This document shows positions 1 to 64,000 of a stretch of 64,000 nt of DNA, in pieces. Location: assembly GCF_004345725.1 (NCBI RefSeq), contig NZ_SLXG01000009.1:1-64000 (forward strand), read 5' to 3'. Origin of the DNA: Crenobacter luteus. Its GTDB lineage: Bacteria; Pseudomonadota; Gammaproteobacteria; Burkholderiales; Chromobacteriaceae. Each line of letters begins with the position of its first letter. The first letter of the stretch is position 1. The position numbers and the translations under genes are program-made. Below the pieces are notes generated by a model. That model searched no databases and was not told the origin of the DNA. It saw only the letters and a program-made list of their open reading frames with translations.

Positions 1-65
1 CAGGCTTCCGCATGAGGGAACAAGCGGAGCAGGAGCAGAAATTTTTAACCGACTTTACCAAGTAG
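1..65 (+). CDS. possible 3' end of a gene cut by the window edge
   Basis: Frame 3 is open from the window edge to a TAG at 63-65 and gives a charged tail ending EQEQKFLTDFTK. The short tail is Glu/Gln/Lys-rich, as at the end of a helical protein, and the surrounding DNA is less GC-rich than the rest of the window. About 20 residues are too few to name a family, and the open frame could be chance. Confidence 0.25.
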   Translation, partial: GFRMREQAEQEQKFLTDFTK

Positions 66-396
66 GTCTTGGCCCTAATCCTGGGGGCAGGTCAGGTCGC
101 ACAAACAGCTTACCTTGCACCGCCGTTCTCACATCCGGCTTTTACCTCACGTTCCCATTATTCCGTGAAGAACCAAAAATCTTGCAGGGGCTCCCCACCG
201 GCCTTGGGCAGACGGCGCCTTGGCGGCAAGACCGCTGACGGAGGGAGCCGCGCACTCACCCGCCCGGCTCGCCCCAGAGCCGGCCGCGACGAGACGGCGC
301 ACGGCAGACGCGAACCGGCCCCGAGTCTGACTCCGAACCACACCAGGAGCCAGCCCGGGGCCGTTCAGGGCAAGCCCCTTGCCCGCCGAGCCCCTG
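66..396. other. intergenic stretch, no gene seen
   Basis: Between the edge fragment and the 3' end of katG. The left half is mixed in composition, the right half very GC-rich. Open frames here (for example 69-458 on the plus strand) read as Arg/Pro/Ala-rich low-complexity peptides and run antisense into katG, so I call none. A short hairpin next to katG is listed separately. Confidence 0.5.
368..384 (-). terminator. weak hairpin after katG
   Basis: Inverted repeat GGGCAAG/CTTGCCC with a 3-nt loop, 13 bases beyond the katG stop codon on its strand. No T-run follows, so it would be a weak or factor-dependent terminator at best. Confidence 0.3.
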
Positions 397-2698
<2,302 letters not shown>

Positions 2699-2863
2699 TG
2701 GGGCAGCCGTGCCTGACTGCCCGACTCCGCCCCAGGCCCGCGCGCGCACCGGAGCTGGAATCGTCGGGTGAAAACACGCGTCCGGAAGCGGTCACGTTGG
2801 CCATCAGCGGCGCTCGGTGCGATCATCGGCGCAATCATCAGGACCACGAAGAAAGGCAAGGCG

Positions 2864-3496
2864 ATGGACGATCGATACCAGTTTGACCCGGTCGAGGTAC
2901 GCGTGCTCGGCGCGCTCATCGAGAAGCAGGCGCTGACGCCGGACGCCTATCCTTTGACGCTGAACGCGCTGCTTGGCGCCTGCAACCAGCTGACCAGCCG
3001 AGAACCGGTGATGACGCTGACCGAAAGCCGCGTCAGCGCCGCGCTCGACGCGCTGATCGCCGCCCGGCTGGTCGCCGAACGGCTGCCGGCGGGCAGCCGG
3101 GTGGCCAAGTACGAGCATCGGCTCGGCTGGGAATGGCGGCTGGAGGGCGCGGGCCTGGCGGCCCTGGCGCTGCTGTTGTTGCGCGGCGCGCAGACCTCGG
3201 CGGAGATCAAGAGTCGCGCCGGTCGCGTCTACCCGTTCAGCGGCGTCGACGAAGTCGAGACCGCGCTGAACGCGCTGGCCGACAAATACCCGCCGCTGGT
3301 CGCCAAGCTCGAGCGCCAGCCCGGCGAACGCGAGGCGCGCTGGATGCATTGTCTGTGCGGGGAGCCGGCTGCAACCGCACCGCTCGCGGGCACAGATGGC
3401 GACACCGGACTCGCCGGCCGCGTCGCCGCGCTCGAGGCCGAGGTCGCCGCGCTCAAAGCCCGACTGGCGGCGCTCGAGGCGCAGTCGGGCGACTGA
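2864..3496 (+). CDS. yceH: YceH family protein (DUF480)
   Basis: 210 residues. The N-terminal stretch VRVLGALIEKQALTPDAYPLTLNAL is diagnostic of the DUF480/YceH family, which folds as two winged helix domains; no biochemical role is established. A second winged-helix segment covers roughly residues 95-160, and the last 35 residues form an Ala/Leu/Glu heptad-like helix (AALEAEVAALKARLAALEAQ), probably a short coiled coil. I chose the ATG at 2864 because family homology begins there. The frame stays open upstream to 2768, but that part has no family resemblance. Monocistronic. Confidence 0.88.
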   Translation: MDDRYQFDPVEVRVLGALIEKQALTPDAYPLTLNALLGACNQLTSREPVMTLTESRVSAALDALIAARLVAERLPAGSRVAKYEHRLGWEWRLEGAGLAALALLLLRGAQTSAEIKSRAGRVYPFSGVDEVETALNALADKYPPLVAKLERQPGEREARWMHCLCGEPAATAPLAGTDGDTGLAGRVAALEAEVAALKARLAALEAQSGD

Positions 3497-3577
3497 GCCG
3501 CCACGTTGAACGCGGTCAAGACACCGGCGACCGTCCGCGGCCTTTTGCCGGCCTGACCCACGGCGCCGAACCGTTTT

Positions 3578-4558
3578 CTAGGTCGGGTCGAAGCCGCTCA
3601 GCACGACCTTGCCCAGGTTCCTGTTCGCCGCCATGTACTCGTGCGCCGCCCTCACGTCGGCGATAGCAAACACGGCGTCCAGCGTCGGCCTGAGGCGGCC
3701 GTCGAGCAAGGCCGGCAACACCCGCGTGCGCAGCGCCTCGGCCAAGTCCGCCTTGACCTCGAGCGGCTGGCTGCGCAGCGTCGAGCCGATCAGCGACAGG
3801 CGCTTGACCAGCACCTGACCGAGGTTGAGCTCGCCCCTGGCGCCGCCCATCACGCCGATCAGCACCAGCCGCCCGTCCGGCCTGAGCGCGGCGACATTGT
3901 CGGCGAGGTGGCTGGCACCAACCGGGTCGAGCACCACGTCGGCGCCGCCGCGCTCCCTGACCCAGGCGGCGAAAGACGGCAGCGCGCGGTAGTCGAACGC
4001 GTCGCGCGCGCCCATCTGGCGGCAGAAGGCGAGCTTGGCCGGCGAGCCGGCGCTGGCCAGCGCGTGCGCGCCGAGCAGATTCGCCAGCTGGATCGCCGCC
4101 GCGCCGACGCCGCTGGCGCCGGCGTGCACCAGCAGCGTTTCGCCGGCCTTGAGGCGGCCGACTTCGACGAGGTTCAGCCACGCGGTCATCCACGCCTCGG
4201 GCAGGCTCGCCGCCGTCGCCCAGTCGAGCGCGGCGGGCTTTTCGACCGCCAGCGCCTCGTCGAGCAGCGCGTATTCGGCATAGCCGCCGCCGGCGACGAG
4301 ACCGAACACCGCGTCGCCGACGGCGAAGCGGCTGCCCGCCGGCGCGGCGTCGACCTCGCCGGCGACCTCGAGGCCGAGGATGGCGGTCACGCCCGGCGGC
4401 GGCGGGTAGCGCCCTTCGCGCTGCACGAGGTCGGCGCGGTTGACGCCGGCGGCGCGCACCCTGACGCGCAGCTGGCCCGGCCCGGGTTCGGGCAGCGGGA
4501 CTTCGCCGACGGCAAGGGTGTCGACCCCGCCCGGGGCGCGCTGGACGATGGCAAGCAT
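3578..4558 (-). CDS. NAD(P)H quinone oxidoreductase, PIG3-type MDR family
   Basis: 326 residues of the zinc-free medium-chain dehydrogenase/reductase superfamily. It has an N-terminal GroES-like domain (LPEPGPGQLRVRVRAAGVNRADLVQR) and a Rossmann domain with the nucleotide-binding motif VHAGASGVGAAAIQLA. The NRADLVQREGRYPPPPG stretch is typical of the PIG3/TP53I3 quinone oxidoreductase branch, which reduces quinones with NADPH. The start at 4558 follows a GGAG site six bases upstream; an upstream in-frame ATG at 4609 lacks one. It is divergent from ccoI, with only 84 bp between starts. The physiological substrate is not known. Confidence 0.85.
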   Translation of the reverse strand: MLAIVQRAPGGVDTLAVGEVPLPEPGPGQLRVRVRAAGVNRADLVQREGRYPPPPGVTAILGLEVAGEVDAAPAGSRFAVGDAVFGLVAGGGYAEYALLDEALAVEKPAALDWATAASLPEAWMTAWLNLVEVGRLKAGETLLVHAGASGVGAAAIQLANLLGAHALASAGSPAKLAFCRQMGARDAFDYRALPSFAAWVRERGGADVVLDPVGASHLADNVAALRPDGRLVLIGVMGGARGELNLGQVLVKRLSLIGSTLRSQPLEVKADLAEALRTRVLPALLDGRLRPTLDAVFAIADVRAAHEYMAANRNLGKVVLSGFDPT

Positions 4559-4594
4559 GGCGACTCCGTTCGATTTGAGCTGAAACAAGGACAG

Positions 4595-4634
4595 CCCCCG
4601 CGCCGGCACGCGGCGCGGGGGTTTGGATTACAAT
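4595..4634 (+). promoter_or_regulatory. strong hairpin plus -10-like TACAAT just before ccoI
   Basis: A perfect 10-bp stem (CCCCCGCGCC, 4595-4604, with its complement at 4612-4621) followed by TTT sits between two divergent genes, where no upstream plus-strand transcript is expected to need termination. A TACAAT hexamer follows at 4629-4634, eight bases before the ccoI ATG, and no ribosome site is visible. If the hexamer is the -10 box, transcription would begin one or two bases before the ATG, giving a leaderless or near-leaderless mRNA. No good -35 is seen. Confidence 0.35.
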
Positions 4635-4642
4635 ACCACGCC

Positions 4643-7129
4643 ATGAGCGACCCCTGTTTCCACTGCGGCCTGCCGGTTCCCGCGCACGCCGACTTCCCCA
4701 TCCGCTACCGCGAACGCACCGAACGCGCCTGCTGCGCCGGCTGCCAGGCGGTCGCGCAGACCATCGTCGACGCGGGCCTCGCCGACTACTACGCGCACCG
4801 CACCGAGGAGGCGCGCCGCGCCGAGCCGCTGCCGCCGGAGCTCGTCGAGCAGATCCGCCTGTACGACAACGAGGCGCTGCAAAAGAGCTTCGTCAGGGTC
4901 GAGGACGGCTCGCTGCGCGAGGCCGCGCTGATCCTCGAGGGCATCACCTGCGCCGCCTGCGTGTGGCTGAACGAGCGGCAGCTCAAGCGCCTGCCCGGCG
5001 TCGTCTCGGTCGACATCAACTACAGCACCCACCGCGCGCGCGTGCGCTGGGACGACGCGCGCGTGAAACTGTCGGCCATCCTCGAGGCGGTCGCCGCGAT
5101 CGGCTACCGCGCCCACCCCTACGACGCCGCCCGTTCCGAGGCGCTGGCGCAGAAGGAGCGCAAGGGCGCGCTGAACCGGCTGTGGGTCGCCGGCCTGTCG
5201 ATGATGCAGGTGATGATGTACGCGGTGCCGGTCTACATGGCGCCGGCCGGCGAGATCGACCCGGAATTCCTGTGGCTGCTGCACTGGGCGAGCTTCGCGC
5301 TGACGCTGCCGGTGGTGCTTTATTCGGCGCTGCCGTTCTACAAGGGCAGTTGGCGCGACCTGAAGGCCCGACGGCTCGGCATGGACGTGCCGGTCGCGAT
5401 CGGCGTCGTGGTCGCCTTCGCCGCCAGCAGCTGGGCGCTGTTCAACCATATCGACCACGGCATCTACTTCGATTCGGTGTCGATGTTCGTCTTCCTGCTG
5501 CTCGGCGGCCGCTACCTGGAGGGCATCGCGCGGCGCCGCGCCGGCGAGGCGACCGACAGCCTCGTCAAGCTGCTGCCGGCCTTCGCGCACCGCGTGCCCG
5601 GCTGGCCCGCCGCGCGCGACGCGCACGAGGCGCCGGTCGCCGAGCTCGCCGTCGGCGACGTGCTGCTGGTCAAGCCGGGCGAGACCGTGCCGGCCGACGG
5701 CGTGGTGCTCGACGGTGCGAGCGCACTCGACGAGTCGCTGCTGACCGGCGAGAGCCGGCCGATCGACAAGCGCGCGCGCGACACGGTGATCGCCGGCAGC
5801 GTCAACACCGCCAGCCCCTTGTACGTCGAGGTCACGCAGACCGGCGCCGACACGCGGCTGTCGTCCATCGTGCGGCTGCTCGACAAGGCGCTGGCCGACA
5901 AGCCGCGCCTCGCGCAGCTGGCCGACCGCTTCGCCGCGTGGTTCGTCGCCGCGCTGCTGGTCGCCGCGGTGGCGACCTACCTCGTCTGGCTGCCGACCGA
6001 CGCCGAGCGCGCGCTGTGGGTGACCGTCGCCGTGCTGGTGGTGTCCTGCCCGTGCGCGCTGTCGCTGGCGACGCCGGCGGCGCTGACCGCCGCCACCGGC
6101 CACCTCGCGACGCTCGGCGTGCTGACCACGCGCGGCCACGCGATCGAGACGCTCGCGCGCGTCGATACCGTAGTGTTCGACAAGACCGGCACGCTGACCC
6201 ACGGCGCGCCGCGCCTCGTCGCCCGCCACGCCTTCGCCGGCGACGCCGACGCGCAGCTGGCGGTCGCGCAGGCGCTCGAGGCCGGCTCCGAACACCCGAT
6301 CGCGCGCGCTCTCTTGGCCGCGCCGTGCGACGCGCCCCGGCCAACGTTGGCCGAGCTCGTCAACCTGCCCGGCCAGGGCGTCGAGGGCGTGATCGCCGGC
6401 GCGCGCTGGCGGCTCGGCCGCGTCGACTTCGTCGCCGGGCTGGCCGGCGCGCTGCCGGCCGGTTTTGCGAACTGGCAGCACGGCGCGACGGTGATCGCGC
6501 TGGGCGGCGACGCCGGCTGGCAGGCGCTGTTCGCGCTGGCCGACGCGCCGCGCGAGGACGCCGCCGCGCTGGTCGCCGCGCTGCAACGCGACGGCAAGAC
6601 GGTGCACCTGTTGAGCGGCGACGCCGACGGCGCGGTCGCCGCGCTGGCCACCGCGCTCGGCGTCGACCGCCACCGCGCGCGCGCCACGCCCGAGGACAAG
6701 CTCGCCTACGTCGGTGCGCTGCAGGCGCAAGGCCGGCGCGTGCTGATGGTCGGCGACGGCGTCAACGACGCGCCGGTGCTGGCGCGCGCCGACGTGTCGC
6801 TGGCGATGGGCGGCGGCACCGACGTCGCGCGCGCCTCGGGCGACATGGTGCTGCTCAACGACGCGCTCGCGGCGCTGCCGGCGGCGCTGTCGCTGGCGAA
6901 GAAGACGCTGGCGGTGATCCGCCAGAACCTCGTCTGGGCCGCCGGCTACAACCTCGTCGCGCTGCCGCTGGCGATGGCCGGTTTCGTGACGCCGTGGCTC
7001 GCCAGCCTCGGCATGGCGATGAGCTCCTTGCTGGTGGTCGGCAACGCGTTGCGCCTGGTGCGCCGGCGCGCGCCGGCCGACGCCCCCTCGCCCGCCTGCG
7101 ACGCCAAGACCGCCGTCACCGGCGCTTAA
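4643..7129 (+). CDS. ccoI: CcoI copper-transporting P1B-type ATPase for cbb3 oxidase assembly
   Basis: 828 residues. Order of parts: an N-terminal Cys-rich segment (CFHCG, CCAGC) typical of CcoI/FixI; a heavy-metal-associated domain with CAAC (ITCAACVWL); membrane helices; the actuator motif LLTGES; the copper-site helix VVSCPCALS (CPC near residue 468); the phosphorylation motif DKTGTLTH (Asp near 513); and the hinge motif GDGVNDAP. The N-terminal Cys domain together with ccoS downstream identifies CcoI rather than CopA. CcoI supplies copper to the haem-copper centre of cytochrome cbb3 oxidase in the inner membrane. The ccoNOQP structural genes are not in this window. The ATG at 4643 is the first before the Cys motif. 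Confidence 0.94.
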   Translation: MSDPCFHCGLPVPAHADFPIRYRERTERACCAGCQAVAQTIVDAGLADYYAHRTEEARRAEPLPPELVEQIRLYDNEALQKSFVRVEDGSLREAALILEGITCAACVWLNERQLKRLPGVVSVDINYSTHRARVRWDDARVKLSAILEAVAAIGYRAHPYDAARSEALAQKERKGALNRLWVAGLSMMQVMMYAVPVYMAPAGEIDPEFLWLLHWASFALTLPVVLYSALPFYKGSWRDLKARRLGMDVPVAIGVVVAFAASSWALFNHIDHGIYFDSVSMFVFLLLGGRYLEGIARRRAGEATDSLVKLLPAFAHRVPGWPAARDAHEAPVAELAVGDVLLVKPGETVPADGVVLDGASALDESLLTGESRPIDKRARDTVIAGSVNTASPLYVEVTQTGADTRLSSIVRLLDKALADKPRLAQLADRFAAWFVAALLVAAVATYLVWLPTDAERALWVTVAVLVVSCPCALSLATPAALTAATGHLATLGVLTTRGHAIETLARVDTVVFDKTGTLTHGAPRLVARHAFAGDADAQLAVAQALEAGSEHPIARALLAAPCDAPRPTLAELVNLPGQGVEGVIAGARWRLGRVDFVAGLAGALPAGFANWQHGATVIALGGDAGWQALFALADAPREDAAALVAALQRDGKTVHLLSGDADGAVAALATALGVDRHRARATPEDKLAYVGALQAQGRRVLMVGDGVNDAPVLARADVSLAMGGGTDVARASGDMVLLNDALAALPAALSLAKKTLAVIRQNLVWAAGYNLVALPLAMAGFVTPWLASLGMAMSSLLVVGNALRLVRRRAPADAPSPACDAKTAVTGA

Positions 7130-7147
7130 CCGACCCCGGATACCCTG

Positions 7148-7351
7148 ATGGAAAGCCTGTACCTGTTGATCCCGATGAGCATCGTGCTCGTCTTCGTGAT
7201 CGGCGCCCTGTTCTGGTGGGCGACGCGCTCGGGCCAGTTCGACGACCTCGAGGGCCCCGGCCACCGTATCCTGATGGACGACGAGAAGCACACCGGCGAC
7301 CTGAACGCCGCCGACGAAGCGGACCGCGACGCCACCCAGAAAACCGACTGA
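7148..7351 (+). CDS. ccoS: CcoS, cbb3 oxidase assembly protein
   Basis: 67 residues. One N-terminal transmembrane helix (LLIPMSIVLVFVIGALFWWA) is followed by RSGQFDDLEGPGHRIL, the conserved CcoS signature. It begins 18 bp after the ccoI stop codon and is surely co-transcribed. CcoS is needed for cofactor insertion into cbb3-type oxidase. The length is normal and the acidic tail is variable in the family. Confidence 0.95.
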   Translation: MESLYLLIPMSIVLVFVIGALFWWATRSGQFDDLEGPGHRILMDDEKHTGDLNAADEADRDATQKTD

Positions 7352-7369
7352 AGCGCACCGGGTGCGCGC

Positions 7370-7380
7370 CTCGGCCAACC
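7370..7380 (-). repeat. single copy of the dispersed motif between genes
   Basis: CTCGGCCAACC, i.e. GGTTGGCCGAG on the minus strand, lies in the 47-bp gap between ccoS and the MFS gene. It is unpaired, so it does not form a terminator hairpin. Confidence 0.8.
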
Positions 7381-7398
7381 CCACCCACCGGACCCTGC

Positions 7399-8718
7399 AT
7401 GAACGCCAACACCAGCTTCGGCTTCTTCGGCCAGCGCCGCTTTTTCCCGCTCTTTTCGACGCAGTTCCTCGGCGCCTTCAACGACAACCTGCTCAAGACC
7501 GCGATCGTGGTGCTGATCAGCTACCACGGCCTCGCCGTCGGCGGCCTGCCGCCCGAGCAACTGGTCAACCTCGCCGCCGGCGTCTTCATCCTGCCGTTCT
7601 TCCTGTTCTCGGCCACCGCCGGCAAGCTGTCGGAGCGCGTCGACAAGGCGGGGCTGGCGCGGGCGGTCAAGCTGGTCGAGATCGCCATCATGGTGCTGGC
7701 CGGCGCCGGCTTCTTCCTGCATTCGGCGCCGCTGCTCTTGTCGTCGCTGTTCCTGATGGGCGTGCATTCGACCTTCTTCGGCCCGCTCAAGTACTCGGTG
7801 CTGCCGCAGCACCTGCCCGCGCACGAGCTGGTCGGCGGCAACGGCCTGATCGAGATGGGCACCTTCCTCGCGATCCTGCTCGGCCAGATCGGCGGCAGCC
7901 TGATGGTCGACGGCGGCCCGTGGCTGATGGCCGGCGCGACCTTCGCGACCGCCGCGCTCGGCTACCTCGCCAGCCGCGCGATACCGCCGGCGCCGGCGAC
8001 CAACCCGGGCCTCGCGCTGTCATTCAACGTCTGGCGCGACTCGGTCGGGCTGATGAAGGCGGCGTGGGCGCAGCGCGAGGTACGCTCGGCGATGCTCGGC
8101 ATCTCGTGGTTCTGGCTGCTCGGCGCGGTCTACACCACGCAGTTGCCGACCTTCACGCGGCTGCACCTGGGCGGCGACGCGACCGTCTACACGCTGGGCC
8201 TCGCGCTGTTCTCGGTCGGCATCGGCGCCGGCTCGATCGCCTGCGCCAAGCTGTCGCGCGGCAAGCTCGAGCTCGGCCTGGTGCTGGTCGGCGGCGCCGG
8301 CATGACGGTGTTCGGCGCCGACCTCGCGCTGTCGGCGTTCGCGCGCAACGGCCACGCGCTCGTGGGGCTGGCCGACTTCCTCGCCCAGCCGCGCCACTGG
8401 CGAGCGCTGGCCGACATCGCGCTGTTGGGCTTCTTCGGCGGCTTCTTCACCGTGCCGCTCTACACCTGGCTGCAGACGGCGGCGCCGGAGCACTTCCGCT
8501 CGCAGGCGATCGCCGCCAACAACATCCTGAACGGCTGCTACATGGTCGGCTCGGCGGTCGCCAGCGCGGTGCTCTTGGCGCTGTTCGACAATATCGCCAT
8601 CCTGTTCCTCGCCGTCGCGCTGGCCAACGTGGCCGCGCTGTGGCATCTGACGGCGGGTTCGCCGACCCTGCGCGAGGCGAGCGCCAGCTGGTGGCGCCGC
8701 CGCGGCTGGCGCGGCTGA
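7399..8718 (+). CDS. MFS transporter, LplT-like
   Basis: 439 residues with about twelve hydrophobic segments. The N-terminal FFPLFSTQFLGAFNDNLLK is the hallmark of the LplT branch of the major facilitator superfamily (lysophospholipid flippases and the transporter half of Aas/LplT fusions). LKYSVLPQHLPAHELVGGN and IEMGTFLAILLGQIGG are further family motifs. It stands alone here, without the acyltransferase domain that accompanies it in some species. It is in line with ccoS across a 47-bp gap that holds one dispersed motif, and ends at a strong bidirectional terminator. Substrate inferred from family only. Confidence 0.82.
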   Translation: MNANTSFGFFGQRRFFPLFSTQFLGAFNDNLLKTAIVVLISYHGLAVGGLPPEQLVNLAAGVFILPFFLFSATAGKLSERVDKAGLARAVKLVEIAIMVLAGAGFFLHSAPLLLSSLFLMGVHSTFFGPLKYSVLPQHLPAHELVGGNGLIEMGTFLAILLGQIGGSLMVDGGPWLMAGATFATAALGYLASRAIPPAPATNPGLALSFNVWRDSVGLMKAAWAQREVRSAMLGISWFWLLGAVYTTQLPTFTRLHLGGDATVYTLGLALFSVGIGAGSIACAKLSRGKLELGLVLVGGAGMTVFGADLALSAFARNGHALVGLADFLAQPRHWRALADIALLGFFGGFFTVPLYTWLQTAAPEHFRSQAIAANNILNGCYMVGSAVASAVLLALFDNIAILFLAVALANVAALWHLTAGSPTLREASASWWRRRGWRG

Positions 8719-8733
8719 AGCCGCGCGGCACGC

Positions 8734-8775
8734 AAAAAGGCTCGGCCAACCCTCAAAGGTTGGCCGAGCCTTTTT
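8734..8775. terminator. bidirectional terminator built from an inverted motif pair
   Basis: A perfect 18-bp stem made of AAAAAGGCTCGGCCAACC and its complement with a 6-nt loop. Each arm contains the dispersed motif GGTTGGCCGAGCC, and each strand ends in a run of T. It lies between the convergent MFS and flavoprotein genes and should stop both transcripts. Confidence 0.93.
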
Positions 8776-8786
8776 CAGGTCGGGCG

Positions 8787-10178
8787 TCAGCCGGCCAGCT
8801 TCGCCGCCGCGTCGCGCAGCGCGGTGCGCACACCCTCCTCGACCACCGGGTGGTAGAACGGCATGGCCAGCATCTCGTCGACCGTCAGCCCCATCTGCAC
8901 CGCCCACGCCAGCGTGTGCGCGATGTTCTCGGCGCGCGGCCCCAGCCATTCGGCGCCGAGGAAGCGGCCGGTGGCCTTGTCGGCGTAGACGTGCATCAGG
9001 CCCTTGTTCTTCAGCATCACGCGGCTGCGGCCCTGGTCCTCGAAGCTGACCGCGCCGGTGACGAAGCTGCCCGGCGCGAGATCGACATGGCGCTGGCCGA
9101 CCATCGCAATCTGCGGGTCGGAGAACACCACGGCGATCGTCGCGCGACGGTGGCCGGGGCGCACGTCCGGGTAGCGCGCGGCGTTGTCGCCGGCGGTCCG
9201 GCCCTCGTCGGCCGCCTCGTGCAACAGCGGCAGAACGTTGTTCGCGTCTCCGGCGATGAACACCGGGCTCGCGCCGCACTGCAAGGTCGCCTTGTCGAAC
9301 AGCGGCACGCCGTTCGCGTCGAGTGCCAGCGTGGTGTTCTCCAGCCCCAGGTGGTGGACGTTGGGCTCGCGGCCGGTGGCGGCGAGCACGTAGTCGAAGC
9401 GCTCGGTGATCTCGCGCCCGTCATGGTCGACGTAGCGCAGCACCGCCTCGTCGCCGTCTTTTTTCATTTCCAGCACGCGCGCGTCGGCGTCGAAGTCGAG
9501 CTCGGCGCCGAAGGTCGCCGCGGCGGCGGCGCGCACCGCCGGGTCGGTCAGCGGGCCGACCGCGCCGCCCTTGCCGAACAGGCGCACCCGCACGCCGAGC
9601 CGCGACAGCGCCTGGCCGAGCTCCAGCCCGATCACGCCCGGGCCGAACACCGCGACGCGCTTTGGCAGATCGTGCCAGGCGAACACGTCGTCGTTGACGA
9701 TCAGCCGGTCGCCGAGCGCGCGGAACGGCGCCGGGACCTTCGGGCTCGAGCCGGTAGCGATGACCACGCGGCGCGCGTGCACCTCGCTGTGGCCGCCGAC
9801 CTCGAGCACGGTGTTGTCGATGAAGCGCGCGTGGCCGACCAGTTTGTCGTCGGCCGGGATCGCGTCGACGCCGTTGACGACGAAGCCGACGAAACGGTCG
9901 CGCTCGCGACGCACGCGCGCCATCACCGCGACGCCGTCGACGCGCACCTCGCCGTCGACGTACACGCCGAACGGCGCGGTGTGGCGGGCATCAAACGCGG
10001 CATCGGCGGCGGCGATCAACAGCTTGGACGGCATGCAGCCGACGCGCGCGCAGGTGGTGCCGTAGGCGCCGCCCTCGATGATGACGGCCGATTGGCCGTG
10101 CGCCTTGACGGCGCGGTAGGCGGCGAGGCCGGCGGTGCCGGCGCCGATGACGGCTACATCCACGTTCAACTTGCGCAT
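8787..10178 (-). CDS. dihydrolipoyl dehydrogenase-like flavoprotein disulfide reductase
   Basis: 463 residues, class I pyridine nucleotide-disulfide oxidoreductase. The FAD motif is VIGAGTAGLAAYRA near the N-terminus, followed by the redox-active pair TTCARVGCMPSK (Cys-X4-Cys). NAD binding falls at VFGPGVIGLELGQAL. The C-terminal interface has HPVVEEGV where most lipoamide dehydrogenases have HPTxSE. The family includes E3 subunits and several stand-alone reductases; no 2-oxoacid dehydrogenase genes lie nearby, so an E3 role is not supported by context. A good AGGAG site precedes the ATG. It follows the peroxiredoxin gene on the same strand, but a terminator separates them. Confidence 0.8.
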   Translation of the reverse strand: MRKLNVDVAVIGAGTAGLAAYRAVKAHGQSAVIIEGGAYGTTCARVGCMPSKLLIAAADAAFDARHTAPFGVYVDGEVRVDGVAVMARVRRERDRFVGFVVNGVDAIPADDKLVGHARFIDNTVLEVGGHSEVHARRVVIATGSSPKVPAPFRALGDRLIVNDDVFAWHDLPKRVAVFGPGVIGLELGQALSRLGVRVRLFGKGGAVGPLTDPAVRAAAAATFGAELDFDADARVLEMKKDGDEAVLRYVDHDGREITERFDYVLAATGREPNVHHLGLENTTLALDANGVPLFDKATLQCGASPVFIAGDANNVLPLLHEAADEGRTAGDNAARYPDVRPGHRRATIAVVFSDPQIAMVGQRHVDLAPGSFVTGAVSFEDQGRSRVMLKNKGLMHVYADKATGRFLGAEWLGPRAENIAHTLAWAVQMGLTVDEMLAMPFYHPVVEEGVRTALRDAAAKLAG

Positions 10179-10252
10179 GCTTGACTCCTGTCTGGTGGGC
10201 CGCGGGCAGACGGCGGCGTCCTCGCGGGGGGCGCCCGCGTCTGGCGGCGGTC

Positions 10253-10280
10253 GAAAAAAAACGGGCCGGCGAGCCGGCCC
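10253..10280 (-). terminator. rho-independent terminator of the peroxiredoxin gene
   Basis: On the minus strand: stem GGGCCGG/CCGGCCC (10263-10269 with 10274-10280), 4-nt loop, then G and eight T. It lies about 40 bp beyond the stop codon. Confidence 0.9.
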
Positions 10281-10320
10281 GGCAAGGGCCCGGCGGGTCA
10301 GGGCCGCCGGGTTCGGGCAC

Positions 10321-11058
10321 TTAGCGCTGGAAGTAGCTCTCGACGTCGTCGGCCGAGCCGATCAGCGCGCCGTTGATGAAGACCTGCGGCGCGGTCATCC
10401 TGCCGGACACGGCGCCGAGCACCTTGCCGCGGACCTTGTTGTCGAGCGGCAGCTCGATATAGTCCAGACCCCGACCCTCGAGCACGGCCTTGGCGCGCGC
10501 GCAGTGCGGGCAGCCGACCTTGCTGAACACGACGATCTGGTCCGGCTTTTTGGCGTGCTCGTTGATGTAGGCCAGCATGGTGTCGGCGTCGGACACTTCG
10601 AACGGGTCGCCGTCCTTCTGCGGCTCGATAAACATCTTCTCGACTACGCCGTCCCTGACCAGCATCGAGTAGCGCCAGCTGCGGCGGCCGAAGCCGAGGT
10701 CGGCCTTGTCGACCAGCATGCCCATGCCCTCGGTGAACGCGCCGTTGCCGTCCGGCACCATCACGATGTTCTGCGCTTCCTGGTCCTTGGCCCATTCGTT
10801 CATCACGAAGCTGTCGTTGACCGACACGCACAGGATGCTGTCGACGCCGTTCTCGAAGAAGGCCGGCGCCAGCTCGTTGTAGCGCGGCAGGTGGGTCGAC
10901 GAGCAGGTCGGCGTGAAGGCGCCCGGCAGGGAAAACACCACCACGGTTTTGCCGGCGAACAGCTCGTCGGTACTCAGTTGCTTCCAGTCGTTGCCTTCGC
11001 GGACCGGAAAAACGACGTTGGGGACGCGTTGGCCTTCACGGCTTTGCAGTTGGGTCAT
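10321..11058 (-). CDS. peroxiredoxin-glutaredoxin hybrid protein
   Basis: 245 residues with two domains in one chain. Residues 1 to about 165 are a Prx5-type peroxiredoxin with the peroxidatic cysteine in [10 protein letters not shown]. Residues about 172-245 are a glutaredoxin with the active site CPHC ([11 protein letters not shown]) and the cis-Pro in TAPQVFING. Such fusions, known from Haemophilus and Neisseria, reduce hydroperoxides using glutathione, with the glutaredoxin recycling the peroxiredoxin. The ATG follows a strong AGGAGAG site. Upstream lies a 200-bp AT-rich region shared with divergent trkA. It carries its own terminator. Confidence 0.95.
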
Positions 11059-11261
11059 GATGCTCTCCTTGCAGTCGGTTGGGATGGGTGATCGAGAAAC
11101 ATCTCAATCGATGCGGAGATTCTGATAGCCAAGGACAAATTCGTCTAATTTATTGTCAAAATCGATTTAATAGGATTTTTCAACACACGGACATCAAGTC
11201 TGTCGGCATGCGGCGTGGCGCTTTAGAATGGCGGACCACACCCAGCGCATGACAACACCCT

Positions 11262-12641
11262 ATGAAGATCCTGATTCTCGGCGCCGGTCAGGTCGGCTCG
11301 ACGGTGGCCGAAAACCTGGTCTCCGAGAACAACGACATCACCGTCGTCGACCTCGACGCCAAGCTCTTGAAGCAACTGCAGGACCGGCTCGACATCCGCA
11401 CCGTGGCCGGCAACGCCGCGCATCCGTCGGTGCTGCAACGCGCCGGCGCCGAGGACACCGACCTGATGCTGGCGCTGACGCGCAACGACGAAACCAATCT
11501 GGTCGCCAGCAAGTTCGCGTCCGACCTGTTCAACGTGCCGACCTGCATCGCGCGCGTGCGTTCGAGCGACTACGTCGAATTCGGCGGCGACGACGACGCG
11601 CTGGCGCGCTTCGGCGTCGACCAGAGCATCTGCCCCGAGCAGCTGGTCACCCACCAGCTGTCGCAGCTGTTCGACTACCCCGGCGCGCTGCGGGTGCTCG
11701 ACTTCGCCGACGGCCGCGTGCAACTGGTGGTGGTGCGCGCCGTCGAAGGCGGCCAGCTGGTCGGCAAGGCGCTCAAGCACATCCGCGACGACCTGCCGGG
11801 CGACGTCGATTGCCGCGTCTGCGCGATCTACCGCAAGGAGCAACTGGTGATCCCCGACGGCGACACGGTGGTGCTCGACGCCGACGAGGTGTTCTTCCTC
11901 GCGCCGCGCCGGCACGTCGCGCTGGTGCTGCGCGAGATGCGCAAGAGCGAGCAGCCGGTCAGGCGGGTGATGATCGCCGGCGGCGGCAACATCGGCCACC
12001 GGCTCGCGCGCGCGCTCGAGGCGCGCTTTGCGGTCAAGATCATCGAGAGCCGGCCCGAGCGCTGCCAGTGGTTGGCCGAGCAGGTTTCCGGCGCGCTGGT
12101 GCTGCAAGGCGAGGCGACCAACGAGGAGCTGCTCGAGGACGAGAACGTCGACGAGATGGACATGTTCTGCGCGCTGACCAACGACGACGAAGACAACATC
12201 ATGTCCTGTCTGCTGGCCAAGAAGCTCGGCGCCAAGCGCGTCGTCGCGCTGGTCAACCGCGGCAGCTACGTCGACCTGCTCGAGGGCGACCGCATCGACG
12301 TGGTCGTCTCGCCGCACCTGACGACGATCAGCGAGATCCTCGCCTACATCCGCCACGGCGACGTGGTCGAGGTCCATTCGCTGCGGCGCGGCGCGGCCGA
12401 GGCGATGGAAATCGTCGTGCACGGCGACCGCAAGACGTCCAAGGTCGTCGGGCGCCGGCTCGAACAGATCGCGATGCCGGCCGGCTGCCACATCAGCGCC
12501 ATCGTGCGCGGCGAGACGGTGCAGATGGCACACCACGACCTCGTCGTCGAGGACGGCGACCACCTGATCATCTTCGTCGCCAAGAAGCGCCTGATCCGCG
12601 AGGTCGAAAAACTCATCCAACCCAGCTTCGGCTTTTTCTAG
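11262..12641 (+). CDS. trkA: TrkA, regulatory NAD-binding subunit of Trk potassium uptake
   Basis: 459 residues, the full-length duplicated form. Two RCK-N Rossmann domains begin with ILGAGQVGSTVAENL (near residue 4) and MIAGGGNIGHRLARAL (near 237), each followed by an RCK-C domain. TrkA sits on the cytoplasmic face of the TrkH channel and gates it in response to nucleotides. trkH follows nine bases downstream. One dispersed motif copy is embedded at 12071-12080. Confidence 0.97.
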   Translation: MKILILGAGQVGSTVAENLVSENNDITVVDLDAKLLKQLQDRLDIRTVAGNAAHPSVLQRAGAEDTDLMLALTRNDETNLVASKFASDLFNVPTCIARVRSSDYVEFGGDDDALARFGVDQSICPEQLVTHQLSQLFDYPGALRVLDFADGRVQLVVVRAVEGGQLVGKALKHIRDDLPGDVDCRVCAIYRKEQLVIPDGDTVVLDADEVFFLAPRRHVALVLREMRKSEQPVRRVMIAGGGNIGHRLARALEARFAVKIIESRPERCQWLAEQVSGALVLQGEATNEELLEDENVDEMDMFCALTNDDEDNIMSCLLAKKLGAKRVVALVNRGSYVDLLEGDRIDVVVSPHLTTISEILAYIRHGDVVEVHSLRRGAAEAMEIVVHGDRKTSKVVGRRLEQIAMPAGCHISAIVRGETVQMAHHDLVVEDGDHLIIFVAKKRLIREVEKLIQPSFGFF

Positions 12642-12650
12642 AATCGCAGG

Positions 12651-14165
12651 ATGTTCCCCAGGACCCTCTCCCCGACCGCCCCGCGGCCCGACACCGCGCG
12701 CCACGTCACCGCGAACAAGCTGCTGCCGGTCGTCAACGTGTTCGCCCGCTTGGCGATGCTGTTTTCCTTGCTGCTGGCCGTACCGGCGCTGGTGTCGCTG
12801 TGGTACGACGACGGTAGCGCGCGGCACTTCCTGCAGGCGGCGCTGACCGGCCTCGCCCTGGGCGCGGCGCTGTGGGCGATCAGCTTCCGCTACCAGCGCG
12901 AACTGCGCACCCGCGACGGCTTCTTGCTGGTTGCGCTGGTCTGGCTCGGCTTCACCTGCATCGCCGCGCTGCCGTTCCAGTACCACTTCCCGGCGATGAG
13001 CTATACCGACGCCTTCTTCGAGGCGATGTCGGGCCTGTCGACCACCGGCGCGACGGTGATGACCGGGCTGGACACGCTGCCCCGGAGCCTCAACTTCTGG
13101 CGCCACTTCTCGAGCTGGCTGGGCGGCATGGGCATCATCGTGCTGGCGGTCGCCATCCTGCCGATGCTCGGCATCGGCGGCATGCGGCTCTACAAGGCCG
13201 AGATGCCCGGGCCGATCAAGGACAACAAGCTGGCGCCGCGCATCGACAGCACCGCCAAGAGCCTGTGGTACGTCTACTGCGGCATGACGGTCGCCTGCGC
13301 GGTCGCGCTCAAGATCGCCGGCATGGAATGGTTCGACGCCGTCTGCCACGCCTTCACCACCATCGCGCTCGGTGGCGCGTCCACGCACGACGCCAGCGTC
13401 GGCCACTTCGACTCGCCGGCGATCGAGATGGTGATGACCGGCTTCATGGTGCTGGCGGCGCTGAACTACGCGACCCACTTCGTCGCCTGGCAGCAGCGCT
13501 CGGTGCGCGCCTACTTGCGCGACTCCGAAGCCAAGGCCATCCTGCTGCTGCTGACCGCGAGCGTCCTGATGCTGAGCTTCTACCTGGCGATCGAGGGCGT
13601 GTACGACTTCCCGACCGCGCTGCGGCACGTCAGCTTCAACCTCGTGTCGATCGCCACCGACAGCGGTTTCGTGACGGTCGACTACGGCCAGTGGCCGATC
13701 TTCGCGCCGCTGTGGATCCTGTTCCTGTCGTGCGTCACCGCCAGCTCCGGCTCGACCGGCAGCGGCATCAAGATGTTCCGCACGCTGACGCTGGCGCGCC
13801 AGAGCCAGCGCGAGATGCAGCAGCTCTTGCACCCGAACGCGGTGATTCCGCTCCGGGCCAACGGCCAGCGCGTGCCGGACACGCTGGTGTTCTCGGTGCT
13901 CGGCTTCATCTTCGTCTACTTCATGAGCGTCGTGCTGCTGACCTTCGTGCTCCTGGCCAGCGGCCTCGACTTCCTGACCGCCTTCTCGGCCATCGTCGCC
14001 TGCATCAACAACGCCGGCCCCGGGCTCGGCCAGGTGGGTCCGGCGGCGAACTATCAGTCGCTGACAGATTTCCAAACCTGGGTGTGCAGCCTCGCGATGT
14101 TGCTGGGCCGCCTCGAGATATTCACCCTGTTGATCCTGTTCACCCCGGCCTTCTGGCGCAAATAA
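12651..14165 (+). CDS. trkH: TrkH/TrkG potassium transporter
   Basis: 504 residues, about ten membrane segments plus the four selectivity-filter loops of the family, for example [10 protein letters not shown] (first P-loop) and [11 protein letters not shown] (third). It forms the ion-conducting dimer to which TrkA binds. It starts nine bases after trkA with GCAGG just ahead of the ATG. A TAGAAT hexamer overlaps the trkA stop codon six bases before the ATG; it may be fortuitous. Confidence 0.96.
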
Positions 14166-14171
14166 GGCAAC

Positions 14172-16034
14172 ATGACAATGACAAAGCTGTTTTTCCGCCC
14201 CCTGCTGGCCGCCGTGCTGCTGGGCCTGGGCGTCGCCGCCGAGGCCGCGCCGGCCGACGACCTGGTCGCCGCGCGCGACGCCTTCCGCCGCAAGGACGAC
14301 GCGGCGCTCGCCGCCTACGCGCAGGCGATGCGCGACGACGCCCTCGCGGTCTACCCGCGCTACTGGCAAGCCTGGCGCGCGCTCGAACGCGACGACGACG
14401 CGACCGTCGCGCGCTTTTTGTCCGTCGAGCCGGCCAGCGCGCTGAGCGAGCGCGTCCGCAACGAATGGCTCAAGCGCCTCGGCAAGCGCGGCGACTGGGA
14501 GCGTTTCGCCGACGAATGGTCGCGCCTGCCCGAGGCCGGCCGCGACGAGGAAAGCACCTGCCTGGGCGAGCTGATGCTGCTGCGCCAGGGCCGCACGCCC
14601 GGCAACTTCGACCGTTTCCTGCAAAGCCGCAGCCTGCCCGAGGGCTGCAACCGGCTGATCTACGCCGCCGGCAACCGCCAGCTCGTCGACCGCGACTGGC
14701 TGCTGCAGCGCCACCGGCTGCTCTTGGCCGGCAACTTCGCCACCGCCGCGCGCGAGCTGGCGCTGGCGACCAACCTGCCGGTCGCCGGCTCGGCCAACCT
14801 CGACAGCGACGCCGGCCGCGAGGCGACGGTCGGCCGGCTGTTGCAAAAGGCGCGACAGAACGTCGACGCCGCGGCGGTCGAGCTGGCCGGCGTCGAGGAC
14901 GCGCTCGGCAGCGCGCGCGCCGGCTTCGTCTGGGGCCAGCTCGCGCTCGCCTCGGCCAAGCGGCTCAACACGGCGGTCGCGCTGCAATGGTTCGAGCGCG
15001 CCGACCGCCGCCAGTTGACCACCGAGCAGTGGGAATGGTGGGCGCGCGCCGCGCTGCGCCAGGGCGACTGGCAGCGTGTGGAACGCATCGTGCGCGCGAT
15101 GCCGGACGAGCTGGAGAACAAGCCCGGCTGGCAGTACTGGCGCGCGCGCGCGCTCAAGGCGCAGGGCCGGATCGGCGAGGCCAACCCGCTGCTGGTCCGC
15201 GCCAGCCAGGGCAACCAGTACTACTCGCTGCTCGCGCTCGAGGAACTCGGCAACGTGCTCGACGCGCCGACGAACGGCGCGCGGCCGGGGCAGGCCGAGA
15301 TCGACCGGCTGTCGAACGAGGCGGCCATCCGCCGTGCGCTGCGACTATTCGACATCTCCAGCTCGCGCGGCGTCGCCGAGATCCGCGAGGACGCGCGCCG
15401 CGAATGGCGCTGGGCGATGCGCGGCCGCAGCGACGCCGAGCTGCTGGCGGCGGCCGAGCTGGCGCGCCGCGCCGGCTTCTACGACATGGCGATCTTCAGC
15501 GCCGAGCGCACCCGAGACAACCACGACTTCGGCCTGCGCTACCTGTCGCCCTACCGCGACGTCACGCAGCGCTACGCGCGCCAGCTCGGCGTCGACGAGG
15601 CGTGGATCTACGGCCTGATCCGCCAGGAAAGCCGCTTCGTCCACGTCGCGCGCTCGCACGTCGGCGCCTCCGGCCTGATGCAGCTGATGCCGGCCACCGC
15701 GCGCTGGGTCGCCGGCAAGGTCGGCCTGTCGAGCTTCTCGGTGGACGACATCGACACCAACATCCAGCTCGGCACCTGGTATCTGCGCCACGTGCTCGAC
15801 ACCCTCGGCCAACCCGTACTCGCGACCGCGGCGTATAATGCCGGCCCGGGCCGCGCCCGCGCCTGGCAAGCCGGCGTGCCGCTCGAAGGCGCGGTGTACG
15901 CCGAGACCATCCCCTTCAACGAAACGCGCGACTACGTGCAGAAGGTGATGGCCAACGCCGCCTATTACGCCAGCGGCTTCGGTCACGCCAACCTGTCGCT
16001 GAAGGCCCGCCTGGGCACCATCGCCGCCCGTTGA
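14172..16034 (+). CDS. slt: soluble lytic murein transglycosylase Slt
   Basis: 620 residues. A signal peptide (about 25 residues, ending AEAAPAD) targets it to the periplasm. A long alpha-helical superhelical region follows, then a C-terminal SLT domain from about residue 470 with the catalytic Glu in GLIRQESRF and the motifs GASGLMQLMPATA and AAYNAGPGRARAW. It cleaves glycan strands to 1,6-anhydromuropeptides. It begins six bases after trkH. Three dispersed motif copies lie within it (14790, 14952, 15805). Confidence 0.94.
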   Translation: MTMTKLFFRPLLAAVLLGLGVAAEAAPADDLVAARDAFRRKDDAALAAYAQAMRDDALAVYPRYWQAWRALERDDDATVARFLSVEPASALSERVRNEWLKRLGKRGDWERFADEWSRLPEAGRDEESTCLGELMLLRQGRTPGNFDRFLQSRSLPEGCNRLIYAAGNRQLVDRDWLLQRHRLLLAGNFATAARELALATNLPVAGSANLDSDAGREATVGRLLQKARQNVDAAAVELAGVEDALGSARAGFVWGQLALASAKRLNTAVALQWFERADRRQLTTEQWEWWARAALRQGDWQRVERIVRAMPDELENKPGWQYWRARALKAQGRIGEANPLLVRASQGNQYYSLLALEELGNVLDAPTNGARPGQAEIDRLSNEAAIRRALRLFDISSSRGVAEIREDARREWRWAMRGRSDAELLAAAELARRAGFYDMAIFSAERTRDNHDFGLRYLSPYRDVTQRYARQLGVDEAWIYGLIRQESRFVHVARSHVGASGLMQLMPATARWVAGKVGLSSFSVDDIDTNIQLGTWYLRHVLDTLGQPVLATAAYNAGPGRARAWQAGVPLEGAVYAETIPFNETRDYVQKVMANAAYYASGFGHANLSLKARLGTIAAR

Positions 16035-16060
16035 TTTTTCAAGACAAGAAGAGAGTTGAC

Positions 16061-17008
16061 ATGAAATTCCAGCGCATCGCCCTCGTCGGCGGCAGCGGAT
16101 TCCTCGGCACCTACATCGCCGAACGCCTGGTCGAACAGGACGTCGAACTGACCATCCCGAGCCGCCGCCGCGAACGCCACAAACCCGAACTGATCCTGCT
16201 GCCCAAGACGCAGCTCGAGGAGGTCGACGTCAACGACGCCGCCGCGCTCGGCCGCCTCCTGGCCGGCCACGACGCGGTGGTCAGCATGGTCGGCATCCTG
16301 CACGGCGACGCGCGCCGCTTCGAGGCCGCGCACGTCGAACTGGTCAGGAAGATCGTCGACGCGATGAAGGCCAACGGCATCCGCCGCCTGGTGCACATCA
16401 GCGCGCTGGGCGCCGACGAGAAGGGCCCCAGCCTCTACCAGCAGAGCAAGGGCCGCGGCGAGAAGGTGGTGATGGAAAGCGGCCTGGACTGGACCATCCT
16501 GCGCCCGTCGGTCGTGTTCGGCCGCGGCGACCGCTTCCTGAACATGTTCGCCTGCCTGGGCCGGGCGCTGCCCTTGCTGCCGCTGGCCGGCGCCGACACC
16601 CGCTTCGCACCGGTCTGGGCCGACGACGTCGCACGCGCGGTGGTCGCCTGCTTCGAGCGCGACGCGACCATCGGCCAACGCTACGAGCTGACCGGACCCA
16701 AGACCTACACGCTGCGCGAGCTGGCCGAATACGCCAACGTCCTCGCCGGCCACCCCCGCCACGTGGTCGGCCTGCCGTCCGGCGTCGCGATGCTGCAGGC
16801 GGCGCTGATGGAGGCGCTGCCGGGCCCGACGTTGATCAGCCGCGACAACGTGCGCTCGCTCGCCATCGACAACGTCAGCAGCCAGCCCTTCCCGAGCGAG
16901 GCGCTCGGCTTCGCGCCGGCCGCGCTCGAGACCGTCGCGCCCGGCTACCTGAGCCAGGCCGAGTTCAACGCCACGCTGTCGCGCTACCGCGCCGGGGCCG
17001 GCCGCTGA
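16061..17008 (+). CDS. NDUFA9-type NAD(P)-binding SDR protein
   Basis: 315 residues, atypical short-chain dehydrogenase related to the complex I accessory subunit NDUFA9. The nucleotide-binding motif is [15 protein letters not shown]; the middle has [19 protein letters not shown], where the SDR active-site Tyr-x3-Lys survives as YQQSK, and the [16 protein letters not shown] segment is typical. The bacterial role is unclear; quinone-related functions have been proposed for relatives. The ATG at 16061 has an AAGAGAG site; an open extension to 16031 lacks one. Its TGA overlaps the ATG of cca (TGATG), so the two are translationally coupled. Confidence 0.85.
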
Positions 17009-18240
17009 TGCAGGTCTACGTGGTCGGCGGCGCGGTGCGCGACCGCCTGCTGGGGCGCCCCGTCGCCGACCGCGACTGGGTCGTGGTCGGCGAAAGCGCG
17101 GAATCGATGCTGGCGGCCGGTTTCCGGCCGGTCGGCCGCGACTTTCCGGTCTTCCTGCACCCCGAAACGCACGAGGAGTACGCGCTGGCGCGCACCGAGC
17201 GCAAGGTCGGCCGCGGCTACCACGGCTTCACCTTCCACGCCGCGCCCGACGTGACGCTCGAGGACGACCTCGCGCGCCGCGACCTGACCATCAACGCGAT
17301 GGCCGAGGATGAGCACGGCAACGTCACCGACCCCTTCGGCGGCCGCGCCGACCTCGCCGCCGGCGTGCTGCGCCACGTCAGCCCCGCCTTCGCCGAGGAC
17401 CCGGTGCGCATCCTGCGCGTCGCGCGCTTCGCCGCGCGCTACGGCTTTGCCGTCGCGCCCGAGACGATGGCGCTGATGCGCCAGATGGTCGACTCGGGCG
17501 AGGTCGACGCGCTGGTGCCCGAACGCGTCTGGCAGGAAGTCGCCAAGGGGCTGATGGAGGACACGCCGTCGCGCATGTTCCTCGTGCTGCGCGAGGCCGG
17601 CGCGCTCGCGCGCGTGCTGCCCGAAGTCGACGCGCTGTTCGGCGTGCCGCAGCGCGCCGACTACCACCCCGAGATCGATACCGGCGACCACGTGATGCGC
17701 GTGGTCGACTACGCCGCGGCGGCCAAGGCGCCGCTGCCGGTGCGTTTCGCCGCGCTCCTGCACGACCTGGGCAAGGCGCTGACGCCGCCCGACGTGCTGC
17801 CGCGCCACATCGGCCACGAAGCGCGCGGCAAGGCACCTATCCTCGCGCTGTGCGAGCGCCTGCGCGCGCCGGCCGACTGCCGCGACCTCGCGCTGATCAC
17901 CGCGCAATACCACACGCTGGTGCACCGCGCCGGCGAATTGCGCCCCGACACGCTCCTGAAGCTGTTCCGCGACTGCGACGCGCTGCGCCGCCCGGAACGC
18001 TTCGCGATGCTGCTCGACGCCTGCCTGGCCGACGCGCGCGGCCGGCTCGGCTTCGAAGCCTGCGACTACCCGCAGGCCGACTGGCTCGCCGCGGCGCTCG
18101 CCGTCGCGCGTGCCGTCGACGCCGGTGCGATCGCGCGCGGCTGCGCCGCGCCCCAGGACATCCCCAAGGCGGTTGACGCGGCGCGTGTCGCGGCGCTCAC
18201 CGACTACAAAAACGCCCATCCCCTTCCGGCCCGTTCATGA
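17008..18240 (+). CDS. cca: multifunctional CCA tRNA nucleotidyltransferase
   Basis: 410 residues, close to the E. coli enzyme. The N-terminal class II nucleotidyltransferase head has [10 protein letters not shown] and DRDWVVVG. The [10 protein letters not shown] and [18 protein letters not shown] motifs follow. A C-terminal HD domain (LLHDLGKAL) places it in the Gram-negative group that also has phosphatase and phosphodiesterase activity. It adds or repairs the 3' CCA of tRNAs. It overlaps both neighbours by a few bases. Confidence 0.97.
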
Positions 18241-19469
18241 CCGACTATTACCGTCTCAAAGCCAGCCTGATGCGCGGCGGCACGAGCAAAGGCCTGTTCT
18301 TTCGCGCCGACGCCCTGCCCGACGACCCGGCGCTGGTCCAGCAACTCCTGATGCGCGCCATCGGCAGCCCCGACCCCTACGGCCGCCAGATCGACGGCCT
18401 GGGCACCGGCATCTCCAGCACCAGCAAGGTCGCCATCATCGGCCCGTCGAGCCAGCCCGACTGCGACGTCGACTACCTGTTCGGCCACGTCGCGATCGGC
18501 GAGCCGCTGATCGACTGGACCGGCAGCTGCGGCAACCTGACCGCCGCCGTGCCGCTGTTCGCGCTGATGGAAAAACTCGCCAGCAAGCCCGACGGCGCCG
18601 CCGAGATCCGCATCTGGCAGGCCAACACCGCCAAGAAGATCGTCGCCGAACTCGCGGTCAAGGACGGCGAACCGGTGCTGACCGGCGACTTTCGCGTCGA
18701 CGGCGTCGCCTTCCCGGCCGCGCCGATCACGCTGCGCTTTCTCGACCCGGCCGGCGGCGTCGCCGGCAAGCTGTTCCCGTCGGGCTCGCCCAAGGACACG
18801 CTGAAGCTGCCCGACGGCCGCAAGGTCGAGGCGACGCTGATCGACGCCGGCAACCCGACCGTGTTTGTGCGCGCCGCCGACCTCGAACTGAGCGGCTTCG
18901 AGACCGCCGCCGAACTCGACCTTGCGCGTCTCGACGAGCTCGAGTCGCTGCGCGCGCAGGCCGCCGTCAAGATGGGGCTGGCCAAGACCGTCGCCGAGGC
19001 GACCTTCGAACGCCCGGCGGTGCCGAAGATCAGCTTCATCAGTCCGGCGCGCGTCGAGGGCACCGAACTGAACGCGCGCATCGTGTCGATGGGCAAGCTG
19101 CACCACGCCTACACCGGCACCGGCGCGATCGCGCTGGCGACCGCCGCCGCGATGAAGGACACCGTGGTCAGCGACATGCTCGGCCAACCGTGGCGCGGCA
19201 AACCGCTGCCGTTCAGCCACGCCAGCGGCACGCAGACGCTCGAAGCCATCGTCAAGCGCCACGGCCGCGGCTGGCGCGTCGCCGAGGTGGTGATGACGCG
19301 CACCGCGCGCCCGCTGATGGCCGGCGAAGTGTTCGTACCGGCGCCGCCCCCCGCCGTCGAGGCCGCCGAGGCGGGCGCCGGCACGGCGCCCGAAGCCGCA
19401 CCGGCCAAGCCCAAACGCAAGCCGGCGGCGCGCAAGCCCAAATCCCGACCCAAGCCCGACGGCAAATAA
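18237..19469 (+). CDS. prpF: PrpF-family isomerase with a basic C-terminal tail
   Basis: 410 residues. Start [19 protein letters not shown] and the motifs [13 protein letters not shown] and [12 protein letters not shown] are those of PrpF, a diaminopimelate-epimerase-fold protein that isomerises 2-methylaconitate for the AcnD form of the methylcitrate cycle. No prpB, prpC or acnD lies nearby, so it may act on another aconitate-like substrate. Unusual feature: about 40 extra residues at the C-terminus, first Ala/Glu-rich, then Lys/Arg/Pro-rich, as in a nucleic-acid-binding or disordered tail. ATGA overlap with cca. Confidence 0.85.
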
Positions 19470-19470
19470 A

Positions 19471-19503
19471 CGGCTCGGCCAACCGCCAAGGTTGGCCGAG
19501 CCG
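19471..19503. terminator. terminator built from an inverted motif pair
   Basis: CGGCTCGGCCAACC, a 5-nt loop, and the exact complement, directly after the prpF stop codon. Each arm is one copy of the dispersed motif. Plus-strand transcripts then meet GTTTGAG, only a weak T-run. Confidence 0.85.
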
Positions 19504-19894
19504 TTTGAGCGACCGTGCTCATGCCGGTACGGCTCTAACCCTGCCGTTCGATCCGGCGCCCACTCGCGGGCGCTGCCGCATACGCTTGTTCAGGCAGCAA
19601 GGCGCACGCCGCCACCGCCTTGTGCGGCTCGTCCGCCCGAACGCGCAGCGCGGACGAGCAAGCGATCGCGGCGGGCGATCCCGGCCGGCAGCGGCGGCAA
19701 GGGAGGGCGGACGCCGCGCACGAACAGGCGGCTGACGGACGGGGCCGGCGTCGTCGCCATGGCGGCGACCAGGCTGGGGCGAGGCCGTGGCGGCGACACG
19801 GTCGACGACGTTGGCCTACGGAATGCGCCGGCTGCCGCGCCGACGTGGTCGGAAGCGGATTTGCAGAGATTTTATTGGTATTGAATTACATCCG
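19504..19894. other. intergenic stretch, no gene seen
   Basis: 391 bp between the prpF terminator and tRNA-Leu. Very GC-rich up to about 19850, then AT-rich beside the tRNA. A 69-residue minus-strand frame (19590-19799) is Arg/Pro/Ala-rich without family features and is not called. It may be decayed sequence. Confidence 0.5.
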
Positions 19895-19979
19895 TGGTGC
19901 GAGGGAAGAGACTCGAACTCTCACGCCTTGCGGCGCTGGAACCTAAATCCAGTGCGTCTACCAATTCCGCCACCCTCGC
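19895..19979 (-). tRNA. tRNA-Leu (anticodon UAG)
   Basis: 85 nt including an encoded CCA. Acceptor GCGAGGG pairs with CCCTCGC. The anticodon arm CTGGA-TTTAGGT-TCCAG gives UAG. There is a long variable arm as expected for Leu, and a T-arm GAGTTCGAGTCTC. Confidence 0.96.
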
Positions 19980-20008
19980 ATCGGGTGAAATGCGCGAACG
20001 CGCCGCCG

Positions 20009-20037
20009 ATACTGTCATGCGACCGGCAAGGCCGCAA
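20009..20037 (-). promoter_or_regulatory. sigma70-type promoter of tRNA-Leu
   Basis: On the minus strand TTGCGG, 17 bp, CAGTAT, followed by a GC-rich discriminator. The expected start is about 20 bases before the mature tRNA 5' end. Confidence 0.6.
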
Positions 20038-20164
20038 GCATACATGAAGCGACGGTTTCGCGGCAAGGTCGCTTGCTTTTGGCGCAGGTCTTTAAGAAAC
20101 TAATCGCTGACAACCCCTGTCAATACACACAATTTGCAACCCCTAGTCGATGGAGACTGCAACT

Positions 20165-20857
20165 ATGCAACCGAACCTCAACACGGCCTACCAGACGACC
20201 ACCGTCGCCGCCGGGTCCAGCCAGAAGGTTCTGCGCAACACCTACGCGCTACTGGCCCTCTCGCTGGTACCGACCGTCATCGGCGCCGTCGTCGGCACCA
20301 ACATGAACTTCGCCTTCATGGCCGGCAGCCCGATCGTGTCCAGCCTGCTGATGCTGGCGGTCATTTACGGCCTGTTCTTCGCCATCGAGAAAAACAAGGA
20401 CAGCGGCCTCGGCGTCGCGCTGATGCTGCTCCTGACGCTGGTGATGGGCGTGCTGCTCGGCCCGCTGCTGCAGGTGGCTCTCAAGCTGTCGAACGGCGCC
20501 GAGCTGGTGATGCTCGCCGGCGGCTCCACCGCCGCGGTGTTCTTCGTGATGGCCGGCATCGCCACCACCACCAAGCGCGACCTGAGCGGCATGAGCAAGT
20601 TCCTGACCGTCGGCGCCATCGTGCTGATGGTGGCGGTGATCGCGAACCTCTTCCTGCAACTGCCCGCCCTGCACCTGACGCTGTGCGCCGGCTTCGCGCT
20701 GTTCAGCTCGCTGATGATCTTGTGGCAGGTCAAGGCCGTGGTCGACGGCGGCGAGACCAACTACGTGTCGGCCACGCTGACCCTGTACATCAGCATCTAC
20801 AACCTGTTCAGCTCGCTGCTGCAACTGTTGATGGCCTTCGGCGGCGAACGCGACTGA
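20165..20857 (+). CDS. Bax inhibitor-1 family membrane protein (YccA-like)
   Basis: 230 residues, seven hydrophobic segments, ending ISIYNLFSSLLQLLMAFGGERD, the conserved C-terminus of bacterial BI-1/YccA proteins. Relatives act as Ca2+ leak channels or modulate FtsH; the role here is inferred. I prefer ATG 20165 because GGAG at 20152-20155 is well placed for it; another ATG at 20150 would overlap that site. Monocistronic, with a clear terminator. Confidence 0.88.
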   Translation: MQPNLNTAYQTTTVAAGSSQKVLRNTYALLALSLVPTVIGAVVGTNMNFAFMAGSPIVSSLLMLAVIYGLFFAIEKNKDSGLGVALMLLLTLVMGVLLGPLLQVALKLSNGAELVMLAGGSTAAVFFVMAGIATTTKRDLSGMSKFLTVGAIVLMVAVIANLFLQLPALHLTLCAGFALFSSLMILWQVKAVVDGGETNYVSATLTLYISIYNLFSSLLQLLMAFGGERD

Positions 20858-20872
20858 CCCTGCTCCACCACG

Positions 20873-20905
20873 AAAAAAGCGCCGGCAAGCCCGGCGCTTT
20901 TTTTA
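20873..20905. terminator. bidirectional terminator
   Basis: Six A, GCGCCGG stem, 5-nt loop, CCGGCGC, then seven T. It serves the BI-1 gene on the plus strand and tilS on the minus strand, just overlapping the last bases of tilS. Confidence 0.92.
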
Positions 20906-22220
20906 TTTCTCCTCGACCGCCCCGGTGCGCAGCCGCCATACCGGCCACCAGCCTTCCTCCGCCCTCGCAGATTCCGAGTCCACCGCCACCGACGGCAGCG
21001 CCAGCAGGCGCCCGGCCGCGTCGTGGATCAGCGGCCAGCTCTCGCGCCAGGCCGGCGGTACGCCGGCCTCCTGCAACAAGGTCTTGACCGGCTTGGCGCC
21101 GACGGCCTGCCGCAGCCGTTCGCCGCCACGGCGGCGGCACAGCAGCAACGGCTGTCCTTCGAGCAGAGGCAGGCCACCCGGCCGCCGCTGCCACGACAGC
21201 GCCCCGCACCAGGCCGGCAGGACGAGTTCGGCGCCCGGCGCGAAGCAGACCGTCTCGGCGTCCGGCGCGACCGCCATCCTGAGCGGCAGCGGCCACACCT
21301 CGCCGCGATAGCGCTGCGCCTGCCCGCGCGACAGACGCCAGCCCGGGTTGCGGTCCGGCGCCGCCGACCACAGTTGGGCGCGGAATTCCTCCAGCGCGGC
21401 GGGCGACGATTCGCCGAGGCCCTGCGCCTGCGCCCAGCGCAACAGCAGCTGGCGCTGCCGCGGCGCCGACAGCGCGGCCAGCGCCGCCAGCTCGACCCGG
21501 CCGTCGCGCACGCAGGCCGCCGTATCCTGCTCGGCCAACTCGTCGAGCATCGCCGCCGCGTCGGCCATGTTCGACGCCGCCCGTGCCAAGGCCTGGCGGT
21601 AGTCCGGCTGCGAGCGCGCAAGTTCGGGCAGCCAGACGAGGCGCAGCCAGTTGCGTCGCCAGCGCGGGTCGGCGTTGCTGTCGTCGTCGACCCAGCCCAG
21701 CCGGTGCGCCTCGGCGTAGGCGCGCAACTGGCCGCGCGCGACGCCGAGCAACGGCCGCCACAGCGCCAGCCCCCCCTCGCGCCGCCAGACCGGCATCGCC
21801 GCCAGCGCGTGCGGGCCGCCGCCGCGCAACAGTTGCAGCAGCACCGTTTCGGCCTGGTCGTCCAGATGGTGGGCCAGCGCGATCACGTCGGCCGAACCCG
21901 CCGCGTAGGCCCGGTAGCGCGCCTGCCGCGCGGCGGCCTCCAGACTCTCGCCGCCGGCTCGGCCAACCTCGACGCGCGCGACGGCGAACGGCACGTCCCA
22001 GTCGGCGCACAGCGCGGCGCAGAAGTCCGCCCAGTCGTCGGCGTACGCGCTCAGGCCGTGGTGCACGTGCAGCGCCGAAAAGGCCGGCCCGCCGGCGTCT
22101 CGCCAGCGGCGCATCAGATGCAGCAGCACGACCGAGTCGAGCCCGCCCGACAGGCCGAGCGCCAAAACAGAATGGCCGGACACGCGGTCCGGCCAGGTCT
22201 GGGTCAGGCACTCGACGAGG

Positions 22221-22249
<29 letters not shown>
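20903..22249 (-). CDS. tilS: tRNA(Ile)-lysidine synthetase TilS
   Basis: 448 residues. The N-type ATP pyrophosphatase P-loop [15 protein letters not shown] near residue 30, then [17 protein letters not shown] and [20 protein letters not shown], are diagnostic. The C-terminal substrate-binding domain follows. The enzyme converts C34 of tRNA-Ile(CAU) to lysidine and is essential. The start overlaps the 3' end of accA by 29 bp, implying coupled translation. Two dispersed motif copies lie inside it. Confidence 0.95.
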
Positions 22250-23186
<937 letters not shown>

Positions 23187-23395
23187 GCTTCTGGTCGTCC
23201 GATAAGGGAATCGCGAAATCATACATGAGGGTCTGCGACGGCGTCACGCGCATGTCCGACAAAATGCAATCGCCATTGCCCGCATCTATAGAGTGAAAAC
23301 CGCGCCCGTTTCGCCATGAATGACGACGAGACCGCGGGCGATCGCTTTATTTATTGCTCAAAAAATGGGCATTTCAAAAAATTTCACTAAAACGC

Positions 23396-23424
23396 TTGCG
23401 CAGCCCAGTCGCCTGTGATTTAAT
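23396..23424 (+). promoter_or_regulatory. promoter of the Val/Asp tRNA cluster
   Basis: TTGCGC (23396-23401), 17 bp, TTTAAT (23419-23424), preceded by an AT-rich run (23342-23395) like an UP element and followed by the GC-rich discriminator TCGCCTCCTC. That discriminator, shared with the tRNA-Tyr promoter, is typical of stringently controlled stable-RNA promoters. Confidence 0.75.
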
Positions 23425-23476
23425 TCGCCTCCTCGCAAGACGCAACAGCGAAACAGCGAGAAAAGACGAAGGTTTC

Positions 23477-23552
23477 GGGTGATTAGCTCAGTTGGTAGAG
23501 CGTCTGCCTTACAAGCAGAATGTCGGCGGTTCGACTCCGTCATCACCCACCA
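23477..23552 (+). tRNA. tRNA-Val (anticodon UAC)
   Basis: 76 nt with encoded CCA. GGGTGAT pairs with ATCACCC; anticodon arm TCTGC-CTTACAA-GCAGA. First gene of the seven-tRNA cluster; only two bases separate it from the next tRNA. Confidence 0.97.
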
Positions 23553-23554
23553 GC

Positions 23555-23631
23555 GGAGTGGTAGTTCAGTTGGTTAGAATACCGGCCTGTCACGCCGGGG
23601 GTCGCGGGTTCGAGTCCCGTCCACTCCGCCA
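23555..23631 (+). tRNA. tRNA-Asp (anticodon GUC), copy 1
   Basis: 77 nt with CCA. Acceptor GGAGTGG/CCACTCC, anticodon loop CTGTCAC giving GUC, discriminator G. Confidence 0.97.
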
Positions 23632-23701
23632 ACCTCGCACAATGCAGCATTCCTTGGCGGGCGCTCGATTCAGCGCCCGGCAAGCAAGTTTTACCGTTAG
23701 C

Positions 23702-23778
23702 GGAGTGGTAGTTCAGTTGGTTAGAATACCGGCCTGTCACGCCGGGGGTCGCGGGTTCGAGTCCCGTCCACTCCGCCA
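23702..23778 (+). tRNA. tRNA-Asp (anticodon GUC), copy 2
   Basis: Identical to copy 1 over 77 nt. The 70-bp spacer before it holds a short hairpin (GGGCGCTCG ... CAGCGCCC), perhaps a processing signal. Confidence 0.97.
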
Positions 23779-23784
23779 ACACCT

Positions 23785-23861
23785 GGAGCGGTAGTTCAGT
23801 TGGTTAGAATACCGGCCTGTCACGCCGGGGGTCGCGGGTTCGAGTCCCGTCCGCTCCGCCA
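23785..23861 (+). tRNA. tRNA-Asp (anticodon GUC), copy 3
   Basis: Same body as the other copies, but the acceptor is GGAGCGG/CCGCTCC: both halves of one base pair have changed together (U-A to C-G), so it is under selection and likely functional. Confidence 0.97.
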
Positions 23862-23868
23862 ACAATTC

Positions 23869-23945
23869 GGGTGATTAGTCTCAGTTGGTAGAGCGCTGCC
23901 TTCACACGGCAGAGGTCACTGGTTCGAGTCCAGTATCACCCACCA
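23869..23945 (+). tRNA. tRNA-Val (anticodon CAC), copy 1
   Basis: 77 nt with CCA. Acceptor GGGTGAT/ATCACCC; anticodon arm CTGCC-TTCACAC-GGCAG gives CAC. Seven bases after Asp copy 3. Confidence 0.95.
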
Positions 23946-23962
23946 AAGCTTGTAGCGGTACT

Positions 23963-24039
23963 GGAGTGGTAGTTCAGTTGGTTAGAATACCGGCCTGTCA
24001 CGCCGGGGGTCGCGGGTTCGAGTCCCGTCCACTCCGCCA
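23963..24039 (+). tRNA. tRNA-Asp (anticodon GUC), copy 4
   Basis: Identical to copies 1 and 2. Starts a second Asp-Val(CAC) unit with the same 84-bp start-to-start distance as the first. Confidence 0.97.
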
Positions 24040-24046
24040 ACAATTC

Positions 24047-24123
24047 GGGTGATTAGTCTCAGTTGGTAGAGCGCTGCCTTCACACGGCAGAGGTCACTGG
24101 TTCGAGTCCAGTATCACCCACCA
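24047..24123 (+). tRNA. tRNA-Val (anticodon CAC), copy 2
   Basis: Identical to Val(CAC) copy 1, with the same 7-bp spacer to the preceding Asp, showing a tandem duplication of the two-gene unit. Confidence 0.95.
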
Positions 24124-24128
24124 AACGC

Positions 24129-24153
24129 AAAGCCTGGTCTTCGACCAGGCTTT
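24129..24153 (+). terminator. terminator of the tRNA cluster
   Basis: AAAGCCTGGTC, TTC loop, GACCAGGCTTT, then TCGCTTTTT. Six bases after the last tRNA. Confidence 0.92.
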
Positions 24154-24202
24154 TCGCTTTTTCCCCCGCCAAAAATCGGGAGGCATGAAGCCTCCCTCCC
24201 CC

Positions 24203-24697
24203 TCAGGCTCGCCGGAACAGATTCCATGCCGCCAGCGCCAGCGCACCGGCGAAAAAGAGGCCGGTCAGCTCGGGCAAGGACAGACCGGCGAAGGTCCAGT
24301 CGACCACGGCGCATTCGCCGCTACCCTTGAACACCTTGGCCAGCATCGCCGTGAACGGCATGGTCTCGATCATGTAGTCGAGCCCGGGTCCGCAGGACGG
24401 CACCTGGTCGGCCGGCAGGTGCTGCAGGCGCACGTGCCAGGCCGCCACCGCGCCGCCGCCGAGCGCCGACAAGGCGGACAGCGCCGCCCACGGCCGCGCG
24501 GCGCGCAGGCTGCCGGCAAACAGCCAGCCCAGCAGGCTGAAGACGCCGAGCGCCATCACGCCGACCCGCTGGAAGATACACAGCGGGCAAGGCTCGAGGC
24601 CAACCGCATGCTGCAAGTAGAGCGCGAACGCAAGCGCCGCCGCGCAAGAGAGCGTCAGCAGCGCGAAAACCGCGCGCACGCCTATCGTCTTCGTCAT
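24203..24697 (-). CDS. dsbB: disulfide bond formation protein DsbB
   Basis: 164 residues, four membrane helices. Both periplasmic cysteine pairs are present: CPLC (Cys37, Cys40) and Cys101 (PSCGPGLDY) with Cys128 (GSGEC). DsbB reoxidises DsbA and passes electrons to quinone. It is the last gene of a two-gene leftward run after the patatin gene (10-bp gap). No nearby dsbA. Confidence 0.95.
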   Translation of the reverse strand: MTKTIGVRAVFALLTLSCAAALAFALYLQHAVGLEPCPLCIFQRVGVMALGVFSLLGWLFAGSLRAARPWAALSALSALGGGAVAAWHVRLQHLPADQVPSCGPGLDYMIETMPFTAMLAKVFKGSGECAVVDWTFAGLSLPELTGLFFAGALALAAWNLFRRA

Positions 24698-24707
24698 GTT
24701 TCCCCCT

Positions 24708-25865
24708 TCAAAAACCCTCGCGGGCTGTCTCGCCGTTCAGAAAGGCGAGAATCGCCTGCTTTTGGTCCATCGCGTCGCGATAGCCCAGATCGACCAGTTC
24801 CTTGCAATAGGCCGGCTCGAACAACAGATAGCTCGCCAGCGTCGCGCCGCGCTGCCGCATCGCCCCCGCGCCGCGCATGAAAAAGCGCAGCACGCGCGGA
24901 AAGGACTCGGCGTGCCGGAAGGCGATCTCCTCGAGCGAGCGGCTCGGCGACAAGGTGAAGACCTCCACGCGTTTGAGCGCGGTCTTGTGCTCGAGTTTCG
25001 CCTCCTCGCTCAATAGCGACACGGTATGGTTGATACGGATCAGCCGCTCCATGTCCGTCGCCATGCCGTCGAGGAAGATGCTGTTGAGCAAGTGGCCGAA
25101 CACCTGGGCCAAGGTCGGGTATTCCGCACCGCCCGGGCGCTCGGCGCCGAGCGACTGAGCGCGCCCGACCAGGCTGATCACGAACAACTTGCTGGCCCCC
25201 AGATGCAGGGCCGGCGACAGCGGTGCCATCTGCCGGATCGCACCGTCGCAGAAGTACAGATCGCCGACCCGCACCGACGGGAACAGCACCGGGATAGACG
25301 CCGACGCCATCAGGTGGTCGACCGTCAGGCGCGTGCGCGTGCCGACGCGCAAGGTCCGCTGCCAGCCCTCGACACCCTCGCCTCCGTCGAAGAAGGTGAC
25401 CGACATGCCCGAGCTGTAGCAGGACGCCGTCAGCGCCAGCGCGCGCAGCCTGCCCGCCTCGATCGCCGCCTCGGCCGCGTCGAAGTCCATCACCCGTTCG
25501 AGCAGGCCGCGCAAGGGCGCGTTGTCGAGCAGGCTGTGCGGGCTGGCGACCAGCCGGCCGCCGGTGACGATGGACGCCCCCAGCCGCAGGAAGGCCTTGA
25601 CGAAGTAAGGCAACTCGCTACGGTAGACATCCTCGACGTGCAACTCGCGCCACACATTGGCCAGGTAGACGCTGGCACGACGGAAATTGTGCGCGCCCGA
25701 CGCCAGCGCGGCGGCGTTGATCGCGCCGGCCGACGTGCCGCACAGGATGTCGAACGGGCTGGGCGCCCCCCTGGGATGCATGCGCGCGATCGCCATCAGC
25801 GCCCCCGCCTGGTAGGCCGCGCGCGCGCCGCCCCCGGCCAGGATCAACGCGGTATTGGCTGCCAT
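24708..25865 (-). CDS. cytoplasmic patatin-like phospholipase
   Basis: 385 residues. The oxyanion motif GGGARAAYQAG, the nucleophile elbow GTSAG and the catalytic Asp in CDGAIRQ form the Ser-Asp dyad of patatin lipid acyl hydrolases. No signal peptide. The C-terminal ~120 residues resemble the long helical tail of bacterial patatin-like proteins with the DUF3336-less layout. The ATG at 25865 lies behind AGGAGAGGG; an upstream in-frame GTG at 25883 would swallow that site. Substrate unknown. Confidence 0.87.
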   Translation of the reverse strand: MAANTALILAGGGARAAYQAGALMAIARMHPRGAPSPFDILCGTSAGAINAAALASGAHNFRRASVYLANVWRELHVEDVYRSELPYFVKAFLRLGASIVTGGRLVASPHSLLDNAPLRGLLERVMDFDAAEAAIEAGRLRALALTASCYSSGMSVTFFDGGEGVEGWQRTLRVGTRTRLTVDHLMASASIPVLFPSVRVGDLYFCDGAIRQMAPLSPALHLGASKLFVISLVGRAQSLGAERPGGAEYPTLAQVFGHLLNSIFLDGMATDMERLIRINHTVSLLSEEAKLEHKTALKRVEVFTLSPSRSLEEIAFRHAESFPRVLRFFMRGAGAMRQRGATLASYLLFEPAYCKELVDLGYRDAMDQKQAILAFLNGETAREGF

Positions 25866-25973
25866 ACGCCCTCTCCTGCCCACGACGTCATTACTGTGAC
25901 ATGGTTGTTGGATTCATAGCCCGATCATGCCAGATTGATGGCCGACGCGGCAGCCCGGTCGAGTCGCGACCGG

Positions 25974-26597
25974 TCAATAGACGGTTTCGACCGGATCGAG
26001 ACTGCGCCACAAATACCAGGTCGCGACGGTGCGCCACGGCCGGAACGGCTCCCCGAGCGCGACCAGTTCGGCGCGGCGCGGCTTGTCGCCGGGCGCGAGC
26101 CAGCCGTGCACGCACAGCGCCTTTTGCAGGCCGACGTCGCCGACCGGCCACACATCGGGCCGCGCCAGGTTGAAGATCAGGAACATCTCGGCGCTCCAGC
26201 GCCCGAGGCCGCGTACGCCGGTCAGCACCCGGACCACGCCCTCGTCGTCGAGCGCTGCGAGCGCGACCGGGTCGACCCCGCCGGCCAGGGCATGGCTCGC
26301 CAGGTCGCGTACGTACTCGGCCTTGCGCTGCGACAGGCCGCAGGCGCGCAGCGTCTCGACCTCGGCAGCGGCCCACGCGGCGGGGTCGCGCGGATCGAAG
26401 GCGACGCTAAGACGCGACCAGATCGCGTCGGCGGCACGCATCGAGATCTGCTGGCCGACGATGGCTCGCAGCAGCGTCTGGAACGGCTCGCCGCGGGTGA
26501 CGAGTCGCGAGGAGGGAAAGCGTTCGATCAGGGCCGCCAGCCGCGCATCGCGCGCGGCCAGCTCGGTGGCGGCGCGCTGCCAGTCCGCCGGCGTCAT
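25974..26597 (-). CDS. DNA-3-methyladenine glycosylase, HhH-GPD family
   Basis: 207 residues. The helix-hairpin-helix LTGVRGLGRWSAEMFLIF with the catalytic Asp in VWPVGDVGLQKAL marks the AlkA/MPG-II branch of the HhH-GPD superfamily, which excises alkylated purines. LLRAIVGQQIS is the usual N-terminal motif. It lacks the AlkA N-terminal domain and has no iron-sulfur cysteine cluster, like the short MagIII/Mag-type enzymes. The ATG overlaps the pmbA stop codon. Confidence 0.9.
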   Translation of the reverse strand: MTPADWQRAATELAARDARLAALIERFPSSRLVTRGEPFQTLLRAIVGQQISMRAADAIWSRLSVAFDPRDPAAWAAAEVETLRACGLSQRKAEYVRDLASHALAGGVDPVALAALDDEGVVRVLTGVRGLGRWSAEMFLIFNLARPDVWPVGDVGLQKALCVHGWLAPGDKPRRAELVALGEPFRPWRTVATWYLWRSLDPVETVY

Positions 26598-27940
26598 CAG
26601 GCCTCGCCGGCCACCGTCATCGACTCGACCAGGATCGAGCCGACCAGCTTGGCGCCGCGGTTGAGGGCATCGTCGCCGACGGCGACGATCTGCCGGTACA
26701 TGTCGCGCAGGTTGCCGGCGATGGTGATCTCCTCGACCGGGTAGACGATCTGGCCGTTCTCGACCCAGAAGCCGGACGCGCCGCGCGAATAATCGCCGGT
26801 GACGAGGTTGATGCCCTGCCCCATCAGCTCGGTGACCAGCAGGCCGGTGCCGAGCTCGGCCAACAGCTCGTCGAACGATTCGCCGGTGCTGTGCACGATC
26901 AGGTTATGCGGGCCGCCGGCGTTGCCGGTGGTGGCGGCGCCGAGCTTGCGCGCCGAATAGCTCGACAGGAAATACCCTTCCAGCACGCCGGCGTCGACCA
27001 GACGGCGCGCGTTGGTCGCCACGCCCTCGTTGTCGAACGCGCTGCTGCCGAGGCCGCGCAGCAGGAAAGGGTCCTCGTCGATGGTGACGCGATCGGAGAA
27101 CACCGGTTGGCCGAGCGCGTCGAGCAGGAAGCTCGAACGACGGTACAGGCTGCCGCCGCTGGCGGCCGACACGAAGTGGCCGATCAGCGACGCGGCGACC
27201 GGCGCCTCGAACAGCACCGGGTAGCGGCCGGTTTTCACCCGGCGCGCGTTCAGGCGCGCAACCGCGCGCTCGCCGGCCTTGCGGCCGACCGCCAGCGCGC
27301 TGTCGAGGTCGTCGACGTGGCGCGCGACGCTGTACCAGTAGTCGCGCTGCATCGCGCCGCCGGCCTCGGCGACCGCGGCGACCGACAGGCTGTGACGCGA
27401 CGTCGGAAAGCCGGCGAGAAAACCATGGCTGTTGGCGTAGACGAACTGGCTGGTCTGCGTCGACACGGTGCCGCCCTCGGAGTTGGCGATCCGCTTGTCC
27501 ACCGCCAGCGCGGCGCGCTCGGCCTCGCGCGCCAGCTCGATCGCCTCCTCGACCGACACACCCCACGGGTGGTAGAGGTCGAGATCGGGAAACTCGGTCG
27601 CCATCGACGAAGCCTCGGCGAGACCGGCGCAATCGTCCTCGGCGGTGAAGCGGGCGATGTTGACCGCCGCCGCGACCGTGTCGGCCAGCGCCGTCGGCGA
27701 AAAATCCGACGTGCTGGCGTGGCCCTTGCGCTGACCGAAGTAGACGGTGACGCCGACGCCCTTGTCCTGGTTGTACTCGATGGTCTCGACCTCGGACAGC
27801 CGCACGGTGACCGTCTGGCCGCGCCCTTCGGAAACGTCGACCTCGCAGGCGCTCGCACCGGCCTTCTTCGCCAGGTCGAGCGCGTCCTGCGCGAGGGATT
27901 GCAATTGGGTCTGGGAAAAACTGAAGGAGGAGTCTGCCAT
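26597..27940 (-). CDS. pmbA: metalloprotease subunit PmbA/TldE
   Basis: 447 residues. MADSSFSFSQTQLQSLAQDALDLAKKAGA, YNQDKGVGVTVYFGQRKGHAS and the C-terminal GASGFWVENGQIVYPVEEIT are characteristic. PmbA/TldE lacks the metal site and works with TldD to degrade flexible peptides, for example in microcin maturation. It is divergent from yjgA, the standard arrangement. One dispersed motif copy at 26856. Confidence 0.96.
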   Translation of the reverse strand: MADSSFSFSQTQLQSLAQDALDLAKKAGASACEVDVSEGRGQTVTVRLSEVETIEYNQDKGVGVTVYFGQRKGHASTSDFSPTALADTVAAAVNIARFTAEDDCAGLAEASSMATEFPDLDLYHPWGVSVEEAIELAREAERAALAVDKRIANSEGGTVSTQTSQFVYANSHGFLAGFPTSRHSLSVAAVAEAGGAMQRDYWYSVARHVDDLDSALAVGRKAGERAVARLNARRVKTGRYPVLFEAPVAASLIGHFVSAASGGSLYRRSSFLLDALGQPVFSDRVTIDEDPFLLRGLGSSAFDNEGVATNARRLVDAGVLEGYFLSSYSARKLGAATTGNAGGPHNLIVHSTGESFDELLAELGTGLLVTELMGQGINLVTGDYSRGASGFWVENGQIVYPVEEITIAGNLRDMYRQIVAVGDDALNRGAKLVGSILVESMTVAGEA

Positions 27941-28027
27941 GTTCGCTTTCGAGTCGCCGTCGACAAGCCCGAGGGGCTACGCTTCTTGTATCATACCAGC
28001 CTTGAATCTTTGTGAGATGCAACAACG

Positions 28028-28573
28028 ATGAGCGATACCAAGCCGCACGATCAGGACGAATGGGTCAGCAAGAGCCAGAAGAAGCGCGACGTCGAAGCGC
28101 GCCAGGACCTGGGCGAAGAACTGGTCAAGCTGTCGATCGACACGCTCAAGAAATTCGACCTGCCCGAGGACCTGTTCCAGGCGATCCGCGACTGCAAGCG
28201 TTTCACCGCCCACGGCGCGATCAAGCGCCAGAAACAGTACATCGGCAAGCTGATGCGCGACGTCGACCCCGAGCCGATCGAGAAGCAACTGTCGATCGTC
28301 AAGGGCGAATCGAACGAACACAACGCTTGGCTGCACCTTCTGGAGCGCTGGCGCGACCGCCTGATGAGCGACGACGCGATGCTGTCGACCTTCATCGCCG
28401 ACTTCCCGGGCGCCGACGCGCAGCAGCTGCGCACGCTGATCCGCAACGCGCGCCGCGAAAAGCAGGACAACAAGCCGCCCAAGTCCTACCGCGCGCTGTT
28501 CCAGGCGATGAAGGACGTGATTCCCGAACCGGGTCTGCCGACCCGCCAGAAAGACGAGGACGAAGAAGCATGA
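28028..28573 (+). CDS. yjgA: ribosome-associated protein YjgA (DarP, DUF615)
   Basis: 181 residues, charged and helical, with EWVSKSQKKRDVEARQDLGEELV and the DFPGADAQQLRTLIRNARREK motif. The family assists late 50S subunit assembly. It is co-directional with mog, with a 4-bp ATGA overlap. Confidence 0.94.
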   Translation: MSDTKPHDQDEWVSKSQKKRDVEARQDLGEELVKLSIDTLKKFDLPEDLFQAIRDCKRFTAHGAIKRQKQYIGKLMRDVDPEPIEKQLSIVKGESNEHNAWLHLLERWRDRLMSDDAMLSTFIADFPGADAQQLRTLIRNARREKQDNKPPKSYRALFQAMKDVIPEPGLPTRQKDEDEEA

Positions 28574-29151
28574 CGCTGAAAATCGGTCTGGTTTCGATCT
28601 CCGACCGCGCCAGCCAGGGCGTCTACCAGGATCAGGGCATTCCGGCGCTCGAAGAATGGTTCGCGCGCGCGCTGACCTCGCCGTTCGAGACCGTCACCCG
28701 CCTGATCCCGGACGAGCAGGCCGTGATCGAGGCGACGCTCAAGGCGCTGGTCGACGACGAGGGCTGCCATCTGGTGCTGACCACCGGCGGCACCGGCCCG
28801 GCGCCGCGCGACGTCACCCCCGAGGCGACGCTGGCGGTCGCCGACCGCGAAATGCCGGGTTTCGGCGAACAGATGCGCCAGGTCAGCCTCAAGTTCGTGC
28901 CGACCGCGATCCTGTCGCGCCAGGTCGGCGTGATCCGCAAGTCGTCGCTGATCCTCAACCTGCCCGGCCAACCGAAGGCGATCCGCGAGACGCTCGAGGG
29001 CCTCAAGGACGAGAACGGCCAGGTCGCGGTGTCCGGCATCTTCGCCGCGGTGCCCTACTGCATCGACCTGATCGGCGGCCCCTACATCGAAACCGACGAG
29101 GCGGTGGTCAAGGCCTTCCGTCCGAAGTCGGCGCAAAAGCCCAAGGCATGA
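28570..29151 (+). CDS. mog: molybdopterin adenylyltransferase
   Basis: 193 residues. GLVSISDRASQGVYQDQGIP at the start, then TTGGTGPAPRDVTPEATL, the MPT-binding loop, identify MogA. It adenylylates molybdopterin before molybdenum insertion. Other molybdenum cofactor genes are not in the window. ATGA overlaps with yjgA and yheT bracket it, so the four genes yjgA-mog-yheT-trpC form one transcriptional run. Confidence 0.94.
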   Translation: MTLKIGLVSISDRASQGVYQDQGIPALEEWFARALTSPFETVTRLIPDEQAVIEATLKALVDDEGCHLVLTTGGTGPAPRDVTPEATLAVADREMPGFGEQMRQVSLKFVPTAILSRQVGVIRKSSLILNLPGQPKAIRETLEGLKDENGQVAVSGIFAAVPYCIDLIGGPYIETDEAVVKAFRPKSAQKPKA

Positions 29152-30167
29152 GCCACTACCGCGCGCCGCGCTGGCTCAGGGGCGGCCACGCCCAGACCAT
29201 CTGGCCCGCCGTCGGCATCACGCTGCCGCGCCCGCCCTACCGGCGCGAGCTGTGGCCGACGCCCGACGGCGGCCAGATCGCGGTCGACTTCGTCGACGGC
29301 CCGCGTAGCGCGCCGCTGGTGGTGCTGTTCCACGGCCTCGAAGGCAGCAGCGACAGCCACTACGCGCGCGCGCTGATGGCCACCTTGGCCGAGCGCGGCT
29401 GGCGCGGCGCGGTGCCGCACTTTCGCGGCTGCGGCGGCGTCAGCAACACCCTGCCGCGCGCCTACCACGCCGGCGACTCGGCCGAAGTCGCGTGGCTGCT
29501 GGAAAAATTCGCCGACCTCGGCCAACCCCTGTTCGCCGCCGGCGTGTCGCTGGGCGGCAACATGCTGCTCAAATATCTCGGCGAGGCCGGCGCCGCGGCG
29601 CTGCCGGCCGCCTGCGCCGCGGTGTCGGTGCCGCTAGACCTCGCCGCCGCCAGCACGCGGCTCGACGCCGGCTTCGGCCGCCACGTCTACACCCGTATGT
29701 TCCTCGGCACGCTCAAGCCCAAGGCGATGGCGCAGCTGATCCGCCACCCCGACCTGTTCGACGGCGACGGCGTGCGCCGCGCGCGCACCTTCGGCGAGTT
29801 CGACGACCTCGTCACCGCGCCCCTGCACGGCTACCGCGACGTGCGCGACTACTGGGCGCGCGCCAGCAGCAAACCGCTGCTGCGCCACATCGCGCGCCCG
29901 ACGCTGCTCCTGAACGCGGTCAACGACCCTTTCCTGCCGCCGGACGCGCTGCCGCGCCCGCACGAGGTCAGCGACGCCGTCACGCTCGAGCTGCCGGCCG
30001 AGGGCGGCCACGTCGGTTTCGTGACCGGGCGCTTTCCGGGGCGGCTGAACTGGCTGCCCGAGCGGCTGCTCGCCTTTTTCGAAGACCCGCCGGCCGCGCG
30101 CCGGCCCATAGATCCGCCACAGAACCATGTCCGACATCCTGAACAAGATCCTCGCCACCAAGCGTGA
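29148..30167 (+). CDS. yheT: YheT-family alpha/beta hydrolase
   Basis: 339 residues. [18 protein letters not shown] is the YheT signature. The nucleophile elbow GVSLGGNML holds the catalytic Ser; [12 protein letters not shown] carries the Asp and AEGGHVGFV the His. Relatives are carboxylesterases of uncertain substrate. The frame continues 41 bases into trpC, so the last 13 residues are encoded in overlap with the trpC start. Three dispersed motif copies lie in this and the next gene. Confidence 0.92.
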
Positions 30168-30915
30168 GGAAGTGGCCTCGGCCAAGCTCAAGACCCCGCT
30201 GGCCGCCGTGCGCGCCGAAGCCGAAGCGCGCCGCGACGCGCGCGACTTCGTCGGCGCGATCCGCGCCAAACACGCCGCCGGCGCCGCGGCGGTGATCGCC
30301 GAAGTGAAGAAGGCCAGCCCGTCCAAGGGCGTGATCCGCGCCGACTTCGACCCGGCAGCGATCGCCGCCAGCTACGAGGCGGGCGGCGCCGCCTGCCTGT
30401 CGGTGCTGACCGACGCGCCCTACTTCCAGGGCTCGCCCGACTACCTGCAGGCCGCGCGCGCCGCCTGCGCGCTGCCGGCGCTGCGCAAGGACTTCATGGT
30501 CGACGCCTACCAGGTCTACGAGGCGCGCGCGATGGGCGCCGACGCCATCCTGTTGATCGCCGCGGCGCTGCCGCTCGCGCAGATGCAGGACTTCGAGGCG
30601 CTCGCGCGCGAGCTGGGCCTGGCCGTGCTGGTCGAGGTGCATAACGCCGAGGAACTCGACGCCGCGCTGCAGCTGCAAACGCCGCTCGTCGGCGTCAACA
30701 ACCGCAACCTGCGCACCTTCGACGTCAGCCTGCAGACCACGCTCGACCTGCTGCCGCAGATCGGCGACGACCGCATCGTCGTCACCGAAAGCGGCATCCT
30801 CAAGCCCGAGGACGTCGCGCTGATGCGCGATCACGCGGTGCACACCTTCCTCGTCGGCGAAGCCTTCATGCGCGAAACCGAGCCGGGCGCCGCGCTTAAG
30901 CGCTTCTTCGGCTAA
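30127..30915 (+). CDS. trpC: indole-3-glycerol-phosphate synthase TrpC
   Basis: 262 residues. [17 protein letters not shown] opens it; [19 protein letters not shown] is the (beta/alpha)8 signature, [25 protein letters not shown] and [10 protein letters not shown] follow, and VTESGI closes the phosphate site. It forms indole glycerol phosphate in tryptophan synthesis. It is monofunctional (no TrpF fusion), and trpD/trpE are not adjacent in this window. Confidence 0.96.
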
Positions 30916-30934
30916 GCCCGAAACGGCCCGCTTA

Positions 30935-30972
30935 AAACACAACGCCCACCGGAAACGGTGGGCGTTGTGTTT
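30935..30972. terminator. strong bidirectional terminator
   Basis: A 16-bp perfect stem (AAACACAACGCCCACC and complement) with a 6-nt loop, shared by trpC and the convergent patatin gene. Confidence 0.9.
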
Positions 30973-30991
30973 GGCGGCACCTCGCGCCGGC

Positions 30992-33199
30992 TCAGTAGTC
31001 GACGCCGAGGAAGAGGTAGCTGGTCAATTGCCCCCCCTTGGCGTTGCCGACGCCGACGAAGAAGGGGCCGAGCAGCGTGTCGGCACCGACAAACAGCGAA
31101 CCGCCGGTGATCCAGCGCGTGTCGCCGCCTTCGACCGGCCCACCGAACCAGCCCCACACCTTGCCGGCCTCGAGCGAGGCGCCGACGTACAGGCCGCTGC
31201 CCAGCGCCGACGGCAGCGTGGCGACGCGGCGGTACAGCATCAGCCGCGCCAGCGCGGCGCGCTCGCCCAAGAGCTCGTCCTGCTGGTAGCCGGACAGGTT
31301 CAGGAAGCCGCCCAGCGTCGGCGGCACGCTGCTCACCAGTTCGCCGCCGAGGTTGTCCTTGTACTTGGCGGTCAGCCGGAAGCTGTTGTCGCCCAGCGTG
31401 TAGACCCCGTCGGCCATACCGTTGAGCAACTGCGTCCTGCGCCGCGAATCGCGGTCGATTTCGTAATCGTAGGCGCCGCTGACGTAGTAACCGCGCCGCG
31501 GCCAGCGCGGATTGTCGAACTGGTCGGCGACCAGACTGGCCGACAGACCGAGCGACCGCGTCGGCTCGGCCGTCAGCGCCTCGAAGGTCGCCGGGTCGCC
31601 GACCCGGACGCCGGCGGACAGGCGCTGCTGGTAAGCGCCGACGCGGAATTCGCCGAACTCGCCCAGGCCCGCACCACCGCCGAACTCGAGGCGGTTGGTA
31701 TCGATCTGCAAGTCGGCAAGGCGTACGTGGCCGCCGAGGAAAACCGGGAAGCGCTCCTTCCTGAGCTGGTAGGATGCGTAGCCGAACCACGGGCTGCCGG
31801 CCTCGAGCGGCTGACGGAAGCTGGTGCGGAACAGCTTGTCGTCGCCCAGCTGCACGTCGTTGCGCCACACGCCGCCCGCGCGATTCACCCAGACCCGCTC
31901 GTGAGCGGCGAGAAAGGTGAAGTCGGCGTCGCCTGGCGTGCTGCTCTTGAGATCAAGGCCGAAACGCAGATAGTTGGGGCCGACGGTGCGCTCGGTCGGC
32001 GTCACCGTCAGCACGCGGCGACCGTCCTCCTCGCCGAGCTGGTAGCCGAGCCGGTCGAAGTCGCCGCCGGCGAATACCGTCTCGAGCTTGCCCTGCAGCG
32101 TTTCCAGCGCCTGCGGTCGGCCCGCCTCGTCGTTTAGCTGGCGCTCGATCACCGCGGCGTTGACGAAGCGGGTCGGCGCCACCCGCACCGCGTCGATCGG
32201 TTTGGGCTCGACCGGTGTCAGCCGCGCCTGCCACGCGCGCCAGGCGGCTTCGGGCACCGACAGCTCGGCCAACTGCGCCGCCAGCGGCGCAACCGCCAGC
32301 CGGCCGCGCTCGGCGATTTCGGCGTTCTTGGCGAAGTCGGCCGCGCTGTAGCCGTCGAGCTCGGGCCGGATCACGATGTCGCCGGGCTCGAGGCGCGCGA
32401 GCTCCTCGCGCATATTGCGCGACACCATCAGGTTGGTCGTCTGCGCGACGATGTCGAACAGCGAGTTGATCTCGTCCTTTTTCAGCGTCGGCGAGCTGAC
32501 GTCGACGACGATCACCCGGTCGGCGCAGCGCCCCTTGACCTCGCGGATCGGCAGGTTGCGCGCCAGACCGCCGTCGACCAGCAGCCGCCCGCCGGTTTCG
32601 ACCAGGTCGAACACGCCGGGCACCGCCATGCTGGAGCGCATCGCGGTCGCGAGGTCGCCCTTGTCGAACACCACCGCGTCGCCGGTTTCCAGATCGGTCG
32701 CGACGGCGCGGAACGGAATGGGCAGCGTATCGAAATCCGGCGCGCTGCGGTCGCGCACCAGGCGCCGGATGAAAAGGTCGATCTCCTGCGAGTTGATCGC
32801 GCTGCGCGGCACGCGGATCGCGCCGTCGCGCAGACCGAGCGTCAGGTTGAAGTAGTTCTTGTAGTCGTCGCGCTTGCGGTCGTAGGGTACCGAAGCGCGG
32901 CGCGGGCTTCCGGACAGCATCTGCTCCCAGTCGGCGGCGCGGAAGGCACGCGCCATCTCGTCGAGCGACACGCCGCTGGCGTACATGCCGCCGATCAACG
33001 AGCCGGCGCTGGTGCCGGCGATGCAGGCGACCGGGATGCGCAGCCGCTCGAGCTCCCGAAGCACCCCCAGGTGGGCGAAGCCGCGCGCGCCGCCGCCGCC
33101 GAGCACGACGCCGATGCGCGGCGTGACCTCGGGGGATGGCGCCGCGTGGGCGAGCGACAGCGACAGCGCCAAGCCGCCCGCGACAAGCCAGCGTTTCAT
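30992..33199 (-). CDS. outer-membrane patatin-like phospholipase (PlpD-type, two-domain)
   Basis: 735 residues. Signal peptide MKRWLVAGGLALSLSLAHA. Residues about 30-330 are a patatin domain with GGGGARGFAHLG, GTSAG and DGGLARN. A POTRA-like segment (about 330-400) is followed by a C-terminal 16-strand-type barrel ending YLFLGVDY, the layout of type Vd autotransporters such as PlpD of Pseudomonas aeruginosa. It probably hydrolyses phospholipids at or outside the outer membrane. The ATG at 33199 starts the signal peptide; the ATG at 33223 would put extra residues before it. One dispersed motif at 32265. Confidence 0.9.
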   Translation of the reverse strand: MKRWLVAGGLALSLSLAHAAPSPEVTPRIGVVLGGGGARGFAHLGVLRELERLRIPVACIAGTSAGSLIGGMYASGVSLDEMARAFRAADWEQMLSGSPRRASVPYDRKRDDYKNYFNLTLGLRDGAIRVPRSAINSQEIDLFIRRLVRDRSAPDFDTLPIPFRAVATDLETGDAVVFDKGDLATAMRSSMAVPGVFDLVETGGRLLVDGGLARNLPIREVKGRCADRVIVVDVSSPTLKKDEINSLFDIVAQTTNLMVSRNMREELARLEPGDIVIRPELDGYSAADFAKNAEIAERGRLAVAPLAAQLAELSVPEAAWRAWQARLTPVEPKPIDAVRVAPTRFVNAAVIERQLNDEAGRPQALETLQGKLETVFAGGDFDRLGYQLGEEDGRRVLTVTPTERTVGPNYLRFGLDLKSSTPGDADFTFLAAHERVWVNRAGGVWRNDVQLGDDKLFRTSFRQPLEAGSPWFGYASYQLRKERFPVFLGGHVRLADLQIDTNRLEFGGGAGLGEFGEFRVGAYQQRLSAGVRVGDPATFEALTAEPTRSLGLSASLVADQFDNPRWPRRGYYVSGAYDYEIDRDSRRRTQLLNGMADGVYTLGDNSFRLTAKYKDNLGGELVSSVPPTLGGFLNLSGYQQDELLGERAALARLMLYRRVATLPSALGSGLYVGASLEAGKVWGWFGGPVEGGDTRWITGGSLFVGADTLLGPFFVGVGNAKGGQLTSYLFLGVDY

Positions 33200-33258
33200 C
33201 AGAACGAACCCCGTAAATATCATGGCGGCATTTTAGCGACTGTTCGCGCGCTGCGAAC

Positions 33259-33270
33259 GTTGGCCGAGCC
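33259..33270 (+). repeat. single intergenic copy of the dispersed motif
   Basis: GTTGGCCGAGCC between the start of the secreted patatin gene and the purL terminator; unpaired. Confidence 0.8.
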
Positions 33271-33280
33271 GCCGGACACG

Positions 33281-33303
33281 AAAAAGCCGCCCCGAAGGGC
33301 GGC
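33281..33303 (-). terminator. terminator of purL
   Basis: On the minus strand GCCGCCC, CGAA-type loop, GGGCGGC, then five T at 33280-33276 equivalent. About 20 bp after the stop codon. Confidence 0.88.
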
Positions 33304-33322
33304 CTTGCAGGCACACGGCGGA

Positions 33323-37760
<4,438 letters not shown>

Positions 37761-37783
37761 ACGCTCCCCCTACCCTCCCCACA

Positions 37784-37805
37784 GCCCGCGCTTCGCGGGC
37801 TTTTT
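37784..37805 (+). terminator. terminator of glnB
   Basis: GCCCGCG, short loop CTT, CGCGGGC, then TTTTT. Confidence 0.92.
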
Positions 37806-37954
37806 CATGCCCGCCCCCATAACGGCTTGATTTAAATACCCACAACGACTTCCGAATCAATCGAAAAACCATTTCTGGCTAACTACTCTGTCATTACTGA
37901 ACTATCTTGACTAAAGAGAGATCGCCCAAAAAACCAATTGTCAAGAGGCGCGCC

Positions 37955-40390
37955 ATGCCGAAGTTCATCGTGAAGGGGGTCGCAGCCAGCCTGGTTTGTC
38001 TGTCGCTGCCGACGTTCGCCGCACCGCTGTGGAAACAACCCGGCTACGAACAGGCGATCCGCGCGGCACGCGACGGCGCCCCGTCCGCCGCGCTCGCCAT
38101 GCTCGAGCCGCTCCACCAGGCGGGCACGCTGCAGCAGCCACTGCTCGACGACTACCTGACCCTGCTCGTTTGGGACCAGCGCGGCGAAGAGGCCATCGCC
38201 CTTCTCGAGCACCGCTACCCGCCCGCCTCCCTCGGCCAAGACGCGCTGAACACACTGGCGCGCTACCAGCGCGATCGAAACAGGCTTGCGCAAGCCGAAG
38301 CGCTGTACAGAGCGTCGCTGGCCAGACGGCCGACCGCCACCGCCCAGGCCGGCCTGGCGATGACCTTGGCCGAAGCGGGCCAGGCCGGCGCCGGCCTGGC
38401 CCTACTCGACGCGACGCCGGCGCGTACCCCGGCCGACCGGCTGACCCTGGACCGCGCCAGAGCCTACCTGCTGACCTTCTCCGAGGAGCACACGGCCGCG
38501 CTCGGCCAGCTCGAAACCCTGCTCGAACGACACCCGGACGACCCCGAGCTCGCCCGCGCCTACACCACCTTGCTGGTGCGCATGGGCGCCCCGCACCAGG
38601 CCTACGCCTACCTGAAAAGCCGGCGTGTCGAAGCACCCGAGCTCTACAAGCAGCTCTCCCTCGACAAGGCGGCAACCGCCACCCGCTGGGGACGCAGCGA
38701 GACCCGGCTGGAAGTCGGCGAGAGCCGCTTCCGGCAGACCGATGCCGCGCTGGCGCTCAACGAGGGCATCACCCGGAGCCTCCACCCCGAAGACGCGACC
38801 TACATGAAAACCGCGATCGCGGACCGGCTCGTCATGCTGGAGCAGCGCGCCCGTTATCGCGATACGGTCGCCCTTTACCGGCAACACGAGAACGATGCCT
38901 TGCCCGCCTACGCGCTGGCCGCCGCGGCCAGCGCGTATCTGGCCGAGGAAAATCCGCAAGAGGCGATCCGCCTGTCCAAGCTCGCGATGGCCGACATGCC
39001 GCGCCAGCGCGCCCCCATCGACTGGCGTATCGTCCTCGTCTACGCCCATCTCGAGGCCGAACAACCCAAGGAGGCGCGCGACGAGGTCGAACGGCTCAAG
39101 CAAGACGTGCAGCGCATCCGCCACGACGCCGCCAGCGGCCAGAACCGCTACAACCCCGACTACCAGCAGGTCATGCTGCTGGACGCGATGCTGGACGCCT
39201 ACGTTGGCCGAACCCACGTCGCACGGGCCAAGCTGGACACCCTGCTCGACGACGCGCCGTTCAACGGCGAACTGCGGCAGAACGACGGCGAACTGGAACT
39301 GCTGCGCGGTCACCCGCGCACGGCGGAAGGCATCTTCGCCCGCCGGCTGGTCGACGAGCCACGCGCGGTAGAAGCCAAGCGCGGCCTTGCCGTCGCCTAT
39401 CTGGACACCCACCGTTATTCTGATGCACCGGCGCTGATTGCCGACGTCGTCGCGCTGGCGCCGGAAAGCCGCGCAACCCAGCGCCTGTCCGAACGCTGGC
39501 GGTGGAGCAACCGCCCGCAGCTGGTCGTCGACGCCGAACACGAGCTGTCGGGCGGGCAAGGCGAAGGGCTGGACAGCGGCTGGGCCGTCGAGACCCGCCT
39601 CTACAGCGCGCTGATCGCGTCGCAATGGCGCATCTTCGCCCGCTCGTACAACGCGCGCGCCGACTACGTCGGCGATGGCCGGCTCAGCCGGGACACCCTG
39701 GGCTTCGGCGCCGAATACCGCGATCCGCGCTGGCAGGCCGAGGCGGCGCTCACCGGCAGCCTCGACGGCCGCAACGACACCGGCGGCCTGCTCGCGCTGA
39801 CCCGCACCTTCGACGACAGGTTCAGCCTCGGCCTGCGCTACGAGCACGACAGCGACGAGGTCCCGATGCGCGCACGCCGCGACAACGTCGACGGCAAACG
39901 GCTGGCGGCTGAATTCAGCTACCGCGTCGACGACCAGCGCCGCTTCGACGCGGCCCTGTCCGGCCTCGACCTCAGCGACGGCAACCTGCGGCAACGCCTG
40001 CGCACCTCGTGGACCGAGCGCTGGATCGCACAACCCACCTATACGCTGGACACCATTCTCTCGGCCGGCGCCAGCAAGAACCGCAACGTCGTCGGCACCA
40101 ACTACTTCAACCCGGGCAAGGACAGCGAAGTCGGCGTGACCGTGCTGCCGGACTGGCTGCTCTGGCGCCGCTACGACACCAGCCTCCGGCACCGGCTTGG
40201 CCTGTACGCAGCCAATTACTGGCAGGAGGGCTACGGCAGCAAACTCGCCTCGGCAGTCTTCTACGAGCACGAATGGCGCTGGACGCCGCGGGCCGGACTA
40301 CGTTACGGCTTCGCCCACAGCGTCCACCCCTACGACGGCGATAGCGATGTGAGCAACCGCCTCTATCTCAACCTCGACTGGCGCTTCTGA
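37955..40390 (+). CDS. pgaA: PgaA, outer-membrane PNAG export porin
   Basis: 811 residues. Signal peptide ending LPTFAAPLW, a periplasmic TPR superhelix (roughly residues 30-500) and a C-terminal beta-barrel ending LYLNLDWRF with a terminal Phe. This is the PgaA layout: TPRs bind partially deacetylated poly-beta-1,6-N-acetylglucosamine (PNAG) and PgaB, and the barrel exports the polymer. The ATG at 37955 begins the signal peptide. The 150 bp upstream are markedly AT-rich. pgaB follows two bases after the stop. It is the only pgaA for two downstream pgaBCD sets. Confidence 0.93.
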   Translation: MPKFIVKGVAASLVCLSLPTFAAPLWKQPGYEQAIRAARDGAPSAALAMLEPLHQAGTLQQPLLDDYLTLLVWDQRGEEAIALLEHRYPPASLGQDALNTLARYQRDRNRLAQAEALYRASLARRPTATAQAGLAMTLAEAGQAGAGLALLDATPARTPADRLTLDRARAYLLTFSEEHTAALGQLETLLERHPDDPELARAYTTLLVRMGAPHQAYAYLKSRRVEAPELYKQLSLDKAATATRWGRSETRLEVGESRFRQTDAALALNEGITRSLHPEDATYMKTAIADRLVMLEQRARYRDTVALYRQHENDALPAYALAAAASAYLAEENPQEAIRLSKLAMADMPRQRAPIDWRIVLVYAHLEAEQPKEARDEVERLKQDVQRIRHDAASGQNRYNPDYQQVMLLDAMLDAYVGRTHVARAKLDTLLDDAPFNGELRQNDGELELLRGHPRTAEGIFARRLVDEPRAVEAKRGLAVAYLDTHRYSDAPALIADVVALAPESRATQRLSERWRWSNRPQLVVDAEHELSGGQGEGLDSGWAVETRLYSALIASQWRIFARSYNARADYVGDGRLSRDTLGFGAEYRDPRWQAEAALTGSLDGRNDTGGLLALTRTFDDRFSLGLRYEHDSDEVPMRARRDNVDGKRLAAEFSYRVDDQRRFDAALSGLDLSDGNLRQRLRTSWTERWIAQPTYTLDTILSAGASKNRNVVGTNYFNPGKDSEVGVTVLPDWLLWRRYDTSLRHRLGLYAANYWQEGYGSKLASAVFYEHEWRWTPRAGLRYGFAHSVHPYDGDSDVSNRLYLNLDWRF

Positions 40391-40392
40391 TC

Positions 40393-42171
40393 ATGAAAAT
40401 CCGCCTCTGGAAACTTTGCCTGATCGCCGCTCTGGGGATCGCCCCCTTCGTCCCGGCACAAGCGGCCTCGAAGCTGATCGCGCTGTGCTACCACGAGGTG
40501 GTCCACAATCAACCGCCCAGCGACCCCTTCGCCGTCGACACCCGCAGCCTCGTCGACCACCTGGAGTGGCTGCGCGCGCACGGCTACACCTTCGTCGGCA
40601 TGAACGACGTGCTCGCCGAGCGCGAAGGGCGCCGCCCCCTGCCCGAGAAAGCGGTCCTGCTGACTTTCGACGATGGCTACCGCAGCCTCTACAAGCATGT
40701 CTTCCCCATCCTCAAACTCTACAAGGCACCCGCCGTGGTCGCCCTCGTCGGCGGCTGGCTCGAAGAAGCCAAGGGAGCCGAGATCCCGGGTACCCGTCTG
40801 GTCCGCGAGGATTTCCTGATGCCGGAGGAAATCCGCGAAATGCAGGCCAGCGGGCTGATCGAATTCGCCAACCACAGCCACGACCTGCACCGCGGCATCC
40901 TGGCCAACCCGCAGGGCAACGTGCAACCGGCCGCCACGGCGCTGCGCTTCGAGGGGACACGCTACGAATCGCTCGCCGACCAGCAACGCCGCGTCGCGAC
41001 CGACCTGGCGCGCAACAACGCCACCATCGAAAAGCTCACCGGCAAGAAACCGCGCATCATGGTCTGGCCGTACGGCAGCTATTCGCAACCGCTGCTCGAG
41101 ATCGCTCGCCGCAACGGCATGCCGATCACGCTGACCCTGAACGACGGCGTCAACGAACGCTCGACGCCGCTGGCCGAGCTGCGCCGCGTACTCGTCGACG
41201 CCAATATGACGCTGACCGACTTCGCCAACGAAATCCGGGTGCGCGAACACGAGCAGGACGGCCTTCCGCCCGCCTTCACCCGCGCGATGCACGTTTCTCT
41301 CGACCAGATATACGACCCCGACCCGGCCGCGCAGGAACACAAGCTCGGCCAACTCCTCGACCGGGTGCTGGAGATGGGCGCGACCGTCGTCTACCTGCAG
41401 GCGGACGGCGATGCCGACGGCGACGGCCAGCCCGACACGGTGTACTTCCCGAACCGACACGTACCGATGCGGGCGGACCTGTTCAACCGGGCCGCCTGGC
41501 AACTGAGGACCCGCGCGATGGTCCAGGTCTACGCCAGCCTCCCCCTGCAATCGTTCGGACTCGCAGACCGCACCATGGTCGCGGCAGCACCCGGCGCACG
41601 CGAGCGGCGTGTGGCCCGCGAACTGGTCGAAGACCTCGGCGCCTCGGCGCGCTTCACCGGCCTGCTGCTGCGCGACGACCCCGGCAAACCCGCCTTGGCC
41701 GAGCCCGGCGCCAACGCCCTGCTCGAACTCGCCTCGGAACAGTTCAGTACCGCGCGCACCTACCAGCCCGAGTTCAAATCGGTGATCACCGTCTACGCCG
41801 GCCGGCTGGGAAACGATGGTGAAGCCTCCCGCCTCTCCGACGCCATGGCCAAGGCGCTGCCGCGCGTCGACTACGTCGAACTGGCCCCGGCCAGCGGCAC
41901 ACCGGCCGACGAAACCTGGCTGCGGCAGGCATTCGCCGTCGCATCGGCCAGCACGCCGCAACCGTCCCGGAAGATCGTGTTCGGACTGCCCAGCCGCGAC
42001 GCTTCCGGCCTGCGGGCGCTAGACAGCCGCAGCCTGGCTCGCGCCATCACCACGCTGCACACCCTGGGCGCGCATCACATCGCCTACACCCACGACGAAG
42101 GCATCGACAGGCAGCCGCACCTGGCAACGCTGAAACGGGCCTTCTCGCTGCGCAGCCAGCCCGAACGATGA
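40393..42171 (+). CDS. pgaB: PgaB, PNAG N-deacetylase (set 1), hydrolase domain degenerate
   Basis: 592 residues. Signal peptide (cleavage near AQAASK), without a lipobox, unlike E. coli PgaB. The NodB-like deacetylase domain (about 30-270) keeps CYHEV, LTFDDGY and the metal-binding His pair in NHSHDLHRG. The C-terminal domain aligns with the GH153 hydrolase domain of PgaB but differs at its acidic motifs: HVSLDQIYD instead of HVDLDYLYD in the second copy, and LLLRDDPGKPA instead of LLFHDDVTLSDYED. It is also about 60 residues shorter. I infer deacetylation of PNAG without efficient glycan cleavage. Periplasmic partner of PgaA. Confidence 0.9.
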   Translation: MKIRLWKLCLIAALGIAPFVPAQAASKLIALCYHEVVHNQPPSDPFAVDTRSLVDHLEWLRAHGYTFVGMNDVLAEREGRRPLPEKAVLLTFDDGYRSLYKHVFPILKLYKAPAVVALVGGWLEEAKGAEIPGTRLVREDFLMPEEIREMQASGLIEFANHSHDLHRGILANPQGNVQPAATALRFEGTRYESLADQQRRVATDLARNNATIEKLTGKKPRIMVWPYGSYSQPLLEIARRNGMPITLTLNDGVNERSTPLAELRRVLVDANMTLTDFANEIRVREHEQDGLPPAFTRAMHVSLDQIYDPDPAAQEHKLGQLLDRVLEMGATVVYLQADGDADGDGQPDTVYFPNRHVPMRADLFNRAAWQLRTRAMVQVYASLPLQSFGLADRTMVAAAPGARERRVARELVEDLGASARFTGLLLRDDPGKPALAEPGANALLELASEQFSTARTYQPEFKSVITVYAGRLGNDGEASRLSDAMAKALPRVDYVELAPASGTPADETWLRQAFAVASASTPQPSRKIVFGLPSRDASGLRALDSRSLARAITTLHTLGAHHIAYTHDEGIDRQPHLATLKRAFSLRSQPER

Positions 42172-42186
42172 ATGGAGGGATAGACC

Positions 42187-43461
42187 ATGTTTCCGCTCCC
42201 CGTAGATTTCCTGCACTGGGTCTGGGTCGCCCTGCTCGGCTATGCCTTCTACTACCCGCTGTTCATGGCCTATCTGTGGATGGTCGGCGCCCTGCACTAT
42301 TACTTCCACTACGAGCGGAAAGAACCGCCGCTGGATGAACCGCCGGAGCTGGACTACCCGCCGATCAGCATCCTGATCCCGTGCTTCAACGAGGAAGACA
42401 ACCTCGCCGACACCCTGCGCTACGCCCTCGCCGTCGACTATCCGGAATTCGAAGTCGTCGCGATCAACGACGGCAGCACCGACGCCACCGCCCGGCTGCT
42501 CGACGAGGCGGCGCAACGAGACCCCAGACTGCGCGTCGTCCATCTGGCGGAAAACCAGGGCAAGGCGGTCGCGCTGAACACCGGCTGTCTGCTCGCGAAG
42601 CACGAGCACCTCGTCTGCATCGACGGCGACGCCCTGCTCGAGCCGCACGCCCCGAAATGGCTGGTAAGGCAGCTCATCGGCAGCCCCCGGGTCGGCGCGG
42701 TCACCGGCAACCCGCGCATCCGCAACCGCTCCACCTTGCTCGGCAAGGTCCAGGTCGGCGAGTTCTCGTCGATCATCGGCATCATCAAGCGCGCGCAACG
42801 CACCTACGGGCGCCTGTTCACCCTCTCCGGCGTGATCGCCGGCTTTCGCAAGACGGCGGTGCGACAGGCCGGCTACTGGAGCGACGACGTCCTGACCGAG
42901 GATATCGACATGAGCTGGAAGCTCCAGCTCGCGCACTGGGACGTCCGTTTCGAGCCCCACGCCCAAGCCTGGATCCTGATGCCCGAGACGCTCAAAGGCC
43001 TCTGGAAACAGCGGCTGCGCTGGGCCAAGGGCGGTCTGCAGGTCCTCCTGCGCAACGCGGGCGCCATCGGAAGCTGGCAGAAGCGCCGCATGTGGCCGAT
43101 CTACGCCGAGTATCTGTTCAGCGCGATCTGGGCCTACGTGATGGCGCTGCTTGTCGTGGTCTGGGCTCTCGGTCTGCTGCTGCCGCAGTTCGGGTGGATG
43201 CAGATGTCGTCCCCGCTGCTTCCAGGCTGGCATGGTCTGGTGCTCGGGATGACCTGCCTGTTCCAGTTCATGCTCAGCAAGTGGCTGGATCGGCGCTACG
43301 ATTTCGGCACCGGACGCAACTTCTTCTGGATGATCTGGTATCCGCTGGTGTTCTGGATGATTCACATCGTCACCACCGTCGTCGCGCTGCCGCAAGCCAT
43401 CACGCACAGCCGTGGCCTGCGCGCACGCTGGACGAGTCCCGACAGGGGGGTCAAAGCATGA
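42187..43461 (+). CDS. pgaC: PgaC, PNAG synthase glycosyltransferase (set 1)
   Basis: 424 residues, inner-membrane family 2 processive glycosyltransferase. Two N-terminal helices, then the cytoplasmic GT-A domain with INDGST, CIDGDALL, TEDIDMSWKLQ and QRLRWAKGG (QxxRW), then C-terminal helices. It polymerises UDP-GlcNAc into PNAG with PgaD under c-di-GMP control. It starts 15 bp after pgaB and overlaps pgaD by 4 bp. No dispersed motif copy lies in it. Confidence 0.95.
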   Translation: MFPLPVDFLHWVWVALLGYAFYYPLFMAYLWMVGALHYYFHYERKEPPLDEPPELDYPPISILIPCFNEEDNLADTLRYALAVDYPEFEVVAINDGSTDATARLLDEAAQRDPRLRVVHLAENQGKAVALNTGCLLAKHEHLVCIDGDALLEPHAPKWLVRQLIGSPRVGAVTGNPRIRNRSTLLGKVQVGEFSSIIGIIKRAQRTYGRLFTLSGVIAGFRKTAVRQAGYWSDDVLTEDIDMSWKLQLAHWDVRFEPHAQAWILMPETLKGLWKQRLRWAKGGLQVLLRNAGAIGSWQKRRMWPIYAEYLFSAIWAYVMALLVVVWALGLLLPQFGWMQMSSPLLPGWHGLVLGMTCLFQFMLSKWLDRRYDFGTGRNFFWMIWYPLVFWMIHIVTTVVALPQAITHSRGLRARWTSPDRGVKA

Positions 43462-43898
43462 AAGACACCATCATCAACGCCGAGCACCGGATCGGAGCAA
43501 CCAAACGCTTCGCGGCACGCTCCCTCACCGCGCTGCTCTGGCTGCTGTGGGCCTATCTCTGCCTGCCCGTACTGAGCGTCCTGGCGTGGCTGGCGGGCGT
43601 CAAGCTCTTCTACGAGGAGATGCTGGTGCGCGAAGGCGTCGACAAGCTGTTCAGCCTGATGCTCGTCTACGCCATCGTGATCGGGGCGACAAGCGGGCTG
43701 CTGATCCTGTGGGCCCGCCTCAACTACCGGCGGTTCCACAATCGCGAGAAACGGCGCCGGGTCGCCGATGCGACGCCCGACGAGCTGGCTGCCGACTACC
43801 GGCTCTCCGCGTCCGACCTGCTCGCCGCACAGCAGACGCAGACGGTTGTCGTCCACCATTCCGACCGCGGCCACGTCGTCAGGATTGTCCGACGCTGA
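43458..43898 (+). CDS. pgaD: PgaD, PNAG synthase accessory subunit (set 1)
   Basis: 146 residues with two transmembrane helices (LTALLWLLWAYLCLPVLSVL and a second near 75-95). The conserved C-terminal stretch VVVHHSDRGHVVRIVRR recurs in the second copy. In E. coli PgaD with PgaC forms the c-di-GMP receptor that activates synthesis. Overlaps pgaC by ATGA; followed by a terminator. Confidence 0.9.
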   Translation: MKDTIINAEHRIGATKRFAARSLTALLWLLWAYLCLPVLSVLAWLAGVKLFYEEMLVREGVDKLFSLMLVYAIVIGATSGLLILWARLNYRRFHNREKRRRVADATPDELAADYRLSASDLLAAQQTQTVVVHHSDRGHVVRIVRR

Positions 43899-43902
43899 GC
43901 CC

Positions 43903-43929
43903 GCCCCGCCCGACCGGGCGGGGCATTTT
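43903..43929 (+). terminator. terminator after the first pga set
   Basis: Perfect 9-bp stem GCCCCGCCC/GGGCGGGGC with GACC loop, then ATTTT. It separates the two sets, so the second needs its own promoter; a TAGAAT hexamer at 44028-44033 could be its -10 box. Confidence 0.88.
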
Positions 43930-44124
43930 GTCGCCGCAACGACGCAGCCAGCCGCCCTTCCCCGTTCGCCTTCGCCCCCGGTAACAATCGGATACCGTCC
44001 CCCACCATGCGCGCCGCGCCGGCTTGCTAGAATCCGCGCGGACTGCTGACGCCGGCGTGGCGCCCAACCACCCCCGCCACCCCGGCCAAACAGCCACCCG
44101 CAACCCGACCCCGGTCATCTCGAC

Positions 44125-46080
44125 ATGCGACGCATACTGACCCTCATTCTGGGCCTGCTGGCCCTGACAACCCTGCAAGCCGCCAACGCCCAGCGGCTCC
44201 ACATCCTGAACTACCACGAGATCGCCAACCCGGCCGACGCCCGTATACCCGCCTACGCGGTCTCGCCGACCAACTTCGTGCGCCAGCTCGACTGGCTGAA
44301 AAACAACGGCTACCGCTTCGTCGGCATCGACGAATTGCTGGCCGACCGCGCCGGCGGCAAGCCGCTGCCGGATAAAGCCGTGTTGATCACCTTCGACGAC
44401 GGCTACGAGAACTTTTACACCCAGGCCTACCCGGTGCTGAAGATGTTCGGAGCGCCGGCCGTGGTTTCGCTGGTGGGCAGTTGGCTGGAACCGTCCGGCG
44501 GGCAGGTTCGCTACGGCGACGAGATGGCGCCGCGCAGCGCCTTCCTGTCCTGGGCGCAGATCCGCCAGATGCAGGCCGAAGGGTTGGTCGAATTCGCCAG
44601 CCATAGCTACGCGCTGCACGAGGGGGTCTCGGCCAACCCGCAGGGCAACAGCCAGCCGGCGGCGACGACCCGCCGCTACCGGGCCGGCCGTTACGAGACG
44701 CCGCGCGAGCAGCTGCGACGCGTCGAGGCCGACCTCGCGCGCAACAACGCGCTGCTGCGCAAGATGACCGGCCGCAGCCCGCGCGTGATGGTCTGGCCGT
44801 ACGGCAGCTACAGCCGCGACGTCGCCGAGGCGGCTGACCGCCAGGGCATGCCGGTCGGCCTGACGCTCGACGACGGCCCCAACGACCGCACCACGCCATT
44901 GTGGAAGCTGCGCCGCCTGCTGATGGAGAGCTCGACCACGCTGCCCGACCTGGCCCGCGAGCTGGCGCTGCGCGAGCGCGACACGCCCGTCAGCGAACGC
45001 CCCGGCAAGATCATGCACGTCGACCTCGACTATCTGTACGACCCGGACCCGGCGCAGACCGAGCGCAATATCGGCCTGCTGCTCGACCGCATCACCGCGA
45101 TGGGCGTGAACACCGTCTACCTGCAGGCCTTTTCCGACCCGGACGGCAACGGCGCGGCCGACGCGGCCTACTTCCCGAACCGCCACCTGCCGGTCCGCGC
45201 CGACCTGTTCAACCGCGTCGCCTGGCAGATCAAGAAGCGCACGCCGGTCAAGGCGGTCTACGCATGGATGCCGATGCTGGCGTTCGAGCTGCCCAAAGCC
45301 CATCCGGCCGCCCGCGACGTCGTCGTCACGCGCCCGCACGCGGCCACCGGCCACGTCGCGATGGGCTATCCGCGCCTGTCGCCGTTCTCGCCGCGCGCGC
45401 GCCGCGTCATCCGCGAGATTTTCGACGACCTGGGTCGCGCCGCGCCGTTCGAAGGCCTGCTGTTCCACGACGACGTGACGCTGTCCGACTACGAGGACGC
45501 CAGCCCGGCCGCGCTGGCCACCTACCGTCGCTGGGGCCTGCCCGACGACATCGAGGCGCTGCGCGGCGACGACGACCTGCTCGGCCGCTGGACCATCCTC
45601 AAGATCAACGCGCTCGACGCCTTCGCACGCGAGTTGGCCGACGTGGTGCGCATCTCCCACCCGGCGCTCAAGACCGCGCGCAACCTGTACGCGCAGGTCG
45701 TGCTGAACCCGCGCGCGGAAACCTGGTACGCACAGTCGCTCGACAACTCGCTGGCGAACTACGACTACACCGCGATCATGGCGATGCCGTATATGGAAAA
45801 TGCCGAAGACCCGGCGCGCTTCATGCAGGACCTCTTCGAGCGCGTCGCCGAGCACCCCGGCGCGCTCGACAAGACGGTGTTCGAACTGCAGGCAACCGAC
45901 TGGCGCCATGGCCGGGCGGTGCCGAACGCGGAGTTGGCCGAGACCATCCGCACGCTCTACCGGCGCGGCGCCCGCCACGTCGGCTACTACCCGGACGACC
46001 CGTTCAAGGGCCACCCGGACCCGGCGACGCTACGCGACGCCTTCGCGACCATGAGCCCCACCGGGCAGTTGCAACCGTAA
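44125..46080 (+). CDS. pgaB: PgaB, PNAG N-deacetylase/hydrolase (set 2), complete
   Basis: 651 residues. Signal peptide MRRILTLILGLLALTTLQAANA. Deacetylase domain with NYHEI, ITFDDGY and HSYALHEG. The GH153-like C-terminal domain is complete, with KIMHVDLDYLYDPDP, YLQAFSDPDGNG and LLFHDDVTLSDYEDAS, the acidic residues expected of the hydrolase. Clearly paralogous to the copy at 40393, so the two arose by duplication and diverged. It can both deacetylate and cut PNAG by family knowledge. Confidence 0.92.
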   Translation: MRRILTLILGLLALTTLQAANAQRLHILNYHEIANPADARIPAYAVSPTNFVRQLDWLKNNGYRFVGIDELLADRAGGKPLPDKAVLITFDDGYENFYTQAYPVLKMFGAPAVVSLVGSWLEPSGGQVRYGDEMAPRSAFLSWAQIRQMQAEGLVEFASHSYALHEGVSANPQGNSQPAATTRRYRAGRYETPREQLRRVEADLARNNALLRKMTGRSPRVMVWPYGSYSRDVAEAADRQGMPVGLTLDDGPNDRTTPLWKLRRLLMESSTTLPDLARELALRERDTPVSERPGKIMHVDLDYLYDPDPAQTERNIGLLLDRITAMGVNTVYLQAFSDPDGNGAADAAYFPNRHLPVRADLFNRVAWQIKKRTPVKAVYAWMPMLAFELPKAHPAARDVVVTRPHAATGHVAMGYPRLSPFSPRARRVIREIFDDLGRAAPFEGLLFHDDVTLSDYEDASPAALATYRRWGLPDDIEALRGDDDLLGRWTILKINALDAFARELADVVRISHPALKTARNLYAQVVLNPRAETWYAQSLDNSLANYDYTAIMAMPYMENAEDPARFMQDLFERVAEHPGALDKTVFELQATDWRHGRAVPNAELAETIRTLYRRGARHVGYYPDDPFKGHPDPATLRDAFATMSPTGQLQP

Positions 46081-46092
46081 GGCCGCCGACCG

Positions 46093-47358
46093 ATGAATCC
46101 GACCCTTTCGTCGCTGTGGGGCTTCCTGCTCGGCTACGTCTTTTACTACCCGCTGCTGATGTCTTACCTGTGGATGCTCGGCGCGGCCCTCTACTACTGG
46201 CGGCGCGAACGCTTCGACCCGCCGTTCCGCCAGCCGGTGCGGCGGCCGGACAGCCCGCCCGTCAGCGTGCTGATCCCCTGCTACAACGAGGGCGACAACG
46301 CCGAGGAGACCGTGTTGCAGGCGCTCGCGCTCGACTACCCCGAGTTCGAGGTGATCGCGATCAACGACGGCAGTCGCGACAACACCGGCGCGGTACTCGA
46401 CCGCCTCGCCGCGCAACAGCCACGACTGAAAGTCGTGCATCTGGCCCAGAACCAGGGCAAGGCGGTGGCGCTGACCAGCGGCAGTCTGCTCGCGCGGTAC
46501 GACATCCTGCTGTGCATCGACGGCGACGCGCTGCTCGATGCGCGCGCCGCGCACTGGCTGGTGCGCCACTTCGTCGACAAGCCGAGGATGGGCGCGGTGA
46601 CCGGCAACCCGCGCATCCGCAACCGCTCGACGCTGCTCGGGCGCGTACAGGTCGGCGAGTTCTCGTCCATCGTCGGCATGATCAAGCGCGCGCAGATGAG
46701 CTACGGCCGGCTGTTCACCGTGTCGGGCGTCATCACCGCCTTTCGCAAGCGCGCGCTGCGCGACGTCGGTTACTGGAGCAGCGACATGATGACCGAGGAC
46801 ATCGACATCTCGTGGAAGCTGCAGCGGCGCGGCTGGGACATCGCCTTCGAGCCGAACGCGCTGGTGTGGATCCTGATGCCCGAAACGCTCAAGGGTCTGT
46901 GGAAGCAGCGGTTGCGCTGGGCGCAGGGCGGCGCGCAGGTGCTCCTGAAGAACGCCGACGTGCTCGGCCAACCCCGGCTCGCCAGCCTGTGGCCGCTCTA
47001 CGTCGAGTACAGCCTCAGCGTCGCCTGGTCCTACGCGATGCTGCTGCTGACGCTGCTGTGGCTGCTCGACGCGTTAGCCCCGGCCGGCCTGCTGCCGGCG
47101 CTCGACTCGCCGCTGCTGCCGGCCTCGAACGGCCTGCTGCTCGGCGCCACCTGTCTGGCGCAGTTCGCGCTGTCCAAATGGCTGGACAGCCGCTACGACC
47201 GCGGGCTGGGCCGCAATTACTACTGGATGATCTGGTACCCGTTGGTGTTCTGGATCATCAACACCGCGACCACCGTCGCCGCCCTCCCGAAGGCGCTGCT
47301 GCGCCGGCGCGGCCAGCGCGCGCGCTGGATCAGCCCCGACCGCGGCATCCGCGCCTGA
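46093..47358 (+). CDS. pgaC: PgaC, PNAG synthase glycosyltransferase (set 2)
   Basis: 421 residues with all family 2 motifs intact (INDGSRDNTG, CIDGDALLD, TEDIDISWKLQ, QRLRWAQGG). Extensively similar along its length to the first copy (shared FYYPL, YLWM, GNPRIRNRSTLLG, WMIWYPLVFW). Twelve bases after pgaB copy 2. Both copies look catalytically competent. Confidence 0.95.
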   Translation: MNPTLSSLWGFLLGYVFYYPLLMSYLWMLGAALYYWRRERFDPPFRQPVRRPDSPPVSVLIPCYNEGDNAEETVLQALALDYPEFEVIAINDGSRDNTGAVLDRLAAQQPRLKVVHLAQNQGKAVALTSGSLLARYDILLCIDGDALLDARAAHWLVRHFVDKPRMGAVTGNPRIRNRSTLLGRVQVGEFSSIVGMIKRAQMSYGRLFTVSGVITAFRKRALRDVGYWSSDMMTEDIDISWKLQRRGWDIAFEPNALVWILMPETLKGLWKQRLRWAQGGAQVLLKNADVLGQPRLASLWPLYVEYSLSVAWSYAMLLLTLLWLLDALAPAGLLPALDSPLLPASNGLLLGATCLAQFALSKWLDSRYDRGLGRNYYWMIWYPLVFWIINTATTVAALPKALLRRRGQRARWISPDRGIRA

Positions 47359-47384
47359 AACCGACCGACCCCGAATCCGACGCC

Positions 47385-47831
47385 ATGGAAACTTCAAGCC
47401 TGATCATCGACGCCCGCCACCACCTGACCCGGCCGCAGCGCCTGCTGTCACGCGGCCTCACCGCGCTGCTGTGGGGACTGTGGCTCTCGCTGTGGCTGCC
47501 GGCACTCGGCCTGCTCGCCCGGCTGGGCGGCCTGCGCGGCCTGCTGTACCTTGTGGCTCAGCCGGCCGCCTACCGTCTGCCGCACACGCTGTCCGGCCAC
47601 CTGCTGACGCTGCTGGCGACCGCCGGCGCGCTCGGGCTGTGGGCCCGGCTGAGCCAGCGTCGCCCGCCGGCCGAACCGCGCCCCCATGAGCGGGAACCGT
47701 CGCCGACCGACTACGCGCGCGATCTCGGCGCCGACCCGGACCAGGTCGCGGCCGGCCGCGACGCCGCCATCGTCGTCGTCCACCACGACAATACGGGGCG
47801 CATCGTCGCCATCGAAGCCCGCCCGCGCTGA
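47385..47831 (+). CDS. pgaD: PgaD, PNAG synthase accessory subunit (set 2)
   Basis: 148 residues, two transmembrane helices, a Pro/Arg/Glu-rich linker and the conserved tail AAIVVVHHDNTGRIVAIEARPR matching copy 1. The N-terminal ALLWGLWLSLWLPALGLLARL also matches. 26 bp after pgaC copy 2. Ends the second set, which has no pgaA. Confidence 0.85.
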   Translation: METSSLIIDARHHLTRPQRLLSRGLTALLWGLWLSLWLPALGLLARLGGLRGLLYLVAQPAAYRLPHTLSGHLLTLLATAGALGLWARLSQRRPPAEPRPHEREPSPTDYARDLGADPDQVAAGRDAAIVVVHHDNTGRIVAIEARPR

Positions 47832-47840
47832 CGGCGGCGC

Positions 47841-47870
47841 AAAAACAACGGGGCCGCTCGCGCGGCCCCG
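47841..47870 (-). terminator. terminator of bamD (possibly shared with pgaD2)
   Basis: Stem CGGGGCCGC/GCGGCCCCG with TCGC loop at 47849-47870. On the minus strand it is followed by TTGTTTTT; on the plus strand there is no T-run. Confidence 0.8.
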
Positions 47871-47893
47871 TCGGCTTTCGTCTTACGACGTTC

Positions 47894-48685
47894 TTACTTC
47901 CAGAACTTCCACCACGGCATTTCCTCGACCGACCACGCCTTTTGCAGATAGGCGCTGTTCGGGTAGTTGAGCGCCAGCACGCGGCGCGCGTCGTCGCCCA
48001 GCGGCTTCATGCCCAGCTTGTCGTAGGCGGACACCATCAGCGCCAGCGCCTCCTCGACGAACGGCGTGTTGGCGTACTCCTTGACGACCGACTGCGCGCG
48101 GTTGGCGGCGGCCAGGTAGGCGCCGCGCTTCATGTAATAACGCGCGACGTGCATCTCGTGTCCGCCCAGCGCGTTGACCAGCTTGAGCATCTTGTCGCGC
48201 GCGTCCGGCGCGTACTGGCTGTCCGGGAAGCGCGACACCAGCTCGCGGAACGCCAGGAAGGCCTCGCGGGTCGCCTTGGGGTCGCGCTCGGACAGATCCT
48301 GGCCGGCCCACTTGGCCAGCACCGAGCTGTCGTCGTTGTAATAGACCAGCCCCTTCAGGTAGTAGATGTAGTCGAGGTTGGCGTGCGCCGGATGCAGCTT
48401 GATGAAGCGGTCGGCCGCGGCGATCGCCTGCTCGGGCTCGCCGTCCTTGTAATGGGTGTAGGCCAGGTCCATCTGGGCCTGCTGCGCGTAGCGGCCGTAC
48501 GGAAAACGCGCCTCGAGCGTTTCGTAGAGCTTGATGGCGCGCGTATAATTACCGCTATTGAGTTCGTCACGGGCCTCGCTGTAGAGCTTCTCGACCGTCC
48601 AGCCCCGTGTTTCATCCTTGGGTTCCGTGGTCGCGCAAGCGGCCAAACCCAACGCCAGCAACGTTGCAGCAACAATTTTCTTCAT
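47894..48685 (-). CDS. bamD: BamD, outer-membrane protein assembly lipoprotein
   Basis: 263 residues. Lipoprotein signal with lipobox LAAC (Cys17). Five TPR-like repeats, with LYSEARDELNSGNYTRAIKLYETLEARFPYGR as the first and SQYAPDARDKM later. BamD is the essential partner of BamA in inserting beta-barrel proteins. Its ATG overlaps the ATG of the divergent rluD by two bases (TTCATGAG), so each gene's upstream signals lie in the other's coding sequence. Confidence 0.96.
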   Translation of the reverse strand: MKKIVAATLLALGLAACATTEPKDETRGWTVEKLYSEARDELNSGNYTRAIKLYETLEARFPYGRYAQQAQMDLAYTHYKDGEPEQAIAAADRFIKLHPAHANLDYIYYLKGLVYYNDDSSVLAKWAGQDLSERDPKATREAFLAFRELVSRFPDSQYAPDARDKMLKLVNALGGHEMHVARYYMKRGAYLAAANRAQSVVKEYANTPFVEEALALMVSAYDKLGMKPLGDDARRVLALNYPNSAYLQKAWSVEEMPWWKFWK

Positions 48686-49784
48686 GAGCGATCCTTACGC
48701 AGATTCCGAAGATTATAACGATCTGTCGGAAAACGAAACATCCGAGACGCGCCAGTCGGCCGTCCCGCTAAACCTCGCCGGCAACCGTCTCGACGCCGTC
48801 CTCGCCGCCCTGCTGCCCGAATACTCCCGCAGCCGGCTCGCGCAATGGGTGAAAGACGGGCTGGTGAAAATCGACGGCGCGGTCCAGACCGCGCCCAAGA
48901 CCAAGCTGCTCGGCGGCGAAAAACTCGAGCTCGAGATTCCGCACAGCCCGGAGGAAATGGCGTTCGCGCCCGAGCCGATGGCGCTGGCCATCGTCTACGA
49001 GGACGAGCATCTGCTGGTCATCGACAAGCCGGCCGGCCTCGTCGTTCACCCGGCGGCCGGCAACTGGTCGGGCACGCTGCTAAACGGCCTCCTGCACTAC
49101 TGCCCGGCGCTCGCCGCCGTGCCGCGCGCCGGCATCGTCCACCGGCTCGACAAGGAAACCAGCGGCCTGATGGTGGTCGCCAAGTCGCTGCTCACGCAGA
49201 CCGACCTGGTGCGCCAGTTGCAGGCGCGCACCGTGTCGCGCATCTACCGCGCGATCGCCGACGGCGTGGTGCCCTTCGACGGCGTGATCAACGCGCCGAT
49301 CGGCCGCGATCCGCACAACCGGCTGCGCATGGCGGTGGTCAACTTCGGCGGCAAGCCGGCCGTCACCCATGTGCGCGTGCTCGAGAAGTACGCCAACCAC
49401 AGCTACATCGAGTGCAGGCTCGAAACCGGCCGCACGCACCAGATCCGCGTGCACATGAAGAAGGCCGGCCACCCGCTGGCCGGCGACCCGCTGTACGGCA
49501 ACCCGCGCCACCCGGCCGGCGAGAACGTGATCGCCGCCGTCAAGGGGCTGGGTCGCCAGGCGCTGCATGCCTTCTCGCTGTCGCTGGTCCACCCGGCCAC
49601 CGGCGAAACGATGAGCTGGACCTCCCGGCTGCCAGCCGACATGAAGCACCTGCTGGCCATCCTGCGCGACGACGCCGGCATGGCCGGCGGGCACAGCACC
49701 GAGCGCCCGGTGTGGACCGAGCAGGACGACGACGAGGAGTGGGACGACGATGATTACGATGTCGAAGTTCATTACGTCCGCTGA
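48684..49784 (+). CDS. rluD: 23S rRNA pseudouridine synthase RluD
   Basis: 366 residues. S4 RNA-binding domain (RLDAVLAALLPEYSRSRLAQWVKDG), then the RluA-type catalytic domain with Asp in GIVHRLDKETSGLMVVAKS and the motif ETGRTHQIRVHMKKAGHPLAGD. It makes pseudouridines 1911, 1915 and 1917 of helix 69. Family length is about 325; here an acidic C-terminal tail (QDDDEEWDDDDYDVE) extends it. Its 3' end overlaps pgeF by 35 bp. Confidence 0.95.
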   Translation: MSDPYADSEDYNDLSENETSETRQSAVPLNLAGNRLDAVLAALLPEYSRSRLAQWVKDGLVKIDGAVQTAPKTKLLGGEKLELEIPHSPEEMAFAPEPMALAIVYEDEHLLVIDKPAGLVVHPAAGNWSGTLLNGLLHYCPALAAVPRAGIVHRLDKETSGLMVVAKSLLTQTDLVRQLQARTVSRIYRAIADGVVPFDGVINAPIGRDPHNRLRMAVVNFGGKPAVTHVRVLEKYANHSYIECRLETGRTHQIRVHMKKAGHPLAGDPLYGNPRHPAGENVIAAVKGLGRQALHAFSLSLVHPATGETMSWTSRLPADMKHLLAILRDDAGMAGGHSTERPVWTEQDDDEEWDDDDYDVEVHYVR

Positions 49785-50538
49785 CGGCACGCCGCCGGCC
49801 GACGACGGCGCGCTCGGCTTCGCGCCGGTCTGGGACGCGCCGGCCGGCGTCGGCGCCTTTGTCAGCACGCGCTCGGGCGGCGTCAGCGCCGCGCCCTACG
49901 ACAGCCTCAACCTCGGCCAACATGTCGGCGACGAGGCAGCCGCGGTCGCCGAGAACCGCCGCCGTCTCGCCGCCCTGCTGCCGTCCGAACCGGTGTGGCT
50001 GAACCAGGTGCACGGCGTGACGGTCGTCGCGGCCGACAAGGTTGGCCGAGCCGTGCCGGACGCCGACGCGAGCGTCAGCCGCACGCCCGGCGTCGTCTGC
50101 GCGATCATGACCGCCGACTGCCTGCCGGTGCTGCTGGCCGACGTCGACGGCACCGTTGTCGGCGCGGCGCACGCCGGCTGGCGCGGGCTGGCGGGCGGCG
50201 TGATCGAGGCCACCGTCGCCGCGATGGGCGTGCCGGGCGACAAGCTCGTCGCCTACCTCGGCCCGGCGATCGGTCCGGACGCCTTCGAGGTCGGCCCCGA
50301 AGTGCGCGAAGCCTTCGTCGCGCACGACGCGGCGGCCGACGCCGCCTTCACGCCGATCGACGACGGCAAGTACCTCGCCGACATCTACGCGCTGGCGCGG
50401 CTGCGGCTGGCTGCGCTCGGCGTCACCCGGATCGCCGGCGGCGACGCCTGCACCGCGATCGAGCGCGACCGCTTCTTCTCCTACCGGCGCGACAAGGTCA
50501 CCGGCCGCATGGCCAGCTGCGTCTGGCTCAAGCCCTAG
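49750..50538 (+). CDS. pgeF: PgeF/YfiH multicopper polyphenol oxidase family
   Basis: 262 residues. WLNQVHG, MTADCLPVLL and GAAHAGWRG supply the His/Cys metal site of the DUF152 family. Members hydrolyse misincorporated amino-acid peptidoglycan precursors (PgeF) and have purine nucleoside activity. Two in-frame starts are possible, 49750 and 49759; both lie inside rluD. It shares transcription with rluD, a common pairing. Two dispersed motif copies, 49913 and 50042. Confidence 0.93.
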   Translation: MITMSKFITSADGTPPADDGALGFAPVWDAPAGVGAFVSTRSGGVSAAPYDSLNLGQHVGDEAAAVAENRRRLAALLPSEPVWLNQVHGVTVVAADKVGRAVPDADASVSRTPGVVCAIMTADCLPVLLADVDGTVVGAAHAGWRGLAGGVIEATVAAMGVPGDKLVAYLGPAIGPDAFEVGPEVREAFVAHDAAADAAFTPIDDGKYLADIYALARLRLAALGVTRIAGGDACTAIERDRFFSYRRDKVTGRMASCVWLKP

Positions 50539-50560
50539 ACACGGGGCCGCGGCCTGCGCA

Positions 50561-50584
50561 AAGCCGCCCTCCGGGCGGCTTTTT
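50561..50584 (+). terminator. terminator after pgeF
   Basis: AAGCCGCCC, TCC, GGGCGGCTT, then TTT. Confidence 0.9.
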
Positions 50585-50820
50585 CGTGCGGCACGGCAGC
50601 GGCGATGCCGCCGTGCTGCGGTGGCGCGCCCGCCACAGTGACGCGCATGCGCCGAAGCGCCGCCACACCCGGCCGCCGACCGGGGCCCTTGCCGGGCCGG
50701 GCCCGGCCCGTGGCTGTGGCGAACACCCCCGCGGACATCACAAAAAATTCAATCGGGCGCAAAGCCTTGCCCCGCCTGGAATTGGCGCAATCCGGCCCAT
50801 TTTGGCGGACTGTCAAGACT

Positions 50821-50849
50821 TGTTGCGCCCCCCTCCGACCACTAGAATT
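50821..50849 (+). promoter_or_regulatory. putative nrdA promoter
   Basis: TTGTTG (50821-50826), 17 bp, TAGAAT (50844-50849). It predicts a leader of about 150 nt. Confidence 0.5.
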
Positions 50850-50868
50850 TGGGTCTAAAAACGCATCA

Positions 50869-50884
50869 AGCCATATATCTTGTG
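50869..50884. promoter_or_regulatory. candidate NrdR box
   Basis: AAGCCATATATCTTGT agrees at 11 of 16 positions with the NrdR consensus ACACWATATATWGTGT, with an intact ATATAT core. NrdR normally binds two boxes about 31 bp apart; a second box at that spacing is not convincing. Confidence 0.4.
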
Positions 50885-50920
50885 TTTATCAACACGAGAC
50901 CCACAGCTTGTGCACACAGT

Positions 50921-50929
50921 TTTCCACAG
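50921..50929 (+). promoter_or_regulatory. DnaA-box-like site
   Basis: TTTTCCACA, one mismatch from TTATCCACA. DnaA is known to regulate nrdAB in E. coli, so the location before nrdA is sensible, but one box is weak evidence. Confidence 0.35.
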
Positions 50930-51007
50930 GCCGTCCGCGCGGACGGCCCGCCGCCCGGAACGGGTGGCGCGAGCACGAATCTTCTTTACCCGACGAGGCA
51001 CGAGACC

Positions 51008-53854
51008 ATGCAATTGACCACTTCCGAAGGGCACACCGCCGCCGAACTGGGCCGCGAAGCCGCGCCGCAGGCCGACTTCAGCCAGTACAAGACCATCCGC
51101 CGCAACGGTGCCGTGGTGTCGTTCGAGCCGGTCAAGATCTCGATCGCCGTCACCAAGGCCTTCCTCGCCGTGGTCGGCGCGCAAGGCGCCAGCTCGGCCA
51201 GCATCCGCGACAAGGTCGCCTCGCTGACCGAGGCGGTGGTGTCCGCGCTGATGCGCCGCAAGCCCGAGGGCGGCGCGATCCACATCGAAGACATCCAGGA
51301 CCAGGTCGAGCTGTCGCTGATGCGCGCCGGCGAACACGACGTCGCCCGCGCCTACGTGCTGTACCGCGAACAGCGCGCGCAGGAACGCGCCGCGCGCGGC
51401 GAGGCGCTGACGCAGATCACCATCAACGTGGTGAAGAAGAACGGCACGCGCCGCGTGCTCGACATCGCCCGCCTGCGCGCGACCATCGTGTCCGCCTGCG
51501 AAGGCCTGGCCGAGACCGACCCGGACGCGATCCTGACCGAAACGCTGAAGAACCTGTACGACGGCGTGTCCGAAGAAGAGGTCAACAAGTCGTCGATCCT
51601 CGCCGCGCGCGCGCTGATCGAGAAGGACCCGGCGTACAACTACGTCACCGCCCGCCTGCTGCTGGAAAACATCCGCCTCGAGATCCTCGGCGAGGCGATC
51701 AGCCAGGAAGAGATGGCGGCGCAATACCCGGTTTACTTCCCGGACTACATCAAAAAGGGCATCAAGGCCGAGCTGCTCGACGAACGCCTCGCCGAGTACG
51801 ACCTGAAGAAGCTCGGCGCCGCGCTCGACGCCAGCCGCGACCTGCAGTTCGGCTACCTTGGCCTGCAGACCCTGTTCGACCGCTACTTCCTGCACATCGA
51901 CGGCACCCGCATCGAGATGCCGCAGGCCTTCTACATGCGCGTCGCGATGGGCCTGGCGCTCAACGAGGTCAACCGCGAAGAACGCGCGATCGAGTTCTAC
52001 AACGTGCTGTCGAGCTTCGACTTCATGAGCTCGACCCCGACGCTGTTCAACTCCGGCACCCGTCGCAGCCAGCTGTCGTCGTGCTACCTGACGACGATCG
52101 CCGACGACCTCGACGGCATCTACGAAGGCATCAAGGAAAACGCGCTCCTGTCGAAGTTCGCCGGCGGCCTCGGCAACGACTGGACCCCGGTGCGCGCGAT
52201 GGGCAGCCACATCAAGGGCACCAACGGCAAATCGCAGGGCGTCGTGCCCTTCCTGAAGGTGGTCAACGACACCGCCGTCGCCGTGAACCAGGGCGGCAAG
52301 CGCAAGGGCGCGGTGTGCGCCTACCTGGAAACCTGGCACGCCGACATCGAGGAATTCCTCGAACTGAGGAAGAACACCGGCGACGACCGCCGCCGCACGC
52401 ACGACATGAACACCGCGAACTGGATTCCCGACCTGTTCATGAAGCGCGTGATCGAAGGCGGCGAATGGAGCCTGTTCTCGCCGTCCGAATGCCCGGACCT
52501 GCACGACCTGGTCGGCAAGGCGTTCGAGAAGGCCTACACCGCCTACGAGGCCAAGGGCGAGCGCGGCGAGCTGAAGGTGTTCAAGAAGGTCCCGGCGCTT
52601 TCGCTGTGGCGCAAGATGCTGACCATGCTGTTCGAAACCGGCCACCCGTGGATCACCTTCAAGGACCCGTGCAACATCCGCAGCCCGCAGCAGCACATGG
52701 GCGTGGTGCACAGCTCGAACCTCTGCACCGAGATCACGCTGAACACCAACGAAGACGAGATCGCCGTGTGCAACCTCGGCTCGGTCAACCTCGTCAACCA
52801 CATGACCGCCGACGGCCAGCTCGACGGCGAGAAGATCCGCCGCACCGTGAAGATCGCGATGCGCATGCTCGACAACGTGATCGACATCAACTTCTACCCG
52901 GTCAAGAAGGCGCGTAATTCGAACCTGAAGCACCGCCCGGTCGGCATGGGCATCATGGGCTTCCAGGACTGCCTGCACATGAAGCGCATCCCGTACGCGT
53001 CGCAAGAAGCCGTCGAGTTCGCCGATTCGTCGATGGAAACCGTCGCCTACTGGGCGTACTGGGCGTCGACCGAGCTGGCCGAGGAACGCGGCCGCTATCC
53101 GTCGTACAAGGGCTCGCTGTGGGACCGCGGCATCCTGCCGCACGACAGCAACAACCTGCTGGCGGCCGAGCGCGGCGGCTACCTCGACGTCGACCGCACC
53201 GAGCGCATGGACTGGAACGCGCTGCGCGAGCGCGTGAAGGAACACGGCATGCGCAACAGCAACTGCCTCGCGATCGCGCCGACCGCGACCATCGCCAACA
53301 TCATCGGCGTGTCCGCGAGCATCGAGCCGACCTACCAGAACCTGTTCGTCAAGTCCAACCTGTCGGGCGAGTTCACCGTCACCAACGAATACCTGGTGCG
53401 CGACCTCAAGGCGCGCGGCCTGTGGGACGAGGTGATGGTCGCCGACCTGAAATACTTCGACGGCAGCCTCGGCCGCATCGACCGCGCGCCGCAGGACCTG
53501 CGCGACATCTACGCCACCGCGTTCGAGATCGACCCGAAGTGGCTGGTCGAGGCCGCGTCGCGCCGCCAGAAGTGGATCGACCAGGCGCAGTCGCTGAACC
53601 TGTACATGGCAGGCGCCTCGGGCAAGAAGCTCGACGAGCTGTACAAACACGCCTGGGTCAAGGGCCTGAAGACCACCTACTACCTGCGCACGCTGGCCGC
53701 GTCCAACGCCGAGAAATCGACCGGCCGCGGTGGCGAGCTGAACGCGGTGCCGGTGGCCGGCGGCGTGACCGGCGCCGCGCCGGTGGACACCACCCCGGCG
53801 ACCGACGCGAAGTTCTGCTCGATCGACAACCCCGACTGCGAGGCTTGCCAGTAA
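51008..53854 (+). CDS. nrdA: class Ia ribonucleotide reductase, alpha subunit NrdA
   Basis: 948 residues. Two ATP-cone domains in tandem at the N-terminus (about 27-120, KTIRRNGAVVSFEPVKI; and about 137-230, ITINVVKKNGTRRVLDIAR), as in Pseudomonas aeruginosa NrdA, where E. coli has one. The barrel carries SSCYLTT (redox Cys), SNLCTEITLNTNE (thiyl Cys) and VCNLGSVNLV (redox Cys). The C-terminal shuttle is CSIDNPDCEACQ. It reduces ribonucleoside diphosphates with NrdB. No dispersed motif lies inside, but an inverted pair terminates it. Confidence 0.97.
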   Translation: MQLTTSEGHTAAELGREAAPQADFSQYKTIRRNGAVVSFEPVKISIAVTKAFLAVVGAQGASSASIRDKVASLTEAVVSALMRRKPEGGAIHIEDIQDQVELSLMRAGEHDVARAYVLYREQRAQERAARGEALTQITINVVKKNGTRRVLDIARLRATIVSACEGLAETDPDAILTETLKNLYDGVSEEEVNKSSILAARALIEKDPAYNYVTARLLLENIRLEILGEAISQEEMAAQYPVYFPDYIKKGIKAELLDERLAEYDLKKLGAALDASRDLQFGYLGLQTLFDRYFLHIDGTRIEMPQAFYMRVAMGLALNEVNREERAIEFYNVLSSFDFMSSTPTLFNSGTRRSQLSSCYLTTIADDLDGIYEGIKENALLSKFAGGLGNDWTPVRAMGSHIKGTNGKSQGVVPFLKVVNDTAVAVNQGGKRKGAVCAYLETWHADIEEFLELRKNTGDDRRRTHDMNTANWIPDLFMKRVIEGGEWSLFSPSECPDLHDLVGKAFEKAYTAYEAKGERGELKVFKKVPALSLWRKMLTMLFETGHPWITFKDPCNIRSPQQHMGVVHSSNLCTEITLNTNEDEIAVCNLGSVNLVNHMTADGQLDGEKIRRTVKIAMRMLDNVIDINFYPVKKARNSNLKHRPVGMGIMGFQDCLHMKRIPYASQEAVEFADSSMETVAYWAYWASTELAEERGRYPSYKGSLWDRGILPHDSNNLLAAERGGYLDVDRTERMDWNALRERVKEHGMRNSNCLAIAPTATIANIIGVSASIEPTYQNLFVKSNLSGEFTVTNEYLVRDLKARGLWDEVMVADLKYFDGSLGRIDRAPQDLRDIYATAFEIDPKWLVEAASRRQKWIDQAQSLNLYMAGASGKKLDELYKHAWVKGLKTTYYLRTLAASNAEKSTGRGGELNAVPVAGGVTGAAPVDTTPATDAKFCSIDNPDCEACQ

Positions 53855-53878
53855 GGCCGGCGTAACACAGCGCAAAAC

Positions 53879-53916
53879 CTCGGCCAACCTTGCCGCTCTA
53901 ATCAAGGTTGGCCGAG
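53879..53916. terminator. hairpin built from an inverted motif pair after nrdA
   Basis: CTCGGCCAACCTT and its exact complement AAGGTTGGCCGAG with a 12-nt loop, 24 bp after the nrdA stop codon. Plus-strand T-run is weak (CCCTTG). A second stem-loop AAGCGGGCT/AGCCCGCTT at 53934-53957 follows. Confidence 0.75.
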
Positions 53917-54002
53917 CCCTTGCCCCGATACCCAAGCGGGCTGACCCCAGCCCGCTTCCGTCTCGGCGCACGGTATGCAAGACACCAGCGAAGGAGCCCG
54001 CC

Positions 54003-54587
54003 ATGTGGCTGCGAACGACCCTGCTTGCCCTGCCCTTCCTGACCGGCTGCGCCAGCATGGCGAGCAAGCTCGACGGGCGGCTCGACCCGCCGGCCGGCCA
54101 AGGCTACGCCGTCGTCTCGCTGACCGCGCTGGCCTTCGAGCCCGACGCCACCCGCGCCCAGGTCACCTACCGGGGAGCGAACGGCGTCCAGGGCAGCGTC
54201 TACACGAGCCTCAACACCGACACCGTGTTCGGCCCCGAAGGCACGAGCCCGGTCGAAGGCCGGCTCGAACTGCTGACCTTGCCGCCGGGGCGCTACCGCT
54301 TCGTCGAGGCGTTCGGCTCCACCGTAGACGACCCGGACGGCGGCTTCCCGTTCGGCGGCAGCTCGGCGCGCAGCGTGCGGCTGCCGATAGGCCGCGACTT
54401 CTGCGTCGCCGCCGGCGAAACGGTCTACCTCGGCGAGATCCGCGTCGACATCTCGTACCGGCCCGAGCTGATCCTGAAAAACAGCCAGGCGCGCGATTTC
54501 GGCCACATGGCGCGCGTCTGGAAGGTCGGCGCCGACGATCTGAATCGGGTCCGCGTCAGCCCGCTCGCCGACGGCGGCGGCTGCTGA
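54003..54587 (+). CDS. hypothetical lipoprotein between nrdA and nrdB
   Basis: 194 residues. Lipoprotein signal MWLRTTLLALPFLTGC with the acylated Cys at 16. The mature part is beta-rich by look (YAVVSLTALAFE, GRLELLTLPPGRYRFVEAF, GETVYLGEIRVDISY), with a Gly-rich end. I do not recognise a family; the PPGRY motif is common in surface or carbohydrate-binding lipoproteins. AGGAG precedes the ATG. It lies between nrdA and nrdB with hairpins on its left, so nrdB may be transcribed from a separate promoter or by readthrough. Confidence 0.8.
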   Translation: MWLRTTLLALPFLTGCASMASKLDGRLDPPAGQGYAVVSLTALAFEPDATRAQVTYRGANGVQGSVYTSLNTDTVFGPEGTSPVEGRLELLTLPPGRYRFVEAFGSTVDDPDGGFPFGGSSARSVRLPIGRDFCVAAGETVYLGEIRVDISYRPELILKNSQARDFGHMARVWKVGADDLNRVRVSPLADGGGC

Positions 54588-54629
54588 GCGCGGCCCACAC
54601 GAAACAACGGAAACAGATAAGGAAAACCC

Positions 54630-55721
54630 ATGCTCGACTTCGACAGCGACATCACCACCCCCGCTCCGGCCCCGCAAATGCGCAACGGCCTGAACGAGCA
54701 CGGCACCGGCCGCGTCAACGTCACCGACAAGCGCATCATCAACGGCCAGACCGACGTCAACCAGCTGGTGCCGTTCAAGTACAAGTGGGCGTGGGAAAAG
54801 TACCTGGCGCAGTGCGCCAACCACTGGATGCCGCAAGAAGTGAACATGCAGCGCGACATCGAGCAGTGGAAGACCGGCCAGCTGACCGAAGACGAAATGC
54901 GCCTCGTCAAGCGCAACCTCGGCTTCTTCGTCACCGCCGACTCGCTCGCCGCCAACAACATCGTGCTCGGCACCTACCGCCAGATCACCGCGCCGGAATG
55001 CCGCCAGTTCCTGCTGCGCCAGGCCTTCGACGAGGCGATCCACACCCACGCCTACCAGTACATCGTCGAGTCGCTCGGCCTCGACGAAGGCGAAGTGTTC
55101 AACGCCTACCACGAGATCAAGTCGATCCGCGACAAGGACGAATTCCTGATCCCGTTCATCGACGTGCTGACCGACCCCCACTTTACGACCGGCACCCCGG
55201 AAGCCGATCAGAAACTGCTCAAGTCGCTGATCGTGTTCGCCTGCATCATGGAAGGCCTGTTCTTCTACGTCGGCTTCGTGCAGATCCTCGCGCTCGGCCG
55301 CCAGAACAAGATGACCGGCGCCGCCGAGCAATACCAGTACATCATGCGCGACGAGTCGATGCACTGTAACTTCGGCATCGACCTGATCAACACCGTGAAG
55401 CTGGAAAACCCGGGCCTGTGGACCGAGGAATTCAAGGCCGAGATCACCAACCTGTTCAAGCACGCGGTCGAACTCGAATACGCCTACGCCGAAGACACCA
55501 TGCCGCGCGGCGTGCTGGGCCTGAACGCCAACATGTTCAAGGAATACCTGCGCTTCATCGCCAACCGCCGCATGCAGCAGATCGGCCTCGACCCGCTGTT
55601 CCCGGGCGTGACCAACCCGTTCCCGTGGATGAGCGAGATGATCGACCTGAAGAAGGAGAAGAACTTCTTCGAGACGCGCGTGACCGAGTACCAGACCGGC
55701 GGGGCGTTGAGCTGGGATTGA
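54630..55721 (+). CDS. nrdB: class Ia ribonucleotide reductase, beta subunit NrdB
   Basis: 363 residues. Diiron ligands: Asp in [10 protein letters not shown], Glu and His in [11 protein letters not shown], Glu in [10 protein letters not shown], and Glu/His in [12 protein letters not shown]. Tyr four residues after the first His (HTHAY) is the radical tyrosine, so this is class Ia and not the Phe-bearing Ic type of Chlamydia, although the sequence otherwise resembles that branch. The C-terminal peptide ending GGALSWD docks into NrdA. AAGGA ribosome site. Confidence 0.96.
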
Positions 55722-55750
55722 TTTGACATCTTTTTCCGAGATAAAATATG

Positions 55751-55778
55751 CAAAAGGCACACCATGGTGTGCCTTTTG
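55751..55778. terminator. terminator of nrdB
   Basis: CAAAAGGCACAC, CATG loop, GTGTGCCTTTTG: perfect 12-bp stem, TATTT following. It marks the left limit of native sequence before the AT-rich insert. Confidence 0.9.
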
Positions 55779-55949
55779 TATTTGCCATCGGAATACGGCA
55801 TATATAGTCCGCCAGAAAGGCGGGACCAGATTGAAAATGGAAACATCTTCATAAACCCACCATAAAATATCTACATAGCTAGCACACCCAAACCAGAACC
55901 CTAGCCAATAAAATTAATCTACTTTACCTATAAGGCAATTGACTTCAAG

Positions 55950-56984
55950 ATGATTATTTTCTGCCTATACAATCACAAAGGCGGCGTCTCCAAGACAACA
56001 ACCACCTTCAATCTTGCCCATTATTTAGCAAAAAATGATAAGCGAACATTAGTTGTAGATGGCGACCCTCAATGCAACATTACTGAACTTCTATTAGCAA
56101 ATAAATTAAATGAGCTTGATGAGGAAGAAGAGGCAAGCTCAAAGCCGATCGCAATTCCAGGCAATTCATTACTTGAAATACTATCTCCTCGCCTAGATGG
56201 CGAAGAGGCGAGCGTGGATATAGAGCGCGCTCAAGCGATAGAAATAAATAAAAATCTATTACTTATACGGGGCAGCGTCGACCTATCCTCCATCGAGGAT
56301 AAACTCGCAGAGTCACACATCCAGCGCTTCTCATCAAAAACACACGAAAAAAGAAATTACGTTGCCTTGGGCGACTTCCTTGTGCGCTTTGCCGAGAAAA
56401 ACAAAATCGACTGCGTGTTAATTGATGTAGGCCCAAGTTCAGGAGCTCTCACTCGCAGCTTAGTATTAGCATGCGATGCATTTTTCGTTCCAGTCGCCGC
56501 CGATAGATTTAATGTTCAAGCGATTAAAACCTTATCATCCATACTAGACAGATGGATGCTTGAGCACGAACAGATATATGAAGACTTTAAAGCGATGGGA
56601 CTCCCCATTCGACTTGGAAAACCTAAATTTTTAGGCGTCATCTCCCAATTCTTTAAAACATACAAAGGGGTGCCAAAGAAAAGCTACCAATACTGGATAA
56701 AACAAATCCCCGATGCGATTGACAGCAACTTACTACCAATACTAAGGAAATATTCATCCCCTGACCTAGACTTAACTTCCGGACTAGAAAAAGAAACATG
56801 TTTAATTGCACAAATCCCTGATTTTGGCGGCTTGGGGCCCATCATGCATGAAACAGGAAAACCAATTTTTGAATTAACGTCAGATGATACAACGTGGACA
56901 GGGGTTACTTGGGATCAGGCTCACGAGCGGATCAGCAACTACGAGAGTCTACTGAATACAATTTCTGCGCAGCTGGGAGAGTGA
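55950..56984 (+). CDS. ParA/MinD-like ATPase of an AT-rich two-gene insert
   Basis: 344 residues. Deviant Walker A NHKGGVSKTTTT (signature Lys near 10), VVDGDPQCNITELL (A' motif) and CVLIDVGPSSGALTRS (Walker B) define the SIMIBI ParA/MinD/Soj class. It begins at Walker A, with no N-terminal DNA-binding domain. The C-terminal 130 residues, with YKGVPKKSYQYWIKQIPDAI, are unlike ParA proper. There is no parB or centromere-like repeat nearby, so plasmid partition is unlikely. Base composition is far below the rest of the window. One base separates it from the next gene; they form an operon. Role unknown: possibly the ATPase arm of a defence or signalling module. Confidence 0.85.
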   Translation: MIIFCLYNHKGGVSKTTTTFNLAHYLAKNDKRTLVVDGDPQCNITELLLANKLNELDEEEEASSKPIAIPGNSLLEILSPRLDGEEASVDIERAQAIEINKNLLLIRGSVDLSSIEDKLAESHIQRFSSKTHEKRNYVALGDFLVRFAEKNKIDCVLIDVGPSSGALTRSLVLACDAFFVPVAADRFNVQAIKTLSSILDRWMLEHEQIYEDFKAMGLPIRLGKPKFLGVISQFFKTYKGVPKKSYQYWIKQIPDAIDSNLLPILRKYSSPDLDLTSGLEKETCLIAQIPDFGGLGPIMHETGKPIFELTSDDTTWTGVTWDQAHERISNYESLLNTISAQLGE

Positions 56985-56985
56985 C

Positions 56986-57657
56986 GTGGCCGTTGCGTTA
57001 GAGTTGAATTTTGTGGCATTTATTGACCTACTCGGCTTCTCCGAAATGGTGCTTCACGACTGCAAGCAACCACCCGGCAAGAGAAAATACGTGGAGAAAT
57101 TAAAGCAAATTCACGATGAGACTGCCAAAGTTTTCTCTGAAAAAGGCTATCAAATAACACAATTTTCTGACTCCATTGTTATATCAGCCCCTTTTAACAA
57201 CGAAAAAAATTCGTTCGGATCATTCGTCACGGAAATTGCTGATTATCAATATCGCTTGTTTTTGGCTGGTTTTTTGTGTCGGGGAGGTGTTGCGCATGGA
57301 AAGCACTTTATTGATGGGACTTTCCTGTTCAGCGATGGGCTAATTGGGGCTTACCACCTTGAGAGCTCAAGGGCACGATTTCCAAGAATAATCCTATCGG
57401 ACGACCTACTTGACTTGGTCTTCCCTGACAAAACAATACCTAGCGAAATTTACATTCTAGAAGAAAGTGATGGCATAAAATTTATAGATTACTTCAAAGA
57501 AAGGAACGTAACAGAAGTCGAAGGTAAAGTTGCCTCTCTGCTTAGCCAGACAGTCACATCTGACAACGTCCGAGAAAAATACTATTGGCTCGGAAATTAT
57601 TTTGACCACGTCTTTAGCAAGACCATCTCTCACCCAAGATTTGTTACCACAGCGTAA
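56986..57657 (+). CDS. class III nucleotidyl-cyclase-like protein of the AT-rich insert
   Basis: 223 residues from a GTG with GGGAGAG just upstream, one base after the ATPase stop. It resembles a minimal class III cyclase core: FIDLLGFS (first metal Asp, 14), QFSDSIVIS (second metal Asp, 62), and RGGVAHG (Arg99, like the RxGIxxG motif). AYHLESSRARFPRI follows, where cyclases carry the transition-state segment. No membrane or receiver domain. Small proteins of this look occur in phage-defence settings such as Pycsar, which uses pyrimidine cyclases, but no TIR or membrane effector is present here. Cyclase activity is inference from motifs; a degenerate binding role is possible. Confidence 0.6.
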   Translation: MAVALELNFVAFIDLLGFSEMVLHDCKQPPGKRKYVEKLKQIHDETAKVFSEKGYQITQFSDSIVISAPFNNEKNSFGSFVTEIADYQYRLFLAGFLCRGGVAHGKHFIDGTFLFSDGLIGAYHLESSRARFPRIILSDDLLDLVFPDKTIPSEIYILEESDGIKFIDYFKERNVTEVEGKVASLLSQTVTSDNVREKYYWLGNYFDHVFSKTISHPRFVTTA

Positions 57658-57781
57658 TTAAAAAAATTTGGGCAATAGCCCAGCCAGCAGCCCGGAATTT
57701 GCAAATCAGGCAGGGGGAAGCCACACAGCGGCATCCCGCCTTGTTGCTCGCTCCCTCGGCCATCCTTTCTTTGCCTCGAAG

Positions 57782-57792
57782 ATTGGCCGAGC
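57782..57792 (+). repeat. intergenic copy of the dispersed motif
   Basis: ATTGGCCGAGC; a partial partner CTCGGCCATC lies 25 bp to the left, as if a hairpin pair had decayed. Confidence 0.6.
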
Positions 57793-57873
57793 CTTCCTAC
57801 AAGCGCACCCTTGCCCCTGCTAGCGCGCTCTGCGATGGGTATGGCGTAGCACTCGCCAGTCGAGGCATGCTTA

Positions 57874-57963
57874 GAGCCGCTAACAAAACCTACTTTCCCC
57901 GCGAGCCGGTGCATGCCGGATCAAGACCTTACGGTTGCTCGATTGAGGTTTTGTTAGCGGCTC
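57874..57963. mobile_element. 90-bp MITE, IS5-family type ends
   Basis: Perfect 18-bp terminal inverted repeats GAGCCGCTAACAAAACCT at both ends, flanked by a 3-bp direct repeat TTA (57871-57873 and 57964-57966). Ends beginning GAG with a 3-bp TNA target are those of the IS1031/IS427 groups of the IS5 family. No coding capacity, so it must be moved by a transposase elsewhere. It sits 32 bp before the MEKHLA start codon. Confidence 0.85.
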
Positions 57964-57995
57964 TTAACATCCTCTTCACTTTCCCCCGACGCCCT

Positions 57996-58457
57996 ATGAC
58001 CCCGCCGCTATTCGCCGATCCCGATTTCTTCCGCCTGCTGATCGGCAGCCACCACCGCTTGACCAGCAAACCCCTGCTCGACCCCACGTTGGCCGAGGCC
58101 GAGGCGATGCGCTGGTTGTACGAGGACGCGCCGTTCTGCGTGCTGGCGCACGACACGGCGGAAAGCCCGGTGTTCGTGTACGCCAACCGCACCGCGCAGC
58201 GCTGTTTCGGTTACGACTGGGACGAGTTCACCCGGCTGGAGTCGCGGCTGTCGGCCGAGGCGCCGAACCGCGACGAGCGCCAGCGCCTGCTCGAAGCGGT
58301 GCAGCGCGACGGTTTCGCCGCCGGTTATCGCGGCCTGCGCATCGCCAGGGATGGACGGCGGTTCTGGATCGAGGATGTGACGGTGTGGAACCTGATCGAC
58401 GAGGATGGCGTATACCACGGGCAGGCGGCCACCTACCGGCACTGGCGCGACGCCTGA
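57996..58457 (+). CDS. MEKHLA/PAS-domain protein
   Basis: 153 residues. The PAS-like core VYANRTAQRCFGYDWDEFTRLESRLSAEA, followed by DGRRFWIEDVTVWNLID, matches the MEKHLA domain, found in plant HD-ZIP III proteins and as stand-alone bacterial proteins of unknown function. GC-rich like the chromosome, so not part of the AT-rich insert. The MITE occupies most of its upstream region and may supply or block its promoter. Confidence 0.85.
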   Translation: MTPPLFADPDFFRLLIGSHHRLTSKPLLDPTLAEAEAMRWLYEDAPFCVLAHDTAESPVFVYANRTAQRCFGYDWDEFTRLESRLSAEAPNRDERQRLLEAVQRDGFAAGYRGLRIARDGRRFWIEDVTVWNLIDEDGVYHGQAATYRHWRDA

Positions 58458-58800
58458 ACCGCCCCGGCCGGCGTGCTCTCATAACCGGGCTCGGCCAAGC
58501 TTTTGCCCCTTGGGGGTACGGCACGGGCCTGCGCCACCGCGCGGCCGGCGGATCGGGCGCGCGGCATCGCGACAAGCCTACGGGGTATCGGTGACTGCGT
58601 TACGGAGAGCCGCCGGCATACGACGGGATTTCGTGCCGGTGCGGGTCGGGATCGAAGGCGTGAAAGCGCTGTGGCGAAAGGATGGTGCGGCGGGCGGGGT
58701 ACGGGTCGAGGTACGGCTTGCGTGCCTTCGGGGCGCCTGCGGACGGGGAATCCTCCGCAAGGCGCTGCACTAGGCAAGCGCGCCGCGCCTCAAGTGGGGA
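58458..58800. other. intergenic stretch, no gene seen
   Basis: 343 bp, GC-rich. It starts with GGGCTCGGCCAAGC (dispersed motif at 58491-58498). Open frames in it are Arg/Gly/Pro-rich without family features. Confidence 0.5.
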
Positions 58801-58998
58801 TCAATCGTTGAGCGCGGCCTTGGCCGCTTCTTCCGGCGACAGGCCCTCGTAAAACTGGTCGGTGAACCATTCGGCCTGTTCCTCGATATGCGCGCGGGCC
58901 TCGGCCAACGTCGCGCCGGCGGCGACGAAGAGCGCTTCCACTTCGCTGCACCAGTCGATGAGTGCCTGGGTTTCGGGGTCGAGATCGTTTTTTGCCAT
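58801..58998 (-). CDS. small hypothetical acidic protein
   Basis: 65 residues: MAKNDLDPETQALIDWCSEV at the start and EGLSPEEAAKAALND at the end, predicted helical and acidic. No family recognised. Codon use matches neighbours and a dispersed motif lies inside (58901). An upstream in-frame ATG at 59073 would add a hydrophobic leader, but the 58998 start gives a better-behaved protein. Confidence 0.6.
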   Translation of the reverse strand: MAKNDLDPETQALIDWCSEVEALFVAAGATLAEARAHIEEQAEWFTDQFYEGLSPEEAAKAALND

Positions 58999-59187
58999 GG
59001 TGCTGGGCCCTTGTTGTCGTGTCGTAGCCGGCAAGAGAAGTGCCGGCCCCGCCACTATGGCAGCAAACGCCATGCCACGGAAGGTTTGGCCACGCCCGCA
59101 AGCCCTCCCGCCGCGCCCCGGCTTGCGGTACCCTACGCCCCTTGAGCAAAACCCGTGCCCTGCACCGCCTCGGCATCAGAAACCCCC

Positions 59188-60261
59188 ATGCGCCTCCAAG
59201 AATTCCACCAGTCCCTCGCCGCCATCGGCGCGCTCCCCTGCCACATCGGCCGCATCAACCGCGCCTGGCTGAAGGGCCTGCCACTGGACGCCGGCACCCG
59301 CTACCAGAAGAGCGAAAACTATTTCCCGCTGTCGGTGCGCAACGGCTTGCCGCCGATCGCGGAGCGGGTGGACAAGCTCGCGCGCATTCAGTCGCAGCAC
59401 GAGGCGGCGGACGGTTCGTTGCGGCTGCTGGTGGCGCTCAACGACGGCCAGATGGTGGAGAGCGTGCTGTTGCCGCGCGGCGGGCTGTGCGTGTCGAGCC
59501 AGGTGGGCTGCGCGGTCGGCTGCACCTTCTGCATGACCGGCAAGAGCGGCCTGCTGCGCCAGCTCGGCAGCGCCGAGATCGTGGCGCAGGTGGCGCTGGC
59601 GCGGCGCATCCGGCCGGTGAAGAAGGTGGTGTTCATGGGCATGGGCGAGCCGGCGCACAACCTCGACAACGTGCTCGACGCGATCGACCTATTGGGCAGC
59701 GACGGCAATATCGGCCACAAGAACCTGGTGTTTTCCACCGTGGGCGATCCGCGCGTGTTCGAGCGGCTGCCGCAGCAGCGCATCAAGCCGGCGCTGGCGC
59801 TGTCGCTGCACACCACCCGCGCCGAGCTGCGCGCCCAACTGCTGCCGCGCGCGCCGCGCATCGCCCCGGCCGAGCTGGTGGAGCTGGGCGAGGCCTACGC
59901 GCGCAGCGTGGACTACCCGATCCAGTACCAGTGGACGCTGCTGGCCGGCGTCAACGACAGCCGCGACGAGATGGACGCGCTCGTGCGCTTGCTGCGCGGC
60001 AAGTACGCGGTGCTCAACCTGATCCCCTACAACAGCGTGGAGGGCGACGGCTTCCAGCGCCCCGCAGGCGAAGCGATCGACGCGATGAAACGCTACCTGC
60101 ACGGCCACGGCGTGCTGACCAAGGTGCGCGATTCGGCCGGACAGGACATCGACGGCGGCTGCGGCCAGTTGCGCGCCCGCGCCGTCGGCGTGATCGACAG
60201 CAGCCGGCTGGCGCGCCGTGCGCGCGCCGGCCAGCCGGACCCCGCCCCGCCGCAAGGCTGA
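59188..60261 (+). CDS. RlmN-like radical SAM rRNA/tRNA methyltransferase
   Basis: 357 residues. Radical SAM cluster in GCAVGCTFCMTG (Cys-X3-Cys-X2-Cys), the RlmN/Cfr motif VVFMGMGEPAHNLDNVL, and the C-terminal methylated Cys region DIDGGCGQLRAR. RlmN methylates A2503 of 23S rRNA and A37 of some tRNAs. The short N-terminus (MRLQEFHQSLAAIGALPCHIGR) differs from classical RlmN, so this may be a paralogue rather than the primary enzyme. ATG 59188 chosen; an earlier ATG at 59155 lacks a ribosome site. Confidence 0.85.
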   Translation: MRLQEFHQSLAAIGALPCHIGRINRAWLKGLPLDAGTRYQKSENYFPLSVRNGLPPIAERVDKLARIQSQHEAADGSLRLLVALNDGQMVESVLLPRGGLCVSSQVGCAVGCTFCMTGKSGLLRQLGSAEIVAQVALARRIRPVKKVVFMGMGEPAHNLDNVLDAIDLLGSDGNIGHKNLVFSTVGDPRVFERLPQQRIKPALALSLHTTRAELRAQLLPRAPRIAPAELVELGEAYARSVDYPIQYQWTLLAGVNDSRDEMDALVRLLRGKYAVLNLIPYNSVEGDGFQRPAGEAIDAMKRYLHGHGVLTKVRDSAGQDIDGGCGQLRARAVGVIDSSRLARRARAGQPDPAPPQG

Positions 60262-60285
60262 GCGGCCGCCGCGCCAGCAGGACAA

Positions 60286-60320
60286 AAACCCCGCCCGGGC
60301 GACTGGCCCCGGCGGGGTTT
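60286..60320. terminator. bidirectional terminator
   Basis: AAACCCCGCC, 15-nt loop, GGCGGGGTTT. Between the convergent radical SAM and DUF1993 genes. Confidence 0.75.
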
Positions 60321-60341
60321 CGTTCGGGCGGCGGTGCGGCG

Positions 60342-60848
60342 TCAGGCTTGGCCGAGGTAGTCGCGCTTGCCGATCGCCAGCCCGTTGTGGCGCAGGATGT
60401 CGTAGGCGGTGGTGAAGTGGAAATAGAAGTTCGGCAGCACGAACTGGAACAGGTAGTCCAGCCCGGTGAAGGTCAGCTCGCCGCTGCGCATTTTCAGCAC
60501 CACCTCGCGCGTTTCGCTGCCGTCCAGCTGCGCCGGCGTCACGCCGCGCAGGAAGGCGGCGGTCCTCGCCAGCCTCTCCCTCAGTTCGGCAAAACCGGTT
60601 TCGTCGTCCGGATAGCCGGGCACCTCGATGCCGGCCAGCCGCGCCGCGCAGCCCTTGGCGGTATCGCTGACGATCTGCACCTGCCGCAGCAGCGGGAACA
60701 TGTCGGGCGCCAGCCGCGCGCCGAGCAAGGCCGCCGGTTCGATGCCGCGCTCGGCCGCGTACCGCTCGGCCTTGTCGAGAATGGCGGCCAGGCTTTCCAG
60801 CGAGCGGATCAAGCCCGGGATCGAAGCCTGGTACATGGATACGGACAT
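60342..60848 (-). CDS. DUF1993 (DinB-like four-helix) protein
   Basis: 168 residues. SVSMYQASIPGLIRSLESLAAILDKAE and the C-terminal LPNFYFHFTTAYDILRHNGLAIGKRDYLG are those of DUF1993, distantly related to DinB/YfiT helical-bundle proteins. No known reaction. Divergent from dinB; one motif copy at its 3' end. Confidence 0.88.
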   Translation of the reverse strand: MSVSMYQASIPGLIRSLESLAAILDKAERYAAERGIEPAALLGARLAPDMFPLLRQVQIVSDTAKGCAARLAGIEVPGYPDDETGFAELRERLARTAAFLRGVTPAQLDGSETREVVLKMRSGELTFTGLDYLFQFVLPNFYFHFTTAYDILRHNGLAIGKRDYLGQA

Positions 60849-60972
60849 GGCGACTCCTTGCGTGAAACGGCGCGGCGACGGCCGGCCGCTTTCTGATTAT
60901 GGCGGTCGTCCGGCGCGGCACAAGCCTGACGGGCGGCGCCGCCCGGCCCGGCCCGCGCGGTGCGTTTGGCCC

Positions 60973-60978
60973 TACAAT
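60973..60978 (+). promoter_or_regulatory. -10-like TACAAT immediately before dinB
   Basis: TACAAT six bases before the dinB ATG, so the start of transcription would fall on the ATG itself. No -35 match and no ribosome site; leaderless translation is possible. No clear LexA box is seen. Confidence 0.35.
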
Positions 60979-60984
60979 GACGAC

Positions 60985-62214
60985 ATGTCCCGCCCCGCCC
61001 CCCGCCGCATCGCCCACCTCGACATGGACGCCTTCTACGCGTCGGTCGAGCTGTTGCGCTATCCGGAGCTGCGCGGCCTGCCGGTGGTGATCGGCGGCCG
61101 CGACGCGGCGCCGCGACAACTGCCGGACGGCCGGCTCCGCTTCGCGCGGCTGCGCGACTATGTCGGGCGCGGCGTGGTGACGACCTCGACCTACGAGGCG
61201 CGCGCGCTCGGCGTGTTCTCGGCGATGGGCATGATGAAGGCGGCGCAGCTGGCGCCCGACGCCATCCTGCTGCCGGCCGACTTCGACGCCTACCGGCACT
61301 ATTCGCGGCTGTTCAAGGCGGCGGTCGCCGCCTTCACCCCGCGCATCCAGGACCGCGGCATCGACGAGATCTACATCGACCTGAGCGACCTGCCGGACGA
61401 GTCGGCCGACATCGCCGCGCGCATCAAGCGGGCGGTGCGCGAGGCGACCGGCCTCTCCTGCTCGATCTGCGTCGCGCCGAACAAGCTGCTGGCCAAGATA
61501 GGCTCGGAACTGGACAAGCCGGACGGGCTGACGCTGCTGACCGAGGCCGACATCCCGCTGCGCATCTGGCCGCTGCCGGTCGGCAAGGTGAACGGCATCG
61601 GCCCCAAGGCGAGCGAGAAGCTGGCCGCGCTCGGCGTCCATACCGTCGGCGAGCTGGCGCGTACCGCGCCGGAAGTGTTGCAGGCGCATTTCGGCCGCAG
61701 CTACGCGGCGTGGTTGGCCGAGGTCGCGCAGGGCATCGACGAGCGGCCGCTGGTGGTGCATTCCGAGCCCAAGTCGATGAGCCGCGAGACCACCTTCGAG
61801 CGCGACCTGCACCCGCGCCTCGACCGCCCGGCGCTGTCGGCCGCCTTCACCGCCCTGTGCCGGCGCGTCGCCGACGACCTGGCGCGCAAGGGCTACGTCG
61901 GCCACACCGTCGGCGTCAAGCTGCGCTACGACGACTTCAGGACGCTGACGCGCGACCTGACGCTGCCGTCGCCGACCGCCGACGCGACCGAGATCCGCCG
62001 CGCGGCGACCGAATGCGTCAGGCGCGTGCCGCTGCAGCGGCGGCTGCGGCTGCTGGGCGTGCGCGTGTCCGGCCTCGCGCCGGCCGCCAGCGTGGCGCCC
62101 GCGCCGCTGCAGGGCGAACTGCCCTTCGACGATGCGCCGGGCGCAAGGCCGTCGAACGGCCTCGGCCAAGGCGGGCGAAGCGGCGCGCTTGACGAGGCCG
62201 CCGCGCGCCGTTAG
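60985..62214 (+). CDS. dinB: DNA polymerase IV
   Basis: 409 residues, Y family. HLDMDAFYASVELLR, RGIDEIYIDLSDL (catalytic Asp-Glu), VAPNKLLAKIGSELDKP and the HhH KVNGIGPKASEKLAALG. An extra segment of about 18 residues (DAAPRQLPDGRLRFARLRDY) sits after the GG at about residue 35, as in a betaproteobacterial subgroup. The C-terminus has QGELPF, a beta-clamp binding motif. Its stop codon TAG is also the first three bases of the tRNA-Tyr -10 box. Confidence 0.94.
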   Translation: MSRPAPRRIAHLDMDAFYASVELLRYPELRGLPVVIGGRDAAPRQLPDGRLRFARLRDYVGRGVVTTSTYEARALGVFSAMGMMKAAQLAPDAILLPADFDAYRHYSRLFKAAVAAFTPRIQDRGIDEIYIDLSDLPDESADIAARIKRAVREATGLSCSICVAPNKLLAKIGSELDKPDGLTLLTEADIPLRIWPLPVGKVNGIGPKASEKLAALGVHTVGELARTAPEVLQAHFGRSYAAWLAEVAQGIDERPLVVHSEPKSMSRETTFERDLHPRLDRPALSAAFTALCRRVADDLARKGYVGHTVGVKLRYDDFRTLTRDLTLPSPTADATEIRRAATECVRRVPLQRRLRLLGVRVSGLAPAASVAPAPLQGELPFDDAPGARPSNGLGQGGRSGALDEAAARR

Positions 62215-62217
62215 TAT
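62189..62217 (+). promoter_or_regulatory. tRNA-Tyr promoter overlapping the dinB stop codon
   Basis: TTGACG (62189-62194), 17 bp, TAGTAT (62212-62217), followed by TCGCCTCCTC, the same discriminator as the Val/Asp tRNA promoter. The -35 and spacer are dinB coding sequence. Confidence 0.8.
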
Positions 62218-62231
62218 TCGCCTCCTCTTTT

Positions 62232-62316
62232 GGAGGGATTCCCGAGCGGTCAAAGGGATCAGACTGTAAATCTGACGGCTCTGCCTTCGAAGGTTCGAAT
62301 CCTTCTCCCTCCACCA
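62232..62316 (+). tRNA. tRNA-Tyr (anticodon GUA)
   Basis: 85 nt with encoded CCA. Acceptor GGAGGGA/TCCCTCC; anticodon arm CAGAC-TGTAAAT-CTG region gives GUA; long variable arm as expected. Confidence 0.96.
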
Positions 62317-62323
62317 GCATTCC

Positions 62324-62362
62324 CGAACGGCCCAGGCGCACGCGCCCGGGCCGTTCGCTTTT
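62324..62362 (+). terminator. terminator of tRNA-Tyr
   Basis: CGAACGGCCC, 14-nt loop, GGGCCGTTCG, then CTTTT. Confidence 0.88.
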
Positions 62363-62528
62363 GCGCCTACGGCAAGGCGCCCGCGGCGGCTATGCTAAGA
62401 GGTGGAAGGCGCGCCGCGCGCATCGCCCGCCGGACCCGCGCCCTTCCGCCCCTGAAGACGCCGGCCGCACGCGCGCCGGCCACTGCGCCGCCCCGGTCCG
62501 CCGGGGCGGCGGCAAGAGGAGGTGCATC

Positions 62529-63002
62529 ATGGCGATTGCAATCACCCTGTCCGAATACCTGGACCGCTCCGGCATGCCCTACGAGGTGGTCTGGCATCCG
62601 ACCAGCCAGTACAGCATGCAGACCGCCGAGCTCGCCCACGTCCCGGGCGACCGGCTGGCCAAGACGGTGCTGCTCGAAGACGATATGGGCTATCTCGCGG
62701 CGGTGCTGCCGGCCAGCTGCCATGTGCAACTGGCCCAGCTCAACCGCGACACCGGCCGCCAGCTGCGCTTCGCGCGCGAGGAGGAACTGTCCGAACTGTT
62801 CCGCGACTGCGAAGTCGGCGCGATCCCGCCGCTGACCGCCGCCTACGGCGGCATGGCCACCGTGATCGAGGAATCGCTGCTGCGCCAGCCCGACGTCTAC
62901 TTCGAGGCCGGCGACCACCAAAAGCTGATCCACATGCGCACCGAGGCCTTCATGCAGCTGATGAAGAACGCCGAGCGCCGCCACTTCAGCCAGCGCGACT
63001 GA
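62529..63002 (+). CDS. YbaK/EbsC-type aminoacyl-tRNA deacylase
   Basis: 157 residues. GMPYEVVWHPTSQYSMQTAELAHVPGDRLAKTVLLEDD has the Lys of the YbaK/ProX editing fold, and AAVLPASCHVQL and GAIPPLTAAYGG follow. Such proteins hydrolyse mischarged Pro- or Cys-tRNA(Pro). Strong GGAGG site. 212 bp separate it from tRNA-Tyr; no other gene in the gap. Confidence 0.85.
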   Translation: MAIAITLSEYLDRSGMPYEVVWHPTSQYSMQTAELAHVPGDRLAKTVLLEDDMGYLAAVLPASCHVQLAQLNRDTGRQLRFAREEELSELFRDCEVGAIPPLTAAYGGMATVIEESLLRQPDVYFEAGDHQKLIHMRTEAFMQLMKNAERRHFSQRD

Positions 63003-63105
63003 GGGTCCCGCTCGCCCACCCGGCACGCCGCGCCGCCCGCGCGGCGTTTTGCTGCGCGCGGTAGAATGCCGCCTTTGCCATTCCGCCCCGCGAGGACCCC
63101 GCCGC

Positions 63106-63498
63106 ATGGCCGCCAGACCGAAGAAGACCCAGACCGGCACGCCCGCCGCCGCCAAGTCGGCCGAGGCCCAGCGCTACGCGCGCGCCGAGGCCGCCTGCCA
63201 GGCGCTGATGCAGCTGTTCGCGACGATGGACAAGGGTGGCGCCTTCGCCGCGCACGAGACGGCGCAGCAGTACGCGCGCGTGTGCGCGCTGCATTACCGC
63301 AAGATCCGCAACGGCCGCGTGCTCAGCCCGGGCGACTTCAACCTCGCGGTCGAGCTGTGCACCGCCGGCCTGCGCGCGCTGCGCGCGCTCGAGGCGCCGG
63401 CCGGCTACGCCGGCTGGCCGCAGGCCGAGGCGCTTGCGGGCGCCGAACGGCACGCCGCCGCCGTGCTGCGCGACTACCGCGCGCTGCGCGGCCGGTAG
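63106..63498 (+). CDS. hypothetical protein
   Basis: 130 residues. Basic Ala/Lys-rich N-terminus (MAARPKKTQTGTPAAAKSAE), then a helical body (QALMQLFATMDKGGAFAAHE, GDFNLAVELCTAGLRALRAL). No family recognised. A TAGAAT hexamer lies 40 bp upstream. Terminated by an inverted pair of the dispersed motif. Confidence 0.65.
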   Translation: MAARPKKTQTGTPAAAKSAEAQRYARAEAACQALMQLFATMDKGGAFAAHETAQQYARVCALHYRKIRNGRVLSPGDFNLAVELCTAGLRALRALEAPAGYAGWPQAEALAGAERHAAAVLRDYRALRGR

Positions 63499-63523
63499 GC
63501 GGCACGCCCGCCACCCGCAAGAA

Positions 63524-63560
63524 GGGCTCGGCCAACCCGTTCACAAGGTTGGCCGAGCCC
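63524..63560. terminator. terminator built from an inverted motif pair
   Basis: GGGCTCGGCCAACC and complement GGTTGGCCGAGCCC with a 9-nt loop, between two convergent small genes. Confidence 0.88.
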
Positions 63561-63573
63561 TGCTGCGTCACGG

Positions 63574-63786
63574 TCAGAAGTAGTCGTAACCCTTGACCGG
63601 CACGCTGTCCTGCCTTTCCTTCAGCATCTCGTCGAAGTCGGCCTTGTGGTCCCAGAAACGGTACCAGCCGCGCCGCTGGTCCTCGACCACCTCCGGGTGG
63701 TCCTCGAGGAAGTGGTCCATGAACTCGGTGAACGGCGACACATAACCGTCGTGCCCCGGCCGATAGTGGCTGTGCCCGGTGCGCAT
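63574..63786 (-). CDS. DUF3460 family protein
   Basis: 70 residues: GYVSPFTEFMDHFLEDHPEVVEDQRRGWYRFWDHKA fits DUF3460, a small betaproteobacterial family of unknown function. ATG at 63786 is served by a GAGGAGGG site; an upstream GTG at 63807 overlaps that site and is less likely. The 214 bp to the window edge hold no clear gene. Confidence 0.8.
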   Translation of the reverse strand: MRTGHSHYRPGHDGYVSPFTEFMDHFLEDHPEVVEDQRRGWYRFWDHKADFDEMLKERQDSVPVKGYDYF

Positions 63787-64000
63787 CGCGATGCCCTCCT
63801 CTTTCACTGCGCCGCGTCGAACGCGCGACGCCCCTCCTCAAGATAGCCGCTCGCCACCCGCCGCACCGGTCCGATTCGTGCCGTTTCCTGCGGCGTTTCC
63901 GACCCCGTTCCGCCGGCAAAAAACCCGCACCACCCGACGCGCACGACGGCACGCCGGGCCGCGGCCTTGACCGCGGCCAAGGTCCGGCCGGCGCGCGCCG

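Follow-up and report, generated by a model that had tools for sequence, protein, structure and literature searches.

Tandem pgaABCD and pgaBCD sets at one site in Crenobacter luteus, with the PgaB hydrolase domain eroded in one set and intact in the other

PgaB of Escherichia coli and Bordetella, encoded within pgaABCD (bpsABCD), carries a GH153 hydrolase domain with demonstrated activity (PMC5933820), and in E. coli it binds PgaA through its deacetylase domain (PMC9384988). The biological role of the hydrolase activity has been stated to be unknown (PMC7112194). Acinetobacter baumannii has two pga operons, A1S_0938-0940 (pgaBCD) and A1S_2162-2159 (pgaABCD); in a pgaA-bearing strain, AbPgaB1 from the pgaA-less operon acts as a PNAG deacetylase and contributes to biofilm, and the authors assume that PgaA is shared by both operons (PMC9935895). 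Bundalovic-Torma 2020 found part of the pga operon duplicated in A. baumannii, described losses of pgaA, and noted Thauera-type operons in which neither pgaA nor pgaD could be detected (PMC7112194), and a soil A. baumannii is said to lack pgaA (PMC6563999). Single pgaA-less cases, namely the A. baumannii operon, the Thauera-type operons, and the soil isolate, are thus already in print.

Layout of the locus

We analyzed a 64,000-nucleotide stretch of Crenobacter luteus DNA (contig NZ_SLXG01000009.1, assembly GCF_004345725.1), hereafter the window, to which all positions refer. Two convergent genes, which we take from their sequences to be glnB (P-II; 37422..37759, + strand) and bamD (47894..48685, - strand), border seven co-directional genes on the + strand. 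Set 1 encodes a PgaA porin, a PgaB deacetylase, a PgaC GT2 synthase, and PgaD in a single gene run: pgaA (37955..40390; TIGR03939, 621.6 bits; PgaA_barrel, 167 bits), pgaB1 (40393..42171), pgaC1 (42187..43461; TIGR03937, 601.6 bits), and pgaD1 (43458..43898; TIGR03940, 104.4 bits). Set 2 comprises pgaB2 (44125..46080; TIGR03938, 821.5 bits), the synthase gene pgaC2 (46093..47358; TIGR03937, 615.4 bits), and pgaD2 (47385..47831; TIGR03940, 109.1 bits when scored with the start placed upstream, at 47358). We chose the pgaA and pgaD starts within the listed reading frames. All seven genes pass their NCBIfam cut-offs, TIGR03939 once and TIGR03938, TIGR03937, and TIGR03940 twice each. Coordinates, order, and family matches agree with a sequence-only reading that had placed a pgaABCD operon followed by a second pgaBCD in the same order at 37955-47831, and its single pgaA is borne out across the window's genome (2.86 Mb in 57 contigs), where one pgaA exceeds the family cut-off. 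pgaB2 is preceded by pgaD1 rather than pgaA, the end of set 1 pgaA lying ~3.7 kb upstream.

The terminator that had been placed between the sets is a less secure feature. A terminator-like hairpin with 9 G-C pairs is present at 43903..43924 (+ strand) as a consensus match only, as matches of this type are not enriched over shuffled sequence (8 found, shuffle mean 6.9) and the equivalent gap in the only other genome of the genus compared (G001) holds only a weak hairpin on the coding strand. The same scan found no promoter-like site.

PgaC1 and PgaC2 are 63% identical and, as had been read from the sequence, both retain DGS, DGD, TED, and QRLRW, which we take to be the PgaC catalytic motifs. 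Identity is lower between PgaB1 and PgaB2 (45%) and between PgaD1 and PgaD2 (36%). Separately, GT2 loci on contig C12 of this genome and in relatives gave ambiguous open reading frame calls in GC-rich DNA.

The synthases also differ at positions linked to c-di-GMP. We take N75 and K76 of PgaD to be such positions; the N75 equivalent is N in PgaD1 and S in PgaD2, and the K76 equivalent is Y and Q, respectively. Across our collection N75 is kept in 28 of 34 PgaDs from pgaA-bearing operons versus 9 of 76 from pgaA-less ones, while K76 is rare in both groups (1/34 and 1/76) and therefore uninformative. For PgaC, R222A is listed for c-di-GMP binding in a review table (PMC10333796); the equivalent residue is R in PgaC1 and M in PgaC2 of both genomes of the genus. 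Since R222 is kept in 63 of 80 pgaA-less PgaCs (versus 32 of 34 with pgaA), its loss is a trait of set 2 in this genus and not of the lineage. PgaC2 and PgaD2 could bind c-di-GMP through other residues.

Divergence of the two PgaB proteins

Five deacetylase positions (H, D, D, H, H), whose roles we presume, are kept in both PgaB1 and PgaB2. The hydrolase halves are another matter. PgaB2 is a two-domain protein that matches the GHL13/GH153 model end to end at 501 bits (domain at ~45016-45990), whereas the match of PgaB1 (~41290-42156) is split into two pieces totaling 181 bits. By alignment, PgaB1 is ~60 residues shorter and has lost several active-site residues. At D326, D328, D364, H473, D474, and E585, positions whose roles come from Bordetella PgaB (PMC5933820), PgaB2 has the complete site and PgaB1 reads S, D, D, R, D, P. 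That PgaB1 is not a full two-domain PgaB had been overlooked in the sequence-only reading.

The sequence thus establishes erosion of the GH153 domain in PgaB1, from which we infer loss of cutting activity, and we read PgaB1 as a probable deacetylase whose hydrolase is dead or nearly so. We modeled PgaB1 with AlphaFold (mean pLDDT 81.6, pTM 0.80) from an 18-row alignment that includes intact relatives and may thereby favor a barrel. In this model the C-terminal half aligns structurally with the E. coli barrel 4p7o over 282 residues (Z 31.9, rmsd 2.6), and pLDDT falls below 50 at residues 389-400, the gap region of the alignment. Given this modeled barrel and the retained D474, the hydrolase half is possibly still a polymer-binding module.

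Distribution of the two sets and of the hydrolase site

The glnB-bamD site is a recurrent location for pga genes. Matches to glnB occur in 61 of 61 family genomes and to bamD in 59, and in 32 genomes the two lie on one contig at most 250 bp apart, as read from match positions. pga genes fill the interval in seven genomes and other DNA of 0.5-3.7 kb in ten; the two genes are far apart in four, and in eight they are on different contigs or bamD is unmatched. A site comparison with 22 other genomes gave a gap of 51-125 bp in ten and 242 bp in one. The seven occupied sites differ by genus: Gulbenkiania mobilis (G037) and Pseudogulbenkiania (G045, G047) hold ~4.1-4.2 kb with pgaBCD, a third genus (G035, G036) ~6.5 kb with pgaABCD, and the window's genome and G001 ~10.1-10.4 kb with both sets. 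Beyond this genus the counterpart of each set at the site is therefore a different operon in other genera. In G037, G045, G046, and G047 set-2-type pgaBCD follows glnB and no pgaA exceeds the cut-off, and a search elsewhere in these four genomes for a PgaA-like porin returned only weak partial matches. In an unrooted five-protein tree, the window's genus and the pgaABCD genus fall together on one side (98/99).

Quick trees of PgaC (74 rows) and of the PgaB deacetylase domain (76 rows), with SH-aLRT support only, indicate that the two sets are deep paralogues. In the PgaC tree, 28 rows with pgaA and one labeled pgaA-less form a single clade (100*) that excludes PgaC2; the odd row, L170, does carry pgaA. 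In the PgaB tree, PgaB2 falls in a clade of 48 rows (99*), of which 46 are pgaA-less and two are orphan PgaBs, while PgaB1 groups with the pgaABCD operons of its own family. PgaC2 is drawn as sister to the pgaA-bearing clade (93, unstarred), away from its expected kin, the Gulbenkiania and Pseudogulbenkiania copies, which weighs against a simple set 2 history. Because of this placement we looked for gene conversion between pgaC1 and pgaC2 and claim none, as PgaC2 is nearer the Pseudogulbenkiania copy than PgaC1 in 21 of 21 windows of 40 columns.

The earlier suggestion of an old and retained duplication holds in that the pair is old and kept, the tandem being present in G001 too; duplication of one set into the other is not supported by the PgaC and PgaB trees. 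That reading had named acquisition of the second set from a distant lineage as an observation that would count against it, and the positions of PgaC2 and PgaB2 outside the set 1 clades come close to this. A recent foreign origin of set 2 nonetheless seems unlikely, since family members have it at the same site. Two histories would fit: early presence of both sets followed by differential loss, or the joining of one set to the other at the site.

By sequence, set 2 is a member of a pgaBCD lineage that is widespread and has no pgaA of its own. Among the matches listed, the best 80 of 550 relatives, ranked against full-length PgaB2, place set-2-type pgaBCD in Acinetobacter, other Moraxellaceae, Lysobacter, Anaeromyxobacter, Campylobacterota, and cyanobacterial bins. 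A home-made PgaA profile detected PgaA in 3 of these 80 loci (L095, L103, L148), some of which end at contig ends. Of the 50 genomes with set-2-type operons in this sample, many of them drafts or bins, 33 yield no pgaA by profile at E<=1e-20, including two that are complete chromosomes according to their locus records (L096 in G373, L097 in G374); the 17 with pgaA are mostly Acinetobacter with pgaABCD elsewhere. Genes flanking the pgaA-less operons vary from genome to genome. Beside 22 such operons no porin was found among the 25 commonest of 101 Pfam families, with 83 of 131 neighboring ORFs scanned. ORFs of 866-886 aa directly upstream of three pgaA-less operons, considered as candidate porins, proved to be aconitase B, and another adjoining ORF pyruvate kinase. 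By title or abstract, the open-licence literature contained no description of a pgaBCD lineage without pgaA across genera.

In the PgaBs compared, retention of the hydrolase site differs between operons with and without pgaA. We aligned 122 PgaBs, whose rows are not independent (G037 and Pseudogulbenkiania subflava appear twice, and kin are counted repeatedly). The H473-D474 pair is kept in 85 of 85 pgaA-less PgaBs, a biased figure, as most come from the best 80 of 550 relatives and ranking on full-length PgaB2 could have ranked out eroded pgaA-less copies, and as rows L094, L127, and L147 start less than 100 bases from a contig end with the upstream gene out of view. Beside pgaA the pair is kept in 13 of 32 PgaBs and absent in 19; it is also kept in one of three orphan PgaBs and in both GH153-only rows. 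The site has been lost repeatedly, with six changes on the PgaB tree. A class-wide sample assembled through PgaC (369 genomes) lacks the pair in 5 of 16 PgaBs beside pgaA and contains a single pgaA-less operon with pgaB (L208), in which the pair is intact; two further PgaC matches (L201, L212) have neither PgaB nor PgaA adjoining.

In the family, 26 of 61 genomes have a PgaB over the cut-off. An eroded and an intact copy occur together in all five with more than one PgaB; the 21 with a single PgaB include two eroded copies (G035, G036) and a broken one (G044), and the pair is kept in the other 18, five of which have D364N. In Acinetobacter (the genus of G381) we surveyed 119 genomes regardless of glycoside hydrolase domain and free of the PgaB2 ranking. 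Full-length PgaB occurs in 76, a deacetylase-only form in 49, and a free-standing GH153 in at least 21, and every one of the 49 deacetylase-only genomes also encodes either a full-length PgaB (41) or, where that is absent, a free-standing GH153 (8). Linkage to pgaA was read from position in the 10 genomes shared with the pgaA search, where 96-132 bp separate the deacetylase-only match from the pgaA match and the full-length match is not adjacent to pgaA. A general rule that an eroded PgaB needs an intact partner holds in these Acinetobacter rows and is refuted elsewhere: eight genomes of the window's order have an eroded PgaB beside pgaA and no second PgaB match (G035 and G036 at E<=1e-3; G155, G187, G344, G253, and G340 at E<=1e-60; and G337, eroded by H473S alone, at E<=1e-60), so a partner is not required.

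Explanations for the arrangement and comparison with known systems

We propose, with modest confidence, that the best overall explanation is two different PNAG-type machines in tandem at one site, set 1 exporting its polymer uncut and the set 2 polymer being cut by PgaB2. Set 1 would most likely make a partly deacetylated PNAG that leaves uncut through PgaA, under c-di-GMP control, which we propose because R222 and N75 are kept. The set 2 polymer would be deacetylated and cut by PgaB2, with no dedicated PgaA needed, a dependence on cutting that we infer from the pattern of where the hydrolase is kept. In bacteria without pgaA, cutting by PgaB would let the product be released or cleared. As both are expected to act in the periplasm, PgaB2 could also cut the set 1 polymer in the window's genome. 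The residue differences in PgaC and PgaD, and the GH153 domain eroded in one PgaB and intact in the other, lend sequence evidence to the earlier suggestions that the synthases may differ in c-di-GMP response and in polymer modification. A broader and more tentative reading treats pgaBCD without pgaA as a system of a separate kind, making beta-1,6-glucosamine oligosaccharides independently of a porin; GH153 would be obligatory there because no dedicated exporter drains the polymer, PgaA-coupled PgaBs being free to lose the domain; the window would then hold both kinds side by side.

The single pgaA of this genome raises the alternative that both synthase sets share one PgaA, with PgaB1 and PgaB2 both docking there and the polymers differing in cutting and c-di-GMP control. 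Site-intact deacetylase domains in both PgaBs are consistent with this, the domain being the PgaA-binding part in E. coli (PMC9384988), as is the lowered biofilm upon AbPgaB1 loss in a pgaA-bearing A. baumannii strain (PMC9935895). We regard sharing as possible but somewhat doubtful, given that set 2 occupies the same site in two other genera without pgaA, and that the 33 of 50 set-2-type genomes with no pgaA (from the best 80 of 550 relatives) argue against PgaA as a general requirement. PgaB2 might instead mainly supply in trans the hydrolase lost by PgaB1, the rest of set 2 being secondary. Acinetobacter points in this direction: the free-standing GH153 is found in all eight deacetylase-only genomes without a full-length PgaB versus at least 10 of the 41 with one (Fisher p 1e-4, not corrected for kinship). 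So do two Moraxellaceae loci in which pgaACD, lacking pgaB, is paired with a convergent pgaBCD, and the eroded-plus-intact pairing in the five multi-PgaB family genomes. Yet PgaC2 and PgaD2 are complete and the eight partnerless genomes lie in the same order, making a mainly complementing role unlikely here. Simple decay of the set 1 PgaB, with one set silent or redundant, would fit the repeated loss of the GH153 site, but we consider it improbable: in both genomes of the genus, and in a third copy in G001, pgaB1 remains an open frame whose deacetylase site is intact, and the other genes are open frames over their family cut-offs.

This comparison resembles a natural experiment on the role of the hydrolase, which was lost several times beside the porin, kept in every pgaA-less copy examined (in a biased sample), and is carried as a separate gene by some Acinetobacter. 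Neighboring eroded and intact PgaBs in the window's genome make that role testable. The distribution further suggests that a PNAG-like product may nonetheless be made by Gram-negatives that have no pgaA.

Compared with the described systems, set 1 resembles E. coli and Bordetella pgaABCD in gene order, deacetylase site, GT2 motifs, PgaD, and a PgaA TPR porin, whereas PgaB1 differs from their PgaBs in lacking the residues at D326, H473, and E585 and a stretch of ~60 residues. A lipobox-like cysteine is present near the N-terminus of E. coli PgaB; by eye, neither PgaB1 nor PgaB2 shows one. Thauera-type PgaBs, unlike those of set 2, have no hydrolase domain and are fused to GT domains (PMC7112194); the parts of that study available to us describe neither a full-PgaB pgaBCD lineage across phyla nor GH153 erosion tied to pgaA. 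The known precedent for the window's arrangement is A. baumannii, which, as described in PMC9935895, likewise has one pgaABCD and one pgaBCD operon. Its operons lie apart, whereas the window's sets are adjacent. At nine other Acinetobacter pgaABCD loci PgaB is eroded, and the pgaBCD copies of that genus are intact, as in the two sets described here.

Further pga genes in the genus and in Pseudogulbenkiania

A second genome of the genus, G001, holds a third set elsewhere in the genome (L041:3186-9065); this pgaABCD belongs to the set-1 type, and its PgaB is eroded. Two genomes of the Pseudogulbenkiania genus, G045 and G047, each carry an orphan pgaB whose GH153 domain is likewise eroded (L045:5984-7825 and L047:6180-8132), with no pgaC found adjoining it at either locus. 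Two loci from the class-wide sample, L201 and L212, encode a PgaC above the family cut-off, and neither PgaA nor PgaB was found within the stretch fetched around it.

Convergent arrangements in other genera

A complete pgaBCD lies convergent with a pgaACD operon, in which no pgaB was found, in Alkanindiges (L095:9872-18715) and a Moraxellaceae bin (L103:9872-18860); their PgaA open frames span ~1045-1060 aa. Two Acinetobacter loci pair pgaABCD with a convergent, free-standing GH153 gene (L154:15049-16497; L155:2856-4100), which matches GHL13 at ~365 bits and gives no deacetylase match.

The glnB-bamD gap

Some relatives carry 1.2-3.7 kb of other DNA between glnB and bamD (L187, L191 and L195, g3; L182 and L192, g4), and this gap may be a recurrent insertion site.
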